Assembly: GCF_025943985.1 (NCBI RefSeq)
Contig: NZ_JAPCWE010000009.1
Coordinates: forward strand, 1-64,000
Length of the DNA: 64,000 nucleotides
Direction: 5' to 3'
From: Anaerorudis cellulosivorans
GTDB lineage: Bacteria; Bacteroidota; Bacteroidia; Bacteroidales; Dysgonomonadaceae
Part shown: positions 1-64,000 of the stretch, piece by piece
How positions within the stretch are numbered: the stretch's first letter is position 1
Layout: each line of letters begins with the position of its first letter
The notes under the pieces: model-generated
What the model saw: the letters and a program-made list of their open reading frames with translations, nothing else
Database searches by the model: none
Told to the model about the DNA's origin: nothing
Position numbers and translations under genes: made by a program

Positions 1-104
1 TCGTACGCTATTTGAAGGGAAACGCAAAAGTAACCAATTCAAATCGTGTACAAGAAATTCAGGACGCATATTATTAAATATAAAATATTTACAAACAATA
101 AACA
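1..104. other. Intergenic edge region, no supported gene
   Basis: This stretch follows the abiEi-like gene on the minus strand. It contains no recognisable coding sequence. A 35-codon frame open to the window edge starts at the TAATG overlap (105-103, minus), but it does not resemble an AbiEii toxin. A promoter-like pair on the minus strand points out of the window (see 25-53), so the next gene to the left probably starts beyond the edge under its own promoter. Confidence 0.4.
25..53 (-). promoter_or_regulatory. Bacteroidota-type promoter reading out of the window
   Basis: On the minus strand a TTG (53-51) is followed after 18 nt by TACTTTTG (32-25), matching the TTG / TAnnTTTG promoter pattern of this phylum. 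It would drive a gene left of the window. Confidence 0.4.
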
Positions 105-905
105 TTATTTTAACGGGACACTAGTGACTTTCCACCTATTGTCTGCTTCTCCTTTCTTCTCTTTTTTTGTGGAGAGCGGAATCGGGAAATAATTTCGTTG
201 TGCCAATATCTTCCATAAACTATCTGCCAATTTCTGCTGCTTAAGTTCGGTCTCTAAAATGTACCCCAACCGTTGAATGGAAGCTGTGTTACTATATTGT
301 CCGGCTATTTTGGTAAGATTTACGACTTTCATTTTTTCAACCAACTCTTGCAGAATCGTAACGATTTGGTTTGTTGTGAATCTATGGCTATATGAAAATA
401 GATCCAACGCTGTTAATTCCGGTAGAGAAACGTTTATGTATCCCGCGTTAGTTTTTTGTTTTGCTATCCCGTCCTGTATCCAGTCGCTTTTAGACAAGAA
501 AGTGATCTTGAGCTTTTTATTGGTAATGCTCCTCGGTGCCGGTGTTTCCGTTATGACAGTGTATTCCATCGGTTGCTGGTGTGCTGCGCCGAACATTGCA
601 GCTGCCGAAAGTAGTGAAACATAATAGGGCTTGTTTAATGAGTTCATTAAATCGTCAATAAATAGCGAAGGAGGCAACATTCCCTGTTGAGAATATTCGG
701 GCGGAATAATAACATAAAACCCTTGGCGAACTTGGGCGATTTTGTTTTTTGATTTTAACCTGTATAGGCTTTGCTTTAATGCCCGATAGGATATGTCAAA
801 TTCTTTCTGCAATTCCTCCAACGTGAAAGAATAACGTCCTTTTGAACGGATATTGTCTAAATATCGTTCTATATAATTGTAATATGTTTGTTTTTGAGTA
901 TTCAT
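105..905 (-). CDS. AbiEi-like antitoxin / transcriptional regulator (COG5340 type)
   Basis: A 266-residue protein with the layout of AbiEi-family proteins. Residues 25-65 form a winged helix-turn-helix (LEELQKEFDISYRALKQSLYRL) followed by the basic wing and the motif RQGFYVIIPPEY that is typical of this group. The C-terminal part (from about 90) is the AbiEi domain with the PRSIT and LPELTALDLF segments. In type IV toxin-antitoxin pairs AbiEi represses its own promoter and opposes an AbiEii nucleotidyltransferase. Here no AbiEii gene follows within the 104 bases available. The start ATG lies 6 bp from a 15-bp-arm inverted repeat that is a good candidate for its own operator. The family call is firm; whether it works with a toxin is unknown. 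Confidence 0.8.
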   Translation of the reverse strand: MNTQKQTYYNYIERYLDNIRSKGRYSFTLEELQKEFDISYRALKQSLYRLKSKNKIAQVRQGFYVIIPPEYSQQGMLPPSLFIDDLMNSLNKPYYVSLLSAAAMFGAAHQQPMEYTVITETPAPRSITNKKLKITFLSKSDWIQDGIAKQKTNAGYINVSLPELTALDLFSYSHRFTTNQIVTILQELVEKMKVVNLTKIAGQYSNTASIQRLGYILETELKQQKLADSLWKILAQRNYFPIPLSTKKEKKGEADNRWKVTSVPLK

Positions 906-910
906 ATTTT

Positions 911-949
911 ATTTGCAAAAGGATACGAAAAATATATCCATTTGCAAAT
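911..949. promoter_or_regulatory. Inverted repeat, candidate AbiEi operator
   Basis: The left arm 911-925 (ATTTGCAAAAGGATA) and right arm 935-949 (TATCCATTTGCAAAT) are complementary at 14 of 15 positions around a 9-nt spacer. The repeat sits directly upstream of the abiEi-like start codon (905), where a promoter and ribosome site must be. Known AbiEi proteins bind inverted repeats in their own promoter, so autoregulation is the natural inference. Confidence 0.65.
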
Positions 950-1130
950 GTAATCTATTTTTATGAAATAACATTTAGTTCATGACTAAAATTTTAATCT
1001 GTCAAGTTTCATCATGCCGTTAATGTTTTTCTCGTTGTGAAGTGAAGCGTAACCAAACGAAACTATGAGAAAAAGAGCATCCGAATGAAAACTTGACAAT
1101 AAACAATTCGATTAGTTTTGTACTTGCCGA

Positions 1131-1163
1131 TTGACTCTGCGACAAATTTTTTATGTATATTTG
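1131..1163 (+). promoter_or_regulatory. Promoter of the lytic transglycosylase gene
   Basis: TTG at 1131-1133 and TATATTTG at 1156-1163, 22 nt apart, fit the TTG / TAnnTTTG pattern. The predicted transcript starts about 25 nt before the ATG at 1197, which supports that start over upstream in-frame alternatives. Confidence 0.5.
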
Positions 1164-1196
1164 ATTCTTCAAAAAGAAAATATACGCGAAACAGAA

Positions 1197-2174
1197 ATGA
1201 AAAAATCTACTCTCCTTGTCTGGATGCATGTGTTTCTCATTGTTGTCGTGATTGCCTCGGTTTGGTTGATAGCGGGAAATGATGTAGAGAAAGCGGCAGT
1301 CGAGAAACCCTACGTGCTTTCCATGACGGCTTCGGTGGATATCCCGGATGAGATGACTTTTGCCGGGGAAAAAATCGTTTTCGACCGGTACGATTTGCGG
1401 GAGCGCATGGACAGGGAACTGAACAGTTTTACTTATTTTCATTCCACTACGCTTTTGCTTTTCAAGCGGGCAAACCGCATTTTCCCCATTATCGAACCTA
1501 TTCTCAAACGTGAGGGTATTCCCGACGATATGAAATACCTTGCGGTGATAGAGAGCAGTCTCGATCATCGGGCGACTTCTCCCGCACGTGCGGTCGGCCT
1601 TTGGCAATTTATTGCAAGCACGGCCAAGCTTAACGGGTTGGAAGTTTCTTCCGAAGTGGACGAGCGGTATCATATCGAAAAATCGACCGAGGCTGCGTGT
1701 CGTTATCTAAGTAATGCTCGTCGCGAATACGGATCATGGACGGCAGCTGCATTATCGTATAACGGAGGGAGGGCGAGGATTGCCAACGAATTGCGTAATC
1801 AGCAGGTTGAAAATGCGCTGGATATGTGGCTTGTGGACGAAACCATGCGGTATTATTTCCGTATGTTGGCTATCAAGCTTGTTTTTGAGAATCCGCGCAG
1901 GTATGGATTTGTCATCCGTCCACATCAGTTATATAAACCCATGGAATTTAAGGAGGTGCGGATATCGGGGCAAATCCCCGATTTGGTTGCTTTTGCCCGG
2001 GAAAACGGCATTACGTACGCACAACTGAAAGACTTCAACTCGTGGTTACGCAGCGACAAACTCACCAACAAAACAGGAAAAACATATACCCTTCTTATCC
2101 CGACCCGCGAAAGCCTTTACTACAAAAAAGGAGAAAAAATAAAGGTCCACGATAAACGCTGGGTTACAGAGTAA
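1197..2174 (+). CDS. Membrane-anchored lytic transglycosylase (SLT/MltD-like)
   Basis: A 325-residue protein that cleaves peptidoglycan glycan strands. Residues 7-27 form one hydrophobic N-terminal anchor or signal. The catalytic SLT domain covers about 95-230. It shows the family motif AVIESSLDHRATS, with catalytic Glu119, then GLWQFI and the YNGG segment, all standard for family 1 transglycosylases. The C-terminal part (about 250-310, ending in TYTLLIPTR) resembles a degenerate LysM-like cell-wall-binding module, as in MltD, although it is weak. The ATG at 1197 was chosen because it starts the charged-then-hydrophobic signal and lies just downstream of a promoter match; an in-frame start at 1131 would overlap that promoter. 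uvrA follows after 76 bp and may be cotranscribed. Confidence 0.85.
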   Translation: MKKSTLLVWMHVFLIVVVIASVWLIAGNDVEKAAVEKPYVLSMTASVDIPDEMTFAGEKIVFDRYDLRERMDRELNSFTYFHSTTLLLFKRANRIFPIIEPILKREGIPDDMKYLAVIESSLDHRATSPARAVGLWQFIASTAKLNGLEVSSEVDERYHIEKSTEAACRYLSNARREYGSWTAAALSYNGGRARIANELRNQQVENALDMWLVDETMRYYFRMLAIKLVFENPRRYGFVIRPHQLYKPMEFKEVRISGQIPDLVAFARENGITYAQLKDFNSWLRSDKLTNKTGKTYTLLIPTRESLYYKKGEKIKVHDKRWVTE

Positions 2175-2250
2175 GCCGGGTTGTAGAATAGAAGTAGAGG
2201 AGAATTGAATAAAGATGAACATTTTAGGTTATTCTGCGTTTTAACAGGTT

Positions 2251-5082
2251 ATGAATGAGGAAACAGAGTACATTAATGTATACGGTGCCCGTGTACATAA
2301 TCTTAAAAATATAGACGTAAAAATTCCGCGCGATGCGCTTACGGTGATCACCGGCTTGAGCGGGAGCGGAAAATCGTCATTGGCTTTCGACACCCTTTAT
2401 GCCGAAGGTCAGCGTCGCTATATCGAAACCTTTTCGGCGTATGCGCGGGGTTTTTTGGGAAAGATCGAGCGTCCCGATGTGGACAAGATTACGGGACTGA
2501 GTCCGGTAATTGCCATCGAGCAAAAGACGACGGGCAAAAATCCGCGCTCAACCGTGGGTACTGCTACGGAAGTATATGATTTTCTTCGCCTGCTTTTTGC
2601 GCGTGCAGGAGAAGCCTATTCGTACCTCACTGGTGAGAAAATGGTGAAATATACCGAAGAGCAGATTCTTGAGCTGATTTTGCAAAAGTATGCCCAAAAG
2701 AAAATCTATATTCTGGCACCTGTGGTTCGCAATCGTAAAGGGCATTACAAGGAGCTTTTCGAGCAGATTCGCAAGAAGGGTTACCTTCATGTGCGGGTCG
2801 ATGGCGAGATTAAGGAGATTCTTCCCGGTATGCGGGTAGACCGATACAAGAATCACGATATCGAAATACTGATCGATAAACTGGTGGTTTCCGACAAATT
2901 TGCCGATCAGTTGAGAGCCAGTGTCCGCACGGCAATGAAGCAAGGACAGGGACTGATACTGATTCAGGATGTCGAAACCGGTGAAGTGCGCTATTACAGC
3001 CGGCAATTGATGTGTCCCACTACCGGATTGTCGTACAGCGAGCCTGCACCGCACAATTTTTCGTTCAACTCGCCTCAAGGCGCTTGTCCACGCTGCAAGG
3101 GCTTGGGAACGGTGGACCGGATCGATATGGAAAAAGTGATTCCCAACCCCGATTTGAGCATTGCTGCAGGAGGAATCGTACCGTTGGGGAAGGAACGAAG
3201 CAGCTTGATTTTCTGGCAAATTGCGGCCATTTGCGAGAAATACGGGGTTACCCTGAAAACGCCCATCAAGGATATTCCGCAAGAAGCCATCGATGAAATT
3301 ATGTATGGCACGAACGAACGGTTGAAAATCAAAAATGAAGCGTTGGGCTATTCCAACTATTTGGTTACCTACGAAGGGGTTGCAAAATATATCGAGATGC
3401 AACAGGACGATGATGCCTCGGCAACGGCACAGAAATGGGCAGGACAGTTTATTACCACATCTGTTTGTCCGGAATGTCACGGACAGCGATTGAACAAGGA
3501 GGCGCTGCATTACCGGATAAACGGGAAAAACATTGCCGAACTTGCCGAAATGGACATCCGCCGGCTGTATGATTGGATGGACGATTTGGATCATCACCTG
3601 CCGGATAAGCAACGCATCATTGCCGGGGAAATCCGTAAAGAAATTCTGTCGCGCTTGCAGTTTCTGTTGGATGTCGGATTGGGCTACCTGTCGCTTTCCC
3701 GCGCTTCGGCCTCGCTTTCAGGTGGTGAGAGTCAGCGCATACGGTTGGCAACGCAGCTCGGTTCGCAACTGGTAAATGTCTTGTATATTTTGGATGAACC
3801 CAGCATCGGACTCCATCAGCGCGACAATCACCGGCTCATCGATTCGTTGAAAAAACTCCGTGATTCCGGTAATTCGATTATTGTGGTGGAACACGATAAG
3901 GATATGATGCTTGCTTCGGATTATATTGTGGATATGGGACCCTTTGCAGGTCGTAAGGGTGGAGAAGTGGTATTTGAGGGAACGCCCAAAGAAATGATTA
4001 CCAAAAATACCCTTACCGCAAATTATCTGAACGGGAAGCTGAAAATTGCCGTACCCGAAAAACGTCGAAAAGGGAACGGAAAAGAATTGATTATTGAAGG
4101 GGCGACCGGCAATAACCTCAAAAATGTGACCGTGAAATTTCCGTTGGGAACATTCATTTGCGTAACCGGCGTTTCGGGAAGCGGCAAATCGACCCTCATC
4201 AACGAAACGTTGCAACCTATTTTGAGCCAAAAGCTTTACCGTTCGCTCAACGATCCGTTGCCCTACAAAGCGGTTTATGGAACAGAACATGTGGATAAAG
4301 TGGTAACCGTGGATCAATCACCTATCGGGCGTACGCCGCGTTCAAATCCGGCAACCTATACCGGGGTTTTCAACGATATTCGTGCCTTGTTTGCCGAGAT
4401 GCCCGAAGCAAAAGTGAGGGGATACAAACCCGGCCGCTTCTCGTTCAATGTGAAGGGTGGGCGTTGCGAAGCGTGTGGCGGCAACGGATACAAAACCATC
4501 GAGATGAATTTTCTGCCCGATGTGATGGTGCCCTGCGAAGTATGTCACGGAAAGCGGTATAACCGCGAAACATTGGAAGTGCGGTTCAAAGGAAAATCCA
4601 TTGCCGATGTGCTGGATATGACCATTAATGCGGCAGTGGAGTTTTTCGAAAATGTTCCTGCCGTGCTTCGCAAAATTGAAGTGTTACAGGAGGTGGGGTT
4701 GGGTTATATCAAACTCGGACAGTCTTCTACGATGTTGTCGGGAGGAGAAAGTCAGCGGGTGAAACTGGCTGCCGAGCTTGCCCGTATCGACACGGGCAAC
4801 ACGCTTTATGTACTCGACGAACCTACCACAGGTTTGCATTTCGAGGATATCCGGGTGTTGTTGTCGGTACTCAACAAGTTGGTCGACAAAGGCAATACCG
4901 TGGTTGTCATTGAGCATAACCTCGATGTGATCAAATGTGCCGATTATATTATCGATCTGGGACCCGAAGGCGGAGAGAAGGGAGGATACATTATGGTTAC
5001 AGGTACTCCCGAACAAATTTGCAAAAACTCCGAAAGTTACACGGCACGATATCTCCGTGAAGAATTGCGTTTACCGTCCTGA
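2251..5082 (+). CDS. uvrA: Excinuclease ABC subunit A (UvrA)
   Basis: A 943-residue damage-recognition ATPase of nucleotide excision repair, the usual length for UvrA. It has two ABC ATPase modules: Walker [10 protein letters not shown] at 35-43 and GVSGSGKST near 640, with signatures [12 protein letters not shown] and [12 protein letters not shown]. The C-terminal zinc finger is complete (CEAC ... CEVC). The N-terminal one reads CPTT ... CPRC, so the second of the four expected cysteines is replaced. This may be a lineage trait, because the flanking [13 protein letters not shown] segment is otherwise well conserved. It acts in the cytoplasm with UvrB and UvrC, which are not in this window. 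Mfd, the transcription-coupled partner, is encoded at 53.4 kb. Confidence 0.97.
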
Positions 5083-5215
5083 AAAAGTTAAAAATGAGAA
5101 TTTGATGAACATTTATTCGTCCTTTTCGTTTATTTGACAGTAACGTTCCATAGGATATAAAGTAGAATAATTATAAATTAGGAACGGGAATCGGAATAAA
5201 AAATAGTTGAGCAAT

Positions 5216-5716
5216 ATGGCAAACATAACATTTAAAGGACAACCTATCCATACTTGCGGTGAGCTACCGAAAGTAGGCGAAGAAGCTCCTGATTTTACGT
5301 TGGTGAAGTCCGATTTATCGGAAGCAAAGCTATCCGATTTCAGAGGTAAATATGTGGTATTAAATATCTTTCCGAGTTTGGATACCGGGGTATGTGCTGC
5401 ATCGGTTCGCCGTTTCAACAAGGAAGCTGCAGCGTTGAAAAATACGGTTGTTTTATGCATTTCGGCCGATCTTCCTTTTGCGGCAGGACGATTCTGCACT
5501 ACCGAAGGTATCGAAAATGTTATTACGTTGTCCACGTTTCGTAATCCGTCATTTGGCGAACAATATGGACTTACGATAGTCGATGGCCCCATGAAAGGAT
5601 TATTGGCACGTGCCGTAATCGTGGTAAATCCGGAAGGTAAAATCGTATATAAGGAACTGGTTCCTGAGATTGCACAGGAGCCGGATTATAATTCTGCAAT
5701 CAACTCGATAGTGTAG
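5216..5716 (+). CDS. tpx: Thiol peroxidase (Tpx)
   Basis: A 166-residue atypical 2-Cys peroxiredoxin that reduces lipid and hydrogen peroxides using thioredoxin. The peroxidatic cysteine is Cys60 in DTGVCAASVRRFN and the resolving cysteine is Cys94 in RFCTTEG, matching the spacing of characterised Tpx enzymes (61 and 95 in Escherichia coli). A TTG in frame at 5207 is possible, but the ATG at 5216 gives the normal N-terminus. A strong terminator follows at 5746, so the gene ends its transcript. Thioredoxin reductase (19.7 kb) lies elsewhere in the window and is its likely electron source via thioredoxin. Confidence 0.95.
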   Translation: MANITFKGQPIHTCGELPKVGEEAPDFTLVKSDLSEAKLSDFRGKYVVLNIFPSLDTGVCAASVRRFNKEAAALKNTVVLCISADLPFAAGRFCTTEGIENVITLSTFRNPSFGEQYGLTIVDGPMKGLLARAVIVVNPEGKIVYKELVPEIAQEPDYNSAINSIV

Positions 5717-5745
5717 TTTGTTTCATGAAGATTGTGTTAACAGGG

Positions 5746-5786
5746 AAAGTCTGCGAAGGGATTCGCGGACTTTTCGCTTTTTTACC
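5746..5786 (+). terminator. Rho-independent terminator of tpx
   Basis: A 12-bp stem (5746-5757 with 5762-5773, one T-G pair) closes a GGGA tetraloop and is followed by two T tracts. Confidence 0.85.
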
Positions 5787-5867
5787 TTATTATTGTAACC
5801 AAATGCAGGGGGTGATAGTCTTATGAGCGACATGAGAATAAGTAAAACCCTTTAAAATTTAAAGAAA

Positions 5868-6263
5868 ATGATGGAAGATGTTTTAATTCCGATTGTAGCC
5901 ATTATTTCTATCTTTGCGTTGCCCGTTGTAACAGCATTGGTATTGATTTTGCGAAAACTTAATGCAGATCATAACGAACGGATGGCCTTGATCAATCAGG
6001 GAATTATCCCGCCAAACGAACCCAAAAAGAAAACCAATCCCAACCGGATGGTTTCCCTTCGTAACGGCATCATTCTCGCGGCATTGGGTATCGGCATTAT
6101 CGTCGGTTTCCTTTGTTCGCAATATCTTGTTATCGGGGATGAGAACAAATTTTGGATTACGTCGGCATCGATTGTGTCTTTCCTGGGAGTAGGCTATCTC
6201 GTTTATTTCCTGGTTACCCGCAACATGCCGAGGGAAGGCGAAGAGGATCAACCCGGGGAATAA
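5868..6263 (+). CDS. DUF6249-type small membrane protein
   Basis: A 131-residue protein with an N-terminal membrane helix (about 4-27), a conserved cytoplasmic link (LNADHNERMALINQGIIPP) and two further helices (about 64-84 and 96-115). This arrangement matches the DUF6249 family of Bacteroidota, whose function is unknown. It ends 9 bp before an ECF sigma-factor gene and is probably in the same operon, followed by a third small membrane protein. A membrane-sensing role upstream of the sigma factor is inference from context only. Two adjacent ATG codons (5868, 5871) could both start it. A CTTTAAA-A-TTTAAAG palindrome (5850-5864) covers the presumed ribosome-binding site. Confidence 0.7.
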   Translation: MMEDVLIPIVAIISIFALPVVTALVLILRKLNADHNERMALINQGIIPPNEPKKKTNPNRMVSLRNGIILAALGIGIIVGFLCSQYLVIGDENKFWITSASIVSFLGVGYLVYFLVTRNMPREGEEDQPGE

Positions 6264-6272
6264 TTTTCTGCG

Positions 6273-6860
6273 ATGGATGAACTATTGTGTGTTCAGCAAG
6301 TGCTTTCCGGCAATACTTCCGCATTCGCTTATTTCGTAGAAACCTATCAGGATATGGCTATGACCATTGCTTTGAGGATTTGCGGCAATAGGCAGGATGC
6401 GGAGGATATTGTGCAGGAAAGCTATCTGAAAGCATTTCGTAATCTGCATAGTTTCCGTAGCGACAGTAAATTTTCTACCTGGCTTTACCGCATCGTGTAT
6501 AATACGGCTGTAACCCATACTCATGCAAGGATGTGGACAACCGATTACGGGAAAGAAGCCGAGGATGTACCTGCGTTGTCGGATGATAATCCGGAATTGC
6601 AAATGGAAGAGGCCGAGAAAAAAGAGATGGTTTCGGAAATTCTGGATCAGATGACAAAGGGTGATGCATTGCTGCTCACCTTATATTATATGGAAGACCA
6701 TTCGGTGAAGGAGGTGGCAAAAATCACGGGACTGAATGAATCGAACGTAAAAGTAAAACTTTTTCGTGCCCGAAAAGCGTTTAAAGAAAAGTTGTTCAAT
6801 TATTTGCAGTATGACCGTAAAGGATGTTGCGAAGAAACAGAAATGAAAAATGGAAGATAA
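6273..6860 (+). CDS. ECF-type RNA polymerase sigma factor
   Basis: A 195-residue sigma-70 family protein with only regions 2 and 4. Region 2 (about 10-85) contains CGNRQDAEDIVQESYLKAF and FRSDSKFSTWLYRIVYN, the classic ECF motif. Region 4 (about 130-185) contains VKEVAKITGLNESNVKVKLFRARKAF, the helix-turn-helix that reads the -35 element. The next gene overlaps its end by 11 bp and encodes a small membrane protein, the usual place for an anti-sigma factor. No SusC transducer with a STN domain is nearby, so this factor is probably not a polysaccharide-locus regulator. Its targets cannot be deduced from the window. Confidence 0.92.
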   Translation: MDELLCVQQVLSGNTSAFAYFVETYQDMAMTIALRICGNRQDAEDIVQESYLKAFRNLHSFRSDSKFSTWLYRIVYNTAVTHTHARMWTTDYGKEAEDVPALSDDNPELQMEEAEKKEMVSEILDQMTKGDALLLTLYYMEDHSVKEVAKITGLNESNVKVKLFRARKAFKEKLFNYLQYDRKGCCEETEMKNGR

Positions 6861-7263
6861 AAATAAAAAAAACAAGTTGCTGGAGGATGAGCTGATGCGC
6901 GAACTTGTTCGTTACGGCAAAACATCGGCACCCGAAAATCTGGAATACCGCATCATGCAGCAGATTCAGACAGAACAAGCACTCAAGCGCGGGCAGGAAT
7001 ATGTTCCCCCAAAAAAGAAGGAGAATATATGGGGTGAATTTAAAACGATTTTCGGTATCATGTATGCCGTATTGGCTGCTATTGCAGCTGGAGCCTTCTT
7101 CATTAGCGGGAAGGATTTCTTATTATCCTCCCAATTTTGGAACACCGTTATTGTGGTGGCTTCCGTTTTCAGTATTTTTTGGATGATTACCCGTTTGGAC
7201 AGTTATTTACGCGGGAAAAAAGAAAAAAAGCTTCTTCCGAAAAGAGATAAAGCGGGAGAATAG
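6850..7263 (+). CDS. Small membrane protein, possible anti-sigma partner
   Basis: A 137-residue protein not assigned to a named family. A charged cytoplasmic head (1-65) contains the segment SAPENLEYRIMQQI, reminiscent of the short helical heads of anti-sigma proteins. Two membrane helices follow (about 68-88 and 96-114), then a very basic tail (KKEKKLLPK). The start overlaps the sigma-factor gene by 11 bp, implying translational coupling. Coupling plus topology suggests that it holds the sigma factor at the membrane, but no ZAS zinc motif or other anti-sigma signature is visible. Confidence 0.6.
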   Translation: MEDKNKKNKLLEDELMRELVRYGKTSAPENLEYRIMQQIQTEQALKRGQEYVPPKKKENIWGEFKTIFGIMYAVLAAIAAGAFFISGKDFLLSSQFWNTVIVVASVFSIFWMITRLDSYLRGKKEKKLLPKRDKAGE

Positions 7264-7313
7264 GATGTTTCTCCTGACCGTTCATCGTTGAACACACGGC
7301 ATGGCAAAAACAG

Positions 7314-9389
7314 TTATTGCATCCGTTTGATGATGCTGTACGATTCTACGATACCCAATTCGCCTGCTTTACGCAAATCGTCGAGTCCCGCCGTCGATTC
7401 ACCGATGGAAAGCCGCGCCAGCCCGCGATTGAAATAAGCTTCGGCAAAATTGGGCTCGCGCTTGATGGCTTCGGTATAATCGTCGATAGCTGCCCGGTAA
7501 TCTTTTTCTATCGTATAAATCTCTGCCCGGTTGTAATAGGCATAGAAAAAGTCGGGGTCGAGTTGGAGTATTTTTTCGTAATCCTTGAGGATGGCGTCAT
7601 AACCGATGATTTCCTTAGAAACCTCAGGTACCTTTGGCAGGTTTTGACCTGTAAATTTTTCGTTGCGCGAAGGAAGTTTTATTTTCAACGGGGAATCGCT
7701 GCCTTTAAATCCCTCCGGTTGTTGCGCCATTGCGTCCACTTCCATTTGTTTGCTTCGGATCACGGCACGGGCAAAATAAGCTATCGTCATGTCGGGTTTC
7801 AGCGAAATCGTTGTGTTGATATCCTGCAACGCGTTGGCATAATCCTGCACCAGCATGTAATCCAATCCCCGGCCGAAATACAGCATAGCTTTATTCGGCT
7901 CATTATCGATCTGCTTCGAATAGTTGTTGATGGAGCGAAAATGGGTTTGAATCTGCAATTCGTTTAATCCTGCCTCATTGTTGGTAATTCTCAGTTTCCA
8001 TGCCAATCCCGATTCATGGTTTGCCTTATCCAGTTCCTTCAGGAAATAAACAGGACGTTGCACTTCATAAGGCTTTTCGTAGTAAGTGAGCACAAATTTG
8101 GGCTGAAGCTCAACCCGTGCATTGATGTTTTGCACCTTACCTCTGCTTCTGTTCCGATAATTGGTCTTCTGTTCCGTTTCTTTGTCGGCAACCACCAGCA
8201 TGTTGAACTTTTCGATATCGTTGTCCGTTGTTTCACGGGTTTCTTTAGGTTGGGTGTCTTTGTCGAGTTTTGCAGGATTGGTTTCGTTCTCCGATTTTTT
8301 ACCGAATTCCGCCTCTTCGTTTCTTGCCAGATAGAAATCTTTTTCCGCACCCGCCAAATCGCCCATCTTGCGTTTCAACTCCGACCGCATGTAGTAGCCC
8401 TGAAAGAAATCGGGATGTTCCCTGAGCACCACATTCAAATCGGCCAGTGCCCCCTCGTAGTTGTTGATCTCGTTGTTGAGCAATGCCCTGTTGAGATAGG
8501 CAATGGTATTGCCGGGTTCCAGTTCGAGCACTTTGTCGAAATCTTCGATAGCGCGGTTGTTATCGCCCACTTGCGCACGCAACAGTCCACGGTTGAATCT
8601 GGCTATCAGGTTGTTGGCATCCATTTCGAGCACCCTGTCGTAGTCGGCCATTGCTCCGCGCAGATCGTTCAGGCTGTATTTCACCAACCCGCGGTTAATG
8701 TAATTTCCTTCGAAATAGGGATCCAGTCGTATGGCTTCGTCCAAATCGGCAAGCGCTTTGTTGTACTCTTTCAATTGATAATGCAGTAGTCCTCTTGCTG
8801 CAAACGATTGCGAAGTATAGGGATCGATTTCGATGGCTTTGTCGTAATCGGCAAGGGCAAGGGTGGTGTCTTTTTGTTCGAGATGCATTTGTGCGCGAGC
8901 CAGGTAGCCGGGAACATAGTCGGGAAACAAATGAATCAATTCGTCGAAATATTTTCCGGCTTCCTTATATTGTTTCATTTGCATTTGCACAATCCCCATA
9001 TTCACCAGTGTCAGTTTGTCTTCCGGGAAAAACTCGAGACTTCTCGCGTAATCTTCCGCTGCTTCGGCAAATTTTTCCTGGTTCTGACGTGCAGCGGCAC
9101 GCAGTTGATATGCCGCCATCCAATACGGATTGCGTTCGAGGCACAGTGTGCAGTCGTCTTCTGCCCCCTTGAAATCGTCGAGCATAAACTTGGCCAATCC
9201 CCGGTAATAATAGGGGTCGGCCAGGTAGGGCTTGGCACTGATTACCTGGTTGAAATATTGTATGGCGAGAACATAATCTTCAAAATAAAGGGCATTTCGC
9301 CCTATCATCATCACCCTGTCGGTATTCACTTGAGCCGGAAGCGACAGAGAACACAATAAAATCAGAAAAGCAAGTATGTTTTTTTTCAT
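7314..9389 (-). CDS. Large secreted TPR-repeat protein
   Basis: A 691-residue protein with a signal peptide (first ~19 residues, MKKNILAFLILLCSLSLPAQ) and two blocks of tetratricopeptide repeats. The N-terminal block (about 20-350) has some nine TPR units with the signatures YYRGLAKF, AADYARSLEFFPED and NRGLVKYSLNDLRGAMADYD. A charged linker (about 350-410) and a non-repeat domain (about 415-480) separate it from a C-terminal block (about 480-691, RAEIYTIEKDYRAAIDDYTEAI). It probably acts as a periplasmic or outer-membrane scaffold. The upstream in-frame TTG (9398) is less likely than the ATG at 9389, which begins the signal peptide. It follows the usher gene after 124 bp but has its own promoter match (9438-9445), so membership in the pilus operon is uncertain. 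Confidence 0.8.
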   Translation of the reverse strand: MKKNILAFLILLCSLSLPAQVNTDRVMMIGRNALYFEDYVLAIQYFNQVISAKPYLADPYYYRGLAKFMLDDFKGAEDDCTLCLERNPYWMAAYQLRAAARQNQEKFAEAAEDYARSLEFFPEDKLTLVNMGIVQMQMKQYKEAGKYFDELIHLFPDYVPGYLARAQMHLEQKDTTLALADYDKAIEIDPYTSQSFAARGLLHYQLKEYNKALADLDEAIRLDPYFEGNYINRGLVKYSLNDLRGAMADYDRVLEMDANNLIARFNRGLLRAQVGDNNRAIEDFDKVLELEPGNTIAYLNRALLNNEINNYEGALADLNVVLREHPDFFQGYYMRSELKRKMGDLAGAEKDFYLARNEEAEFGKKSENETNPAKLDKDTQPKETRETTDNDIEKFNMLVVADKETEQKTNYRNRSRGKVQNINARVELQPKFVLTYYEKPYEVQRPVYFLKELDKANHESGLAWKLRITNNEAGLNELQIQTHFRSINNYSKQIDNEPNKAMLYFGRGLDYMLVQDYANALQDINTTISLKPDMTIAYFARAVIRSKQMEVDAMAQQPEGFKGSDSPLKIKLPSRNEKFTGQNLPKVPEVSKEIIGYDAILKDYEKILQLDPDFFYAYYNRAEIYTIEKDYRAAIDDYTEAIKREPNFAEAYFNRGLARLSIGESTAGLDDLRKAGELGIVESYSIIKRMQ

Positions 9390-9437
9390 TGATTGCAAAT
9401 TGTCTTTCCTTCAAAAAAATAACCTTGTTTTATTTTT

Positions 9438-9445
9438 CAAAGATA
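9438..9445 (-). promoter_or_regulatory. Promoter element upstream of the TPR gene
   Basis: Minus-strand TATCTTTG matches TAnnTTTG, about 50 nt upstream of the ATG at 9389. No clear TTG upstream element is seen. Confidence 0.4.
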
Positions 9446-9513
9446 CAAAACGTATTCGTTTAATAGATAATTTTCAGGCAGATTAGTTTAAAATGCTCGA
9501 CCTTTTTTTAATT

Positions 9514-12501
9514 TCAGTCGGTCGGATTCTCCTGCTTTTTCTCTTTTTTGATAACCGGGAAACTGTCGATGCCTTCTGTCCATAGCGATTTTCTAAACCG
9601 ATCCACTGCGGCACGATCGGCAAATTTTCCCATACGCACTTTATACAGCTTGTTTTCGTAGTCGATCCAAACAGGCAATCCAAAGCGGTATTTCAGCATT
9701 TCAGCAAATTGTTCGGCATAGGTCCTGTTTTGGAAAGATCCCAATTGAAGCGAATAAAACTCCTCTTCCACGACTTCTTTGACATTTGTTGTTGGAGATA
9801 TCGGCTGTTGTTGTGAGGCAGTTGTTTTTTCAGCTTCTTTTGTTTTTTCGGCTTCTTTGAGTGTTCCTTTTTCGATTTCCGTTTTTTCCAACGGTTTTTC
9901 CACAACCAATTGCAGGTCGTCCACGATATCGCCCAACACATCGGGTTCGATTTCAAAAGGCACTTCGGCAACAGAAGCCTTCATGCCGAGTTTGTTCAAT
10001 TGTGTCGAATCGACCCGGGCATAGTATTTACCCGGCGACAGGCCGAGATAGGTAAAACTGCCATCGTAGTCGGTAATGGTCGAGGCTCTCTTTTCTCCTT
10101 TTTCGGTATAAAAATTCACTACCATTCGTTCGAGGCCTTTACGGGCGGTTCCTTCTTTTATGAAAACCCATCCGTTCACTTCTCCCATCGGCAGTATAGG
10201 CACATCGATCCGTTGAAATTGATTGGGACTCGCAAAAAGGCGAAGATTTTTATGTGCAATGCGATACGAAATCTGTTCCAGGCTTTTATCGTTGAGCGTC
10301 AGAAGATAGTCGGTATACGGTTCGAGTCCCACAATACGGATGAGCGAATCCTTGCTGCCTTGAATGATTCTTCCGCCCGTCATTCTCACGGCAAGACCCG
10401 ATGCCAAGGGTTCGTTGCTGTCTTTTGTGCCGTTATGGTCGATATCGATAAAAGGAGCAATGGTCAACCCTGCCGTACCAACCGAAGGGCGGTTGTCGGC
10501 ATGCGCATATCCGTTGCCGCTGCCGAAGGCGAAACTTCCCTGTGCTCCCTGCGTTGTCATGAAATCGTTGTTGGACAGGCGGGTCGACAAATTGACTTGT
10601 GAGAACGGCAGGGTCCACCGAAAAGAAAGGGTAGCGGCGCGATAATCCGATTGAAAATTGTTTTCCCCCGCAAAGGACAGATATCCCTGTCGACCAATGC
10701 GTTTTTCGATTTCAGCTCTCAATGTGTTCACCTTTTTGTCTGTAAAGCTCACCTGGCTTTGCAGTCGCGAGGTCACCCCTTTCCACATGGGCAGCCCGAT
10801 TCCCAAATTGCCGTAGACGTAGGGACTTTCGCCGTTCATCCAGTTGGCATAGGCGCTTATGTTGGCATTAACCCTTTTGATATAAGACGAAAAGGTGAGA
10901 TTGGCCGTGTTGTAGGTGAAGGTTTTGTAAACATTTTGCCGGAACGACAGACGCGAGAAAGCCGTAAATTTAGGCAGACGTATGGGTAACGAAAGGGTCG
11001 CCTGTCTTTCTTCCCGATAGCTGACCAGAATGGCTTTTTGTTCCGGGTCATAGTGGGTATAATTCAGCTCAAACGACAGTCCCGACGGGAGCCGGTAATT
11101 TGCCAGCACATTTGTCCGTACCCCTTTGGCATATTCGGCGTTGAGGAGCAGATTCCCGAAAGGGGATATCGAGGCGTTTAGGAAAGGAATTTCTTCATTT
11201 CCGGTAAGGGATGACAGGTATTCCATGCCGCCGCCTACCGTGATATAGCGGTTGATACCGTATTTGGTTTCGGCTTTGCCAAAGCGCGATCGCTCCTTGT
11301 CGAGTACGACACCATAGCTCACGTTGTATTCCCATTCGCCTTTGGGTAAAAAATTAAAGGGAATGTTCAGGTATTGCCGTTGAATGCGTTCTTCGCCGTA
11401 AGGTCCGTAAAACTTGAGCATCACTTCCGACGAACCGTAAACCAGCGGAACATTGAAGCTGTAGAATCCCGTTGCGTCGGCCGTCTGATAATCCACGATT
11501 ACGTTGTTCACGTAAAGCTCCACGGTCCAACCCGGTTCGGTGTGATCGGCAATGGTGTATTCGCCAAACGAACGGCGATAACGTGTTGAAGCGTTGGTGA
11601 CACTGATTCCCGAAACGGGATCGTAAATCGATGAGATAGATGACGGAGCAATTCTGCCTGCTCGTACCTGGCGGACGGCTTTTTTCTCGTTATCGACCCA
11701 CCGCCAGTAATAGTTTATGCTGCGATTATTCAATTTGGTGAGCGATGAGTAATACCATTGCAGGTTGGTTTCGCCTCCCAATAGTTCGGCTCCGGTTTTT
11801 AACCACAATTGGGTATTGTTTTTACTTGCCGTGTTTTGAGTCGCGTTGAGTGCCCAGTCCACCATGCCGAAGCGCCAGAGGTTGTGCTTCTGATTTAAGG
11901 TGGTATCGGCCTTTATTTGTCCTTTCAGTTGATCGATGTTTTTCCGATATTGTTGAAGCTTCATCTCGCGGATAACCGGCAGTTCGAAGTCGGGTTTTAC
12001 GGTTATCGTGAGACTCCTGAAATCGAATTGGCAATGCAAACCGAATATTTCACCGAAAAGCCGGTGATCCATATACAGTTTGTTTCCCGTGTTGATCAAT
12101 TGGCCGTCTTCGACGGGAAAATCTCTTTCGCCCAAAAATACCTTCTTGTTGCGGTTGTCGATCAGGTAGCAGTTTTCTTCTTTTGCTATAAATCCGCTAA
12201 TGGAGTCGAGCGATGCCGCGGGTTCAGCTTTTATTTGCAGGAACCGGAAAAATTCCGTGACAGGCAGCAGAAGCCGCCCCGATTCGTATTCGTACAGCGG
12301 ATTGAGCGTGACGCCTCCCAAGCGTTCTACCCGCACGTTCACGGGGATTTCTTCCCTTTCGCTCTCTTGTGCATATATTTTCAAGGGGTTCGTGATGAAT
12401 AATGTAAACAACAGAAATCGGGATAACCGGATGTAAAAGTCGAATTTTTTTAATGTGAATTCACCATTAGGCAAGAAGGTGATGGGGTTTTGGTTCATCA
12501 A
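9514..12501 (-). CDS. Usher-like outer-membrane protein with C-terminal SPOR domain
   Basis: A 995-residue protein. A signal sequence lies at about 22-45 (LLFTLFITNPLKIYAQ). Residues about 50-165 form an N-terminal periplasmic domain. A long beta-rich segment (about 190-690) reads like a fimbrial usher barrel. Its plug-like section ELYVNNVIVDYQ ... GFYSFNVPLVYGSSEV ends in a YGPYGEER stretch and is followed by repeated alternating strands (EYNVSYGVV, GINRYITVGGGMEYL). A prealbumin/SdrD-like module follows at about 700-790 (FIDIDHNGTKDSNEPLASG), then a carboxypeptidase-regulatory-like module (about 800-890), a Lys/Glu-rich linker, and a SPOR domain (about 920-990, FYSLQLGSFQNRTYAEQFAEML). SPOR domains bind denuded peptidoglycan. 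It starts 8 bp after a DUF4402 gene, next to a PapD-like chaperone. A chaperone-usher export pore is the best reading. The SPOR fusion in place of classical usher C-terminal domains is unusual. Confidence 0.75.
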   Translation of the reverse strand: MMNQNPITFLPNGEFTLKKFDFYIRLSRFLLFTLFITNPLKIYAQESEREEIPVNVRVERLGGVTLNPLYEYESGRLLLPVTEFFRFLQIKAEPAASLDSISGFIAKEENCYLIDNRNKKVFLGERDFPVEDGQLINTGNKLYMDHRLFGEIFGLHCQFDFRSLTITVKPDFELPVIREMKLQQYRKNIDQLKGQIKADTTLNQKHNLWRFGMVDWALNATQNTASKNNTQLWLKTGAELLGGETNLQWYYSSLTKLNNRSINYYWRWVDNEKKAVRQVRAGRIAPSSISSIYDPVSGISVTNASTRYRRSFGEYTIADHTEPGWTVELYVNNVIVDYQTADATGFYSFNVPLVYGSSEVMLKFYGPYGEERIQRQYLNIPFNFLPKGEWEYNVSYGVVLDKERSRFGKAETKYGINRYITVGGGMEYLSSLTGNEEIPFLNASISPFGNLLLNAEYAKGVRTNVLANYRLPSGLSFELNYTHYDPEQKAILVSYREERQATLSLPIRLPKFTAFSRLSFRQNVYKTFTYNTANLTFSSYIKRVNANISAYANWMNGESPYVYGNLGIGLPMWKGVTSRLQSQVSFTDKKVNTLRAEIEKRIGRQGYLSFAGENNFQSDYRAATLSFRWTLPFSQVNLSTRLSNNDFMTTQGAQGSFAFGSGNGYAHADNRPSVGTAGLTIAPFIDIDHNGTKDSNEPLASGLAVRMTGGRIIQGSKDSLIRIVGLEPYTDYLLTLNDKSLEQISYRIAHKNLRLFASPNQFQRIDVPILPMGEVNGWVFIKEGTARKGLERMVVNFYTEKGEKRASTITDYDGSFTYLGLSPGKYYARVDSTQLNKLGMKASVAEVPFEIEPDVLGDIVDDLQLVVEKPLEKTEIEKGTLKEAEKTKEAEKTTASQQQPISPTTNVKEVVEEEFYSLQLGSFQNRTYAEQFAEMLKYRFGLPVWIDYENKLYKVRMGKFADRAAVDRFRKSLWTEGIDSFPVIKKEKKQENPTD

Positions 12502-12509
12502 AACATTTT

Positions 12510-12989
12510 TTATTCTTGAACGAATGTTACGGTGAAGGTTCCTCTGTAGTTACCCGGCGGGTTGACGGTAAGGCTTTGTACTTTTAATGTCGCTCCGATA
12601 TGTACCGGATTGATGAAAGGGCTACCAGGTGTCGTTATAAATGTATTTCCGGGTTTATCGGTGGTAAAATTGGTAACGGTCATTTTTCCCTTACCTTCTG
12701 TATGGGTTAAGGTTGCATTGGTTGGAAGCACAATGTGAACTATGCGATTGGGAATTAATCTGACTTCAAATCGTGCAGGAAGCGGGGTAATGTCGGGGAA
12801 TGCAACGATGGTTCCTGTGACCGTTCGGTTTCCGTAAGGAGACACAATAATATCGCCTCCCGAAAATCCCGGAGAGAAAGAACCAAACGACAAGGGTTGA
12901 ACAACTCGTACCTCCATTTGATTTGGAGGAGAAGAATAAGCCACTTCCTGTATTTGTGAAAAAAGGTTCGGAATTGCAATGGCGTACAA
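12510..12989 (-). CDS. DUF4402 fimbrial-type subunit with interrupted signal peptide
   Basis: The fourth DUF4402-type subunit of the locus, placed between chaperone and usher. The mature part has the family pattern: the PLSFGSF segment near the N-terminus, a central beta-rich core, a VHIGATLKV strand and a closing YRGTFTVTF strand. The listed frame begins at a TTG (12989), which gives a signal peptide without a charged n-region. Reading further upstream in the same frame gives a good signal peptide (KKHKFLYLFLFLYAIAI), but the frame has no ATG and is closed by a stop. The only suitable ATG (13057, 14 nt after the chaperone stop) is in another frame. It joins this frame after one extra A at a run of seven A (13018-13024). 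The subunit lacks the Ala/Thr-rich N-terminal extension of its three paralogs and may be a tip or adaptor subunit. Confidence 0.65.
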   Translation of the reverse strand: MYAIAIPNLFSQIQEVAYSSPPNQMEVRVVQPLSFGSFSPGFSGGDIIVSPYGNRTVTGTIVAFPDITPLPARFEVRLIPNRIVHIVLPTNATLTHTEGKGKMTVTNFTTDKPGNTFITTPGSPFINPVHIGATLKVQSLTVNPPGNYRGTFTVTFVQE

Positions 12990-13017
12990 GAATAGAAATA
13001 GATACAGAAATTTATGC

Positions 13018-13024
13018 TTTTTTT
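13018..13024 (-). other. A7 homopolymer linking an ATG frame to the DUF4402 frame
   Basis: On the minus strand the ATG at 13057 opens MLRIIVSIHRGKK, then meets GGG followed by seven A. One added A, or a -1 slip, continues as KHKFLYLFLF, the hydrophobic core of the downstream gene's signal peptide. It could be a phase-variation tract, a slippage site or a sequencing error. Confidence 0.55.
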
Positions 13025-13071
13025 CCCTCTATGAATGGATACTATGATTCGCAGCATGTATTCATAACAAT

Positions 13072-13917
13072 TTACGGCAACTGCAGTTCTTTTTCGTCGT
13101 ACACCAGCGGTTTGGCTTCATTGGCATCGGTAAAACGCACAACGAGTTTACCGTTGTTCAAATTTACTCCTTCGGGAACAGTTAACGGCATAGAAAAACG
13201 GCGTACCGTATTGGGCGTATATACCGCAATTCCTCGTACTTTTCCCACATTGATGCGTTCTCCGGTGGGTGATACGTAATCCACCGTCAAATCGCCGTAA
13301 ACCGACTTGGTGCCTTGACGGTTCAGTACCAGTTTCAGTACCGGAGACTCCTTTTCTTTTTGTTCAAGTGCCAATTCGCCGATGGTGCACGATGCCGACA
13401 GGTTGCCGATGCGTACGATCACCGGGATGGATATGCCGTAAATGGGAATAAGCCGAATACCAATCCCGGTTGTATCGGTAGCTGCCGTTTCGTTTCCCTG
13501 AGGTTCCTCTTTGGGTATAGCCCTGAAATACAGGTGCGAACGATATTCTCCTTCTTCCAAACCGGGTCTTCTTCTTACCTGGATGCGCACTACTTGCGAT
13601 TCGTTGGGTGCCAATTCGATGGAACGAGGGAAAAAACGCAACATGGGCGAAGCAAATTTTTCGCCCTGCATCGGTTCGGTGATTTCCTGCAAATTGCCAT
13701 CTTCGGTCATTCGGTATTCGATCAGAGAAATGGAATAAAAGGCCGTGTCTTGTCCTATATTGGCCACAACGATTTCTTCAATTTGTTTGTTGCCTTCCAG
13801 CACCACCCGATGCGGTGTGATCAACAAATCGCCCTGTGCCGATGCAAACAGCGGACATAACAAAAGTAAAATAAAAAAACCGAGTCCTGCTTTTATTTCT
13901 TTACTTACATTCTTCAT
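13072..13917 (-). CDS. PapD-like periplasmic pilus chaperone
   Basis: A 281-residue protein with a signal peptide (about 1-28, FFILLLLCPLFASAQ). The first Ig-like domain begins with ITPHRVVLEG; Arg37 sits where PapD-family chaperones carry the basic residue that anchors the pilin C-terminus. The segment ELAPNESQVVRIQVRRRPGLEEGEYRSHLYFRAIP (read in two parts around residues 105-140) matches the conserved F1-G1 region and the EGEYRSHL motif of pilus chaperones. The second Ig-like domain runs to the end. It would bind DUF4402 subunits in the periplasm and pass them to the usher encoded two genes later. A terminator lies just upstream, so its expression depends on read-through from the subunit genes or a separate weak promoter. 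Confidence 0.82.
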   Translation of the reverse strand: MKNVSKEIKAGLGFFILLLLCPLFASAQGDLLITPHRVVLEGNKQIEEIVVANIGQDTAFYSISLIEYRMTEDGNLQEITEPMQGEKFASPMLRFFPRSIELAPNESQVVRIQVRRRPGLEEGEYRSHLYFRAIPKEEPQGNETAATDTTGIGIRLIPIYGISIPVIVRIGNLSASCTIGELALEQKEKESPVLKLVLNRQGTKSVYGDLTVDYVSPTGERINVGKVRGIAVYTPNTVRRFSMPLTVPEGVNLNNGKLVVRFTDANEAKPLVYDEKELQLP

Positions 13918-13924
13918 TCGTTTT

Positions 13925-13960
13925 AAAAAAATTAAAAGGGCAGCTTAAGACCGCCCTTTC
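13925..13960 (-). terminator. Terminator between pilin gene and chaperone gene
   Basis: The minus strand reads AAAGGGC, an 11-nt loop, GCCCTTT, then TTAATTTTTTT. The 7-bp stem (13935-13941 with 13953-13959) plus T tract lies between the stop of the DUF4402 gene and the chaperone start. It is probably a leaky terminator that makes subunits more abundant than the assembly proteins. Confidence 0.75.
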
Positions 13961-13976
13961 GCTAAAAAGAATAGTT

Positions 13977-14495
13977 TTATTGGTGGGTGACAATTACGTC
14001 GAATGTTCCTTCATATAATCCGGCAGGTTGATTAGCTGGCACAGTGAGTTTTCCACCTACATTGAATGTTTCTTTTCCTGTAGCATCAAAAACCCCTGTA
14101 GCGCTATGAACGAAATTAGCGATGGTCATCGTCTCGGTGCCACCTGATAAAGTTAGTGTAACAGAGTTGTTGGCAGGTAAAGTAACAAAATAGTGTCCCT
14201 TGGCTTTTCCATGTGCTGTAAACTTGGCGGGTTGGCCAAGATTAGTAGCTAAAAGAACAACACCTCCCGTTTGGGATCTGGTTCCATCTGTTTCCATTGA
14301 TACAGTACCAGCAATTATCCCACTTGCAAAGGTACCAAAATCAAGATCTGCGTCCTTGTCAATGGTAATAACTTCGACAACAGTAGCTTTTGCAGTTGCA
14401 GTGGCACTTGCAGTAGCTCCGTTTTGTGCTTTCATCTGTTGTGTTGCAAGCATCATTACGAATAGGCTTGCCAATAAAAATACTGTTTTTTTCAT
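13977..14495 (-). CDS. DUF4402 fimbrial-type subunit
   Basis: A 172-residue secreted protein. A signal peptide (about 1-24, LLASLFVMMLATQQMKAQ) ends in a signal peptidase I site with no lipobox cysteine. The mature N-terminus is a Thr/Ala-rich alternating strand (ATASATATAKATVVEVITI), followed by DADLDFGTF, a core beta sandwich, and a final GLYEGTFDVIV strand. This resembles the arrangement of CFA/I-type pilins, where the N-terminal strand completes the next subunit. The terminator right behind it marks it as the last gene before the assembly genes. It has two close paralogs upstream and may be a major subunit. DUF4402 function is not established. Confidence 0.78.
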   Translation of the reverse strand: MKKTVFLLASLFVMMLATQQMKAQNGATASATATAKATVVEVITIDKDADLDFGTFASGIIAGTVSMETDGTRSQTGGVVLLATNLGQPAKFTAHGKAKGHYFVTLPANNSVTLTLSGGTETMTIANFVHSATGVFDATGKETFNVGGKLTVPANQPAGLYEGTFDVIVTHQ

Positions 14496-14592
14496 ACATT
14501 TTTGTTTTTAATTGTTAGTAAACGGTTTGGTTTTTTAATTTGATTGTTGATATATTTGAGTAAATTAATCCTTAAGTATAAAAAATGTTGAA

Positions 14593-15117
14593 TTAATAGT
14601 AGGCAACGGTTATTTTCAAGTCGGTTGTGTTTTTATACGTACCTAGTGCCTGATAATTATACACATGTAACGTTGCGCCTATTTTAATGATCTTCTCTCC
14701 GTTTCCATCCAATGTAGAAGGCGATGTGATGCTATTGTAGGTAAAATTATCCACCAACATCGACGATCCGCTGCCATCAGTATTGATAACGCTGAAAGAA
14801 TAAGGGAAAGTGATCGTAAAGGTAGCATTAGGGTCGCCGGTAACTTTAAACTGTGCAGCAGTAATGGATTCTCCTGTTACGGTTGCTAATTGAACGCCTG
14901 TAGCGGCTCGCTGGTTGTTAACATCTACGGTTACCGTTCCCCCTCCATTTCTTGGGGAAAACATGCTTCCAAAATTCAAATCGGCTTCTTTGGTAATTTG
15001 AAGTCCGCTGACAATTTTGGCTGTTGTTTCGGCTGTTGCGCTTATTTGAGCATTCACATGCTGCGTTAAAAAAAGGATTACGAAAAGTGCGGTCAGGGGA
15101 AAAATGAACTTTCTCAT
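14593..15117 (-). CDS. DUF4402 fimbrial-type subunit
   Basis: A 174-residue secreted protein with a signal peptide (about 1-24, FPLTALFVILFLTQHVNAQ), the N-terminal strand ISATAETTAKIVSGLQI, the family motif KEADLNFGSM and a terminal strand YKNTTDLKITVAYY. It contains an internal Gly-rich turn (RNGGGTVTV). It is a diverged paralog of the genes on either side, 97 bp upstream of the next one and 415 bp downstream of the previous one. A TAnnTTTG element at 15198-15205 suggests that transcription can begin here. Confidence 0.78.
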   Translation of the reverse strand: MRKFIFPLTALFVILFLTQHVNAQISATAETTAKIVSGLQITKEADLNFGSMFSPRNGGGTVTVDVNNQRAATGVQLATVTGESITAAQFKVTGDPNATFTITFPYSFSVINTDGSGSSMLVDNFTYNSITSPSTLDGNGEKIIKIGATLHVYNYQALGTYKNTTDLKITVAYY

Positions 15118-15532
15118 AAAGAGGTTTTAATTGGTTGTTCGCGTTGAATTTTGTCTGAAAAAAAGAACGAACTGTCTTTTTCTTTAAAAAATCGCTGCAA
15201 ATTTAGCCTATTGTTTTCGACCTGTAAAATATTAATATAAAATTAAGGTTAAATAATCATAAACTTTGCTTACGATACATCGCAGTCATTTTTCAGGCAG
15301 TATAAATAGGCTCTTGTTAAGCCGTTTTTTTGTTTGCAATATACCTTCCTGTCTTCTCCGTACCTTCTCCGTACCAAGGCTGCACCATCCTCGCTCCAAG
15401 TCCGCTCCGGAATTTAGCTTTTTTTGCTGAAAAAATGCAGGTGAGTTTTATCCCACATCAACAACATCCGACGTTGTTGTCCCTGCCTTAAAGCGAGCAA
15501 GAAGCGAGCATGAAACAGCCAAGAGGTAGATA
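15118..15532. repeat. Repeat-rich intergenic region between two DUF4402 genes
   Basis: This 415-bp stretch has no convincing gene. It holds an exact 11-bp tandem duplication (CTTCTCCGTAC at 15353-15363 and 15364-15374), a second 11-bp-period repeat (AAGCGAGCA at 15491 and 15502), and an inverted repeat CAACAAC / GTTGTTG (15459-15465 with 15473-15479). All three minus-strand frames stay open for more than 30 codons around 15300-15410, with no start codon or family resemblance. It could be a dispersed intergenic repeat, a degraded element or a structured RNA. Confidence 0.5.
15198..15205 (-). promoter_or_regulatory. Promoter element of the middle DUF4402 gene
   Basis: Minus-strand TAAATTTG matches TAnnTTTG about 80 nt before the ATG at 15117. 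No clear upstream TTG is seen. Confidence 0.4.
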
Positions 15533-16060
15533 TTATTGATAGGCTACCGTTACTGTCATTCCGCTTTCGTTTGTATATACGCCTTCTTCCTGGTTGGCAT
15601 CAACGTGAAGCGTTGCCCCAACGTTGATGATTTGTTCTCCGTTTTCCGACAATGTACCCGAGGTTGCAGGTGTGGTGGTGATATTATCGACTAGCATCAT
15701 TTCTGTTCCCCCTTCGCGGGTAATGATGATCGATGCTGGAACGGCGATGGAATAGGAAGCATTCGGTAAACCGGAAACCGTGAATCGAGCTGCGGTTATA
15801 GTTCCCTGTGACGATGTTGGCAAGGTAACATCGCCTGAGTGGGTTCGTGAATTGTCGGTTTCGATTTTTACGGTACCGCTGCTTGATCCGGCAATGATAT
15901 TTCCAAAGGAAAGATCGGTTGTTTTGGCGATTTTGATGGGTGCAACAATGGTTGCCGTTGCTTTTGCTGTAGCTGAAGCACTCGGAGATTGGGCACACAA
16001 TTGGTGCGCTGCAAATTCAATTATAAAAAAGCATGTTAACAAAAAAATCAACTTTTTCAT
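15533..16060 (-). CDS. DUF4402 fimbrial-type subunit
   Basis: A 175-residue secreted protein and the first gene of the locus. It has a signal peptide (about 1-24, LTCFFIIEFAAHQLCAQ), an Ser/Ala/Thr-rich N-terminal strand (SPSASATAKATATIVAPIKI), the motif TTDLSFGNI, then a core with VGATLHVDANQ and a closing strand MTVTVAYQ. A cysteine occurs in the signal peptide at -3 from the predicted cut, but its context is not a lipobox, so it should be secreted by signal peptidase I. It is the closest in pattern to the 13977-14495 paralog. Confidence 0.78.
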   Translation of the reverse strand: MKKLIFLLTCFFIIEFAAHQLCAQSPSASATAKATATIVAPIKIAKTTDLSFGNIIAGSSSGTVKIETDNSRTHSGDVTLPTSSQGTITAARFTVSGLPNASYSIAVPASIIITREGGTEMMLVDNITTTPATSGTLSENGEQIINVGATLHVDANQEEGVYTNESGMTVTVAYQ

Positions 16061-16375
16061 AATTTTGTTTTTTACTGTTTATCAATCTCTCTTTTTCAGA
16101 AAACAGGATCTCTTTCTGTCGCTACTTTAATAATAACACCTTAAAATACAAAATTCCTACAAAAATTGCCGAAATTTATGTATAAAAAATGCTAAAAATA
16201 CGATGATAATTTGATTATATGAAAAAAGGAATGTTGAAAGTGTATTTTACAGCCGGCTGATTTTCTTGCAGATTTTGACGAATACGGAATTTTAACGAGT
16301 CTCTGGGTAAATTGAAAATTATCATGTAAATTTGCAGGAAATACGCGGGCTTTTTCGGAACGAAACGAACAACCT
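16061..16375. other. Divergent intergenic region between DUF4402 locus and ftsK
   Basis: This region is AT-rich and holds the ftsK promoter element (16327-16334) and a 10-bp palindrome CAGCCGGCTG (16250-16259). No perfect TAnnTTTG is seen for the minus-strand DUF4402 gene. No gene is recognisable here. Confidence 0.5.
16327..16334 (+). promoter_or_regulatory. ftsK promoter element
   Basis: TAAATTTG matches TAnnTTTG, 41 nt before the ftsK ATG. Confidence 0.45.
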
Positions 16376-18862
16376 ATGGTAAAAGCGAGAAAGAACATAA
16401 AAAAGAAACGATCGGTTTCACGGAAGAAGAACAGCCATTGGCTCGCTTTTTTTAAAAGCGAGCGGTTGCATTTTCTTTTGGGGGTGATTATTGCTTTTAC
16501 AGGAATTTTTATTTTTCTTTCCATGATTTCGTTCCTGTTTACCGGAGCTGCCGATCAAAGTAAGGTGCTTAACCGCTCTTTTGTCGAGTTGGTCAACGAT
16601 AAAAATTTGCAGGTCGAGAATTGGACGGGTGTAGGAGGTGCTTTTATTGCCGAAAGGCTTATTAACGGGGGGTTTGGAATTTTTTCGATCCTTATTCCCT
16701 TTTTCATTGCTTATATTGGCCTTCGGTTGATGAAAGTGTCTAATTTTTCCTTTTTCAATGTTCTTTTTTTCACGGCTTTGGGATTAATCGGCGGGTCGAT
16801 TGCATCTGCTTTTGTTCTTGGTAAACTTTTTCCTGATAGTCATATCAATTGGGGCGGCAGTCATGGTGTTCGAATAGAACAGTTGTTGGAAAGCAGCATC
16901 GGGTGGCCGGGAGTGATTTTGGTAATCCTTTTGTTTATCATCGTTTTTCGTGTTCTTATTCGAAAAAATTCCGTTCAGGAAATTCGTCAAACATTGGTCA
17001 ACGATAAGCCGAAATCTGACGAGGCAGAAGAAGGTACTCCCGATGAGCCTGAGATAAATAAGGTAGCAGAGGAAACAGAACCGGAAACAGAGCAAAAACC
17101 TTCCTTTTTGAAACGTTTGTTCAGAAGAAAAAGAAGAAGCGATGAAGACGATGAGGAGGAAAGAGAGAATGAGCAGGAAAGCGGTGCAACAGACAATGTA
17201 ACGATGCAAAACAGGGAATCTTTGTCAACGGATAAAAACGATTTTGAGGTGGTGGTTCCCAAAGATGAAGAGCCGGTTATCGGTACTCCTGCGCAAGTTT
17301 TCACTGCATTTCGCCCCGATACAGAAGTTGTAGATGAAGGACGTATCGAGATTCTGGAAGATTACGACCCGCGAAAAGACCTTTCAGCGTTTCGTTTTCC
17401 GACGACGGATCTGCTCAAAACGTACCATACGGGCAACAGGGAGGTAAATATGCAGGAGCAGAATGAGAACAAGGATAAGATTATTCATACGCTTCGCAAT
17501 TATGGTATCGAAATTACCTCCATAAAAGCTACGGTGGGACCGACCGTTACCTTATACGAAATCGTACCGCAGGCGGGTGTGCGGATTTCGCGCATTCGGA
17601 ATCTCGAAGACGATATTGCATTGAGCTTGTCGGCGTTGGGAATCCGCATTATTGCTCCCATGCCGGGAAAAGGAACCATCGGGATTGAAGTGCCCAACAA
17701 AGATCCGCAAATTGTATCGATGCACTCGGTAATATCTTCAAAGAAATTTCAGGAATGTACGTACGATTTGCCTGTGGCACTGGGAAAAACCATTACAAAC
17801 GAGGTTTTTATTTTCGACCTGACCAAAATGCCGCATTTGCTGGTTGCGGGTGCAACCGGACAAGGGAAATCGGTTGGGCTTAATGCCATCATTACCTCAT
17901 TGCTTTACAAAAAACATCCGGCTGAGATGAAGCTGGTGTTGATCGACCCGAAAATGGTGGAATTCAATATTTATTCCATTATCGAAAGGCATTATCTTGC
18001 GAAGCTTCCCGATGAAGAAAAGGCCATTATTACCGATGTGACCAAAGTGACGCAGACGCTGAATTCGCTCACCAAAGAGATGGACGATCGTTACGAGTTG
18101 TTGATGCGGGCACACGTGCGTACCATTAAGGAGTATAACGAGAAGTTCGTCAAACGTCGCTTGAATCCGAACAACGGGCATCGGTACATGCCCTATATCG
18201 TGGTGGTGATCGACGAGTTTGGCGATCTGATTATGACGGCGGGCAAAGAAATTGAGATGCCCATTGCGCGTATTGCGCAGAAAGCTCGTGCCGTGGGTAT
18301 CCACATGGTTATCGCAACGCAGCGGCCTACAACCAACATCATTACGGGAACCATCAAGGCCAATTTTCCTGCCCGCATGGCTTTTCGGGTGACGTCGCAG
18401 ATCGATTCGCGTACAATTCTCGACATGAACGGCGCAAATCAGTTGACCGGGCGAGGCGATTTGCTTTTTTCTCAGGGAAACAATCTTATCCGCATTCAAT
18501 GTGCTTTTGTGGATACGCCCGAGATTGACGAAATTGCCCGCTACATCGGCAGCCAGCGGGGATACGAAACGGCGTATGCGTTGCCTGAGGTTTTGACAGA
18601 CGAGGGGGATAAACCCGGGGCAGTAGATTTAAATGAGCGGGACACGTTGTTTGAGGAAGCAGCGAGGCTTATTGTGATTCACCAGCAGGGTTCGACGTCG
18701 CTCATCCAGCGCAAGTTTTCCATTGGTTATAATCGTGCCGGGCGGTTGATGGATCAGCTGGAAGCTGCAGGAATTGTGGGTCCCGCACAAGGGAGTAAGC
18801 CTCGTGACGTGTATATTTCGGATGAATATTCGCTGGAAAAGCTGCTCGATTCGTTGCGCTAA
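16376..18862 (+). CDS. ftsK: DNA translocase FtsK/SpoIIIE
   Basis: An 828-residue septal DNA pump that clears chromosome termini at division. A basic N-terminus is followed by four membrane helices (about 34-200). A Glu-rich, low-complexity linker (about 215-310) leads to the motor. The motor has the FtsK alpha domain (about 350-450), Walker A GATGQGKS at 492-499, Walker B around VVVIDEFGDL, and the ATQRP motif. A C-terminal winged-helix gamma domain (about 765-828, STSLIQRKFSIGYNRAGRLMDQLE) would read KOPS-like sequences. It is followed by lolA-like and trxB genes. Confidence 0.95.
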   Translation: MVKARKNIKKKRSVSRKKNSHWLAFFKSERLHFLLGVIIAFTGIFIFLSMISFLFTGAADQSKVLNRSFVELVNDKNLQVENWTGVGGAFIAERLINGGFGIFSILIPFFIAYIGLRLMKVSNFSFFNVLFFTALGLIGGSIASAFVLGKLFPDSHINWGGSHGVRIEQLLESSIGWPGVILVILLFIIVFRVLIRKNSVQEIRQTLVNDKPKSDEAEEGTPDEPEINKVAEETEPETEQKPSFLKRLFRRKRRSDEDDEEERENEQESGATDNVTMQNRESLSTDKNDFEVVVPKDEEPVIGTPAQVFTAFRPDTEVVDEGRIEILEDYDPRKDLSAFRFPTTDLLKTYHTGNREVNMQEQNENKDKIIHTLRNYGIEITSIKATVGPTVTLYEIVPQAGVRISRIRNLEDDIALSLSALGIRIIAPMPGKGTIGIEVPNKDPQIVSMHSVISSKKFQECTYDLPVALGKTITNEVFIFDLTKMPHLLVAGATGQGKSVGLNAIITSLLYKKHPAEMKLVLIDPKMVEFNIYSIIERHYLAKLPDEEKAIITDVTKVTQTLNSLTKEMDDRYELLMRAHVRTIKEYNEKFVKRRLNPNNGHRYMPYIVVVIDEFGDLIMTAGKEIEMPIARIAQKARAVGIHMVIATQRPTTNIITGTIKANFPARMAFRVTSQIDSRTILDMNGANQLTGRGDLLFSQGNNLIRIQCAFVDTPEIDEIARYIGSQRGYETAYALPEVLTDEGDKPGAVDLNERDTLFEEAARLIVIHQQGSTSLIQRKFSIGYNRAGRLMDQLEAAGIVGPAQGSKPRDVYISDEYSLEKLLDSLR

Positions 18863-18915
18863 GTTTTTAAACCTTCAACAGTGCATTCGATCAATTAAAA
18901 AAGGCTACTACAAAA

Positions 18916-19560
18916 ATGAAAAAAAATATTCTCACTTTGATTTTCTTTATGGCCGGCTTGCTCTCTTTTTCGCAGACTAATAACGATGCGAGAGCAATGT
19001 TGGACAAGATTTATGAAGCTTACGAACAATCCAAAGGCGTAAAATTCTCCTTCGAGGTTAGCACCATCGATGCCAAGGGTATGTCTTACGGGTCTCAACA
19101 AGGCGAAGCCATGATGAAAGGGGACAAGTTTAAGTTGGACATGAATACGACGACGATATGGTTTGACGGAAAAACGCAATGGGTGTTGCTGAAAGATGCC
19201 GGAGAAGTAAATATCAGCAATCCTTCGGGGAAAGAGATTACGTTTATCAGTCCGATGGCTTTGTTACGTGTATATAAGAGCGGTTATACACTGAAAAAAC
19301 CGATATCGACAACGGTTAACGGTCAACGTGCATATGTTATCGATATGATACCCAATACTTCGCGTAGCGATTTCAAACAACTGTCGGTTGCCGTAGATAA
19401 AAAGACGAATACGGTTTTGCAGATAAAAACAACGCTCAAAAATAATCAGAAAAATCGTATCGATATTAAAAATTATAACGAGAACCATAATTTTCCCGAT
19501 TCGGTTTTTGTATTCAACAAAGCCGATTATCCTGATGTCGAGGTGGTAGATCTTCGTTAA
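18916..19560 (+). CDS. LolA-family outer-membrane lipoprotein carrier
   Basis: A 214-residue periplasmic protein. A signal peptide (about 1-20, LTLIFFMAGLLSFSQ) is followed by the LolA half-barrel pattern: an N-terminal helix (ARAMLDKIYEAYEQSKGVKFSFEV), strands with GEAMMKGDKFKLDM and TTIWFDGKTQWVL, then ISPMALLRVYKSGY and a C-terminal sheet. LolA shuttles lipoproteins from the inner to the outer membrane, which matters here because SusD-type and other lipoproteins are abundant in this lineage. The gene sits 53 bp behind ftsK and is probably cotranscribed. The family call is good, but the transport role of this copy is inferred. Confidence 0.8.
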   Translation: MKKNILTLIFFMAGLLSFSQTNNDARAMLDKIYEAYEQSKGVKFSFEVSTIDAKGMSYGSQQGEAMMKGDKFKLDMNTTTIWFDGKTQWVLLKDAGEVNISNPSGKEITFISPMALLRVYKSGYTLKKPISTTVNGQRAYVIDMIPNTSRSDFKQLSVAVDKKTNTVLQIKTTLKNNQKNRIDIKNYNENHNFPDSVFVFNKADYPDVEVVDLR

Positions 19561-19598
19561 TTTGTTTTATTTAAGCTAAATAGATAATGCTTATATCG

Positions 19599-19617
19599 CT
19601 TCCTTAAAATGAGGAAG
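19599..19617. promoter_or_regulatory. Hairpin in front of the trxB promoter
   Basis: CTTCCT (19599-19604) pairs with AGGAAG (19612-19617) around a 7-nt loop, 6 nt before the trxB TACCTTTG element. There is no T tract, so an operator is as likely as a terminator. Confidence 0.3.
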
Positions 19618-19622
19618 TGTTG

Positions 19623-19630
19623 TACCTTTG
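19623..19630 (+). promoter_or_regulatory. trxB promoter element
   Basis: TACCTTTG matches TAnnTTTG. It places the transcript start about 60 nt before the ATG at 19697 and rules out the in-frame TTG at 19628 as the start. Confidence 0.5.
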
Positions 19631-19696
19631 TCGCCGAAAGATAATCCTAAGGGCATTCTCCTGCCGGAGAGGGCGATCTATATAGAAAAAAGAAAT

Positions 19697-20647
19697 ATGA
19701 GAAATAGCGTAAAATGTCTGATTATAGGAGCAGGGCCAGCCGGTTATACGGCTGCCATTTATGCTTCGCGTGCCAATTTGGAGCCGGTTTTGTATGAAGG
19801 AATGCAACCGGGAGGACAACTGACCACTACGATGGAAGTAGAAAATTTTCCGGGATATCCCGAAGGGGTGAGTGGTCCGCAAATGATGGAGGATTTCAAA
19901 AAGCAGGCGGAAAGATTCGGTACCGAAATTCGTTCCGGAAGAGCAACAGCAGTGGATTTTTCGGTTCGCCCGCTTAAAGTAACCATCGATAATGAATATA
20001 CCGTTGAGGCGGACACGGTAATTATTGCCACAGGGGCTGCAGCCAAATACTTGGGGTTGCCCGACGAGAAAAAGTACGCGGGGCAGGGGGTTTCGGCTTG
20101 TGCCACATGCGACGGTTTCTTTTATCGCAAAAAGAAAGTTGCGGTAGTTGGTGGTGGAGATACGGCATGCGAAGAGGCTCTTTATTTGGCCGGATTGGCA
20201 GAGAAAGTATATATGATTGTGCGCAAACCTTATCTGCGTGCATCACGAATCATGCAGGAACGGGTGATGAATCATCCAAAGATTGAAATTCTCTTCGAAC
20301 ACAATGTGGTGGGTTTGTTCGGCGAAAAAGGGGTTGAAGGTGCTCATTTGGTCAAACGGATGGGGCAACCCGATGAGGAACATTTGGATATAGCCATCGA
20401 TGGTTTGTTTCTTGCCATCGGGCACAAACCGAACAGCGATATTTTCAGCGATTTTCTGGAATTGGACGAGGCCGGATATATCAAAACCCAACATCCGGGC
20501 ACGCGTACCAATGTGGAAGGCGTTTTTGCCGCCGGCGATGTAGCTGACCCCATTTACCGCCAGGCGGTTACGGCTGCAGGTACGGGTTGTCGTGCGGCTA
20601 TCGATGCCGAGCGGTATTTGATCGAAAAAGGACTTACTTCATTCTGA
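19697..20647 (+). CDS. trxB: Thioredoxin reductase (TrxB)
   Basis: A 316-residue flavoenzyme that passes electrons from NADPH to thioredoxin. The N-terminal FAD-binding motif is IGAGPAGYTAAIYASRA (about 9-25). The redox-active site is CATC with Cys135 and Cys138, followed by GFFYR. The NADPH-binding motif is VGGGDTACEEALYLA. The C-terminal FAD motif is GVFAAGDVAD. It supports Tpx and other thioredoxin-dependent enzymes. The gene ends in a 14-bp tail-to-tail overlap with the minus-strand MarR gene. Confidence 0.95.
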   Translation: MRNSVKCLIIGAGPAGYTAAIYASRANLEPVLYEGMQPGGQLTTTMEVENFPGYPEGVSGPQMMEDFKKQAERFGTEIRSGRATAVDFSVRPLKVTIDNEYTVEADTVIIATGAAAKYLGLPDEKKYAGQGVSACATCDGFFYRKKKVAVVGGGDTACEEALYLAGLAEKVYMIVRKPYLRASRIMQERVMNHPKIEILFEHNVVGLFGEKGVEGAHLVKRMGQPDEEHLDIAIDGLFLAIGHKPNSDIFSDFLELDEAGYIKTQHPGTRTNVEGVFAAGDVADPIYRQAVTAAGTGCRAAIDAERYLIEKGLTSF

Positions 20648-21092
20648 TCTTATCCAGTAGTCGGTTAAGTTCCGCAACTTCTTCAGGCGATAGGTTGGAG
20701 AGCAACTTATCGCTTTCTTTTTCGCAATGATACATTTCATTCAGCAGAGCCAATCCTTTCTCCGTAATTTTTATCGATTTTTGCCGTCGGTCGTCGGGGT
20801 TTTCTTCTCGTGTTACCCATCCTTTTTCGTATAGTCTATCGATGATTCGGCTCATATCGGAATGCTTGTCCAGCATACGTTCTTTTATGAAGCCGATGGT
20901 TAGAGGTCCTTTCGCTTGGAATCCGCGTAAAATGCGCAACACGTTATATTGCTGTTCGGTGATGTTGTGCTTTTTAAGGGATTGATCAAATTTGTAACTG
21001 ACTTGTTTTGCCGTGTAAATCAAATTGATCAATCCCTTGTGATAGATATTCCTAAAACGTCCTTTTATTTCTTCTTCAATACTTATCGGCAT
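20634..21092 (-). CDS. MarR-family transcriptional regulator
   Basis: A 152-residue winged-helix repressor. The N-terminal dimerisation helices lead to the helix-turn-helix (LTIGFIKERMLDKHSDMSRIIDRLYEKGWV) and the wing VTREENPDDRRQKSIKITEKG, which contains the conserved DxRxxxI/L pattern of MarR proteins. The start lies 1 bp after the stop of the FMN-reductase gene, so both form one operon. Two related palindromes in the shared promoter (21690-21717) are the obvious operators. The effector is unknown; redox or quinone-type compounds would fit the reductase partner. Confidence 0.88.
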   Translation of the reverse strand: MPISIEEEIKGRFRNIYHKGLINLIYTAKQVSYKFDQSLKKHNITEQQYNVLRILRGFQAKGPLTIGFIKERMLDKHSDMSRIIDRLYEKGWVTREENPDDRRQKSIKITEKGLALLNEMYHCEKESDKLLSNLSPEEVAELNRLLDKIRMK

Positions 21093-21093
21093 T

Positions 21094-21651
21094 TTATTTT
21101 CTTACAGTTTTCAATGCTTCTCCCCAGCTAACCAATTGATCGATCATTGCATGAAGCGTGGTTTCGTGAAAAGAGGCAGGTTTAAATACACTGAAATTCT
21201 CGAAATCGGTAAAAAGCGAGAGTGCTACCTGAGTCCTTACGTCAGCGACCATAATTTCGCCCATGATTTGTCGTAATTGTTCCACTGCACGCACGCCTCC
21301 CGATGAACCGTAGCTTACGAAACCGGCGGCTTTGTTGTTCCATTCGGCGAAAATGAAATCGATGGCATTTTTTAGAGCGCCTGTCGGGGCATGATTGTAT
21401 TCGGGGGTAACAAAAATAAAGGCATCCAACGAGGCAATTTTTTCGGCCCACTTCTTTGTATGCGGATGCATATATTGGTGCATGGACGCCGGAATGGGTT
21501 CATCGAGTAAAGGTAAGTCATAATCGTTGATATCGACTACTTCGAATGCTGCATCGTTTCTTTTGCTTGCTATTTCATAAACCCATTTGGCAACTGCTTC
21601 TGAATTGCGCCCGGGTCTGGTGCTTCCGATAATAATTCCTATGGTAATCAT
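21094..21651 (-). CDS. NADPH-dependent FMN reductase
   Basis: A 185-residue flavodoxin-fold oxidoreductase. It has the flavin phosphate-binding loop GSTRPGRNSEAVAKWVY (residues 9-25), the TPEYNHAPTGALKNAIDF motif that holds the isoalloxazine ring, and SYGSSGGVRAVEQLR. These match the family of NAD(P)H-dependent quinone/azo-type reductases. It is the first gene of a two-gene operon with a MarR repressor, suggesting a response to a reactive small molecule. The exact substrate cannot be told from sequence. Confidence 0.88.
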   Translation of the reverse strand: MITIGIIIGSTRPGRNSEAVAKWVYEIASKRNDAAFEVVDINDYDLPLLDEPIPASMHQYMHPHTKKWAEKIASLDAFIFVTPEYNHAPTGALKNAIDFIFAEWNNKAAGFVSYGSSGGVRAVEQLRQIMGEIMVADVRTQVALSLFTDFENFSVFKPASFHETTLHAMIDQLVSWGEALKTVRK

Positions 21652-21682
21652 CCTGTTTTAATTTTATTGTTTTAATTCGTTA

Positions 21683-21713
21683 CAAAGATATGTTTAAACA
21701 TTGTATGTTGCAA
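21683..21713 (-). promoter_or_regulatory. Promoter of the FMN reductase-marR operon
   Basis: On the minus strand TTG (21713-21711) and TATCTTTG (21690-21683) are 20 nt apart, the best spacing for this promoter class. The ATG is about 30 nt downstream. Confidence 0.65.
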
Positions 21714-21717
21714 CATA
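21690..21717. promoter_or_regulatory. Twin palindromes, candidate MarR operator
   Basis: ATGTTTAAACAT (21690-21701) and TATGTTGCAACATA (21704-21717) are both perfect palindromes sharing ATGTT-N2-AACAT. Their centres are 15 bp apart. They cover the spacer and upstream element of the promoter, so a bound dimer would block RNA polymerase. Confidence 0.7.
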
Positions 21718-21918
21718 TAATACGTTAAATATCTGTAAAAGTGTAGGGCATGTGCATAACCGATGAACTGTAAAATAAGATTTGTTTGATTTTGAGAATA
21801 GATGCCGATTTTTTTTTAATGATCTGGTAAATCAATGGGATCGGTGATTTATATTAAGGATAAAATCGAGTTCGATAAATTTTCATTAAAATAATTTTTT
21901 AATTTGAATATAAAATTT

Positions 21919-21926
21919 TAAATTTG
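21919..21926 (+). promoter_or_regulatory. Promoter element of the TIM-barrel gene
   Basis: TAAATTTG matches TAnnTTTG, 65 nt before the ATG at 21991. Confidence 0.35.
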
Positions 21927-21990
21927 GCACGTAAAATCACGCGATTTTTATCGTCATTTTTGAAATACTTGCTATCAAAATCTAAATAAA

Positions 21991-22953
21991 ATGAAAACAA
22001 ACAGGAGAGATTTTATTCGAAAGTCGGCTATAGCTGCTGTTGGAATGGGGATGGTAACATCATGCGATACCTCTTCAAAAGAAAAAACCACAACGGAAAA
22101 GAAAAAAGCACGATGCAATCCGATTGGTGTGTCCACATATTCGTTTTGGCAATTTAACGGCCCCAAAGAAAATGCACCTATCGAAGATTGTATCGAGAAA
22201 GCAGCGGAAATGGGTTTCGATGGTATTGAGTTTTTGCTGGTTCAAATGCAATCGGAAGAAAATGGGTATTTGCAAAAACTAAAACGACAAGCTTTTCATG
22301 CCGGTCTCGATCTTATGGGATTTTCCACTCACCAGGGCTTTGTGTATCCCGAAAAAGAAAAACGTCAAGCCGAAGTGGAGAAAACTATTCATCAGATCGA
22401 ATTGGCTTATCAACTGGGGATCCCTACCATGCGGCTGAATACCGGACGGTGGGGTACGATTGAATCTTTTGACGAGTTGATGGCCAATAAAGGTATCGAG
22501 CCTGTTTTGGAGGGTTATACCGAAGAAGACGGATTTAAATGGGTGATTGATGCCATTGAACAGTGCATCCCTACAGCTGAAAAATGTGGAGTGACAATCG
22601 GTCTCGAAAATCATTGGGGGTTGGGAAGAACCGCCGAAGGGGTACTGCGTATTGTTAATGCCATCGATTCGCCGTGGTTACGGGTAACAGCCGATACCGG
22701 CAATTTTCTGGAACGGCAGTACGAACAGTTGGAAATGTTGGCACCCATGACTTCGTTGATTCAGGCCAAAACTTATTTTGGTGGCGGAAAATGGTATACG
22801 CTCGATATCGACTATCGCCGGGTTGCCGAAATTTTCAGAAAAGTAAACTATCGCGGCTATATTTCAATCGAATTTGAAGGAAAAGAAGATCCCATGACTG
22901 CTGTACCCAAAAGTTTGGAAATGATACGTGAAGCATTTACCTACGAAGTTTGA
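21991..22953 (+). CDS. Exported sugar phosphate isomerase/epimerase-like protein
   Basis: A 320-residue protein of the xylose isomerase-like TIM-barrel superfamily. The N-terminus carries a twin-arginine signal (RRDFIRKSA) ending in a lipobox (VTSC, Cys28), so it is probably a Tat-exported lipoprotein. The barrel shows GVSTYSFWQF, MGFDGIEFLLVQ, GVTIGLENHWG and VTADTGNF, and ends with YISIEFEGKEDP; the metal-binding acids are consistent with the family. It opens the sugar-utilisation region, 96 bp before the GH2 gene, and may modify sugars released outside the cytoplasm. The substrate is unknown. Confidence 0.78.
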   Translation: MKTNRRDFIRKSAIAAVGMGMVTSCDTSSKEKTTTEKKKARCNPIGVSTYSFWQFNGPKENAPIEDCIEKAAEMGFDGIEFLLVQMQSEENGYLQKLKRQAFHAGLDLMGFSTHQGFVYPEKEKRQAEVEKTIHQIELAYQLGIPTMRLNTGRWGTIESFDELMANKGIEPVLEGYTEEDGFKWVIDAIEQCIPTAEKCGVTIGLENHWGLGRTAEGVLRIVNAIDSPWLRVTADTGNFLERQYEQLEMLAPMTSLIQAKTYFGGGKWYTLDIDYRRVAEIFRKVNYRGYISIEFEGKEDPMTAVPKSLEMIREAFTYEV

Positions 22954-23049
22954 TCAGGAATGCGAAAATACGTAATGATGCCGTGAAAAAAATTTCCGCA
23001 TCGTATGTTGGTACAGGCAATTTAATTCGGTTTTTGATAATTATACTCA

Positions 23050-25677
23050 ATGCGATTTAGAAATTTATTTTTGGCGTTTTCGGTTTTCTTTTTGTTCGAT
23101 CTGTCTTTGCATGCCCAAGGAAATGAAATGCTGTTGCATGACGATTGGAAAGCGAAGCGGGCAAGCGAAATACTTGTCGATGGAACGGTGATTTCTTCGC
23201 CTGACTTCAATTTGGTAGGATGGATGGATGCGGTGGTACCCGGAACGGTGCTGACCACATTGTTGCATAATCAGGTGTTTCCGGATCCGTTTTTTGGCTT
23301 AAACAACGAGTTAATTCCGGATATTTATGATGTAGGTGCCGGATTTTATACGTTTTGGTTTCGTAAAACATTTTCACTGCCACGTGTTGAGGAAGGACAA
23401 GAAGTGTGGTTGAAATTCAGGGGGATCAACTATGCTGCCGATATTTTTCTCAATGGTCGCCGAATCAATCCGGATACGCATCGAGGAATGTTTTTACGCC
23501 AAAAATACAGGATTACTCCTTATATCAATAAGGAAGGGGTGAATATTTTGGCTGTGATCGTTCGACCTCCTTATTCTGTCGGTGAGGCAAATGGAGGACA
23601 AGGGGGCGATGGTACTATTGCCCGATCGGTTACCCAGCAGTATACTCCCGGTTGGGATTGGGTATGCCCGGTTCGCGATCGAAATACGGGAATTTGGGAT
23701 CGGGTTTCCCTTGAGATCACCGGAGACGTGGACTTGCGAAATCCTTTTGTAAAAACCTATGTACCCGGTAAGCGGCAGCCGGGAATACATCAGGAGCCGG
23801 CTTATCTTACTGTTTCTGCCGAACTCGTGAATGCATCTGATGTGGTTCAGAAAGGAAATCTGATTGCCGAGATTGATGGACGAATGTGGAAAATGCCGGT
23901 AGCGATTGAAGCGGGCAAATCGACGGTGTTTTCTTTTTCTGAAATTACAATGGAAAATCCCCGGCTTTGGTGGCCTAACGGTGTGGGAGAGCCTTTTTTA
24001 TATGACCTTCGACTTCGATTTGAGCAACAGGGAAAAATTGTCGACTGCGATACGGTTGCTTTTGGAATTCGGGAAACCGGCACCTATTTCGACGAAAAAG
24101 TCGGCGGACGCGTTTTTCTTGTTAATGGTCAAAAGATATTCATCAAAGGCGGAAATTGGATTTCTTCCGATTTGTTGTTGCGCCTTTCTCCCGAGCGTTA
24201 TGAATCCGAGGTGAAGATGCACGCGCAAATGAACATGAATATGATTCGTGTTTGGGGTGGTTCTATCACCGAGCGCCCCGAGTTTTACGATGCTTGCGAC
24301 AAGTATGGCATATTGGTTTGGCAGGATTTATGGATAACGGGCGACTGTAACGGGCGGTGGTATGATCCGCGAAAAAAAGAGTCTCAAGCTCGTCGCAGGG
24401 CTTACCCTGATGATCATACCCTGTTTCTTAATTCGGTTATCGATCAAATTAAAATGTTGCGCAATCATCCGAGCCTTTATTTATGGTGTGGAGGAAATGA
24501 ATTTCCACCTCTGGACGATATTCATGATCGACTTGTAGGCGAAATTTTTCCGGTATATGACGGTACTCGATATTATTTGAATGAATCGACCTCACTCGAT
24601 TTATCGCGACACGATATAGGCGGAGGTGGTGACGGTCCTTATGGGATACAAGAACCCGTTCGATTTTTTAATACCCCATCTTATCCTTTTAATCCCGAAA
24701 TCGGATCGGTGGGTATGCCCAATGGAGAAACCATGCGGAAAATGATGTCTGAAAAGGATTTGACTCCACCTGAAAATGATCGGCCGAATCCTGTGTGGCA
24801 ATATCACAAATACATAGGTTATGGTGAAACGATAGCCCGTTTTGGTCAAATACGCGGGATCGATGATTTTTGCAGAAAGGCTCAGGTGGTCAATTATGAG
24901 CAATATCGTGCATTGCAGGAAGGGTTTAATGCCGGCATGTGGAATAGGTACACAGGGATGCTGGTTTGGAAAAATCAAAATCCCTGGACAGCACTGCGAG
25001 GGCAGTTTTATGATGTTTTTCTCGACCAGAATGCCGGCTTTTACGGTTACATGCATGCTGCCCGCTCGCTTCACGTACAGTTGAACCTGAATGATTTTGC
25101 TCTTTGTGCCGTGAATCAAACGTTGATCGATGCCGTGAATCAAACGGTGGAAGCATATTTATTCGATATTAAAGGAAAGCTGTTGAGCAATCAACGTTTC
25201 CGGATGGATATTCCCGCTAATTCAGTTCGGGTTGCTGGAAAAGCCGATTTTGCGAAAAAGCCGACAGGGCTTTATTTTCTAAGACTGGTATTGAAAAACG
25301 AGAAAGGCGAAATTGTAGACGAAAACCTGTATTGGTTGACAAATAAACCCACGGATTTGCGGGAATTGCAAACGTTGGCTGATGCTTCTCTTCAACTTAA
25401 GATTAAAAAAGACGATAGGGGAAAAAGTGTAGCTACCATTAAAAATACCGGTTCCGAAACCGCTTTTTTTATTCGGTTGAAAGTTTGGAACGCAACTACA
25501 AACCAAATTGTTGCTCCTGTTTTTTTCAGCGATAATTATTTCACTCTTTTCCCCGGTGAACAAAAAAATCTTGATGTCGATTTTTCAGTCCTGCCAGTGG
25601 AATTAATAGATGACACCAATTTAGTTCTTCAAGCAGAATTAGGAAACGGAAGAACAGTAGAAATACCCATTCAATAA
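23050..25677 (+). CDS. Glycoside hydrolase family 2, glucosaminidase/mannosidase-like
   Basis: An 875-residue secreted enzyme with a signal peptide (about 1-22, LFLAFSVFFLFDLSLHAQ). The order is sugar-binding jelly roll (about 30-215), Ig-like domain (about 225-345), TIM barrel (about 350-690) and C-terminal beta domains (about 700-875). The acid/base is Glu484 in LWCGGNEFPP; the probable nucleophile is Glu550 in FNPEIGSVG. The pattern resembles exo-beta-glucosaminidase and mannosidase members more than beta-galactosidases. An 8-residue tandem duplication AVNQTLID / AVNQTVEA lies near residue 690. A 456-bp leader region separates it from susC. The substrate is inferred only loosely. Confidence 0.82.
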   Translation: MRFRNLFLAFSVFFLFDLSLHAQGNEMLLHDDWKAKRASEILVDGTVISSPDFNLVGWMDAVVPGTVLTTLLHNQVFPDPFFGLNNELIPDIYDVGAGFYTFWFRKTFSLPRVEEGQEVWLKFRGINYAADIFLNGRRINPDTHRGMFLRQKYRITPYINKEGVNILAVIVRPPYSVGEANGGQGGDGTIARSVTQQYTPGWDWVCPVRDRNTGIWDRVSLEITGDVDLRNPFVKTYVPGKRQPGIHQEPAYLTVSAELVNASDVVQKGNLIAEIDGRMWKMPVAIEAGKSTVFSFSEITMENPRLWWPNGVGEPFLYDLRLRFEQQGKIVDCDTVAFGIRETGTYFDEKVGGRVFLVNGQKIFIKGGNWISSDLLLRLSPERYESEVKMHAQMNMNMIRVWGGSITERPEFYDACDKYGILVWQDLWITGDCNGRWYDPRKKESQARRRAYPDDHTLFLNSVIDQIKMLRNHPSLYLWCGGNEFPPLDDIHDRLVGEIFPVYDGTRYYLNESTSLDLSRHDIGGGGDGPYGIQEPVRFFNTPSYPFNPEIGSVGMPNGETMRKMMSEKDLTPPENDRPNPVWQYHKYIGYGETIARFGQIRGIDDFCRKAQVVNYEQYRALQEGFNAGMWNRYTGMLVWKNQNPWTALRGQFYDVFLDQNAGFYGYMHAARSLHVQLNLNDFALCAVNQTLIDAVNQTVEAYLFDIKGKLLSNQRFRMDIPANSVRVAGKADFAKKPTGLYFLRLVLKNEKGEIVDENLYWLTNKPTDLRELQTLADASLQLKIKKDDRGKSVATIKNTGSETAFFIRLKVWNATTNQIVAPVFFSDNYFTLFPGEQKNLDVDFSVLPVELIDDTNLVLQAELGNGRTVEIPIQ

Positions 25678-25723
25678 AAAACGATCAAAAGATGAAAGGG
25701 ACTATAATTTAACAGTTTCTATA

Positions 25724-25762
25724 TTAATCATTATCTGATAAGTAGATGATAATTAATTTTAT
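25724..25762 (+). terminator. Possible terminator of the GH2 gene
   Basis: Arms 25724-25736 and 25744-25756 pair at 12 of 13 positions around a 7-nt loop and are followed by a short T-rich tract. The stem is AT-rich and therefore weak. Confidence 0.45.
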
Positions 25763-25788
25763 TTATAATATTTTATGTTAATATGGTA

Positions 25789-25818
25789 TTGTTTATTTTT
25801 TTAAATGCTATATCTTTG
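25789..25818 (+). promoter_or_regulatory. susC promoter
   Basis: TTG (25789-25791) and TATCTTTG (25811-25818) are 19 nt apart, a full match to the phylum consensus. The transcript should start near 25825. Confidence 0.6.
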
Positions 25819-25922
25819 TGACGTTATGTATAAAAAAAGTTACGTTTTGGTTATATAATCTCTTTTAAAACCGTATATAATTTGATCACATGAGGAATTT
25901 TGTTATTATTAATCGATAAAAG

Positions 25923-25947
25923 TACCTAAAACAGTAGTTTTTAGGTA
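25923..25947 (+). promoter_or_regulatory. Hairpin in the susC leader
   Basis: TACCTAAAA pairs perfectly with TTTTAGGTA around a 7-nt loop. It lies about 100 nt into the leader and has no clean T tract; it may be an attenuator or a regulator-binding structure. Confidence 0.45.
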
Positions 25948-25996
25948 TGTATTATTTTATAAACCAATTTTAAATTAATTTAAAAACCACAAGAGT

Positions 25997-26056
25997 ATGA
26001 AAAGAAAGAAAATTTTAGTTTGTTGCCCGATTATTGGCAGGAGAGTACAAAATTGA
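25997..26056 (+). CDS. 19-residue leader ORF upstream of susC
   Basis: An ATG preceded by AAGAG opens MKRKKILVCCPIIGRRVQN and then a stop. It is very basic, with two adjacent cysteines. It lies inside the predicted susC transcript, 77 nt before the susC ATG. It could be a translated leader peptide or chance; no homolog is recognised. Confidence 0.25.
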   Translation: MKRKKILVCCPIIGRRVQN

Positions 26057-26133
26057 TTTAAATCAATCTTTTAATTTTGGCTTTTACCTATTAATTTCAG
26101 TAAATTATTTAAAACAATTAAAACTAAAAGAGG

Positions 26134-29100
26134 ATGAAAATGAAAAATCTTTTTGCCCTTAAAGGCATTCTGACATTCATTATGAGTGTCGCTGCCTTTA
26201 CTGTTTTTGCCCAAAATATAACCGTAAGCGGAACGGTGACGGATGATACCGGTATGCCGGTTATAGGGGCTACAGTTGTTGTGGTAGAGACTCCTACCAA
26301 AGGGACGGTAACCGATCTTGATGGAAATTACACCTTAAAAGATGTACCATCGAATGCAACATTGCGGTTCAGTTTTGTGGGATTGAAAACACAGATTGTT
26401 CCTGTCAATGGTCGAACTAAAATTGATGTTGTTCTGGCTCAAGATACAGAAGTTCTGCAAGAAGTGGTAGTAACGGCATTGGGAATGAAGCGTGAGCAGA
26501 AAGCTTTGGGATACGCCATGACAGAATTCAGCGGTGACGAATTGAACGTTAATGTAATTAATCCCGTAAATGCTTTGCAGGGGAAAGTTGCCGGAGTAGA
26601 AATCGCGAATTCTGATGGAGGAATGTTTGGTTCTACGAAAATATTGATTCGAGGTGCTTCAACTCTCGGTAAAAATAATCAACCTATTTACGTTGTCGAC
26701 GGTATCATTCTCGATAATAATATATCTAAATCGGGAGATGCAGATTGGGATCAATCAGCCAATGATTATGGTAATGAATTAAAGAACCTTAACCCTGCTG
26801 ATTTCGAAACAGTGTCGGTATTGAAAGGGGCAGCTGCAACAGCTTTGTATGGATCCAGAGGGTTAAACGGAGTGGTATTGATCACCACAAAAAGTGGTAA
26901 AGCACGAAAAGGTATCGGGATTCAAGTTTCTCAAACGCTAGGTACCGATTATGTTTATGCCCAGCCACGTTTTCAAAATGTTTACGGTGACGGAGCATTA
27001 TCCGGTTATGTGGATTATGGGGAAAGGGATGCCGAGGGAAATTATTATCGTTTTGATAATCAGCGACAATTTATGTTGAATGAGAAGGGGGAACATACTT
27101 TAATAGGTGATTGGCAAGGATTGGGATTTGGCCCTAAATTTGATGGTTCGCCTATTGAGTATTATGATCATTCCATAAGGCCCTATTCGGCGGTTAAAAA
27201 TAATTTTAAAGATACGTATGATTTGGGATTCAATTCGACTACCAATATTGCTATAACCGGAGGTAACGATAAAACTACTTTTTATACGTCGTTATCTTAT
27301 ATGTATCGAACGGGTACGTTGCCAAACAACAAATTTGAAAGATTTACAGGGTTAGCCAAAACTTCTCATAATATAACGGACAAGGTAAATTTGGAAGCAT
27401 CTGTCTCTTTTGCAAATTCGTTGCCTCAAAATCCTCAACCTAATGTTGGGGAAAATTATATCGACGGGACGTGGTCGCGTGCGTACGATCCGGATTTGTT
27501 GAAAAAGAAATATAAAGGTGTTCATGGCGGACTTGCTTCAACTGATTATGGAGATGAATATGGCTCTATACCTGGTAAAGGAACCTGGTGGAGGATTTAT
27601 GAGAACAACTATCCGAGAAAGGAAACCGCTGTGAGACCTACCATTACCTTAAGAGCCACTCTTACCGATTGGTTGGATTTCAGAGCAGAAGGAAACTACA
27701 ATTATTATTATACCCGAAGCGAATCGAAAGAGTTGGGTAGTGGCTATGCTAACGAAGGCGGCTATTATGCGATAGATATGTATACAAAAGAACAAACCAA
27801 TCTGAATGCCACATTCAATGCATTAAAAAATTTCGAAAATTGGACTTTAGGTGGTTTCATTAGAGGCGAATATTTCAATAACTTTGAACAATATAGCCGA
27901 TTAAATACCAATGGTGGATTAATCGTTCCGGGACAATATTTCATTGAAAATTCAAAAAGCAGTGTAAGTTATCAAGGATACATTGGTGGTAGAAAACGAA
28001 TGTATTCGATTGCTTCAGCAATCAATGCAAGCTGGAATGATCAAATCTTTTTGGATATTACAGGGAGAAACGACTGGTCGTCGGCTCTTGTATATACCGA
28101 TGGTCACGGGACTTTTTCTTATTTCTATCCTTCGGTTTCCGGTTCGTGGTTGGTGCATAATACCTTTGATTTGCCGGAATGGATTTCTTTCTTAAAAGTG
28201 CGCGGATCTTGGGCTCAGGTTGGTAATGATACTGAACCGTATATGATTAATACGGCTTATTCATTGGAAACTTCAAATACGGTGAATGGTAAAGTGTATT
28301 CGCTTAAACTGCCTTCAACGGTATATGATGCAAATTTAAAACCTGAACGTAAAAATGCATGGGAAGTGGGACTTGACTGGCGCATCCTTAATAATCGAAT
28401 CGCTCTTGATGTAGCATATTATAAGGAAAATACGTATGACCAGATCATGTCGATTGCCGTTCCTTATGTATCCGGCATCAGTAATCAGCTTATTAATGCA
28501 GGAAATATTCAAAATAAAGGTATAGAATTGACGTTGAATACCGTTCCTTATACTTCTAACGATTTGGAATGGACACTGGATTTCACGTATACTAAAAATG
28601 ATAATAAAATTGTTGACTTGCATGAAAATGTTGCTAACTATATTACTTTAACCGGAACGCCCGATTACGGGAATTACCGAATTGGTTCGGTGGCAAAAGT
28701 AGGTGCTTCTTATGGCATACTGATGTCGGATTCCAAAATGGCTATTGATGAGAAGTCGGGGTTGCCGATTCTTCGCTGGAATGATAACCATCGAGCTGCC
28801 TATTATGCCCGTAGCGGAAAAGTTGAGGAAGTTGGATCGATGATTCCTGATTTTTTGGGATCAGTATCTACCGGAATTCGTTATAAAAATTGGAATTTAC
28901 GCGGCTCTGTCGACATGCGTTTTGGTGGATTAGTTGCTTCTTACGGATCTCGTTACGGTACTGCTTACGGGTATACCGAAGCGTCGTTGAAATATTCTGC
29001 TCCCGAGTATGGGGGAGTAACCTGGAAGTCGAAGTTTGACGGATTGACGTATTATGATGGCGTTATTCCTGATGGTATTTTTCCGGCGGGGACGAAAATC

Positions 29101-29520
29101 ACAATACCTAATCCTCCCGACCCTAAGAATCCTTTTTATACAGTTGCCGAAGGTGGAGAAACATTTCAATCTTTATATGAAAAAGGAATAGTTGAACCTA
29201 CGCATGCTTCAGCATGGCATTATCGCGTAAACAATTGGGGATCGGGTGTTGTCAATGATAATTGGGTTTCAGAACTTAATTATATTGCTTTGCGTGAGGT
29301 AACGCTTAGTTACCAGGTTTCTCAATCTTTTGCCCGCATGATGGGAGCAACAAGTATGAATCTTTCACTCTCAGGGCATAATTTGGGCTATTTATTGAAT
29401 AATATGCCGAATGGCGAAAATCCCGAAGCTGTTCGAGGCACTTCAGCTTCCGAATTTCGCGTACGAACATTTTCCGGATTTACTGCATCTTATATGTTCA
29501 CGATAAATGTGGGTTTTTAA
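26134..29520 (+). CDS. SusC/RagA-family TonB-dependent outer-membrane transporter
   Basis: A 1128-residue importer of oligosaccharides or other nutrients. It has a signal peptide (about 1-27), a carboxypeptidase-like regulatory domain (about 30-105, TVSGTVTDDTGMPVIGATV), a TonB box region (EVVVTALG), a plug domain (about 125-240, GKVAGVEI ... DIGG-type IRGASTLG, PIYVVDGI) and a 22-strand barrel to the C-terminal FTINVGF. No STN domain is present, so it should not signal to an anti-sigma factor. It pairs with the SusD-like lipoprotein 40 bp downstream, and the two form a pedal-bin import complex in the outer membrane. The ligand is unknown. Confidence 0.95.
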   Translation: MKMKNLFALKGILTFIMSVAAFTVFAQNITVSGTVTDDTGMPVIGATVVVVETPTKGTVTDLDGNYTLKDVPSNATLRFSFVGLKTQIVPVNGRTKIDVVLAQDTEVLQEVVVTALGMKREQKALGYAMTEFSGDELNVNVINPVNALQGKVAGVEIANSDGGMFGSTKILIRGASTLGKNNQPIYVVDGIILDNNISKSGDADWDQSANDYGNELKNLNPADFETVSVLKGAAATALYGSRGLNGVVLITTKSGKARKGIGIQVSQTLGTDYVYAQPRFQNVYGDGALSGYVDYGERDAEGNYYRFDNQRQFMLNEKGEHTLIGDWQGLGFGPKFDGSPIEYYDHSIRPYSAVKNNFKDTYDLGFNSTTNIAITGGNDKTTFYTSLSYMYRTGTLPNNKFERFTGLAKTSHNITDKVNLEASVSFANSLPQNPQPNVGENYIDGTWSRAYDPDLLKKKYKGVHGGLASTDYGDEYGSIPGKGTWWRIYENNYPRKETAVRPTITLRATLTDWLDFRAEGNYNYYYTRSESKELGSGYANEGGYYAIDMYTKEQTNLNATFNALKNFENWTLGGFIRGEYFNNFEQYSRLNTNGGLIVPGQYFIENSKSSVSYQGYIGGRKRMYSIASAINASWNDQIFLDITGRNDWSSALVYTDGHGTFSYFYPSVSGSWLVHNTFDLPEWISFLKVRGSWAQVGNDTEPYMINTAYSLETSNTVNGKVYSLKLPSTVYDANLKPERKNAWEVGLDWRILNNRIALDVAYYKENTYDQIMSIAVPYVSGISNQLINAGNIQNKGIELTLNTVPYTSNDLEWTLDFTYTKNDNKIVDLHENVANYITLTGTPDYGNYRIGSVAKVGASYGILMSDSKMAIDEKSGLPILRWNDNHRAAYYARSGKVEEVGSMIPDFLGSVSTGIRYKNWNLRGSVDMRFGGLVASYGSRYGTAYGYTEASLKYSAPEYGGVTWKSKFDGLTYYDGVIPDGIFPAGTKITIPNPPDPKNPFYTVAEGGETFQSLYEKGIVEPTHASAWHYRVNNWGSGVVNDNWVSELNYIALREVTLSYQVSQSFARMMGATSMNLSLSGHNLGYLLNNMPNGENPEAVRGTSASEFRVRTFSGFTASYMFTINVGF

Positions 29521-29560
29521 TCTTAAGGTTTAATGAATCACTATATAAATTGAATGTAAA

Positions 29561-31444
29561 ATGAAAAAAATAAAATACTTATTGACGATAATTTTGAGCT
29601 GCTTGTTAGTAGTGGGAACGAGTTGTCGCGACGATATGGCAGATATCAATACAAATCCGTCACAAGTTGTAAAAGGTAATATTCCCTATCTTTTTGCTCA
29701 AGCGGTTATCGAATTTGAACCATCGGGTTATCTTTATTGGTTTTATAATGCAGCGATGACCTATCGATGGGGACAGATGGGAGTCCCAACCGGCGGATTT
29801 ACTTCTACCTATACGGAAACTACTGCTACTGGTGATCAAGGATATCAATATATTCGGGTTTTGAATTATGCGCGTGATATCCAACACCTGAGATCGACAA
29901 TGTCGGAAGAGGAGTCGGCAAAGTATGCCAGTCTCTCAGCATGTGTGGATATCCTTACCGTTTATTTGGGAATTTTTGACAGTGACATGTATGGGGATCG
30001 TCCTTTCACTGAAGCTTCCATGGCTCGTTATGGAGGGACGCTAACGCCGAAATACGATAAAATAGAAGACTTATATACCTTATGGGTGGGTATGCTGGAT
30101 AATGCCATTACAACGTTGACTACCGCCGAAAATCAAATTTTTCCTCATACACAGGATGTTATTTATAATGGGGATGTCTCCAAATGGGCTAAATTGGCCA
30201 ACTCTTTGAAGTTGAAGATTGCTGTCAGATTACTTTCGCAGAAAAAAGAACAAGCGCTGACGATTGCTTCGGATGTGGCTGCTGCTTCTTGTGGCGTTCT
30301 GGATGGTAGAGACGATGATTTTCTTTTCAATAAAGCTAATGCTATAGCTAAAGATGATGGGGACAAAGTTTACCATTGGAATCAAACCTTTTTAACCGGT
30401 ATGGCATCGAGTCAGAGAGTGGTAAATTTTATGTTGAGAAATAAAGATCCACGGGTGCGCTTCTTTTATCGGAAAAATGAGTGGAATTCAAAGATTGTTC
30501 AGGGATTTTTTGACGCCGATAAGAATATTCCCGCCTATATTCTCGAAAATGTGAATTATTCTGTTGTTGACGGCAAAAAGAAATTCGAATCTTGGAAAGG
30601 ATTAGGTGAACCATGGGTGAGATATTATGGTTTGCCTGTTGAAATGGATGCCGGAAATAATGTTGCTTATGCCGATTATTTCGATTATGCCAACAGATGT
30701 AGATTAACCAACGAACGAGCTGCTTACATGCCTTTTTCTCAATTCCAGCAGGAAATGATTATTGGAAGATATGACTTTACGCTTCCAACACTACCCGGAG
30801 ATCCGATTATTCAAGATACAGAAGATGTTCCATGGTATGGAATGTACATGTCGACAGCGGAGGTAAATTTGTATTTGGCCGAATTCAAATTATTGGGAGC
30901 CAATCTCCCCAAAACTGCTGAAGAATATTTTAATAAAGGGGTTAGGGCCTCGGTTGAAGAATACGATCGACTGGCGTCTTTGAACAAAATTCCCTATTAT
31001 GGGAAAACCTACGATTATGATCCTAATGAAAAAGTGATCGATCTTAAAGCAGGAGAAATTGAAGCCATGTTGACTAATACGGATTATCAATTGACCGGTA
31101 ATACGACATCTGATCTTGAGAAAGTTTATGTTCAACAGTTGATTCATTTTACTTTATTTCCCGATGATCAATTTGTTACTGTACGTCGTTCCGGATGTCC
31201 CAAAGAGGAGTCTAATCTGATCAGATGGGAAAACTTTTCTCCTCTTGTTCCCAATAATGCTATTCCGCGTCGTTTTGAAGTCCCTGCTCCTTCACCTACA
31301 GATAAGATGTATCAAATATTATTAGATTCTTATCGATCGCAAGGGTTTACTCCGGGTTCAAATCAACCGGGTACGTTGTTGAATTCCGAAAGAGTTTGGC
31401 AGGATAAAGGTGCTCCTCAATTTGGAGAAGGTCCCAAACAATAA
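29561..31444 (+). CDS. SusD/RagB-family nutrient-binding lipoprotein
   Basis: A 627-residue surface lipoprotein. The signal peptide ends in a lipobox (VVGTSC, Cys near residue 22) followed by RDDMADINTNPSQV, the start pattern of the SusD-like subfamily 2. The helical TPR-like core (about 80-330) includes YASLSACVDILTVYLGIFDSDMYGDRPFTEA (read in parts) and the KWAKLANSLKLKIAVRL motif. It covers the SusC pore and captures substrate. A perfect terminator follows, so susC-susD form a two-gene transcript separate from the downstream hydrolases. Confidence 0.93.
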   Translation: MKKIKYLLTIILSCLLVVGTSCRDDMADINTNPSQVVKGNIPYLFAQAVIEFEPSGYLYWFYNAAMTYRWGQMGVPTGGFTSTYTETTATGDQGYQYIRVLNYARDIQHLRSTMSEEESAKYASLSACVDILTVYLGIFDSDMYGDRPFTEASMARYGGTLTPKYDKIEDLYTLWVGMLDNAITTLTTAENQIFPHTQDVIYNGDVSKWAKLANSLKLKIAVRLLSQKKEQALTIASDVAAASCGVLDGRDDDFLFNKANAIAKDDGDKVYHWNQTFLTGMASSQRVVNFMLRNKDPRVRFFYRKNEWNSKIVQGFFDADKNIPAYILENVNYSVVDGKKKFESWKGLGEPWVRYYGLPVEMDAGNNVAYADYFDYANRCRLTNERAAYMPFSQFQQEMIIGRYDFTLPTLPGDPIIQDTEDVPWYGMYMSTAEVNLYLAEFKLLGANLPKTAEEYFNKGVRASVEEYDRLASLNKIPYYGKTYDYDPNEKVIDLKAGEIEAMLTNTDYQLTGNTTSDLEKVYVQQLIHFTLFPDDQFVTVRRSGCPKEESNLIRWENFSPLVPNNAIPRRFEVPAPSPTDKMYQILLDSYRSQGFTPGSNQPGTLLNSERVWQDKGAPQFGEGPKQ

Positions 31445-31464
31445 AGTTATATGATTTCTTTTAT

Positions 31465-31502
31465 AAATCAGGGCTGATAAAAAATCGGCTCTGATTTTTT
31501 TG
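31465..31502 (+). terminator. Terminator of susC-susD
   Basis: A 14-bp stem with G-U pairs (31465-31478 with 31484-31497) closes an A5 loop and is followed by T7. Confidence 0.85.
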
Positions 31503-31518
31503 TTTAGTGCCTAATGAT

Positions 31519-31526
31519 TATTTTTG
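31519..31526 (+). promoter_or_regulatory. Promoter of the GH29-GH3 operon
   Basis: TATTTTTG matches TAnnTTTG, with TTG at 31500-31502 upstream (16-nt spacing, a little short). It lies between the susD terminator and the next gene, 35 nt before its ATG. Confidence 0.45.
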
Positions 31527-31560
31527 TGTCATGCATTAAGTTATTAATTTTTGATAATCG

Positions 31561-32208
31561 ATGAGCAAAAAAATTAAATATCTTCTTTTAATAATCTTGA
31601 CATGTTGTTCGTTTGTTTTAAATGCACAGAAAAAGCGTGTTTTCCTTTTTGAGGAATACACAAATGGATCGGTACTTCTCAAAAATGGGTCAAAAGTATC
31701 CGTCTTGCTTAATTATGATGCTTCAAACCGTAAAATGATGTTTAAACAGGATAATATGGAATTGATTCTGGTTAATGGTGATCAGATTGATACGGTTTAT
31801 ATCGACAATAGGAAGTTTGTCCCGATCGGAGATAGTTTTAGAGAAGTTGTTTCACTCGAAAATGGATTGGTTTTTATTGATTGGTCATTGAAAAATGCAT
31901 ACAGAGGATATAAAGGAGCTTATGGTCAACTATCTCAGGCTAAAGTTGAGGTCATCAATACAGCCGAATTGACCCATGATCTATATGAAAATCAATATGC
32001 TGAAGTTTATGAACTAAAAAATGCGAATGCGTATGAATTTTATCATAAAGGTCGATTTGTAAGATGTAAGAAAATGAAAGATGTTCTAAAGGTATTTCCC
32101 GGTCAGAAAGATTCCATTCAACTTTATATAAAAAAAGAAAGAATTAACTTCAGTAATGTTACAGATGCATTGAAACTCATTGACTATTGCTTAGGCTTTA
32201 AATTATAG
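31561..32208 (+). CDS. Secreted protein of unknown function in the sugar-utilisation operon
   Basis: A 215-residue protein not recognised as a named family. It has a signal peptide (about 1-22, LLLIILTCCSFVLNAQ) and no lipobox at the cut. The N-terminal half is beta-rich (FEEYTNGSVLLKNGSKVSVLLNYD, read in parts) with a repeated pattern around residues 30-95. The C-terminal half is charged and ends in a helix (VTDALKLIDYCLGF). It overlaps the next coding region only at the fucosidase leader and sits first in an operon with GH29 and GH3, so it may bind glycan or help the enzymes. That role is inference. Confidence 0.7.
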   Translation: MSKKIKYLLLIILTCCSFVLNAQKKRVFLFEEYTNGSVLLKNGSKVSVLLNYDASNRKMMFKQDNMELILVNGDQIDTVYIDNRKFVPIGDSFREVVSLENGLVFIDWSLKNAYRGYKGAYGQLSQAKVEVINTAELTHDLYENQYAEVYELKNANAYEFYHKGRFVRCKKMKDVLKVFPGQKDSIQLYIKKERINFSNVTDALKLIDYCLGFKL

Positions 32209-32225
32209 TGTTAATAAAGAGTAAA

Positions 32226-33638
32226 ATGAAGGATTTTTTAAAAATATTCAACATATTCGTGCTTGTGGCACTGTTTTCAATAGGACAAACGGATGCACAA
32301 GATGGATTTGTCCATAGTTATTCGTCGGAATACGAATATCCGGAGGAAAAAAATATACGTGAAAAATTGGAAGAATGGCAGGATTTGAAATTCGGCGTGT
32401 TGTTTCATTGGGGATTATACTCCGTTCCCGGTATTGTTGAGTCTTGGTCGATTTGCTCGGAGGATGTGGATTGGATTTCTCGCGACAGTACCGTAGCTTA
32501 TGACGAGTACAAAAGACAATATTGGCAATTGATCGATCAATTTAATCCTACGCGATTTAATCCCGAACAATGGGCGCGCGTAACGAAAGAGGGCGGCATG
32601 AAATACATGATCTTTACGACCAAACATCATGACGGTTTTAATTTGTTTGATACCAAACAGACGGATTTTTCTATCCTGCATGGTGCTTTTAAGGATGATC
32701 CTCGGGCAGACGTTACCAACTATATTCTGAATGCGTTTCGCGAACAGGATTTTATGGTGGGAACTTATTTTTCGAAACCCGATTGGCATTGCGAATACTA
32801 TTGGTGGCCAATGTTTGCCACACCGGACAGAAACGTAAATTATAAAATAGAGCGGCATCCCTGGCGGTGGGAAAAATTTCAGGAATTTACCTATAATCAG
32901 ATCCACGAATTGATGACCAATTATGGCGATATCGATATTTTGTGGTTGGACGGCGGTTGGGTGAGAGCTCCCAAACAAGATATAAAGATGGACGAAATTG
33001 CCAAGATGGCACGTAGATCTCAACCGAATCTTTTGATTGTCGATCGTACGGTTCATGGCAAAAACGAAAATTACCTGACGCCGGAAAGATCTATTCCCGA
33101 GCAACAATTGCCTATTCCGTGGGAAAGCTGCATTCCTCTCAGCAGTGATTGGGGATGGACACCTCAGGCAAAATTCAAGTCGGCTGACGAGGTGACAAAA
33201 TTGCTTATTGAAGTGGTGGCAAAAGGCGGTAATTTGTTGTTGGGTGTCGGTCCTACTCCCGAAGGAATTATTCAACCCGAAGTGGTTGCACGATTGAAAG
33301 AAATTGGCGAATGGCTCGATGTCAACGGTAAAGCCATTTATCATACCCGTATTACACCTGTTTACAAAAGCGGGAATGTTTGGTTTACGGCCGACAAAGA
33401 CGGGGAAACGCTGTACGCTTTTTATGTTCCCACTGAATCGGAAACGGAGAAAGCAAATTCTGTTTTCATCGAATGGAAAGATAATATTCCCCGGAAGGGA
33501 TCATCGATGGTATTGTTAAAAACGGAACAAAAAGTAAAATGGAAACAGACGGGCAACACAATTAGGGTTTATCCTCCAAAAGATGTGTTGAAAAAGAATG
33601 AAATATTGGTTTTCTCCTTTAAAAACAATAATAGATGA
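32226..33638 (+). CDS. Alpha-L-fucosidase (GH29)
   Basis: A 470-residue secreted enzyme that removes terminal alpha-fucose from glycans. It has a signal peptide (about 1-24), then the GH29 barrel with WQDLKFGVLFHWGLYSVPG, MKYMIFTTKHHDGFNLFDTK and WGWTP. The catalytic nucleophile is Asp242 in DILWLDGGW. A C-terminal beta domain closes the protein. The ATG at 32226 was chosen; an in-frame GTG at 32208 overlaps the previous stop and would lengthen the signal. The stop overlaps the GH3 ATG by 4 bp (ATGA), so the two are translationally coupled. Confidence 0.93.
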   Translation: MKDFLKIFNIFVLVALFSIGQTDAQDGFVHSYSSEYEYPEEKNIREKLEEWQDLKFGVLFHWGLYSVPGIVESWSICSEDVDWISRDSTVAYDEYKRQYWQLIDQFNPTRFNPEQWARVTKEGGMKYMIFTTKHHDGFNLFDTKQTDFSILHGAFKDDPRADVTNYILNAFREQDFMVGTYFSKPDWHCEYYWWPMFATPDRNVNYKIERHPWRWEKFQEFTYNQIHELMTNYGDIDILWLDGGWVRAPKQDIKMDEIAKMARRSQPNLLIVDRTVHGKNENYLTPERSIPEQQLPIPWESCIPLSSDWGWTPQAKFKSADEVTKLLIEVVAKGGNLLLGVGPTPEGIIQPEVVARLKEIGEWLDVNGKAIYHTRITPVYKSGNVWFTADKDGETLYAFYVPTESETEKANSVFIEWKDNIPRKGSSMVLLKTEQKVKWKQTGNTIRVYPPKDVLKKNEILVFSFKNNNR

Positions 33639-35986
33639 GATTTAGAATTGTTCTGACCATAATTGCCTTCTCCTTTGTTTTTCGCGGGATAGCTCAGTCG
33701 TTTGAAAAGCCTTTATATAAGAATCCGAATGCGCCTGCAGAAAATAGAGTAAAAGATCTGTTGGGCAGAATGACATTGGCTGAAAAAATAGGACAGCTGT
33801 GTTGCCCGTTAGGATGGGAGATGTATACTAAAGCAGGCGAGAAACATGTTCAACCTTCGGCAAAATTTATCGAACAAATGGATATAATGCCCGTGGGTGC
33901 ATTTTGGGCAACTTTGCGTGCCGATCCTTGGACTAAAAAGACGTTGAAAACCGGTTTGAACCCCGAATTGGCCGCACATACGTTGAATGGCTTGCAAAAA
34001 TATGCAGTTGAAAACACACGATTGGGAATACCGATTTTTTTTGCCGAAGAGTGTGTGCATGGACATATGGCAATTGGTACTACGGTATTTCCTACGGGAA
34101 TCGGTTTGGCATCGACCTGGAATCGTGAGTTGATCAAGGAAGTAGGGTCGGTTATCGGGTTGGAAGCCCGATTGCAAGGAGCCCATATCGGTTATGGCCC
34201 TGTGTTGGATGTGGCGAGAGAACCCCGATGGTCGCGAATGGAAGAAACATTTGGTGAAGATCCCGTGTTGAGTGGAATTTTAGGCAGCGCTTTTGTGAAG
34301 GGAATGCAGGGTGGGGATATTGCCGATGGGAAACATGTATATTCCACTCTCAAACATTTTGCAGCATACGGAATCCCTGTTGGTGGACACAATGGACAAA
34401 AGGCATTGGTCGGCACAAGGGAATTGTTTTCCGATTATTTGTTGCCTTTTAAAATGGCAATCGATTCCGGCGCTCAAACCATCATGACTTCCTACAATTC
34501 GATTGACGGTATTCCATGTACATCAAACCGTTTTTTATTGACAGATGTTTTGCGAAATCAATGGCATTTTTCGGGCTTTGTTTTTTCCGATTTGGGAAGT
34601 ATCGAAGGAATAGCAACTACCCATCGGGTTGCTTCGGATATAAAAAATGCGGCAGCATTGGCTATAAAAGCCGGTGTGGATATGGATTTGGGAGGGAATG
34701 CCTTTGGTAAGCACTTGGAGAAAGCGGTTAAAGAAGGATCTGTGTCTATGGCGGATATCGATAGTGCCGTTTGTCGAGTCCTACGTCTGAAATTTAAAAT
34801 GGGATTGTTTGAAAATCCTTATGTGAATCCCGATTTGGCAAAAAATCAGGTGAGAAATATTCGGCATAAGACCCTTGCCAGGGAAGTAGCTAAGCAAAGC
34901 ATCATTTTGTTGAAAAACAATGGCATACTGCCTTTATCGAAAAATTTGAAAAGTATTTCCGTGATAGGTCCTAATGCAGATAATGTGTATAATCAGTTAG
35001 GCGATTATACCGCTCCACAGGATACCAATCAGGTGATTACTGTTCTTAAAGGGATAAAGCGTGCAGTTTCTCCGACTACTATCGTGAGGTATGCAAAAGG
35101 ATGTGCCATCAGAGATACAGCACAAAGCAATATAGATGAAGCCGTCAAAATGGCAAAAATGTCGGATGTGGTTGTTCTGGTAGTGGGAGGTTCGAGCGCA
35201 AGAGATTTTAAAACGGAATATCTGGATACCGGTGCCGCAGCGGTCAGCAATAAAAAAGAGGAAACGATTCCGGATATGGAATCGGGAGAAGGGTATGACC
35301 GGTGTACATTAACTTTACTTGGGGATCAGGAAAAATTGATCAATGCGTTGGCCGAAATTGGGAAACCGTTGATCATCGTGTATATTGCCGGAAGGCCGCT
35401 GAATATGAATAATGCTTCTGAAAAAGCAGATGCTTTGTTGACGGCTTGGTATCCCGGAGAGGAAGGAGGGACGGCTGTGGGCGATGTGCTTTTCGGGGAT
35501 TATAATCCTGCCGGGAGATTGCCGGTTTCGGTTCCTCGTTCGATTGGTCAGCTTCCCGTAAATTATTCCCTGGGTAAACAGGCGGATTACGTTGAAGGGA
35601 CGAGTTCGCCTTTGTATGCTTTTGGTTACGGATTGAGTTACACCGGTTTTGAATATAGCGATTTATCGATCGATCGACAGGACGATAAAGTACAACTATC
35701 TTGTAAGGTAACCAATACAGGATCTTTTGATGGCGATGAAGTGGTGCAGCTTTATGTGAGGGATAACGTGAGTTCGGTTACCACTCCTCCGATCCAATTG
35801 AAAGATTTTCAACGAATATTTATCAAAAAAGGAGAAACGGAAGCGATTACCTTTACGTTAACAGCCGATGACCTTTCGCTCTATAATCAACAGATGATGC
35901 GGACTGTTGAACCCGGAGAATTTACGGTAATGATAGGTACTGCTTCCAACGATATTCGTTTAAAAGGTATATTTTTCTACAAATAA
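33635..35986 (+). CDS. Glycoside hydrolase family 3 beta-glycosidase
   Basis: A 783-residue secreted enzyme related to BglX. A signal peptide (about 1-20) leads to the N-terminal barrel (about 40-370), with MTLAEKIGQL, GYGPVLDVAREPRW and KHFAAYG. The nucleophile is Asp319 in GFVFSDLGSIEG; the residue after it is Leu rather than the more common Trp. The alpha/beta sandwich domain (about 400-640) contains VVLVVGGSSARDF and the AWYPGEEGG motif. A fibronectin III-like domain (about 690-775) ends the protein. With GH29 it would finish degradation of a fucosylated, beta-linked glycan; specificity is not readable. Confidence 0.92.
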   Translation: MRFRIVLTIIAFSFVFRGIAQSFEKPLYKNPNAPAENRVKDLLGRMTLAEKIGQLCCPLGWEMYTKAGEKHVQPSAKFIEQMDIMPVGAFWATLRADPWTKKTLKTGLNPELAAHTLNGLQKYAVENTRLGIPIFFAEECVHGHMAIGTTVFPTGIGLASTWNRELIKEVGSVIGLEARLQGAHIGYGPVLDVAREPRWSRMEETFGEDPVLSGILGSAFVKGMQGGDIADGKHVYSTLKHFAAYGIPVGGHNGQKALVGTRELFSDYLLPFKMAIDSGAQTIMTSYNSIDGIPCTSNRFLLTDVLRNQWHFSGFVFSDLGSIEGIATTHRVASDIKNAAALAIKAGVDMDLGGNAFGKHLEKAVKEGSVSMADIDSAVCRVLRLKFKMGLFENPYVNPDLAKNQVRNIRHKTLAREVAKQSIILLKNNGILPLSKNLKSISVIGPNADNVYNQLGDYTAPQDTNQVITVLKGIKRAVSPTTIVRYAKGCAIRDTAQSNIDEAVKMAKMSDVVVLVVGGSSARDFKTEYLDTGAAAVSNKKEETIPDMESGEGYDRCTLTLLGDQEKLINALAEIGKPLIIVYIAGRPLNMNNASEKADALLTAWYPGEEGGTAVGDVLFGDYNPAGRLPVSVPRSIGQLPVNYSLGKQADYVEGTSSPLYAFGYGLSYTGFEYSDLSIDRQDDKVQLSCKVTNTGSFDGDEVVQLYVRDNVSSVTTPPIQLKDFQRIFIKKGETEAITFTLTADDLSLYNQQMMRTVEPGEFTVMIGTASNDIRLKGIFFYK

Positions 35987-36044
35987 ATAGTTGAAAATAC
36001 GTTGCTATCTCACCTGGCGAAGTGCACAATAGATAGTATTCCTT

Positions 36045-38120
36045 TTATTCTTTTGTTTTTCTTTTTAAATATTCGTAAGTAGCTTGTTGGGAACGAACAG
36101 GCGGATTGTCATTCTGCTTAAAAACGTTTTGCAGGTTTTCATCAATCCATACAGCGCTTTGGTTATCGGCAAGTTGTATATTGAGGATGTCGATCACTTC
36201 CTGTTTCAAGGGTTCCGATAAAATGGGGAATGCTGTCTCTATTCGGCGGTGGAGGTTGCGTTCCATCCAGTCGGCCGAGGTGAGGTACACTTCTTCGTTG
36301 CCTTCGTTATAGAAATACCATACGCGGCTATGTTCCAAATAAGCATCCACAATGCGTGTAATGGTGATGTTTTTACTGTAAGGCTGATTTGGAACAAGGC
36401 AACAGATGCCCCGTATGATTAAATCGATTTTTACGCCGGCTTCGCTTGCGCGATATAAAGCATCGATCATATCCTTATCTTCGAGGCTGTTCATTTTGAG
36501 AATAATTCGCCCCGAACCCCCGTTTTTTGCATGTTCAATTTCGCGATCAATCATTTTTTGTATTGCAGGAAGCATGTTGAATTGGCTTACCAGCAGCCGT
36601 TTGAATTCATGGCGGTGAGGCTTTCCCTCCAGAATGTGAAAAATTTCATCGATATCGTTAATGAATTCACTTTGGGAAGTGAGCAATCCTTTATCGGAAT
36701 ATATACGTGCGGTTTTTTCATTAAAATTGCCGGTGCTTAAATAAGCGTATCCTTTGAACGGATGGTCGGGATCGTTGCTTTTTCGGCGCACGTAAGCCAG
36801 TTTGGCATGTACTTTTAAGCCGGGAAGGCTGTAAATGATTTTTATTCCCGCTTGTTGCATCAGTTCGGCCGTAACGTAGTTGTTTTCCTCGTCGAAACGG
36901 GCTTTCATCTCCACAAATACCGTTACTTTTTTGCCGTTTTTTGCTGCACTGATCAAGCTGTTGACCACCGCGGAATTTTCAGCCACCCGATATTGCGTTA
37001 CTTTGATTTCGACCACCTTCGGGTCAAAAGCTGCCTGCATGAGAAAACGTAATACATAGTCGAAAGATTGGTACGGGAAATGTAGAAGTATGTCTTGCCG
37101 CCGTAAAACGCTCAGAATGGAATTATCGGTTTCGAGTATCGGTACACGCAGTGGCGGAGGAAGTTGGCGCTTGAGCTTGTCGCCAACCGGATTGGGAAGT
37201 TCGGCCAGCTCGGCCAGATTCAGGTAGCGTCCCGAGGGTAGAAGTTCCTCTTCTTCAATTTCGTAGGTGTCGCACAAGTATCTAAGAAAATAAGGAGGCA
37301 TATTTCGGTCGTATTGAAAACGGGTTACGGCTCCTATTTTTCGTTTACGCACCTTTTTGAGTATTTTCTCGGCAATGTCTTTCTGATCTTCATCGTCTAA
37401 CGAAAAATCGGCATCGCGCGATATTTTTATGCTGTAGCAATCGATGATATCATATCCCGGGAACACGCTTTGCAGATTGGCTTTAATAATATCTTCGATA
37501 AACATGATATAATAGAAACCTTCGTGAGGCGGGAGTTCTATAAATCGAGGCAATCGCGTGTACGGAATTTTCATGATGGCATAGGTGTAGCGGGCTTTCT
37601 GATTTTCCGATTTTCTTTTTCTCTTCCGCTGAAGACTAATTACAAGATAAATGCGTCCATCCTGAATAAAGGAATGAATGCCGTTTTTCTGGATTATCAT
37701 CGGTTGAAGATAAGGGAATACTTCTTCGTTGAAATATTTCTCTACAAACGTTTTATGAAAAGGTTCTACTCTGTCGGTTTGATAAAGGATGATATGATTT
37801 TTTTTGAGCTCGGGTAATATCCTGTCGTGAAAAATTCGGTAATATTCTTCTTCTTGTGCCGTAACCTCTTTATTGATTTCAGTCAGTATCCGTAATGCTT
37901 CTTTTGTTGCATTGTCATCTTTGATACTTTTCAGCAGAGTGTTGTGGTAACCCGATACGCGTATTTTGTAGAATTCTTCGAGGTTTGATGAATAAATGGA
38001 AAGAAATTTAATGCGCTCGTAAACCGGCAATCGTTCGTCTTTTGCCTCGAGCAATACACGGTAGTTAAACGACAGCCAGCTTAAATCACGGTTAAAATAT
38101 CGATAGTTAGAAACATCCAT
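36045..38120 (-). CDS. ppk1: Polyphosphate kinase 1
   Basis: A 691-residue enzyme that makes inorganic polyphosphate from ATP. It opens with the standard RYFNRDLSWLSFNYRVLLEA segment. The N-terminal helical and head domains lead to the two phospholipase-D-like catalytic domains: VEIKVTQYRVAENSAVVNSL, GLKVHAKLAYVRR with the autophosphorylated-type histidine, and AYLEHSRVWYFYNEG. It ends with the usual YLKRK tail. Its 3' end lies 58 bp from the GH3 stop in convergent orientation, with no clear terminator. Confidence 0.95.
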   Translation of the reverse strand: MDVSNYRYFNRDLSWLSFNYRVLLEAKDERLPVYERIKFLSIYSSNLEEFYKIRVSGYHNTLLKSIKDDNATKEALRILTEINKEVTAQEEEYYRIFHDRILPELKKNHIILYQTDRVEPFHKTFVEKYFNEEVFPYLQPMIIQKNGIHSFIQDGRIYLVISLQRKRKRKSENQKARYTYAIMKIPYTRLPRFIELPPHEGFYYIMFIEDIIKANLQSVFPGYDIIDCYSIKISRDADFSLDDEDQKDIAEKILKKVRKRKIGAVTRFQYDRNMPPYFLRYLCDTYEIEEEELLPSGRYLNLAELAELPNPVGDKLKRQLPPPLRVPILETDNSILSVLRRQDILLHFPYQSFDYVLRFLMQAAFDPKVVEIKVTQYRVAENSAVVNSLISAAKNGKKVTVFVEMKARFDEENNYVTAELMQQAGIKIIYSLPGLKVHAKLAYVRRKSNDPDHPFKGYAYLSTGNFNEKTARIYSDKGLLTSQSEFINDIDEIFHILEGKPHRHEFKRLLVSQFNMLPAIQKMIDREIEHAKNGGSGRIILKMNSLEDKDMIDALYRASEAGVKIDLIIRGICCLVPNQPYSKNITITRIVDAYLEHSRVWYFYNEGNEEVYLTSADWMERNLHRRIETAFPILSEPLKQEVIDILNIQLADNQSAVWIDENLQNVFKQNDNPPVRSQQATYEYLKRKTKE

Positions 38121-38201
38121 ACCAGAATGGTTTTAAAGGTCTTATAGAAAAGTTTTAAAGGCTTTGTACAAAAATAGTGAAATAACTTCAATAAAAAACA
38201 G

Positions 38202-38209
38202 TAATTTTG
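38202..38209 (+). promoter_or_regulatory. Promoter element of the metallophosphoesterase gene
   Basis: TAATTTTG matches TAnnTTTG and lies 19 nt before the ATG at 38229. It argues against the in-frame TTG at 38211 as the start. Confidence 0.4.
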
Positions 38210-38228
38210 CTTGAATAAAAAAATTGTG

Positions 38229-38726
38229 ATGAAGAAAATAGGTTTACTCTCCGATACGCATAATTATTGGGATGAGCGATACGAAACGTATTTTGCCGAG
38301 TGCGATGAAATATGGCATGCTGGAGATATCGGTTCGTTGGAATTGGCAAACAGGTTTGAAGCACTAAAGCCTTTTCGTGCCGTGCACGGTAATATCGATG
38401 ATCATTATATTCGCTATACTTATCCCCAACAGCTTCGGTTCACATTGGAGGATGTGGATGTGTTGATGACGCATATCGGAGGGTATCCGGGAAAATACGA
38501 TCCATCTGTTCGCTCTCTCCTGTATGCCGATCCTCCTAAACTCTTTGTATGTGGGCATTCTCACATTCTTCGGGTAATGTACGATAAAAAATTACAGATG
38601 CTCTGTATGAATCCCGGTGCCGCAGGAAAATACGGCATTCATCAGGTGAGAACACTTTTGCGGTTTGTGCTTGATGCAGGAGATATCCGCGATCTTGAAG
38701 TGATTGAGCTTGGGAAAAACAATTAG
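38229..38726 (+). CDS. YfcE-type metallophosphoesterase
   Basis: A 165-residue phosphodiesterase with the complete metal-binding motif set: LLSDTHNYWD, HAGDIGS, HGNIDDHY, MTHIGG and CGHSHILRV. This single-domain form matches the YfcE/MJ0936 group, which hydrolyses phosphodiesters with a two-metal centre. The physiological substrate is unknown for most members. It is divergent from ppk1 and convergent with the LysE gene. Confidence 0.9.
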   Translation: MKKIGLLSDTHNYWDERYETYFAECDEIWHAGDIGSLELANRFEALKPFRAVHGNIDDHYIRYTYPQQLRFTLEDVDVLMTHIGGYPGKYDPSVRSLLYADPPKLFVCGHSHILRVMYDKKLQMLCMNPGAAGKYGIHQVRTLLRFVLDAGDIRDLEVIELGKNN

Positions 38727-38810
38727 TTTCAGGTAAAAAGTCAACGATTGTTACGACAAAAAAAAACAAAGACAAGGGATGAAGTCGAAACGTAACGAAT
38801 GGAAGATCAC

Positions 38811-39440
38811 TCAGAAAATGGTCGTACCGATTCCTCCCAAACCGAATATCATCAAGATGCTCCCCACAATGCGATTGAGCATGATCAGCCCTTTTCGGTT
38901 AAAATATTTTCTAAGTCGCGAAACAAACAGGGTGATGAAAATCCACCACGACAACGCCCCCACTGCTATTGAGACAATTCCGGCTATTATGGAAAAAGCA
39001 CCTTCTGCTAGCGGATTGAATTGAAAGCGGGCATATAGTGTGATAAATACGAGGATAATGGCTACATTGGAAAAAGTAAGCAGAAAAGAGGAAATAAAAT
39101 CTTTCATATAACGGGTCTCCTCCATTTTTAGGCGTGGTGTCCATCCTTTCAACGGATTTGAACGGAATACACCGAATCCGAAAAGCAATAGAACAATGCT
39201 CCCCACAAGTTGGATTGTTGTTTCGTTTTTAGACAAAAAATCGGAGGCCATACCCATTCCTATTAACGTGATGATGGCATAAGTAAGATCGGAAAGCATG
39301 GCTCCCATCCCGGTAGCAAAGCCGTGCTTCCAACCCCGGTTTAATGTACGTTGAATGCACAGCATGTTTATCGGGCCCATGGGTGAAGCAACGAATAATC
39401 CTATAACAAAACCTTTGACGATGATTTCGCCTAACGACAT
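38811..39440 (-). CDS. LysE-family amino acid exporter
   Basis: A 209-residue inner-membrane protein with about six helices. The N-terminal segment GFVIGLFVASPMGPINMLCIQRTLNRGWKHGF (read in parts) carries the conserved SPGP-like motif of LysE/RhtB transporters. The second half repeats the fold. It probably exports amino acids or related compounds; the substrate cannot be assigned. A fully matched promoter lies upstream (39467-39498). Confidence 0.88.
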   Translation of the reverse strand: MSLGEIIVKGFVIGLFVASPMGPINMLCIQRTLNRGWKHGFATGMGAMLSDLTYAIITLIGMGMASDFLSKNETTIQLVGSIVLLLFGFGVFRSNPLKGWTPRLKMEETRYMKDFISSFLLTFSNVAIILVFITLYARFQFNPLAEGAFSIIAGIVSIAVGALSWWIFITLFVSRLRKYFNRKGLIMLNRIVGSILMIFGLGGIGTTIF

Positions 39441-39466
39441 TTTTCCCTAGCTCTGGTTTCGTTTGC

Positions 39467-39498
39467 CAAAGATACATGCAATTATCGTTACATACAAA
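39467..39498 (-). promoter_or_regulatory. Promoter of the LysE gene
   Basis: On the minus strand TTTG (39498-39495) and TATCTTTG (39474-39467) are 20 nt apart, a full consensus match. Confidence 0.65.
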
Positions 39499-39534
39499 AA
39501 GAGATTTAAATTCTCATATTCGTTCTCTTTTCAT

Positions 39535-39542
39535 TAACTTTG
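39535..39542 (+). promoter_or_regulatory. purL promoter element
   Basis: TAACTTTG matches TAnnTTTG, 49 nt before the purL ATG. No PurR-type operator is evident. Confidence 0.45.
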
Positions 39543-39591
39543 CATTTTAAATAGTTACTTTCATTTGTTTCAACCTAAAAAGTAAATAATA

Positions 39592-42500
39592 ATGATCGTT
39601 TTTTTCAGAACCGCTTCCCGACATATTATTGCTGTCGAGACTTCCATGCCTTTTTCTGAGGAATCAGCCCAACGTTTGAAATGGCTCTTTGGAAATGCAG
39701 AAATGCTCGATTCTGTCGAGATTGACGAACGATTTATAGGTCCGCGACGCGAAATGATTACTCCGTGGAGTACGTGCGCCGTGGAAATTACACAAAACAT
39801 GGGCATAAAGGGAATTACCCGCATCGAAGAATTTATTCCTGCAAATGATGACGGCGAATATGATCCGATGTTGCAACATAGGTATGAAAAACTCGATCAG
39901 AAAATTTATACGATCGATAAAGTGCCTGACCCGATTATCTATATCGACGACATTGCGGCTTATAATGAGAAAGAAGGCCTGGCCTTGAGTGATGAAGAGA
40001 TCGCGTATTTGAATGCACTGAGTAAGAAAATGAACCGAAAACTTACCGATAGCGAGGTTTTCGGATTTTCCCAAGTCAATTCAGAGCATTGTCGCCACAA
40101 GATTTTCAATGGAAAATTTATTATCGATGGAGAAGAAAAAGAGAGTTCACTTTTTCAACTCATCAAAAAAACTTCTCGGGTTAATCCCAATAAGTTGGTT
40201 TCGGCCTATAAAGATAATGTGGCTTTTGTTGAGGGACCGGCGATTGAGCAGTTTGCACCTGCCAATCCCGAACAACCGGATTTTTTCTTTACAAAAAATA
40301 TCGAGAGTGTACTTTCGTTGAAAGCCGAAACGCATAATTTCCCCACGACAGTAGAGCCATTTAATGGTGCTGCTACCGGGACAGGGGGAGAAATTCGTGA
40401 CCGGTTGGCCGGTGGTAAGGGTTCGCTTCCATTGGCCGGTACGGCTATTTACATGACTTCGTATCCACGGTTGGAAGACGATCGTCCATGGGAAAACACC
40501 CTCCCTCCCCGTAAATGGCTTTACCGCACTCCCGAGCAGATTCTGATTAAAGCGTCAGATGGTGCATCCGATTTTGGGAACAAATTTGGGCAACCACTGA
40601 TTTGCGGTTCGTTGTTGACGTTTGAACATGCGGAAAATGATAAGAAATTCGGTTACGATAAGGTTATCATGCTTGCTGGAGGTGTTGGCTATGCTAATAA
40701 GCGCGATGCATTGAAGGGGAAACCGCAACCCGGCGAAAAAATCGTAATGCTGGGCGGGGACAACTATCGTATCGGTATGGGTGGAGGAGCCGTTTCGTCG
40801 GTGAATACAGGCGAATATTCGGCAGGTATTGAATTGAATGCCGTACAACGTGCCAATCCCGAAATGCAAAAACGGGTATCGAATGTCATTCGTGCATTGG
40901 TGGAATCCGATGAAAACCCCATTGTTTCCATTCACGATCATGGTGCAGGAGGACATTTGAATTGTTTTTCAGAATTGGTAGAGGAAACAGGAGGCCGAAT
41001 TGAAATGGATAAGCTGCCCATCGGGGATCCAACGCTCTCTGCAAAAGAAATTATCGGGAACGAAAGTCAGGAACGCATGGGGTTGCTTTCCGAGCAAAAA
41101 GACATTGAGCGTCTTGAGCGCATTTCGTCGCGCGAACGCTCGCCGATGTATGTGGTTGGTGAAACGACAGATAACAAACGCCTTACTTTTGTACAAGCCG
41201 ATGGGACTTGCCCTATCGATATGGATCTGAGTGATTTCTTCGGAAAACCGCCGGTTACCATTATGAAGGATACCACAATTGAAGAGAAATATGCTCCTGC
41301 AGAATATGATGTGGAAAAACTGGATACTTATCTTGAAAATGTGTTGAGGTTGGAGGAAATTGCTTGCAAAGATTGGCTTACCAACAAAGTCGATCGGTCT
41401 GTAACGGGTAAAGTGGCACGTCAGCAATGTCAGGGAAAAATCCAGCTTCCGTTGAGTGACCTCGGTGCGGTTGCTCTCGATTATAAAGGAAGAGAAGGGA
41501 TAGCCACTTCCATTGGCCATGCGCCTCAGGTGGCTTTGATTGACGCGGCTGCCGGTTCGGTGATGGCTGTTGCCGAGGCGCTAACCAATATTGTTTTTGC
41601 TCCGCTTGCTGAAGGATTGAAAAGTGTATCGCTCAGTGCCAATTGGATGTGGCCGTGTCGTAATCCCGGTGAAGATGCGCGTTTATATAAGGCGGTGGAG
41701 GCTTGTTCGGATTTTGTTTGCAAGTTGGGAATTAATATTCCGACGGGAAAAGATTCGTTGTCCATGACGCAAAAATATGGCGACGATAAAGTTCTTGCTC
41801 CGGGTACCGTAATTATTTCTGCTGCGGGAGAGGTAAAGAATATTCGCAAAATTGTTTCTCCCACATTGGCGTATATCAAAGGGACCTATATTTATTATAT
41901 CGCTTTTTCTTCGGATACCTTAAAACTTGGAGGTTCGGCATTCGCGCAGACCATGGGCAAAGTTGGCGATGAAGCGCCAACGGTACCTGATGCCGAGTAT
42001 TTTAAGCAGGCCTTTGCTGCAGTTCAGGAACTTGTTGATCGGGGACTGATTTTGGCCGGGCACGACATTTCGGCAGGGGGGATGATTACGGCTATGCTCG
42101 AAATGTGTTTTGCCAACACGAAAGGTGGATTGGAAGCCCGGCTGGATAAAATACCCCAAGAAGACCTTGTCAAGATTCTTTTTGCCGAAAATCCGGCTAT
42201 CCTCATACAGGTAAAACACCGTCATTTGGTAGATAAAATTTTGAATGATTACGGCGTGGCTTCTTTTATTGTTGCCCGCCCCATAAAAGATCGTTCTCTT
42301 GTCATAAAAAAAGATGGATTTGGCAAAGAATTCGACATTGAAAAGCTGCGCGATGTATGGTACAAAACATCTTATTTGTTGGACCGCAAGCAAAGCGGTG
42401 AATATTGTGCAAACGAACGATATGAAAATTATAAGGAGCAGCCTTTAAAATTTGAAATTCCCGCAACTTTCACGGGTAAATTTGAAGATTTGGGATTGAA

Positions 42501-43287
42501 TCCCGACAGAAAAGACAAATCGGGAATCACTGCGGCAATTATTCGTGAAAAAGGAACGAATGGAGAACGTGAAATGGCCTATGCACTTTATCTTGCCGGT
42601 TTCGACGTGAAGGATGTGCATATGACCGATCTCATTTCGGGACGCGAAACGTTGGAAGATGTTCAAATGGCTGTATTTTGCGGAGGATTTTCCAATGCTG
42701 ATGTGCTGGGTTCTGCCAAAGGTTGGGCAGGAGCTTTTCTCTATAACGAAAAAGCGAATAAAGCATTGAAAAATTTCTATGCGCGCCAAGATACCTTGAG
42801 TTTGGGTATATGCAATGGCTGTCAGCTCATGATGGAGCTTGGTTTGGTATATCCCGAAATGGGGGATGCTCATCCGAAGATGAACCATAATATCTCCCAT
42901 AAATTCGAATCTGCATTTGTGAGTGTGGAAATTCCCAAAAACGAGTCGGTAATGTTGAAATCGCTCGAAGGGTATAAATTGGGAGTGTGGCTTGCACATG
43001 GGGAAGGGCGTTTTGAGCTGCCGTATCCGGAATCGGAATATGCCATTGCGGCAAAGTATATTTACAGTGAATATCCGGGTAATCCCAACGGATCGGATTA
43101 TGCTACGGCAGCTGTATGTTCCAAAGACGGACGTCATCTGGCTATGATGCCCCATCCCGAACGAACCATTTTCCCTTGGCAAAATGCATATTATCCTTTC
43201 GAATATCGTAAGCATGATGTTACACCCTGGATGGAAGCATTTGTAAATGCACGAAAATGGCTTAAAGCAAAAAAGGAAGGGGAATAA
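39592..43287 (+). CDS. purL: Phosphoribosylformylglycinamidine synthase, large fused form
   Basis: A 1231-residue enzyme of the fourth step of purine synthesis, converting FGAR to FGAM with glutamine and ATP. It is the long single-chain form. The N-terminal PurS-like domain (about 1-150) precedes two AIRS-like halves with FGFSQVNSEHCRHKIF, AETHNFPTTVEPFNGAATGTGG and GAGGHLNCFSELVEETG. The C-terminal glutaminase has Cys1074 in GICNGCQLM and the HGEGRFELP and MPHPERTIFPW motifs. A thioesterase and dprA follow closely on the same strand. Confidence 0.97.
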   Translation: MIVFFRTASRHIIAVETSMPFSEESAQRLKWLFGNAEMLDSVEIDERFIGPRREMITPWSTCAVEITQNMGIKGITRIEEFIPANDDGEYDPMLQHRYEKLDQKIYTIDKVPDPIIYIDDIAAYNEKEGLALSDEEIAYLNALSKKMNRKLTDSEVFGFSQVNSEHCRHKIFNGKFIIDGEEKESSLFQLIKKTSRVNPNKLVSAYKDNVAFVEGPAIEQFAPANPEQPDFFFTKNIESVLSLKAETHNFPTTVEPFNGAATGTGGEIRDRLAGGKGSLPLAGTAIYMTSYPRLEDDRPWENTLPPRKWLYRTPEQILIKASDGASDFGNKFGQPLICGSLLTFEHAENDKKFGYDKVIMLAGGVGYANKRDALKGKPQPGEKIVMLGGDNYRIGMGGGAVSSVNTGEYSAGIELNAVQRANPEMQKRVSNVIRALVESDENPIVSIHDHGAGGHLNCFSELVEETGGRIEMDKLPIGDPTLSAKEIIGNESQERMGLLSEQKDIERLERISSRERSPMYVVGETTDNKRLTFVQADGTCPIDMDLSDFFGKPPVTIMKDTTIEEKYAPAEYDVEKLDTYLENVLRLEEIACKDWLTNKVDRSVTGKVARQQCQGKIQLPLSDLGAVALDYKGREGIATSIGHAPQVALIDAAAGSVMAVAEALTNIVFAPLAEGLKSVSLSANWMWPCRNPGEDARLYKAVEACSDFVCKLGINIPTGKDSLSMTQKYGDDKVLAPGTVIISAAGEVKNIRKIVSPTLAYIKGTYIYYIAFSSDTLKLGGSAFAQTMGKVGDEAPTVPDAEYFKQAFAAVQELVDRGLILAGHDISAGGMITAMLEMCFANTKGGLEARLDKIPQEDLVKILFAENPAILIQVKHRHLVDKILNDYGVASFIVARPIKDRSLVIKKDGFGKEFDIEKLRDVWYKTSYLLDRKQSGEYCANERYENYKEQPLKFEIPATFTGKFEDLGLNPDRKDKSGITAAIIREKGTNGEREMAYALYLAGFDVKDVHMTDLISGRETLEDVQMAVFCGGFSNADVLGSAKGWAGAFLYNEKANKALKNFYARQDTLSLGICNGCQLMMELGLVYPEMGDAHPKMNHNISHKFESAFVSVEIPKNESVMLKSLEGYKLGVWLAHGEGRFELPYPESEYAIAAKYIYSEYPGNPNGSDYATAAVCSKDGRHLAMMPHPERTIFPWQNAYYPFEYRKHDVTPWMEAFVNARKWLKAKKEGE

Positions 43288-43313
43288 GGGTTTGTTGAAA
43301 TTAATCGAAATTA

Positions 43314-43715
43314 ATGAGATCATATATTTTTGAATATAAGATGAAAGTCCGCGACTACGAATGCGATGCTCAAGGGTATGTTAACAATGCCAATTATCAG
43401 CATTATTTTGAAGTTGCGCGGCATGAATTTATGGGGAAACACGGGCTCAATTTTTATGATTTGACAAAAAATGGGATAGATGCAGTGGTTTCTCATGTTG
43501 AAATTCGATATAAATCGCCTTTGTTCGGGATGGATGAATTTTCCTGCGCACTTAATATAAAGAAGGAAGGACTCAAATATATTTTTTATCAGGATATTAT
43601 CCGGTTGCACGATAAGAAATTGTGTGCGAGAGGAAAAGTAGAAGTGGTGTGTCTCATTGACGGTAAATTGTCTCAACCCTGTATTTTCGATGAGGCTTTT
43701 AAGGAATATCTGTAG
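43314..43715 (+). CDS. Hotdog-fold acyl-CoA thioesterase
   Basis: A 133-residue single-domain protein of the 4-hydroxybenzoyl-CoA thioesterase group. The motif VRDYECDAQGYVNNANYQHYFE, with the catalytic Asp and the following VNNANY, is diagnostic. The rest forms the antiparallel sheet (VSHVEIRYKSPLFG). It probably hydrolyses fatty acyl-CoA or acyl-ACP thioesters in the cytoplasm; the exact substrate is unknown. It begins 26 bp after purL and 37 bp before dprA, which suggests cotranscription. Confidence 0.88.
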   Translation: MRSYIFEYKMKVRDYECDAQGYVNNANYQHYFEVARHEFMGKHGLNFYDLTKNGIDAVVSHVEIRYKSPLFGMDEFSCALNIKKEGLKYIFYQDIIRLHDKKLCARGKVEVVCLIDGKLSQPCIFDEAFKEYL

Positions 43716-43752
43716 TAGTGATAATTTTCTTTTTTAAAGTAAATATCAATTG

Positions 43753-44865
43753 ATGGCTCTTACTGAAAAATCCATTTATCAGATTGCTCTTACCCAAATA
43801 AAGGGGGTAGGGGTCGCGCATGCACGTAATCTGATGCAGGCAGTTGGGGATGAGGAAGCTATCTTTAGAGAGAGTAAGCAAAAGCTGGAATTGGTACCGC
43901 GGATTTCAAAACGATTGGTCAATGAAATTCATAACCCGGAAGTTATGAAACGTGCCAAAGAGGAACTGGAATTTGTGGATAAGAATCGCATCAATTTACT
44001 CTTTTTTACTTCTGACGAGTATCCCAAACGACTAACTAATTGCGTTGATGCTCCTATACTTCTTTATGCCAAAGGCAATGTCGATTTCAATCGCGAAAAG
44101 GTGGTAAGCATTGTTGGAACACGTCATGCCACCAGATATGGATTGGATTTTTGTCGCAAATTTGTAAAAGAACTTTCGGAATTGTTTCCGGATGTATTAA
44201 TCGTAAGCGGATTGGCTTATGGTATTGACGTTTGTGCACATCGGGCAGCATTACAAAACCAATTGTCTACTGTTGGTGTATTGGGGCACGGATTAGACAG
44301 AATTTATCCTGCTGTGCATCGGAAAACGGCTGTAGATATGCTTGAAAGCGGCGCTTTGTTGACAGAATTTCCTTCCGGTACCGAACCGGATAGATTCAAT
44401 TTTGTCAGGCGAAACCGTATTGTTGCCGGAATGGCTGATGCTGTGGTTATAATCGAATCGGCAGACAAAGGTGGATCGCTTATCACGGCCGATATCGCCA
44501 ATTCGTATTACCGTGAGGTCTTTGCTGTTCCGGGTCGTACAACCGACAGCATGTCAGTTGGGTGTAACAACCTGATTTCCTCCAATAAAGCTGTTCTTTT
44601 ACAACGTACTGCCGATTTTATTGAGCAATTGGGCTGGAACACTTCTTCGCAACCTGTTAAACCCAAGCAAAAAGAATTGTTTGTGAACCTTAGCGAAGAG
44701 GAAGAAAAAGTTTTGGCTGCTTTGAATAATACGGAATCTTTACATGTAAATTCACTCGCTATTGAGCTCAATATTCCTGTTGCAGAGTTGTTTTTTACCT
44801 TATTGGAGCTCGAAATGAAAAATGTGGTGAAAGCCTTGCCGGGCGGAATTTATAAATTGGCATAA
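43753..44865 (+). CDS. dprA: DNA processing protein DprA
   Basis: A 370-residue protein that loads RecA on incoming single-stranded DNA in natural transformation. A helical N-terminal region (about 1-70, LTQIKGVGVAHARNLMQAVG) resembles a helix-hairpin-helix. The Rossmann-like core (about 85-290) shows VSIVGTRHATRYGLDFCRKFV, VSGLAYGIDVCAHRAAL, GHGLDRIYPAVHR and GSLITADIANSYYREVFAVPG. A C-terminal winged helix (about 305-370) follows. recA itself is the next gene, 160 bp downstream. The ATG at 43753 is used; a TTG lies just before it. Confidence 0.93.
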   Translation: MALTEKSIYQIALTQIKGVGVAHARNLMQAVGDEEAIFRESKQKLELVPRISKRLVNEIHNPEVMKRAKEELEFVDKNRINLLFFTSDEYPKRLTNCVDAPILLYAKGNVDFNREKVVSIVGTRHATRYGLDFCRKFVKELSELFPDVLIVSGLAYGIDVCAHRAALQNQLSTVGVLGHGLDRIYPAVHRKTAVDMLESGALLTEFPSGTEPDRFNFVRRNRIVAGMADAVVIIESADKGGSLITADIANSYYREVFAVPGRTTDSMSVGCNNLISSNKAVLLQRTADFIEQLGWNTSSQPVKPKQKELFVNLSEEEEKVLAALNNTESLHVNSLAIELNIPVAELFFTLLELEMKNVVKALPGGIYKLA

Positions 44866-44883
44866 GAAATTCGATTATTTTTA

Positions 44884-44891
44884 TAACTTTG
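44884..44891 (+). promoter_or_regulatory. recA promoter element
   Basis: TAACTTTG matches TAnnTTTG; a TTG at 44857-44859 lies 24 nt upstream. The predicted recA leader is about 130 nt. No LexA box was recognised. Confidence 0.45.
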
Positions 44892-44938
44892 AACATTTAA
44901 ACCCCGACGTAAAGATATTAATAAAAATTATATTCCCT

Positions 44939-44995
44939 ATGGGAGATAAAATTCCCGAAGATTTAGGGGAAATCAAAATAGACAACCAAAATTAA
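44939..44995 (+). CDS. 18-residue ORF in the recA leader
   Basis: An ATG opens MGDKIPEDLGEIKIDNQN and a stop, inside the predicted recA transcript. The sequence also folds into a short TTCCC / GGGAA hairpin (44952-44956 with 44967-44971). It may be a leader peptide or chance. Confidence 0.2.
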   Translation: MGDKIPEDLGEIKIDNQN

Positions 44996-45025
44996 TTAGA
45001 ATACTAATTCATCAAATCAATAAAC

Positions 45026-46036
45026 ATGGCAGAAGAAAAAGACATCAACAATGAAAAACTAAAGGCGCTTCGCGCTGCGATGGATAAGATCGAAAAAACG
45101 TATGGTAAGGGATCGATCATGAAAATGGGTGACGGAAAGGTAGAAGAAGTTGCCGTTATTTCTTCGGGCTCAATCGGATTAAATGTTGCGCTGGGTGTAG
45201 GAGGCTATCCTCGTGGTCGCGTCATCGAAATATTTGGTCCTGAGTCTTCAGGGAAAACTACATTGGCCATTCATGCTATTGCCGAAGCTCAAAAAGCGGG
45301 AGGAGTTGCCGCTTTTATTGATGCCGAACATGCTTTTGATCGTTTTTATGCTGAGCAGTTGGGTGTGGATATCGAAAATTTGCTTATTTCACAACCCGAT
45401 AGTGGCGAGCAAGCTTTGGAAATTGCCGAGCAACTTATCCGATCTTCGGCTGTAGATATTGTGGTCATCGATTCAGTGGCTGCTCTTACGCCGAGAGCAG
45501 AACTTGAGGGGGATATGGGTGACTCAAAAATGGGATTACAGGCACGATTGATGTCGCAAGCTTTACGAAAACTTACAGCGGCTATCAGTAAAACGAACAC
45601 AACGTGTATATTTATTAATCAACTTCGTGAGAAAATTGGTGTTATGTTTGGCAATCCGGAAACCACTACCGGTGGTAATGCATTGAAGTTTTATGCTTCG
45701 GTGCGGCTCGATATCCGCCGTATTGGAGCATTGAAAGACGGCGATGAGATCTCCGGCAGCCAAACACGCGTGAAGGTGGTGAAAAACAAGGTCGCTCCTC
45801 CTTTTCGAAAAGCCGAATTCGATATTATCTACGGCGAGGGCATTTCACGTGAAGGGGAAATCGTCGACCTCGGCTCGGACTTGGGGATCATAAAAAAAAG
45901 CGGTTCGTGGTACAGCTACAACGATACTAAACTCGGACAAGGTAGGGATGCCGCTAAAAATATGATAAAAGATAATCCCGAATTAGGGGAGGAGTTGGAA
46001 AAGCTGATTTTTCAAGCATTGAAAACCAAGAAATAA
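45026..46036 (+). CDS. recA: Recombinase RecA
   Basis: A 336-residue strand-exchange protein of homologous recombination and the SOS response. It has Walker [10 protein letters not shown] at 71-79, Walker [13 protein letters not shown], the DNA-binding loops around [13 protein letters not shown] and [17 protein letters not shown], and a normal-length C-terminal domain. It is preceded by dprA and followed by a perfect bidirectional-type terminator. Confidence 0.98.
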
Positions 46037-46041
46037 ATGAC

Positions 46042-46077
46042 AAACGAGATTCAAAAATACCGAATCTCGTTTTTTTA
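46042..46077 (+). terminator. recA terminator
   Basis: AAACGAGATTC (46042-46052) pairs with GAATCTCGTTT (46062-46072) around a 9-nt loop and continues into T7. Confidence 0.9.
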
Positions 46078-46164
46078 TTTCTTTATATAGCAAGATGCAT
46101 TTCTTTTTTATTCGCTTTTTTGAATCCTGCAATATTTAATTATTTATTTTATTTTGATTTGATT

Positions 46165-48153
46165 ATGAAAGATTATCGGCATCTCTCTCCATCTGAAATT
46201 GATACCTTGAAAAAAAACGGTTGTACTCACCACGATTGGTCTCTTGTTTGGGTCAAAGAGAATTTTAAGCCTGATTATATTCGCGACACTGTATTTTCAG
46301 GGGAAATTAAGTTAGGCGTTTTGGAAAATGTTTTTTTTCTGGAAGGCGGTATAAAAAAACACGCTTGCATAAACCGTGCGGTAATCCACCATTGCGAAAT
46401 CGGAGACAATGTGGTCATCGAGAATGTTCAGAATTATATTGCCAACTATTGCATTGGCGATAATTGTTTTATTCAAAATGTGGATGTTATTTTGGTAGAA
46501 GGGAGAACAACATTTGGAAATGGGTTGAAAGTAAACGTGTTAAATGAAACGGGAGGGAGAGAAGTTCATATTACCGATAAATTATCGGCACATTTTGCCT
46601 ACATTTATTCCTTATATCGTCATCGTCCGAAACTTATCGACCGGATGAAAGGTATTATCGATTTTTACAGTGAGAAACATGCGTCGGATAGGGGAACAAT
46701 TGGCAACAATTGCGTGATCGTAAATGTGGGATATATTAAAAATGTGAGGATTGGTGCGTTTTGTAAAATAACCGGGACTATGAAATTGAAAAACGGGAGT
46801 ATCAATAGTAATAAAGAGGCACCTGTTCACATTGGGAGGAATGTGATAGCACGTGACTTCATCGTATCTTCGGGCTCGCGGGTAGATGGGGGAACGATTA
46901 TCGAACGCTGTTTTATTGGTCAAGCCTGTCATTTGGATCATGGTTATTCGGCTTCCGATTCGCTGTTTTTTAGCAATTGCCAGGGTGAGAATGGCGAAGC
47001 ATGTGCTGTGTTTGCCGGTCCTTATACCGTAACGCATCATAAATCAACCTTGCTTATTGCGGGGATGTTTTCATTTATGAATGCAGGATCGGGCTCTAAT
47101 CAGAGTAATCATATGTATAAACTGGGGCCGATCCACCAAGGTATTGTGGAACGGGGAGCCAAGACTACCAGTGATTCTTATGTGTTGTGGCCCGCTAAAG
47201 TAGGTCCCTTTTCGCTCATCCTGGGAAGACATTATAAACATTCCGATACCTCAAACCTGCCCTTTTCGTATTTAATTGAAAAAGACAATACCACATATGT
47301 GGCACCTGCGGTCAACCTGCGGAGTGTAGGTACGATACGCGATGCCAAAAAATGGCCGGAACGCGATAGAAGAACAGATCCTCATCGGCTCGATTTTATT
47401 AATTTCAATCTGTTGAGTCCTTATACGATTCAAAAAGTGTTTGAAGGAATCAGAATATTGAAACATCTTCAACATACTTCGGGCGAAGCATCGGAAATTT
47501 TCACTTACCAGAGTTGTATCATTACCAAATCGGCTCTCAAAAGAGGATTGGAATTATACTATATTGTTGTGCATAAGTTCTTGGGAAATTCGCTAATAAA
47601 AAGGTTAGAGAAAACACCTTTTAAAAGCAATGAAGAAATAAGGAACCAACTGAAACCCACTACCGATATCGGATTGGGTGAGTGGATCGATCTTTCGGGA
47701 TTGATTGCTCCCAAATCTGAAATCGATCTTTTGCTTAATCGGATTGAAAATGAAGAAATAACCACTTTGGAAGAAATAAACAATGAGTTTAAGCGACTTC
47801 ATGAAAATTATTACGAGTATGAATGGACCTGGGCATGGGAGAAAATCCGGGAATTTTATGAGGTTACGGAGGAAACCATCACAGCTCAGAATGTTATCCG
47901 CATTGTTGAAAAATGGAAAGAAAGCGTGATTAAACTGGATGAGATGATATATGACGATGCAAAAAAAGAATTTTCATTATCATTTAAAACAGGTTTTGGT
48001 GCCGATGGAGATATTCAGGAACAGGAACTGGATTTTGAATATGTGCGGGGTGTGTTTGATAAAAACCCTTTCGTGATGGCTACCTTACAACATATTGAAG
48101 AAAAAAGAGCATTGGGAAATGAACTTATTGATAGAATAAAAAGCATAAAATAA
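46165..48153 (+). CDS. DUF4954 left-handed beta-helix protein
   Basis: A 662-residue protein of the Bacteroidota family DUF4954. The N-terminal two thirds consist of hexapeptide-type repeats forming a left-handed beta helix (ACINRAVIHHCEIGDNVVIENV; NCVIVNVGYIKNVRIGAFCKI; VHIGRNVIARDFIVSSGSRVDGG, each read in part), as in acyl- and nucleotidyl-transferases. The C-terminal third is helical (about 400-662). The catalytic role is unknown; a sugar-nucleotide or acyl transfer function is possible. The ATG at 46165 is preferred over a TTG at 46120. Confidence 0.82.
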   Translation: MKDYRHLSPSEIDTLKKNGCTHHDWSLVWVKENFKPDYIRDTVFSGEIKLGVLENVFFLEGGIKKHACINRAVIHHCEIGDNVVIENVQNYIANYCIGDNCFIQNVDVILVEGRTTFGNGLKVNVLNETGGREVHITDKLSAHFAYIYSLYRHRPKLIDRMKGIIDFYSEKHASDRGTIGNNCVIVNVGYIKNVRIGAFCKITGTMKLKNGSINSNKEAPVHIGRNVIARDFIVSSGSRVDGGTIIERCFIGQACHLDHGYSASDSLFFSNCQGENGEACAVFAGPYTVTHHKSTLLIAGMFSFMNAGSGSNQSNHMYKLGPIHQGIVERGAKTTSDSYVLWPAKVGPFSLILGRHYKHSDTSNLPFSYLIEKDNTTYVAPAVNLRSVGTIRDAKKWPERDRRTDPHRLDFINFNLLSPYTIQKVFEGIRILKHLQHTSGEASEIFTYQSCIITKSALKRGLELYYIVVHKFLGNSLIKRLEKTPFKSNEEIRNQLKPTTDIGLGEWIDLSGLIAPKSEIDLLLNRIENEEITTLEEINNEFKRLHENYYEYEWTWAWEKIREFYEVTEETITAQNVIRIVEKWKESVIKLDEMIYDDAKKEFSLSFKTGFGADGDIQEQELDFEYVRGVFDKNPFVMATLQHIEEKRALGNELIDRIKSIK

Positions 48154-48185
48154 ACAAGCTGTACTCATGAGTAAGAAATATTTTG

Positions 48186-48193
48186 TATTTTTG
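48186..48193 (+). promoter_or_regulatory. cysE promoter element
   Basis: TATTTTTG matches TAnnTTTG. A perfect 10-bp palindrome ACTCATGAGT (48163-48172) lies 13 nt upstream and could be an operator. The predicted leader is about 145 nt. Confidence 0.4.
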
Positions 48194-48345
48194 TTTCCTC
48201 TCTTCAAATGAAATGAAACCAATTTTCTTACATATCTTTTATGTATATTGTTGTTGATCATTTTTCGGCTTTTCAACAATGCTGTTTGATATTCCGTTAA
48301 TTCCAAAACACAACAAATTGATTTATTCGTCTAAAAAATTTTTCA

Positions 48346-49167
48346 ATGAACAAAAATATACAAAAACTTATTTATGAGTTTCAGCCTCAAGCTGTCCATA
48401 TTCCTGTAGAGAAATGCAGACTTGAGGAGACTGTGGATTTACTCTTCAACGCCATGTTTCCCGTGTGTGCCGAACCTGATGTAAACCACATTCGCAAAAT
48501 GCTGGAAAAAGCGGCAAATGCACTTTTAAAAAATATTGCCAACCTTAAGGATCATAACTTTGCAGAAAGTGCTACAGTAAATTTTTTTGAGAAGTTTCCG
48601 CAACTGCGTGATCGTTTATATGAAGATGCTCATTGTTATTTGCAAAACGATCCGGCGGCAAGAAGCCTGGAAGAGGTTATTCTTGCTTATCCCGGTTTCT
48701 TTGCCTTGAGTGTGCATCGAATGGCTCACGAGCTTCATGTATTGGACGTACCGTTGATTCCCCGTTTATTCTCGGAATATGCTCATGCCAAAGTCGGGAT
48801 CGATATTCATCCCGGTGCTAAAATCGGGAAAAATCTTTTTATGGATCATGGAACCGGAATCGTTATCGGAGAAACAACCGAAATCGGAGATAACGTAAAA
48901 ATATATCAAGGTGTGACATTGGGTGCTTTATATCTGGAGAAAAAACTTTCCGGAGTGAAACGCCATCCTACTGTAGAAGATAACGTGGTTATATATTCCA
49001 ATGCTACTATTTTGGGTGGTGAAACAGTTATCGGTCATGATTCGACTATCGGAGGGGGGGCATGGGTGACCCAGAGTGTTATTCCATATTCGTTGGTTTA
49101 TAATGCTGTCGATGTAAAAGTTAAAACGGTAAAAAACTTTGTGCCACCCAACGATTTCGTTATATAA
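48346..49167 (+). CDS. cysE: Serine O-acetyltransferase
   Basis: A 273-residue enzyme that makes O-acetylserine, the first step of cysteine synthesis. The helical N-terminal domain (about 1-150) precedes a left-handed beta-helix domain with the signature IDIHPGAKIGKNLFMDHGTGIVIGE (read in parts), TEIGDNVKIYQGVTLGAL and GVKRHPTVEDNVVIYSNATILGG. The catalytic His is in HRMAHEL and MDHGTG. The product is used by the cysteine synthase encoded next, 37 bp downstream, and the two form a cysteine operon. Confidence 0.95.
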   Translation: MNKNIQKLIYEFQPQAVHIPVEKCRLEETVDLLFNAMFPVCAEPDVNHIRKMLEKAANALLKNIANLKDHNFAESATVNFFEKFPQLRDRLYEDAHCYLQNDPAARSLEEVILAYPGFFALSVHRMAHELHVLDVPLIPRLFSEYAHAKVGIDIHPGAKIGKNLFMDHGTGIVIGETTEIGDNVKIYQGVTLGALYLEKKLSGVKRHPTVEDNVVIYSNATILGGETVIGHDSTIGGGAWVTQSVIPYSLVYNAVDVKVKTVKNFVPPNDFVI

Positions 49168-49204
49168 ATAGAAATAAAGAGTTAATTTAGAATATTTATA
49201 AAGG

Positions 49205-50119
49205 ATGGATATGAAACATAATTCGATTTTGGAAGTTATTGGTAATACACCGCATATTCGGTTAAGTAGGCTTTTCACTGAACAAGAGGTTTGGCTGAAG
49301 CTGGAAAGGCAGAATCCCGGAGGCAGTCTTAAAGATCGAATAGCACTTGCAATGATCGAAGATGCCGAAAAAGAGGGGATATTGAAAGCGGGAGCAACCA
49401 TTATTGAACCCACTTCGGGAAATACAGGAGTAGGACTTTCTCTCGTTGGTGCATTAAAAGGATATAAAGTAATGATAGTGATGCCGGAATCGATGTCGGT
49501 TGAACGAAGAAAATTGATTGCCCTCTATGGTTCTGAATTAGTACTAACACCGCGCGAAAAGGGAATGTCGGGCGCTATTGAAAAAGCAGAGGAGTTACAG
49601 CAAACCATTCCCAATTCATGGATACCGCAACAGTTCAAAAATCCGTCCAATCCTGCTATTCATGCTGCAACTACAGCACAGGAAATACTAAACGATTTTG
49701 AGGAAGGATTGGATTATCTGATTACAGGGATCGGCACAGGCGGACATATAACGGGGGTGGGAAAAGAATTGAAAAAGAATTTTTCCTCACTTCAAGTTAT
49801 TGGTGTGGAGCCAATTGATTCGGCCGTTATTTCCGGCGGCAAGGCAGGCCCTCATGCAATACAGGGGATTGGCGCGGGCTTTATACCGGATACGTTGGAT
49901 TTGACGGTATTGGATGGCGTTATACGAATTACCAAAGAGGAGGCTTTTGAATATGCACGGCGATTGGCTCGTCAAGAAGGCATCTTGGGCGGTATTTCAA
50001 CCGGTGCATCATTGGCAGCTATAGCCAAAAAAATTCCGGAACTTGAAGGAAAAAAACGTATTCTCACCTTTAATTACGATACAGGAGAACGATACCTTTC
50101 GGTTGAGGGATTGTTTTAA
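49205..50119 (+). CDS. cysK: Cysteine synthase (O-acetylserine sulfhydrylase)
   Basis: A 304-residue PLP enzyme that makes cysteine from O-acetylserine and sulfide. The PLP lysine is in [14 protein letters not shown]. The substrate loop is [12 protein letters not shown] and the phosphate-binding loop is [13 protein letters not shown]. The C-terminal [10 protein letters not shown] segment is normal. Starts at 49205 and 49211 are both possible. A terminator follows 7 bp after the stop. Confidence 0.95.
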
Positions 50120-50125
50120 TTTATT

Positions 50126-50165
50126 AAATGGGGCTAAAAAATAGTAAGGTCCCATTTTTTTATTT
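50126..50165 (+). terminator. Terminator of cysE-cysK
   Basis: AAATGGG (50126-50132) pairs with CCCATTT (50151-50157), followed by T6 and further T-rich sequence. Confidence 0.75.
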
Positions 50166-50185
50166 TTTGGTTTACGGGGATAGGT

Positions 50186-50193
50186 TATATTTG
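50186..50193 (+). promoter_or_regulatory. Promoter element of the tricorn-like protease gene
   Basis: TATATTTG matches TAnnTTTG, 28 nt before the ATG at 50222. Confidence 0.45.
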
Positions 50194-50221
50194 CATTTTT
50201 AGCTAAGTAAAGTAAAAAGCA

Positions 50222-53200
50222 ATGGTGAAGAAGCAATTTATTTTAGGGTTTATTTTGCTCATATCGTTAATAAGCAATGCTCAGAATCCTCTCTGGATGA
50301 GATATCCGACCATTTCTCCCGATGGATCGCAAGTGGCGTTTTCCTATAAAAGTGATATTTATAAAGTCTCGATAAACGGCGGGAAAGCTGTACGTTTGAC
50401 AACTCACGAGGCTTTTGACAGTAATCCGATATGGTCTCCCGGGGGTGATCAAATAGCGTTTATTAGCGACCGTAAAGGAGCTAAAGATATTTATGTGATG
50501 TCATCCGAAGGGGGTGCAGCCAAGAGGCTGACAACGCATTCTGCTACTGAAAATTTGTGGGCATTTACTCCCGACCGAAAATTTATCGTTTTTTCGGCAT
50601 CTTATCAAGATCCGGTAAAAAGTGCTTTATTTCCCGGTTCAAGGTTTTCTGAAATATATAAAATTTCCATAGATGGAGGTCGAGCTGAAATGATCGCGGC
50701 TTTCCCTGCCGATAAAATTAATTTCAATAAATCCGGTAAAAAATTTTTATATCAAGATGTAAAAGGTTTTGAAAACCCGTGGAGAAAACATCACACTTCA
50801 TCGGTTACACGTGATATTTTGGAATATGATATAAAAAACGGTACATACAAAAAACTCATTGACCGGGAGGGTGAAGATACTGATCCGGTTTATAGCCCGG
50901 ATGGAAAAGCGTTGTACTTTTTAAGTGAGCGCAGCGGTACATTTAATGTGTATACTGCTCCATTAGATTATCCTTCTGATGTGAAACAATTGACAAACTT
51001 TCAAACCCATCCGGTTCGATTTCTTTCTGTGGCAAACAACGGAACACTTTGTTTTGGCTATGATGGAGAAATTTATACGTTGAAGCAAGGTTCTTCGAAT
51101 CCGGAAAAATTGAATATTTCCATTTCGACTGATGTCGAGGATGAGCAAATCCAAAAAATGAGTTTCACTTCAGGGGCTACTTCTGCTTCCAATTCACCCG
51201 ATGGCAAACAAGTCGCATTTACTGTTCGAGGCGACGTCTTTGTTACTTCATCCGATTACAATACTACCAAACAGATAACGAATACAACAGCAGAGGAAGC
51301 TGACGTGGATTTAGGTGCCGATAATCGGTCAATGGTTTATTCGAGTTATCGAGAGGGTTACTGGAATGTGTATCTTACCAAGATTTCACGAAAGGAAGAG
51401 CCGAATTTTTCGAATGCAACACTTATTGTCGAAGAAGCGCTTATCAAAAATGATAAATCGGAAAAGCAGCATCCCAAATTTTCTCCCGATGGTAAAGAAG
51501 TTGCCTTTGTCCAAGATAGAAAAAAATTAGTGGTGTATAATTTGGCTGAAAAGAAACTAAGACAAATAACAGATGGCTCTTATCAGCATGAAACGGACGG
51601 GAGCATGAATTATGAATGGTCGCCCGACGGCAAATGGTTTGTGCTTGAATATGTGTCCAACGGACATGCTCCATATACCAACATCGGTATTGTAAGTGCA
51701 AAAACAGGAGGCGAGATTTTCGATTTGACCAAAAGCGGGTATACCAATCGAAATCCGCGGTGGGTAATGAATGGTAACGCTATTCTCTATTCATCCGAAC
51801 GATACGGGATGCGCAATCATGCGTCGTGGGGATCGTTGGAAGATGTGATGATTGCTTTTGTCAATCGTGAGGCTTTTGACAAATATAAAATGAGCAAGGA
51901 GGAGTTTGAACTTTTTACCGATGCCGAAAAAGAAGCCAAAAAAGCCGAAGAAGACAAAAATAAAGATAAAAAGAAGATCGATGAAACACCTAAAGATATT
52001 GTGATGGAATTTGAAAACATGGATCAGCGCATTGTGCGATTGACACCCAATTCCTCACGTTTAGGCAGCTTCATTATCAATAAAGAGGGATCGAAACTCT
52101 ATTACTTGTCGGCCGTTGAAGACGACTATGATTTGTGGGTGCACGATTTGCGTGAACACGCTACTAAACTTTTAAGCAAACTCAAAGGGGGGAACTCGGC
52201 CTTGAGCATGGATAAAGAACAAAAAACACTCTTTATTCTGGGGAATAAGAAAATGCAGAAAATGGAGGTTTCAACAGAGAAGTTGGCTTCCATCGATTAC
52301 AGGGCAGAGATGAAAATTGATTTGGCTCAAGAGCGTCAATTCATGTTTGATTATGTATGCAGAGAAGAAAAAGAACGTTTTTACGAAGTAAACATGCATG
52401 GTGTCGATTGGGAACATTTGACAAACCATTATCGTAAATTTCTTTCTTATATCAACAACAATTACGATTTCTCCGAAATGTTGTCCGAGATGTTGGGCGA
52501 ACTCAATGTGTCTCATACGGGATCGGGTTATCGTTCACCAAGTAATAATGAAAAAACGTCAAATCTTGGACTTTTTGTTAGCGCAAATGGAAACAAAAAT
52601 GGATTGAAAATTGAAGAGATCTTGATTAACGGCCCTTTCGATAATTTTCAATCTAAAGCAAAGGTTGGCGATATTATCGAAAAAATTGACGGTCAGGAAA
52701 TTTTGCCTCAGGATGATTATTTTCCACTGTTGGAGGGAAAAGCAGGTAAAAACGTACTGATTTCGCTTTATTCTCCGACTTCGGGCAAACGATGGGATGA
52801 GGTGATCAAGCCGATCAGTGCAGGTGCATTGGATGATTTACTCTACAAACGTTGGGTAAAACAACGTGCTGATGATGTAGAACGCCTCTCCAATGGACGG
52901 TTGGGTTACGTTCATGTTCCATCGATGGGTGACGAAAGTTTCAGAAAAATGTATTCGGATGCGCTGGGGAAATATTACAAAAAAGAAGGAATTGTGATAG
53001 ATATCCGATATAATGGAGGAGGGCGATTACATGAAGACTTGGAAGTATTTTTCAGTGGAAAAAAATATCTCGATCAGGTAGTTCGTGGCAAAGAATATTG
53101 CGAAATGCCGAGTCGACGTTGGAATAAGCCATCGATCATGCTCATTACTGAAGCCGACTATTCGAATGCGCATGGCACGCCTTGGGTGTATAAAAACCAA

Positions 53201-53446
53201 AAAATCGGTAAATTAGTGGGTATGCCTGTAGCCGGTACAATGACAAGCGTTAATTGGGTTACACTGCAAGATCCTACGGTCTATTTCGGAATTCCGGTTG
53301 TTGGCTATCGCACAGCCGAAGGAACATATTTGGAAAACAGTCAGCTGGAGCCCGATGTGAAAGTTCAACTAGATCTGAATAAAGCCATTAACGGTGAAGA
53401 TACGCAATTGGAAGCTGCTGTAAATGAACTGTTGAAAGTTTTGTAA
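50222..53446 (+). CDS. Tricorn-like S41 peptidase
   Basis: A 1074-residue secreted protease. A signal peptide (about 1-20, LGFILLISLISNAQ) is followed by two propeller-type regions built from PD40/WD40-like repeats (MRYPTISPDGSQVAFSY, PIWSPGGDQIAFISDRKG, YSPDGKALYFLSERSG, HPKFSPDGKEVAFVQD), then a helical region, a PDZ-like domain (about 790-870) and a C-terminal S41 protease core. The core has VIDIRYNGGGRLHEDL and the catalytic serine in EADYSNAHGTP. This order matches tricorn homologs of Bacteroidota, which degrade peptides in the periplasm or outside the cell. A highly charged Lys/Glu stretch at about 570-600 interrupts the propeller region. Confidence 0.88.
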   Translation: MVKKQFILGFILLISLISNAQNPLWMRYPTISPDGSQVAFSYKSDIYKVSINGGKAVRLTTHEAFDSNPIWSPGGDQIAFISDRKGAKDIYVMSSEGGAAKRLTTHSATENLWAFTPDRKFIVFSASYQDPVKSALFPGSRFSEIYKISIDGGRAEMIAAFPADKINFNKSGKKFLYQDVKGFENPWRKHHTSSVTRDILEYDIKNGTYKKLIDREGEDTDPVYSPDGKALYFLSERSGTFNVYTAPLDYPSDVKQLTNFQTHPVRFLSVANNGTLCFGYDGEIYTLKQGSSNPEKLNISISTDVEDEQIQKMSFTSGATSASNSPDGKQVAFTVRGDVFVTSSDYNTTKQITNTTAEEADVDLGADNRSMVYSSYREGYWNVYLTKISRKEEPNFSNATLIVEEALIKNDKSEKQHPKFSPDGKEVAFVQDRKKLVVYNLAEKKLRQITDGSYQHETDGSMNYEWSPDGKWFVLEYVSNGHAPYTNIGIVSAKTGGEIFDLTKSGYTNRNPRWVMNGNAILYSSERYGMRNHASWGSLEDVMIAFVNREAFDKYKMSKEEFELFTDAEKEAKKAEEDKNKDKKKIDETPKDIVMEFENMDQRIVRLTPNSSRLGSFIINKEGSKLYYLSAVEDDYDLWVHDLREHATKLLSKLKGGNSALSMDKEQKTLFILGNKKMQKMEVSTEKLASIDYRAEMKIDLAQERQFMFDYVCREEKERFYEVNMHGVDWEHLTNHYRKFLSYINNNYDFSEMLSEMLGELNVSHTGSGYRSPSNNEKTSNLGLFVSANGNKNGLKIEEILINGPFDNFQSKAKVGDIIEKIDGQEILPQDDYFPLLEGKAGKNVLISLYSPTSGKRWDEVIKPISAGALDDLLYKRWVKQRADDVERLSNGRLGYVHVPSMGDESFRKMYSDALGKYYKKEGIVIDIRYNGGGRLHEDLEVFFSGKKYLDQVVRGKEYCEMPSRRWNKPSIMLITEADYSNAHGTPWVYKNQKIGKLVGMPVAGTMTSVNWVTLQDPTVYFGIPVVGYRTAEGTYLENSQLEPDVKVQLDLNKAINGEDTQLEAAVNELLKVL

Positions 53447-53449
53447 CTA

Positions 53450-56400
53450 TTAATCGGTTGACATTTCCTTTAATACTGCGACGGCAGTTTCAACGGTTTC
53501 CACGTTGCGGATGACAGCCGAGCGTTTTTTGTTTACTTCCCGCAATTGACAATCGCGAGGATGGATCTGGATGTAGTTGAGCAGCTTGTCGAATGCTTTC
53601 GATTGATAATACGGCGACTGGGGATCTGAAATGAGAAACAATGTCATTTGATGGTTTTTAAGAACAATTTTTTCTATGCCCAATGCTTTTGCCACTCGGC
53701 GCAGTCGTACAATCTGAATCAGTTCAAGTCCCTCTGTTGGAATTTTTCCGAAGCGATCTTCAAGTTGTTTTATAAAGTTCGAAATTTCATCCTCGGTTTC
53801 TATGCTATCCAGTTCACGATAAATGCTAACCCGTTCAGCATCATTCGGAATATAGGATTCAGGGAACATTAGTCCAAGATCACTTTCTACGGTTACATCG
53901 GTCACAAAATCTTCTTCTAACACCTTTTCTCGTTGTTGTTCCTCATACAAATCCGAGAATTCTTCTCTTTTTAATTCTTCTATGGCTTCGGCAAGAATTT
54001 TTTGATAGGTTTCATAACCGAGTTCGGCGATAAATCCACTTTGCTCGGCACCCAGCAGATTACCTGCTCCACGGATATCCAAATCCTGCAAGGCAATATG
54101 AATTCCACTTCCAAGTTCTGAAAAATTTTCGATGGCTTGTATGCGTCGGCGTGCATCGGCAGAAAGCATGTTTAAGGGCGGAGTCAGTAAATAACAAAAA
54201 GCTTTTCGATTGCTTCGTCCAACTCGTCCACGTAGTTGATGCAGATCGCTTAATCCGAAATCCTGAGCATTGATAATGATGATTGTATTGACATTGGGCA
54301 TATCGATACCCGATTCAATAATAGTAGTCGCAAGGAGCACATCATATTCTTGATCGATAAAATCGGAAACGATTTTTTCGAGTTTTTTCGGATCCATTTG
54401 TCCGTGACCGACCGCAATGCGGATATCGGGGATTTCTTTTTTTATCCGTGCTTCCAATTCATAAAGAAATTGGATGCGGTTGCTTACGATGAAAACCTGT
54501 CCGTTTCGGCTGATTTCAAAATTGATGGCTTCTTTGATAAGTTCCATATCGAAGGTGTGCACTTCGGTTTGCACCGGATAACGATTGGGAGGCGGTGTAT
54601 TAATGATGGACAGATCGCGAGAACCCATCAGAGAAAACTGCAATGTCCGAGGAATGGGAGTGGCCGTCATGGTAAGCGTATCGACGTTAACTTTCATTTG
54701 TCGAAGTTTCTCTTTAGTGGAAACGCCGAATTTTTGTTCTTCGTCGATAATCAGTAATCCCAAATCATGAAATTTTACGTCTTTGCCAACCAAACGATGT
54801 GTACCGATAATAATATCGATATTTCCTTCTTTCAGTTCTTTCAAAATAGTTTTTTGTTCTTTCGGCGACCGGGCGCGACTCAGGTAATCAACGTTGACAG
54901 GGAAGTTTGACAAACGATCGCGGAAAGTATGGTAATGCTGGGTCGCCAATGTTGTGGTAGGCACGAGCACTGCTGTTTGTTTGCCGTCGATGGCAGCTTT
55001 AAATGCGGCTCTAATGGCAATTTCCGTTTTTCCGAAACCAACATCGCCACAAATTAACCTGTCCATCGGGCGTTCGTTTTCCATATCGTTTTTTACGTCT
55101 TGTGTTGCTTTCAGCTGATCGGGAGTATCTTCATACATAAAGGAGGCTTCGAGTTCGTTTTGCAGATACGTATCTTTTGTAAAAGCATACCCTTTTTCGT
55201 GCTGGCGTTGTGCATAGAGTTTAATCAGATCGCGAGCAATATCCTTGATTTTTGATTTTGTGCGTTCTTTTACCCTTTCCCATGCGCCCGAACCCAGTTT
55301 GTTGAGCTGAGGAGGTTCGCCTTCTTTACCTTTATATTTCGATATTTTATGAAGGGAATGAATGGATACGAATACTGCATCGTTGTTTTGATAGGTAAGT
55401 TTGATTACTTCCTGCACCTGGTTGCCGATGCGCAAACGTACCAGACCGGCAAATTTACCGATTCCGTGATCCATGTGTACAACATAGTCTCCGGGTTGAA
55501 GTTGATTCAACTCCTTTAGGGTAAGCGCGATTTTTCCGGAACGGGCTTTGTCGGATTTCAGATTGTATTTATGAAACCGATCGAAAATTTGATGATCGGT
55601 GAAGCAGCATATTTTTAAGGTTTCATCCGAAAACCCTGCATGCAGGGTTTTGTTGACCGGTGTAAACGGGATATTGTCGTTTCGATCTTCAAAGATATCC
55701 CGGAGTCTTTTTTGTTGCTTTTCGCTGTCACTTAGTATATAAATTGTATATCCCTCATCCAGAAAATGATGCATCGATTCACTCAACAATTCGAAATTTT
55801 TATGATAAAGCGGTTGAGGAGAGGTGTGAAAATCTAAAGCAGCATCAGGTATATCCGACATGTTTGCATCAAAGCGGATATGTTTAAAAGATTTTATTGC
55901 CGATAGAAATTCGTCTTTCGAAATAAGATCGGCTTTAACAAATTCAACATCCTGTGGATGAATATGTAGCTCATCTTCATTGATGGCAGAAACGCGACTT
56001 GTTATCCATTGAATATCTTCTATTCCAATAATTGTTTCCGAAGGAAGTAAGTCGAAAAGCGTGGCATTTTTCGATTGAGAAAGGCCCAATTCGGGCACAA
56101 TAGATATATCGGTCAACTTTTCTTTCGAAAGTTGAGTTTCTACATCAAAACTTCGAATGGTCTCGACCTCATCGCCAAAAAAATCGATCCGATACGGGTA
56201 TTCACTCGAAAAAGAAAAAACATCTAAAATACTTCCTCGCACAGCATATTGCCCCGGTTCATAGACGTAATCTACATGTTGAAACCGGTAAGAATCCAAC
56301 ACTTGCGAAACGAATGAACTGTCTACTTTTTCTCCGGTGGACAATTGCAGGGTATTTTTTTGGAGCGTGTCTCTCGAAACTGTTTTTTCTGCTAATGCAT

Positions 56401-56785
56401 CGGGATAACTTACGATAATGAAGGGGGATTTTTTGCTCTGTATGCGATTTAAAGTTTCGGTACGCAAAATCTCATTTGCCGGATCGATTTGTCCGTATTT
56501 TGCTGCACGTTTGTATGCCGAAGGAAAAAATAGCACCTCTTTTGAACCGATGATTTGTGTCAGATCGTGATAAAAATAACCGGCTGTTTCTGCGTCGTTC
56601 AGAATATAAAGATACGTTTGAGGAAATTTATGAAACATGCCGGCAGCAAAAATGGCGCACGATGATCCCTGCAGCTGTCTTACCGATAAAACCTGTACTT
56701 TTTTAAGTAAGTCGGCTGAAGCCGCTATATTGGGATGTTTTTCGAAGATCTGTAGAAGTTGAGAAATATCCAAAATCGTGAACAA
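53450..56785 (-). CDS. mfd: Transcription-repair coupling factor Mfd
   Basis: An 1111-residue helicase-like ATPase that removes stalled RNA polymerase and recruits UvrA. The UvrB-like N-terminal module (about 1-330), the RNA polymerase-interaction domain (about 420-490, GDYVVHMDHGIGKFAGLVRL) and the translocase (Walker A GDVGFGKTEIA; DEEQ box IIDEEQKFGV; TATPIPRTL) are all present. A C-terminal TRCF domain closes it. The frame has no ATG near its start: the first suitable codon is TTG at 56785, only about 10 nt after the predicted transcript start. It is convergent with the protease gene, 3 bp apart. Confidence 0.96.
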   Translation of the reverse strand: MFTILDISQLLQIFEKHPNIAASADLLKKVQVLSVRQLQGSSCAIFAAGMFHKFPQTYLYILNDAETAGYFYHDLTQIIGSKEVLFFPSAYKRAAKYGQIDPANEILRTETLNRIQSKKSPFIIVSYPDALAEKTVSRDTLQKNTLQLSTGEKVDSSFVSQVLDSYRFQHVDYVYEPGQYAVRGSILDVFSFSSEYPYRIDFFGDEVETIRSFDVETQLSKEKLTDISIVPELGLSQSKNATLFDLLPSETIIGIEDIQWITSRVSAINEDELHIHPQDVEFVKADLISKDEFLSAIKSFKHIRFDANMSDIPDAALDFHTSPQPLYHKNFELLSESMHHFLDEGYTIYILSDSEKQQKRLRDIFEDRNDNIPFTPVNKTLHAGFSDETLKICCFTDHQIFDRFHKYNLKSDKARSGKIALTLKELNQLQPGDYVVHMDHGIGKFAGLVRLRIGNQVQEVIKLTYQNNDAVFVSIHSLHKISKYKGKEGEPPQLNKLGSGAWERVKERTKSKIKDIARDLIKLYAQRQHEKGYAFTKDTYLQNELEASFMYEDTPDQLKATQDVKNDMENERPMDRLICGDVGFGKTEIAIRAAFKAAIDGKQTAVLVPTTTLATQHYHTFRDRLSNFPVNVDYLSRARSPKEQKTILKELKEGNIDIIIGTHRLVGKDVKFHDLGLLIIDEEQKFGVSTKEKLRQMKVNVDTLTMTATPIPRTLQFSLMGSRDLSIINTPPPNRYPVQTEVHTFDMELIKEAINFEISRNGQVFIVSNRIQFLYELEARIKKEIPDIRIAVGHGQMDPKKLEKIVSDFIDQEYDVLLATTIIESGIDMPNVNTIIIINAQDFGLSDLHQLRGRVGRSNRKAFCYLLTPPLNMLSADARRRIQAIENFSELGSGIHIALQDLDIRGAGNLLGAEQSGFIAELGYETYQKILAEAIEELKREEFSDLYEEQQREKVLEEDFVTDVTVESDLGLMFPESYIPNDAERVSIYRELDSIETEDEISNFIKQLEDRFGKIPTEGLELIQIVRLRRVAKALGIEKIVLKNHQMTLFLISDPQSPYYQSKAFDKLLNYIQIHPRDCQLREVNKKRSAVIRNVETVETAVAVLKEMSTD

Positions 56786-56799
56786 TCAAATTCAGAATA

Positions 56800-56807
56800 C
56801 AAAGATA
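56800..56807 (-). promoter_or_regulatory. mfd promoter element
   Basis: Minus-strand TATCTTTG matches TAnnTTTG, 15 nt upstream of the TTG start codon. It implies a very short leader. Confidence 0.45.
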
Positions 56808-56870
56808 ATCTTTTTTGATATATTTTCATTATTAGCATATGATTAACCTTTTCTATTGATAAGAAATTCA

Positions 56871-56878
56871 TATCTTTG
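56871..56878 (+). promoter_or_regulatory. Glycogen synthase promoter element
   Basis: TATCTTTG matches TAnnTTTG, 29 nt before the ATG at 56907. It excludes the upstream in-frame start at 56856. Confidence 0.5.
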
Positions 56879-56906
56879 CACGTTTCGAGATCAGAATATT
56901 TTATTT

Positions 56907-58595
56907 ATGCAAATGGATATAAAGCACACTCCCGATTATATTTTTGAGGTTAGCTGGGAAGTATGTAACAAGGTGGGGGGTATTTATACGGTATTATCCA
57001 CACGGGCAAATTCACTTCATAAACTTTACAAGGATCATATCATTTTTATCGGACCGGATTTATGGGTAGAAAAAGAGAGCCCATGGTTTACGGAGGATCC
57101 CGATCTTTTTTCGGAGTGGAAGGATTATGCATACCGGAATCAGCAGTTGCAAATCAGGATTGGCAGATGGAGTGTACCGGGCAATCCGATTGTTTTTTTG
57201 ATAAAATTCGAGAAGTTCTTTGAAATTAAAGACAATATCTATGCTCAAATGTGGACTGATTTTGGTGTAGATTCCCTTTTTGGATATGGCGATTATCATG
57301 AAGCCTGTATGTTTGCTTACGCGAGTGGGGTGGTGATCGAGAGTTTTTATCGCTATTATAAATTGGAAGCGCTGAATGTAATAGCTCACTTCAACGAATG
57401 GATGACCGGAATGGGGGCTCTATATATTAAAAAAAATATTCCCAAAGTGGCTACTGTGTTTACGACACATGCCACTACTGTAGGACGTTCCATCGCAGGG
57501 AACAATTTACCTCTTTATAATCATTTAAAACAATATAACGGTGACCAAATGGCACGTCAGTTGAATGTTGTAGCTAAACATTCCGTAGAGAAGAGAACAG
57601 CTCAGAATGTAGATTGTTTCACAACGGTGAGCGATATCACTGCACAGGAATGTACCCAATTTTTACAACGTCAGCCCGATGTGGTTACTCCCAATGGATT
57701 TGAAAAAGATTTTATTCCCAAAGGGATTGCATATAAGCGCTCACGAAAAAAAGCCCGTCAGATTTTATTGAATGTCGCCGAAAAAGTATTAGTACATGAG
57801 GTTCAAAGGGATGCGTTGTTGATAGCAATAAGCGGACGTTATGAATATCGAAATAAAGGGATTGATGTATTTATCGATGCAATGAATATTTTGCGTAAAA
57901 CGCCTCAGCTTGCTAAAGATGTAATTGCTTTTATTATGGTGCCGGCCTGGATTAAAGGGCCGCGTGCAGATTTGGTGGAAAGGCTAAATGATCGTGTTCT
58001 TTCCCCATCTACATCTTCAATGTGCCCTTTTGTTACTCATGAATTGGTTGAGCCTGATCATGATTTAATTATGAATCAATTGCGACATTTGGGATTTTGC
58101 AATTCAGAAAATGATCGGCTTAAAGTAATTTTTGTTCCTTCTTATCTTAACGGGAACGATGGTGTATTCAACGTTTCTTATTATGATTTACTTGTCGGAA
58201 TGGATCTTACTGTCTTTCCCTCCTATTACGAACCGTGGGGTTATACGCCACATGAGAGCGTTGCTTTTTCGGTTCCAACCATTACTACAACCTTATCCGG
58301 TTTTGGTTCATGGGCAAAAAAAATGGGAGATAAAGAGGGGATTAATGATGGAGTCCAAGTCATACACCGCGATGATTACAACACTAATGAAGTTTCGAAA
58401 GAAATTGCAGATGTTGTTTTTGATTTTTCATTGAAAAGTCCGGAGCAAATTGCCATTTTGCAAAAGTGTGCTTTAGCTGTTGCCGATATCAGCGACTGGA
58501 ACCATTTTATTGTGTATTATCAGGAAGCATATTTCAATGCTTTGCATAACTCTTTTGTTCGATTATCAAAACCTCATAAATTACAGAATGAATAA
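56907..58595 (+). CDS. GT3-type glycogen synthase
   Basis: A 562-residue glycosyltransferase resembling the eukaryotic-type (GT3) glycogen synthase rather than bacterial GlgA. It opens with PDYIFEVSWEVCNKVGGIYTVLSTRA. The segments AHFNEWMTGMG, FTTHATTVGRSIAGN and TPNGFEKDF lie in the N-terminal half, and the PSYYEPWGYTPHESVAFSVPTITT motif marks the C-terminal active-site region. It extends glycogen from a UDP- or ADP-sugar donor. An alpha-glucan phosphorylase gene follows 84 bp downstream, so synthesis and breakdown of storage glucan are encoded together. The ATG at 56907 or 56913 is the likely start. Confidence 0.9.
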   Translation: MQMDIKHTPDYIFEVSWEVCNKVGGIYTVLSTRANSLHKLYKDHIIFIGPDLWVEKESPWFTEDPDLFSEWKDYAYRNQQLQIRIGRWSVPGNPIVFLIKFEKFFEIKDNIYAQMWTDFGVDSLFGYGDYHEACMFAYASGVVIESFYRYYKLEALNVIAHFNEWMTGMGALYIKKNIPKVATVFTTHATTVGRSIAGNNLPLYNHLKQYNGDQMARQLNVVAKHSVEKRTAQNVDCFTTVSDITAQECTQFLQRQPDVVTPNGFEKDFIPKGIAYKRSRKKARQILLNVAEKVLVHEVQRDALLIAISGRYEYRNKGIDVFIDAMNILRKTPQLAKDVIAFIMVPAWIKGPRADLVERLNDRVLSPSTSSMCPFVTHELVEPDHDLIMNQLRHLGFCNSENDRLKVIFVPSYLNGNDGVFNVSYYDLLVGMDLTVFPSYYEPWGYTPHESVAFSVPTITTTLSGFGSWAKKMGDKEGINDGVQVIHRDDYNTNEVSKEIADVVFDFSLKSPEQIAILQKCALAVADISDWNHFIVYYQEAYFNALHNSFVRLSKPHKLQNE

Positions 58596-58603
58596 AATTT
58601 TAT

Positions 58604-58611
58604 TATCTTTG
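58604..58611 (+). promoter_or_regulatory. glgP promoter element
   Basis: TATCTTTG matches TAnnTTTG directly after the glycogen synthase stop, 69 nt before the glgP ATG. Confidence 0.45.
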
Positions 58612-58621
58612 TTTGGCTATA

Positions 58622-58657
58622 AAAAAGAATTAAAATGGTATTTTAATCGTTCTTTTT
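58622..58657 (+). promoter_or_regulatory. Hairpin in the glgP leader
   Basis: AAAAAGAA-TTAAAAT pairs with ATTTTAA-(3-nt bulge)-TTCTTTTT around a 3-nt loop. It lies between the promoter element and glgP and could be an AT-rich terminator of the upstream gene or an attenuator. Confidence 0.4.
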
Positions 58658-58679
58658 AAATAAATTAAAATATTAAAAA

Positions 58680-61244
58680 ATGATTATCAGATCAAGTTAT
58701 TCAAATGCGCCTGTTTGGCGAGATATCCAGGTACGTGCCATTTTGCCTATGCAGTTGCAGTTCTTGAATGAAATGGCTCATAATTTATGGTGGGTATGGA
58801 ATGGAAAAGCAAAAAATATTTTCAAAAAAATAGATCCTGAAGGATGGGATAAAAGTCAACAAAATCCGGTTGTTCTTTTACAGAATCTAACGACGGAAAG
58901 AATAGGGGAGATTCTAAATGATCCGGATTTTCTTCAGGAAGCAAACGAGGCTTATCGCGTATTTAAGGATTACATGAGTAAGCCATACGATACTACCCGC
59001 CCGAGTGTTGCCTATTTCAGTATGGAATATGGCTTGACAAATGTACTTAAAACCTATTCCGGAGGTTTGGGAATATTGGCAGGCGATTATCTGAAAGAAG
59101 CCAGCGACAGCAGCGTGGATATTACGGGAGTGGGATTTCTTTACCGATTCGGTTATTTTTCGCAAAGCCTATCGATAGATGGACAACAGATTGCTAATTT
59201 CGAAGCCCAAAATTTCGGAAATCTTCCCATTTCTCAGGTCATGGACGAAACAAACAATCCATTGATTCTTGAAGTACCATTCCACGATAAGATTGTGTAT
59301 TGTAATGTTTGGAAAGTAGCCATAGGGCGCATCAATCTCTATCTTATGGATACCGATATCGACTTAAATGACGAATTCTATCGGTCAATTACGTATCAGC
59401 TTTATGGTGGGGATTGGGAAAACCGGATGAAACAGGAATATCTGTTGGGTGTTGGCGGTATATTGTTGCTGAAGAGATTAGGGATAAAAAAAGAGGTGTA
59501 TCATTTAAATGAAGGTCATGCGGCTCTTATTAATGCACAACGGTTGTGCGATTTTGTAAAAGACGAAAAACTTTCGTTCAATGAGGCATTGGAAATGGTT
59601 CGTGCTTCATCGCTGTATACCGTTCATACTCCTGTGCCTGCCGGACACGATTATTTTGATGAACCGCTTATTGCTAAATATATGGGTAAGCTGGTAGAGG
59701 AAATTGGCATTCCATGGCAACAATTTATGGATTTGGGTCGTGAAAACCCCGGGAGTCACGAAAAATTCTCCATGAGCGTATTCGCATTAAACACTACTCA
59801 AGAGTCAAACGGCGTGAGCGAATTGCACGAAAAAGTTTCCCGTGAAATGTTTCAGCCGGTATGGAAAGGATATTTTCCCGAAGAATTGCATGTAGGACAT
59901 GTTACCAACGGCGTGCATTTGCCCACATGGTCCACCGCTTCAATGAAAGCATTTTATGAGAAACATTTTGATCCGACTTTTTATGACGATGAATCGAATC
60001 TGAATATTTGGGAAAAAATATATGATGTAAGCGACGATGAACTTTGGGAATTACGCATGCATCTGAAAAGAAAACTCATCGAGCATATTCGTACAGAGTT
60101 TCAACACGGCTGGTTGAAAAATCAGGCAACTCCATCCCGTATCGTATCTATTCTCGAACAACTTAATCCCAATGCATTATTGATAGGATTCGCAAGGCGC
60201 TTTGCCACTTATAAACGAGCTTATCTGCTTTTTACCGATTTGGACAGGTTGTCGAAGATTGTGAACGATCCGAAGCGTCCCGTTCAATTTATTTTTGCAG
60301 GGAAAGCTCATCCGGCCGATGGTGCGGGACAAGCGCTGATCAAGCATATTGTTGAAATATCGCGTCGACCCGAATTTTTGGGGAAGATTATTTTTCTCGA
60401 AAATTATGATATGCGATTGGCAAAACGACTCATCGCAGGTGTGGATTTGTGGTTGAATACCCCTATTCGTTTGCAGGAAGCTTCGGGTACTTCGGGACAG
60501 AAAGCCACCATAAATGGTGTACTCAACTTATCGGTAATGGATGGTTGGTGGTACGAGGGTTATAGAGAAGGTGCAGGATGGGCTGTTCCGGCAGAAAAAG
60601 TTTACGAAAATCAAACATTCCAAGACGAATTGGATGCTTTCACCATTTATTCCATGCTCGAAAATGAGATTATCCCCTTGTATTATTCCTATAACAGCAA
60701 TGGGTATTCTCACGAGTGGGTTCAATATATTAAAAAATCCATTGCCCAAATTGCTCCGCGTTTCACCACCAAACGTATGTTGGATGAATATTACGACAAG
60801 TTTTATTTCAAGTTGGCTAATCGTTCTAAAGAATTACGTGTCAACGACTATGCGAAAGCAAAAGAAATTGTTGCATGGAAGGAAAATATGGCATCCAATT
60901 GGGATGAAATAGAGGTAGTAAAACTTGATTTTAATCCAAATCAATATTTGGATATCAGGGATAACAAAAATATTGTCTATGGAGAAGTGGTGATCGACAA
61001 GAAGAATATGATTGGCGATTTGGGAGTAGAATGTGTAATGGTTGATTTTGATCCTATTCGGAATAAAGCTGAGTTTATCGAAAAATATGAATTCGAATTA
61101 GTTAAAACCGAAGGTTCTCTTCTGTATTTTCAGACAAAGGAAGCATTGAATAATCCCGGTACACATCAATATGCGTTACGCATATTTCCAAAAAATCCCG
61201 ACTTGCCTCATCGTATGGATTTTGCTTATGTCCGTTGGATTTAA
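58680..61244 (+). CDS. glgP: Alpha-glucan phosphorylase
   Basis: An 854-residue GT35 enzyme that releases glucose-1-phosphate from storage glucan. It belongs to the alternative (non-maltodextrin) branch. The N-terminal DUF3417-like region (about 10-120, MAHNLWWVWN) precedes the catalytic core with YFSMEYGL and SGGLGILAGDYLKEASD, HLNEGHAALI, HVTNGVHLPTW and RFATYKRAYLL. The PLP-lysine region reads EASGTSGQKATINGVLNLSVMDGWW. It works with the glycogen synthase encoded upstream. A strong terminator follows. Confidence 0.95.
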   Translation: MIIRSSYSNAPVWRDIQVRAILPMQLQFLNEMAHNLWWVWNGKAKNIFKKIDPEGWDKSQQNPVVLLQNLTTERIGEILNDPDFLQEANEAYRVFKDYMSKPYDTTRPSVAYFSMEYGLTNVLKTYSGGLGILAGDYLKEASDSSVDITGVGFLYRFGYFSQSLSIDGQQIANFEAQNFGNLPISQVMDETNNPLILEVPFHDKIVYCNVWKVAIGRINLYLMDTDIDLNDEFYRSITYQLYGGDWENRMKQEYLLGVGGILLLKRLGIKKEVYHLNEGHAALINAQRLCDFVKDEKLSFNEALEMVRASSLYTVHTPVPAGHDYFDEPLIAKYMGKLVEEIGIPWQQFMDLGRENPGSHEKFSMSVFALNTTQESNGVSELHEKVSREMFQPVWKGYFPEELHVGHVTNGVHLPTWSTASMKAFYEKHFDPTFYDDESNLNIWEKIYDVSDDELWELRMHLKRKLIEHIRTEFQHGWLKNQATPSRIVSILEQLNPNALLIGFARRFATYKRAYLLFTDLDRLSKIVNDPKRPVQFIFAGKAHPADGAGQALIKHIVEISRRPEFLGKIIFLENYDMRLAKRLIAGVDLWLNTPIRLQEASGTSGQKATINGVLNLSVMDGWWYEGYREGAGWAVPAEKVYENQTFQDELDAFTIYSMLENEIIPLYYSYNSNGYSHEWVQYIKKSIAQIAPRFTTKRMLDEYYDKFYFKLANRSKELRVNDYAKAKEIVAWKENMASNWDEIEVVKLDFNPNQYLDIRDNKNIVYGEVVIDKKNMIGDLGVECVMVDFDPIRNKAEFIEKYEFELVKTEGSLLYFQTKEALNNPGTHQYALRIFPKNPDLPHRMDFAYVRWI

Positions 61245-61297
61245 GCGATACCTCTATTTGGAACCTTCATTAGTTTAGCGAATAGTCGAAGTAATGT

Positions 61298-61345
61298 AAT
61301 ATACACTCCGTAAATCAGTCGATTTTCGGAGTGTATATTTTTTAA
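61298..61345 (+). terminator. glgP terminator
   Basis: A perfect 13-bp stem (61298-61310 with 61327-61339) is followed by a T-rich tail. It also works as a short inverted repeat ahead of the next promoter. Confidence 0.88.
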
Positions 61346-61351
61346 ATTGTG

Positions 61352-61359
61352 TACTTTTG
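61352..61359 (+). promoter_or_regulatory. Promoter of the DUF5063 operon
   Basis: TACTTTTG matches TAnnTTTG, 45 nt before the ATG at 61404 and just after the glgP terminator. Confidence 0.5.
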
Positions 61360-61403
61360 CATAACCAATTATCTTTATATAGGTAGAAATTGAAAATCGA
61401 AAA

Positions 61404-61985
61404 ATGGCTGAAAACGAAAACGAAAAAATCATTTATTCTCCCGCAGTTATTGAATTTGTAACGGTTTGTGTGGAGTTTTGTGCATTCCTCGAAAAAGATG
61501 AGGTAAAAAGTCGTAACGAATGGTTAGGTAAGATAATACGAATTTTGCCTTTACTGTATCTGAAAGCGACACTTCTTCCGGAAACGGTTCAACTCAATGA
61601 TGAGCCATTGGAAACTTTTGTAAATGAAGAAGATTATGCGCGAATTGAAACAAAAGTGGTTTCCATTATGGGTGAAGACGATATTTATTTGGATGTTTTT
61701 GTAGAAGACATGAAATACAGTGATATGCCTGTGTCTGCCTCTATTTCAGAAGATATCGCCGATATTTATCAGGATATACGAAACTTTGTTTCTGTGTATC
61801 AATATCATCTTACGGCTCAGATGAATGATGCGCTCAGTCGCTGTGTGGAAAATTTTAGAACATATTGGGGACAAAAGTTGGTAAACGTCATGCGCTCTCT
61901 TCATGCGTTGTATTATTTCGATGATCATTTGTTTGAAAAAGAAAGCGGAGATGAAGATTTAAATTTGGATGGCTTGTGGGATTAA
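61404..61985 (+). CDS. DUF5063 protein
   Basis: A 193-residue, acidic, mostly helical cytoplasmic protein of the Bacteroidota family DUF5063. The family-typical segments are FVTVCVEFCAFLE, KIIRILPLLYLKATLLPE and YWGQKLVNVMRSLHALYYFDDH. Its function is unknown. It overlaps the exonuclease gene by 10 bp, and that gene overlaps the methyltransferase gene by 11 bp. The tight coupling suggests a role connected with nucleic-acid processing. Confidence 0.8.
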   Translation: MAENENEKIIYSPAVIEFVTVCVEFCAFLEKDEVKSRNEWLGKIIRILPLLYLKATLLPETVQLNDEPLETFVNEEDYARIETKVVSIMGEDDIYLDVFVEDMKYSDMPVSASISEDIADIYQDIRNFVSVYQYHLTAQMNDALSRCVENFRTYWGQKLVNVMRSLHALYYFDDHLFEKESGDEDLNLDGLWD

Positions 61986-62560
61986 CAATAACAAAAGAAG
62001 AAATAGCAAAACTTCCCAAGGAAACGTTTAACGGGAAAATCGAAGTGATTGACGATATCAATAAAGTACCTGATGCGGTAAATTATCTCCTCTCAAAACA
62101 AATACTCGGCTTCGATACCGAAACCAAACCTTCATTCAAACGTGGGCGGTTGCATAAAGTCGCTCTTTTGCAACTTTCGAGCGAAGACACGTGTTTTTTG
62201 TTTCGACTGAATCGTATCGGTTATCCCGATTTGTTGGATGAAATTATTTGCAATCCCGACATAAAAAAAATTGGTCTTTCGCTCAAAGACGATTTTGCTG
62301 CAATTCGTCGTCGCTCCGATAAAAAACCACAAAATTTTGTTGAACTGCAATCTTTTGTTGATGATTACGGTATCGAAGAGAATAGTCTACAAAAGATATA
62401 TGCCATTCTTTTTGGAAAGAGAATAGCCAAAAGTCAGCGTGTATCCAATTGGGAAGCCAACGAGCTTAGCGAGGCTCAAAAATCGTATGCAGCACTCGAT
62501 GCATGGGCATGTCTTCGCATTTACAATCATTTAATACAGGAAGGTCATAATGAAAAATAG
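61976..62560 (+). CDS. DEDDy 3'-5' exonuclease
   Basis: A 194-residue single-domain nuclease of the RNase D/DnaQ fold. The motifs are ExoI GFDTETKPSF, ExoII LSLKDDFAAI and ExoIII YAALDAWACLRIY, giving the DEDDy set of acids. There is no HRDC domain, so it is not RNase D itself. It probably trims RNA or DNA 3' ends. The start is a GTG (61976) overlapping the previous gene; no ATG is in frame nearby. Confidence 0.88.
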   Translation: MGLTITKEEIAKLPKETFNGKIEVIDDINKVPDAVNYLLSKQILGFDTETKPSFKRGRLHKVALLQLSSEDTCFLFRLNRIGYPDLLDEIICNPDIKKIGLSLKDDFAAIRRRSDKKPQNFVELQSFVDDYGIEENSLQKIYAILFGKRIAKSQRVSNWEANELSEAQKSYAALDAWACLRIYNHLIQEGHNEK

Positions 62561-63743
62561 GGGGGAAATTATACTGAAGCCCAAAAAAGATGAATCACTG
62601 TACCGCTTTCATCCTTGGATATTTTCGGGAGCCATAGCTTCTACATCCGAAGGGTTGCAAGAAGGTGAGGTGGTGAAAGTTTTAGCTGCTGACCGAACTT
62701 TTCTCGGTATAGGTCATTATCAGGAGGGAAGTATTTCAATACGTATTTTATCGTTTGAGGATGAACCCATCGATCGGAATTTTTATATCAAACGTCTTTC
62801 CGATGCTTACCATTTACGGCAAAAAGCAGGGTTGATTCGTCCCGATAATACCATTTATCGTTTGGTGCATGGCGAGGGCGACAATTTGCCCGGTCTTATT
62901 ATCGATATTTATGACAAAACGGCTGTTATACAAGCACATTCGGTTGGTATGCATAAAGATCGTCTTCTGATTGTGGAAGCGTTGCAGGAAGTTGTTTCTT
63001 CGCAAACCGTAGTGCATATTTTTTATAAATCTGAAGCCACGTTATCATACACCGGCGATCCCGAATTTCAGAATGAATATCTTGTGGGAGGAGAAAATGT
63101 AAATCCGATTGCCGTTGAGAATGGATTAAAATTTCATATCGATTGGTTGCGAGGCCAAAAAACAGGTTTTTTCATCGATCAACGAGAAAACCGAAGATTG
63201 TTGGAAAACTATGCAAGAGACCGCCGTGTTCTCAACATGTTTTGTTATACGGGTGGTTTTTCGGCATATGCTTTGCGTGGCGGTGCACAACAAGTGGATT
63301 CGGTTGACAGTTCGGCTAAAGCTGTAATGTTGACAAATGAAAATATCAAATTGAATTTTGCCGATGATACTCGGCATGCTTCGTATTCGGAAGATGCTTT
63401 TAAGTTCTTGAAAAAAATAGAGAAGGATGCCTATGATCTTATCATTCTCGATCCCCCTGCATTTGCCAAACATCGTGGAGCAATAAAAAATGCATTACAG
63501 GGATACCGAAAGCTAAACCTTGCGGCATTCGAAAAAATTGCTCCGGGAGGTATAATTTTTACTTTTTCCTGTTCTCAAGCCATTAGCAGGGAACAATTTC
63601 GACTTGCCGTCTTTAGTGCAGCAGCACTATCACGCAGAAGTGTTCGTATTTTGCATCAACTTGACCAACCGGCCGATCACCCTGTTAATATGTATCATCC
63701 CGAAGGAGAATATTTAAAAGGATTGGTATTGTATGTGGTTTGA
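62550..63743 (+). CDS. RlmI-type 23S rRNA cytosine methyltransferase
   Basis: A 397-residue SAM-dependent methyltransferase. The N-terminal PUA domain (about 1-80, YRFHPWIFSGAIAS) binds RNA. The central region (about 90-180) leads to the Rossmann domain with GFFIDQRENRRLL, RVLNMFCYTGGFSAYALRGG (motif I region) and LIILDPPAFAKHRG (motif IV, DPPAF), then FTFSCSQAIS. This matches the RlmI/RlmK-type family that makes 5-methylcytosine in 23S rRNA. It is translationally coupled to the exonuclease gene. Confidence 0.9.
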   Translation: MKNRGEIILKPKKDESLYRFHPWIFSGAIASTSEGLQEGEVVKVLAADRTFLGIGHYQEGSISIRILSFEDEPIDRNFYIKRLSDAYHLRQKAGLIRPDNTIYRLVHGEGDNLPGLIIDIYDKTAVIQAHSVGMHKDRLLIVEALQEVVSSQTVVHIFYKSEATLSYTGDPEFQNEYLVGGENVNPIAVENGLKFHIDWLRGQKTGFFIDQRENRRLLENYARDRRVLNMFCYTGGFSAYALRGGAQQVDSVDSSAKAVMLTNENIKLNFADDTRHASYSEDAFKFLKKIEKDAYDLIILDPPAFAKHRGAIKNALQGYRKLNLAAFEKIAPGGIIFTFSCSQAISREQFRLAVFSAAALSRRSVRILHQLDQPADHPVNMYHPEGEYLKGLVLYVV

Positions 63744-63850
63744 TTGTTAAAATCGTTAGAAATATGCTTTTAAAGACTTCTTTGGTGTTAAACAAAATTA
63801 AATGTTGGGCTTTTATGGCGAGGAATGATGTTCTATAACATAAAAAGGGC

Positions 63851-63858
63851 TATATTTG
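63851..63858 (+). promoter_or_regulatory. Promoter element of the small RNA
   Basis: TATATTTG matches TAnnTTTG and lies about 7 nt before the predicted 5' end of the RNA. Confidence 0.55.
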
Positions 63859-63864
63859 CATCGT

Positions 63865-63933
63865 GTTTTTCATGGTATTAGATTTAAGGTTAACAATGAA
63901 GATTGGTTGTCGTGAGACAACCTTTTCTTTTTT
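63865..63933 (+). ncRNA. Small RNA, probable Bacteroidales-1 type
   Basis: A self-contained transcription unit of about 70 nt. A promoter element precedes it. Stem 1 pairs TTCAT (63869-63873) with ATGAA (63896-63900). Stem 2 is GGTTGTC-GTGA-GACAACC (63905-63922), followed by T4-C-T6, a terminator. The layout of promoter, two hairpins and terminator matches the published description of the Bacteroidales-1 RNA motif. The family name is from memory of that description and not from a covariance search. Confidence 0.6.
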
Positions 63934-64000
63934 ATATCCTCTCCCTTTATAGTATCACTCCCTTTTCCCGATATTTGCAGACCGATCATTTTTGCAAATT

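Follow-up and report, generated by a model that had tools for sequence, protein, structure and literature searches.

A run of genes on the minus strand of contig NZ_JAPCWE010000009.1, from the environmental genome of Anaerorudis cellulosivorans, raises the question of whether a member of the Bacteroidales could build a chaperone-usher (CU) pilus from subunits of the DUF4402 family. In proteobacteria, CU machines assemble adhesive pili. The window analyzed is a 64,000-nucleotide stretch comprising positions 1 to 64,000 of this contig. An earlier note on the window had claimed that one strand carries, in order, three DUF4402 genes and a terminator, followed by genes for a PapD-like chaperone, another DUF4402 protein, and an outer-membrane protein (here 995 amino acids), and that this is the gene set of a CU pilus. 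The order and strand held, and the assignment as a CU gene set is supported; pilus formation itself is still an inference. We consider it likely that the locus is a divergent CU system whose nearest neighbors are of the archaic branch, a reading that rests on gene linkage, sequence signatures, and folds modeled for the pilin and the usher.

Organization of the locus

Subunits 1 (15533–16060, 175 amino acids), 2 (14593–15117, 174 amino acids), and 3 (13977–14495, 172 amino acids) are separated from the assembly genes by an intrinsic terminator between subunit 3 and the chaperone (13934–13960; 11-pair stem, 5-nucleotide loop, T-rich tail), which is strong and the top-scoring terminator of the region. 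Subunit 1 has a signal peptide, a putative N-terminal donor-strand extension, and a C terminus ending in VAYQ. Matches of subunits 1 to 4 to PF14352 (DUF4402) score 111, 91, 96, and 87 bits, respectively, all far over the cut-off of 25.2 bits, and no other DUF4402 genes are present in the 2.8-Mb genome. Bacteroides-type promoter motifs are no more frequent than expected by chance. A downstream gene for a TPR protein (7314–9398) was considered as a member of the module and rejected because it is kept only in the nearest relative.

In this genome the fourth subunit gene (12510–13022), directly before the usher, has no ATG in frame ahead of the signal peptide, the sole candidate start being a TTG at 12989. 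The ATG-started frame and the subunit 4 frame diverge upstream of the signal peptide, near a run of seven A. Without a normal in-frame start for subunit 4, function of the locus could be impaired or subject to switching, and it is possible that the locus has decayed or been phase-switched off in this genome. The frame mismatch at the seven-A run speaks for this explanation, and so does the intact ATG start of this subunit gene in the closest relative (L073). Against it, all other genes of the locus are open over their full length, subunit 4 is otherwise well conserved in sequence, and a homopolymer assembly error would look identical.

The outer-membrane protein is modeled as an usher

A check set beforehand was whether the 9514–12501 product is predicted to be an outer-membrane barrel. 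It is, and its model is that of an usher: a signal peptide and N-terminal domain are followed by a barrel with a plug, C-terminal β domains, and a SPOR domain (9556–9762). In the model (pLDDT 82), DSSP assigns 24 strands to the barrel region (10528–11877, mature residues 164–613), six before and 18 after a plug domain (11347–11577, mature residues 264–340) that sits between strands 6 and 7 and is modeled with lower pLDDT values (46–70). The FimD and PapC pores are the best VIA matches among solved structures, with a Z of 19.3 versus 14.6 for the next unrelated barrels, and Foldseek separates them further (E of 2e-26 versus 2e-10 for the next unrelated entry).

Current usher models do not see this usher. 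Pfam finds only SdrD_B and the C-terminal SPOR domain (PF05036, E 3e-11) in this protein, with no match to Usher, PapC_N, PapC_C, or TcfC. Across 198 genomes of the order, no protein exceeds the cut-off for the PF00577 usher family, the best score being 19.9 bits in one relative. Searches of PDB sequences with the usher, chaperone, and pilin profiles likewise found no CU relative; matches to SdrD and a phage coat protein were dismissed as common β domains or chance.

Profile comparisons were read against shuffled controls and run on mature sequences, with signal peptides removed. The usher profile matches the archaic set with a score of 105.7 over 615 columns, compared with a shuffled maximum of 22. 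Archaic and classical ushers match each other with a score of 401, against 106 for this usher and the archaic set. The protein thus lies far outside the archaic-classical pair, though nearest to its archaic member.

The C terminus of the usher is usually a peptidoglycan-binding domain, either SPOR (63 of 106 full-length relatives) or, in a deep branch, OmpA. SPOR is a domain of the kind that binds denuded peptidoglycan; that the tail does so here is inferred, and there are no binding data.

DUF4402 subunits have the modeled fold and sequence signatures of CU pilins

An AlphaFold model of subunit 3 (pLDDT 95.1) matches, among PDB entries, almost exclusively CU pilins. The first 20 Foldseek rows are all CU pilins (20/20), with Caf1 or CfaB accounting for many of them, and so are most VIA rows; CsuA/B, FimG, and PapG are also among the Foldseek and VIA matches. 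Because the VIA Z of 7.5 falls within a range for which VIA itself gives a warning, it is the specificity of the hit list that bears weight. Residues 1–20 of the model are unpaired and without a strand, as would fit a free N-terminal donor strand, although the geometry of the groove is not part of this result. A pilin with an incomplete Ig fold and a free N-terminal donor strand was the criterion for DUF4402, and the model satisfies it.

Two subunit classes can be distinguished. Of 93 subunits not adjacent to an usher, 87 carry an aromatic residue at position −2 and 80 carry a glycine at −14 or −16; the median length of the extension to the FG motif in this class is 26 residues. In the usher-adjacent class the glycine is retained (83/89), but the aromatic residue is present in just 13 of 89, and the extension has a median of 18 residues. 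Subunit 4 belongs to this second class, with a short, Pro-rich N terminus and a C terminus ending in QE. Lacking a donor-strand extension, it is probably the tip subunit, an assignment inferred from sequence alone. Donor-strand-less single-domain tip pilins are known from SafD, DraD, and HdaB, all three of which turn up as structural matches to the DUF4402 model and resemble the usher-adjacent class in its short, Pro-rich N terminus; they differ in having no sequence relationship to it.

The subunits could instead be type V (FimA/Mfa1-like) lipoprotein pilins of Bacteroidia, and such pili are indeed usual in the Bacteroidales. This alternative is all but excluded. Type V pilins are made as lipoprotein precursors and have no usher, whereas a lipobox is absent from all four DUF4402 subunits and the fold matches are to CU pilins. 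No match to the FimA or Mfa2 families was found anywhere in this genome. The claim of secreted subunits without a lipobox accordingly held for all four and was corrected only for the start of subunit 4.

A second alternative is that the CU machinery makes an amorphous coat or capsule-like mesh, as with Caf1 and spore coat U proteins, rather than a discrete pilus. Caf1 forms a capsule-like fiber. This remains possible: the best Foldseek pilin matches are to Caf1, and the locus is without a large two-domain adhesin for a tip. On the other hand, several subunit classes, one of them distinct and tip-like, suggest an ordered fiber.

The chaperone

The product of 13072–13917 (281 amino acids) is likely a PapD-like periplasmic chaperone, as had been proposed; its two-domain architecture is putative in the absence of a modeled fold, and the assignment comes from profile and family matches together with conservation. 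Its own match to PapD_N is weak (18.1 bits versus a cut-off of 23), but 12 of 29 family members match at E ≤ 0.001, the best at 2.7e-8. The mature profile matches archaic chaperones with a score of 57.0, well over the shuffled maximum of 21. An initial classical-family match (E 1.9e-6) was due in part to signal peptides; mature-only comparison gave 23 against shuffled scores of up to about 18, and better trimming gave 38 against 21. As both mature-only scores fall below the archaic match, a classical origin was rejected. The chaperone gene of L073 is frame-shifted in its assembly.

Conserved residues (mature numbering) may correspond to the carboxylate anchor of archaic chaperones, an Arg in D1 and an Arg and a Tyr in D2. 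R99 is present in 29/29 relatives; in alignments it falls on the strand F1 Arg of archaic chaperones and on Arg89 of EcpB. R10, whose counterpart in FimC is the cleft Arg, is also invariant or nearly so. A D2 Arg/Tyr pair, R173 (nearly invariant) and Y206 (invariant), is conserved like the anchor described in PMC4654587, to which it is matched by order only.

Linkage of DUF4402 to the usher

A link between DUF4402 and usher export had been inferred from synteny and motifs, and rare co-occurrence of the genes would have spoken against it; they do co-occur. Every DUF4402 genome among 198 genomes of the order also has this usher (28/28), as does every one among 296 genomes of the phylum (47/47), with the genes side by side in 45. 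Of 59 named loci, 55 have a DUF4402 gene immediately preceding that of the usher. Alpha-, beta-, and gammaproteobacterial plasmids carry the DUF4402-chaperone-usher set as well. The outer-membrane channel of the set is not annotated as an usher.

Many relatives have a large lectin-like protein with a T9SS sorting tail encoded between the chaperone and subunit 4. It could be argued from this placement that the usher-like protein exports other cargo, such as these proteins, and that DUF4402 is merely co-encoded. We regard this as very unlikely: the T9SS-type proteins are missing from this locus and from the plasmid operons and bring their own T9SS tail, whereas DUF4402 is modeled with a pilin fold and constantly accompanies the usher.

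Relationship to known CU systems

For usher, chaperone, and pilin alike, the best profile match is to members of the archaic branch, which includes Csu of Acinetobacter; for the mature pilin the score is 35.0 against a shuffled maximum of 14. Unlike archaic pilins, however, the subunits match DUF4402 only and not SCPU (PF05229), to which the link is a distant profile match, and SCPU exceeds its cut-off in 0 of 296 phylum genomes. The usher also differs in not being a PF00577 protein and in its SPOR or OmpA tail. With classical pili (type 1 Fim and P) the locus shares the modeled usher architecture of 24 strands and a plug and the pilin C-terminal signature (glycine at −14, aromatic at −2, as in Escherichia coli pilins), but it has no Usher, PapC, or PapD_C family matches, and the classical pilin profile gives no match (score 11, control 17). 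The alternative E. coli common pilus (Ecp) shares the EcpB Arg89 alignment and, in EcpC, a carboxypeptidase-regulatory-like C-terminal domain. There is no overall Ecp profile match, including for the usher (compared with a single Ecp usher sequence), and no TcfC or CooC_C domain here.

Proposed mechanism

We propose that a surface fiber is built by chaperone-dependent donor-strand exchange, an inference made without fiber, complex, or expression data. DUF4402 subunits would reach the periplasm through Sec and signal peptidase I, and their Ig-like domains would arrive there incomplete, each to be completed by the G1 strand of the PapD-like chaperone with the subunit C terminus held in the chaperone cleft. 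The usher would accept chaperone-subunit pairs at its plugged 24-stranded barrel and join the subunits by donor-strand exchange. Subunit 4, with no room for a donor strand, would enter first as the tip, and subunits 1–3, with their N-terminal donor strands, would form the stalk. The SPOR tail would fasten the assembly site to peptidoglycan, and the terminator after subunit 3 would hold expression of chaperone and usher below that of the pilins.

Implications

The earlier note had missed that the usher has a SPOR tail, that the system is closest to archaic ones, that its subunits fall into two classes, and that it is widely distributed. Its statement that no characterized DUF4402 pilus is known stands to the extent that no mention of DUF4402 or PF14352 was found in the literature searched (mostly without subscription journals). 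A bolder reading is that these loci form a fourth CU branch, with DUF4402 pilins and a SPOR/OmpA-tethered usher, that extends across Bacteroidota and alpha-, beta-, and gammaproteobacterial plasmids and is coupled in many Bacteroidales to a type IX-secreted surface protein. Taken as one joint claim, we lean only slightly toward it.

As the usher is undetected by current usher models, surveys that rely on them miss the system. The peptidoglycan-anchored usher and the apparently donor-strand-free single-domain tip class are both directly testable. If the interpretation is correct, DUF4402, a Pfam domain of unknown function, gains a likely function, and CU pili would extend to a phylum whose known pili are of type V, beyond the range listed in PMC4654587, in which Bacteroidota are not among the hosts of archaic systems.

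Results

Reading in the direction of transcription, the minus strand at 9514–16060 carries three genes for DUF4402 (PF14352) proteins (subunits 1–3; 15533–16060, 14593–15117, and 13977–14495), a strong terminator, the gene for a putative PapD-like chaperone (13072–13917, 281 aa), a fourth DUF4402 gene (subunit 4; 12510–13022), and a gene of 995 codons (9514–12501). The four subunits have DUF4402 scores ranging from 87 to 111 bits (cut-off 25.2), and they are the full set of this Bacteroidales genome, with no copy elsewhere. None of the four has a lipobox, as the earlier note had stated. Among named relatives, those closest to the large protein come from Dysgonomonadaceae (Seramator thermalis, 75%) and from the Bacteroidales MAG UBA4179 (91%). 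Downstream lies a TPR-repeat protein of 694 aa (7314–9398, minus strand), a neighborhood kept in the closest relative only. Elsewhere in the window, a protein composed of DUF4954 and DUF6819, both domains of unknown function, is encoded at 46120–48153 (plus strand).

The AlphaFold2 model of subunit 3, built with 35 relatives, has a mean pLDDT of 95.1, with no strand in residues 1–20. The first 20 Foldseek rows from the PDB are all chaperone-usher (CU) pilins, many of them Caf1 or CfaB entries and others HdaB, SafA, and CsuA/B, and VIA-align ranks the pilin domains of PapG, CsuA/B, and FimG at the top (Z up to 7.5). With E and Z values this modest, the weight rests on the specificity of the match list. 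Subunits not adjacent to the usher gene share a C-terminal signature with the CU pilins of Escherichia coli, having an aromatic residue at −2 (87 of 93) and glycine at −14 or −16 (80 of 93).

The chaperone matches PapD_N below the cut-off; 12 of its 29 relatives match at E ≤ 0.001 (best 2.7e-8), and a Polaromonas homologue exceeds the cut-off (25.3 versus 23). Arg99 (mature numbering) is invariant and aligns with Arg89 of EcpB and the corresponding arginine of one archaic chaperone, and Arg173 and Tyr206 are nearly or fully invariant. In non-classical systems, Arg89, Arg174, and Tyr196 of CsuC anchor the subunit C terminus (PMC4654587).

No usher family model matched the 995-residue protein, whereas FimD, the positive control, scored 761 bits; across the order, a single relative comes near PF00577 (19.9 bits). 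In the structural model (pLDDT 82), the N-terminal domain is followed by six strands, a plug-like insert, and then eighteen more strands, after which come C-terminal β domains and, last, a SPOR domain. Its best matches among solved structures are FimD and PapC (Foldseek E of 2e-26 versus 2e-10 for the next unrelated entry; VIA Z of 19.3 versus 14.6). The proposal that 9514–12501 encodes an outer-membrane usher is thus upheld by the model and these matches, despite the lack of a family match. A variant of 1856 aa, with long additional sequence and SPOR present, occurs in two relatives' loci (L041:4569–10127 and L117).

All 28 DUF4402 carriers among 198 genomes of the order fall within the 30 that encode the usher (Fisher p 5e-32, uncorrected for kinship); four more genomes matched through SPOR alone and lie outside the 30. 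In the phylum (296 genomes), hand counts gave an usher match in 47 of 47 DUF4402 carriers, and in 45 of them the two genes share a contig and lie no more than about 6 kb apart. The predicted co-occurrence of DUF4402 with the usher therefore held at both levels. Within the host's own family, the system is missing from both genera sampled. A species-level genome collection yielded 295 usher relatives, the best 80 being Bacteroidota, chiefly environmental MAGs. The chaperone-usher pair is also present on seven plasmids, from Polaromonas, Novosphingobium, Sphingopyxis, and Pseudoalteromonas; DUF4402 genes are annotated on five of them, and the usher goes under the names carboxypeptidase-like, SdrD B-like, or hypothetical.

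Discussion

Which branch of the CU pathway is nearest was judged from profile comparisons of sequences without signal peptides (shuffled maxima, 14 to 28). Archaic sets came from plasmid operons with SCPU pilins, whereas E. coli K-12 supplied the classical sets and the single-sequence alternative sets. Archaic, classical, and alternative scores were 57, 38, and 26 for the chaperone and 106, 70, and 27 for the usher; the pilin scored 35 (archaic) and 11 (classical). Archaic and classical ushers score 401 against each other. The archaic branch is therefore nearest, yet the usher is much more distant from the archaic-classical pair than its two members are from each other, a placement that rests on profiles of differing depth and has no tree behind it.

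The DUF4402 protein encoded directly before the usher forms a second class, in which the glycine is retained (83 of 89), whereas only 13 of 89 have an aromatic residue in the penultimate position, glutamine or another residue usually standing there instead. In this class the FG motif is separated from the predicted mature end by a proline-rich stretch of 18 residues, compared with 26 in other subunits, where small residues alternate. Such a subunit would accept a strand but not donate one, leaving the tip as its sole position; we infer that it is the tip subunit. Single-domain tips that accept without donating exist (SafD and DraD).

Subunit 4 lacks an in-frame ATG upstream of its signal peptide (12950–13060, minus strand), and near a stretch of seven A its frame meets one that starts from an ATG farther upstream. 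In the closest relative (L073), this start is intact, yet the chaperone is frame-shifted in the assembly. Assembly error, decay, and phase switching all remain possible explanations of the missing start.

Many relatives encode a large secreted protein between the chaperone and subunit 4 (L037:2558–6238, L086:2701–7296, L106:2798–7315, and L142:5276–7297), with glycine-rich and lectin-like domains (Gly-rich, Laminin_G_3, or GEVED) and a T9SS type A sorting tail. The window locus has no such insertion, nor did its genome yield any type IX sorting tail.

SPOR ends at least 63 of 106 full-length usher relatives, and OmpA takes its place in one deep-branch relative. Whereas SPOR is fused to Bacteroidales ushers, the Pseudoalteromonas plasmid L180 has separate SPOR genes on both sides of its DUF4402-chaperone-usher operon (8109–8747 and 2807–3292), one overlapping the usher gene at its end and the other preceding the operon. 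These tails and plasmid genes favor a link between usher and peptidoglycan, for which there are no binding data.

Overall, the earlier note's reading of a DUF4402 CU pilus pathway, made from synteny and motifs, is supported by folds, signatures, and gene linkage, which point to a variant within the CU pathway; that a fibre is assembled is an inference. Possibly, the DUF4402 system represents a fourth branch of this pathway.
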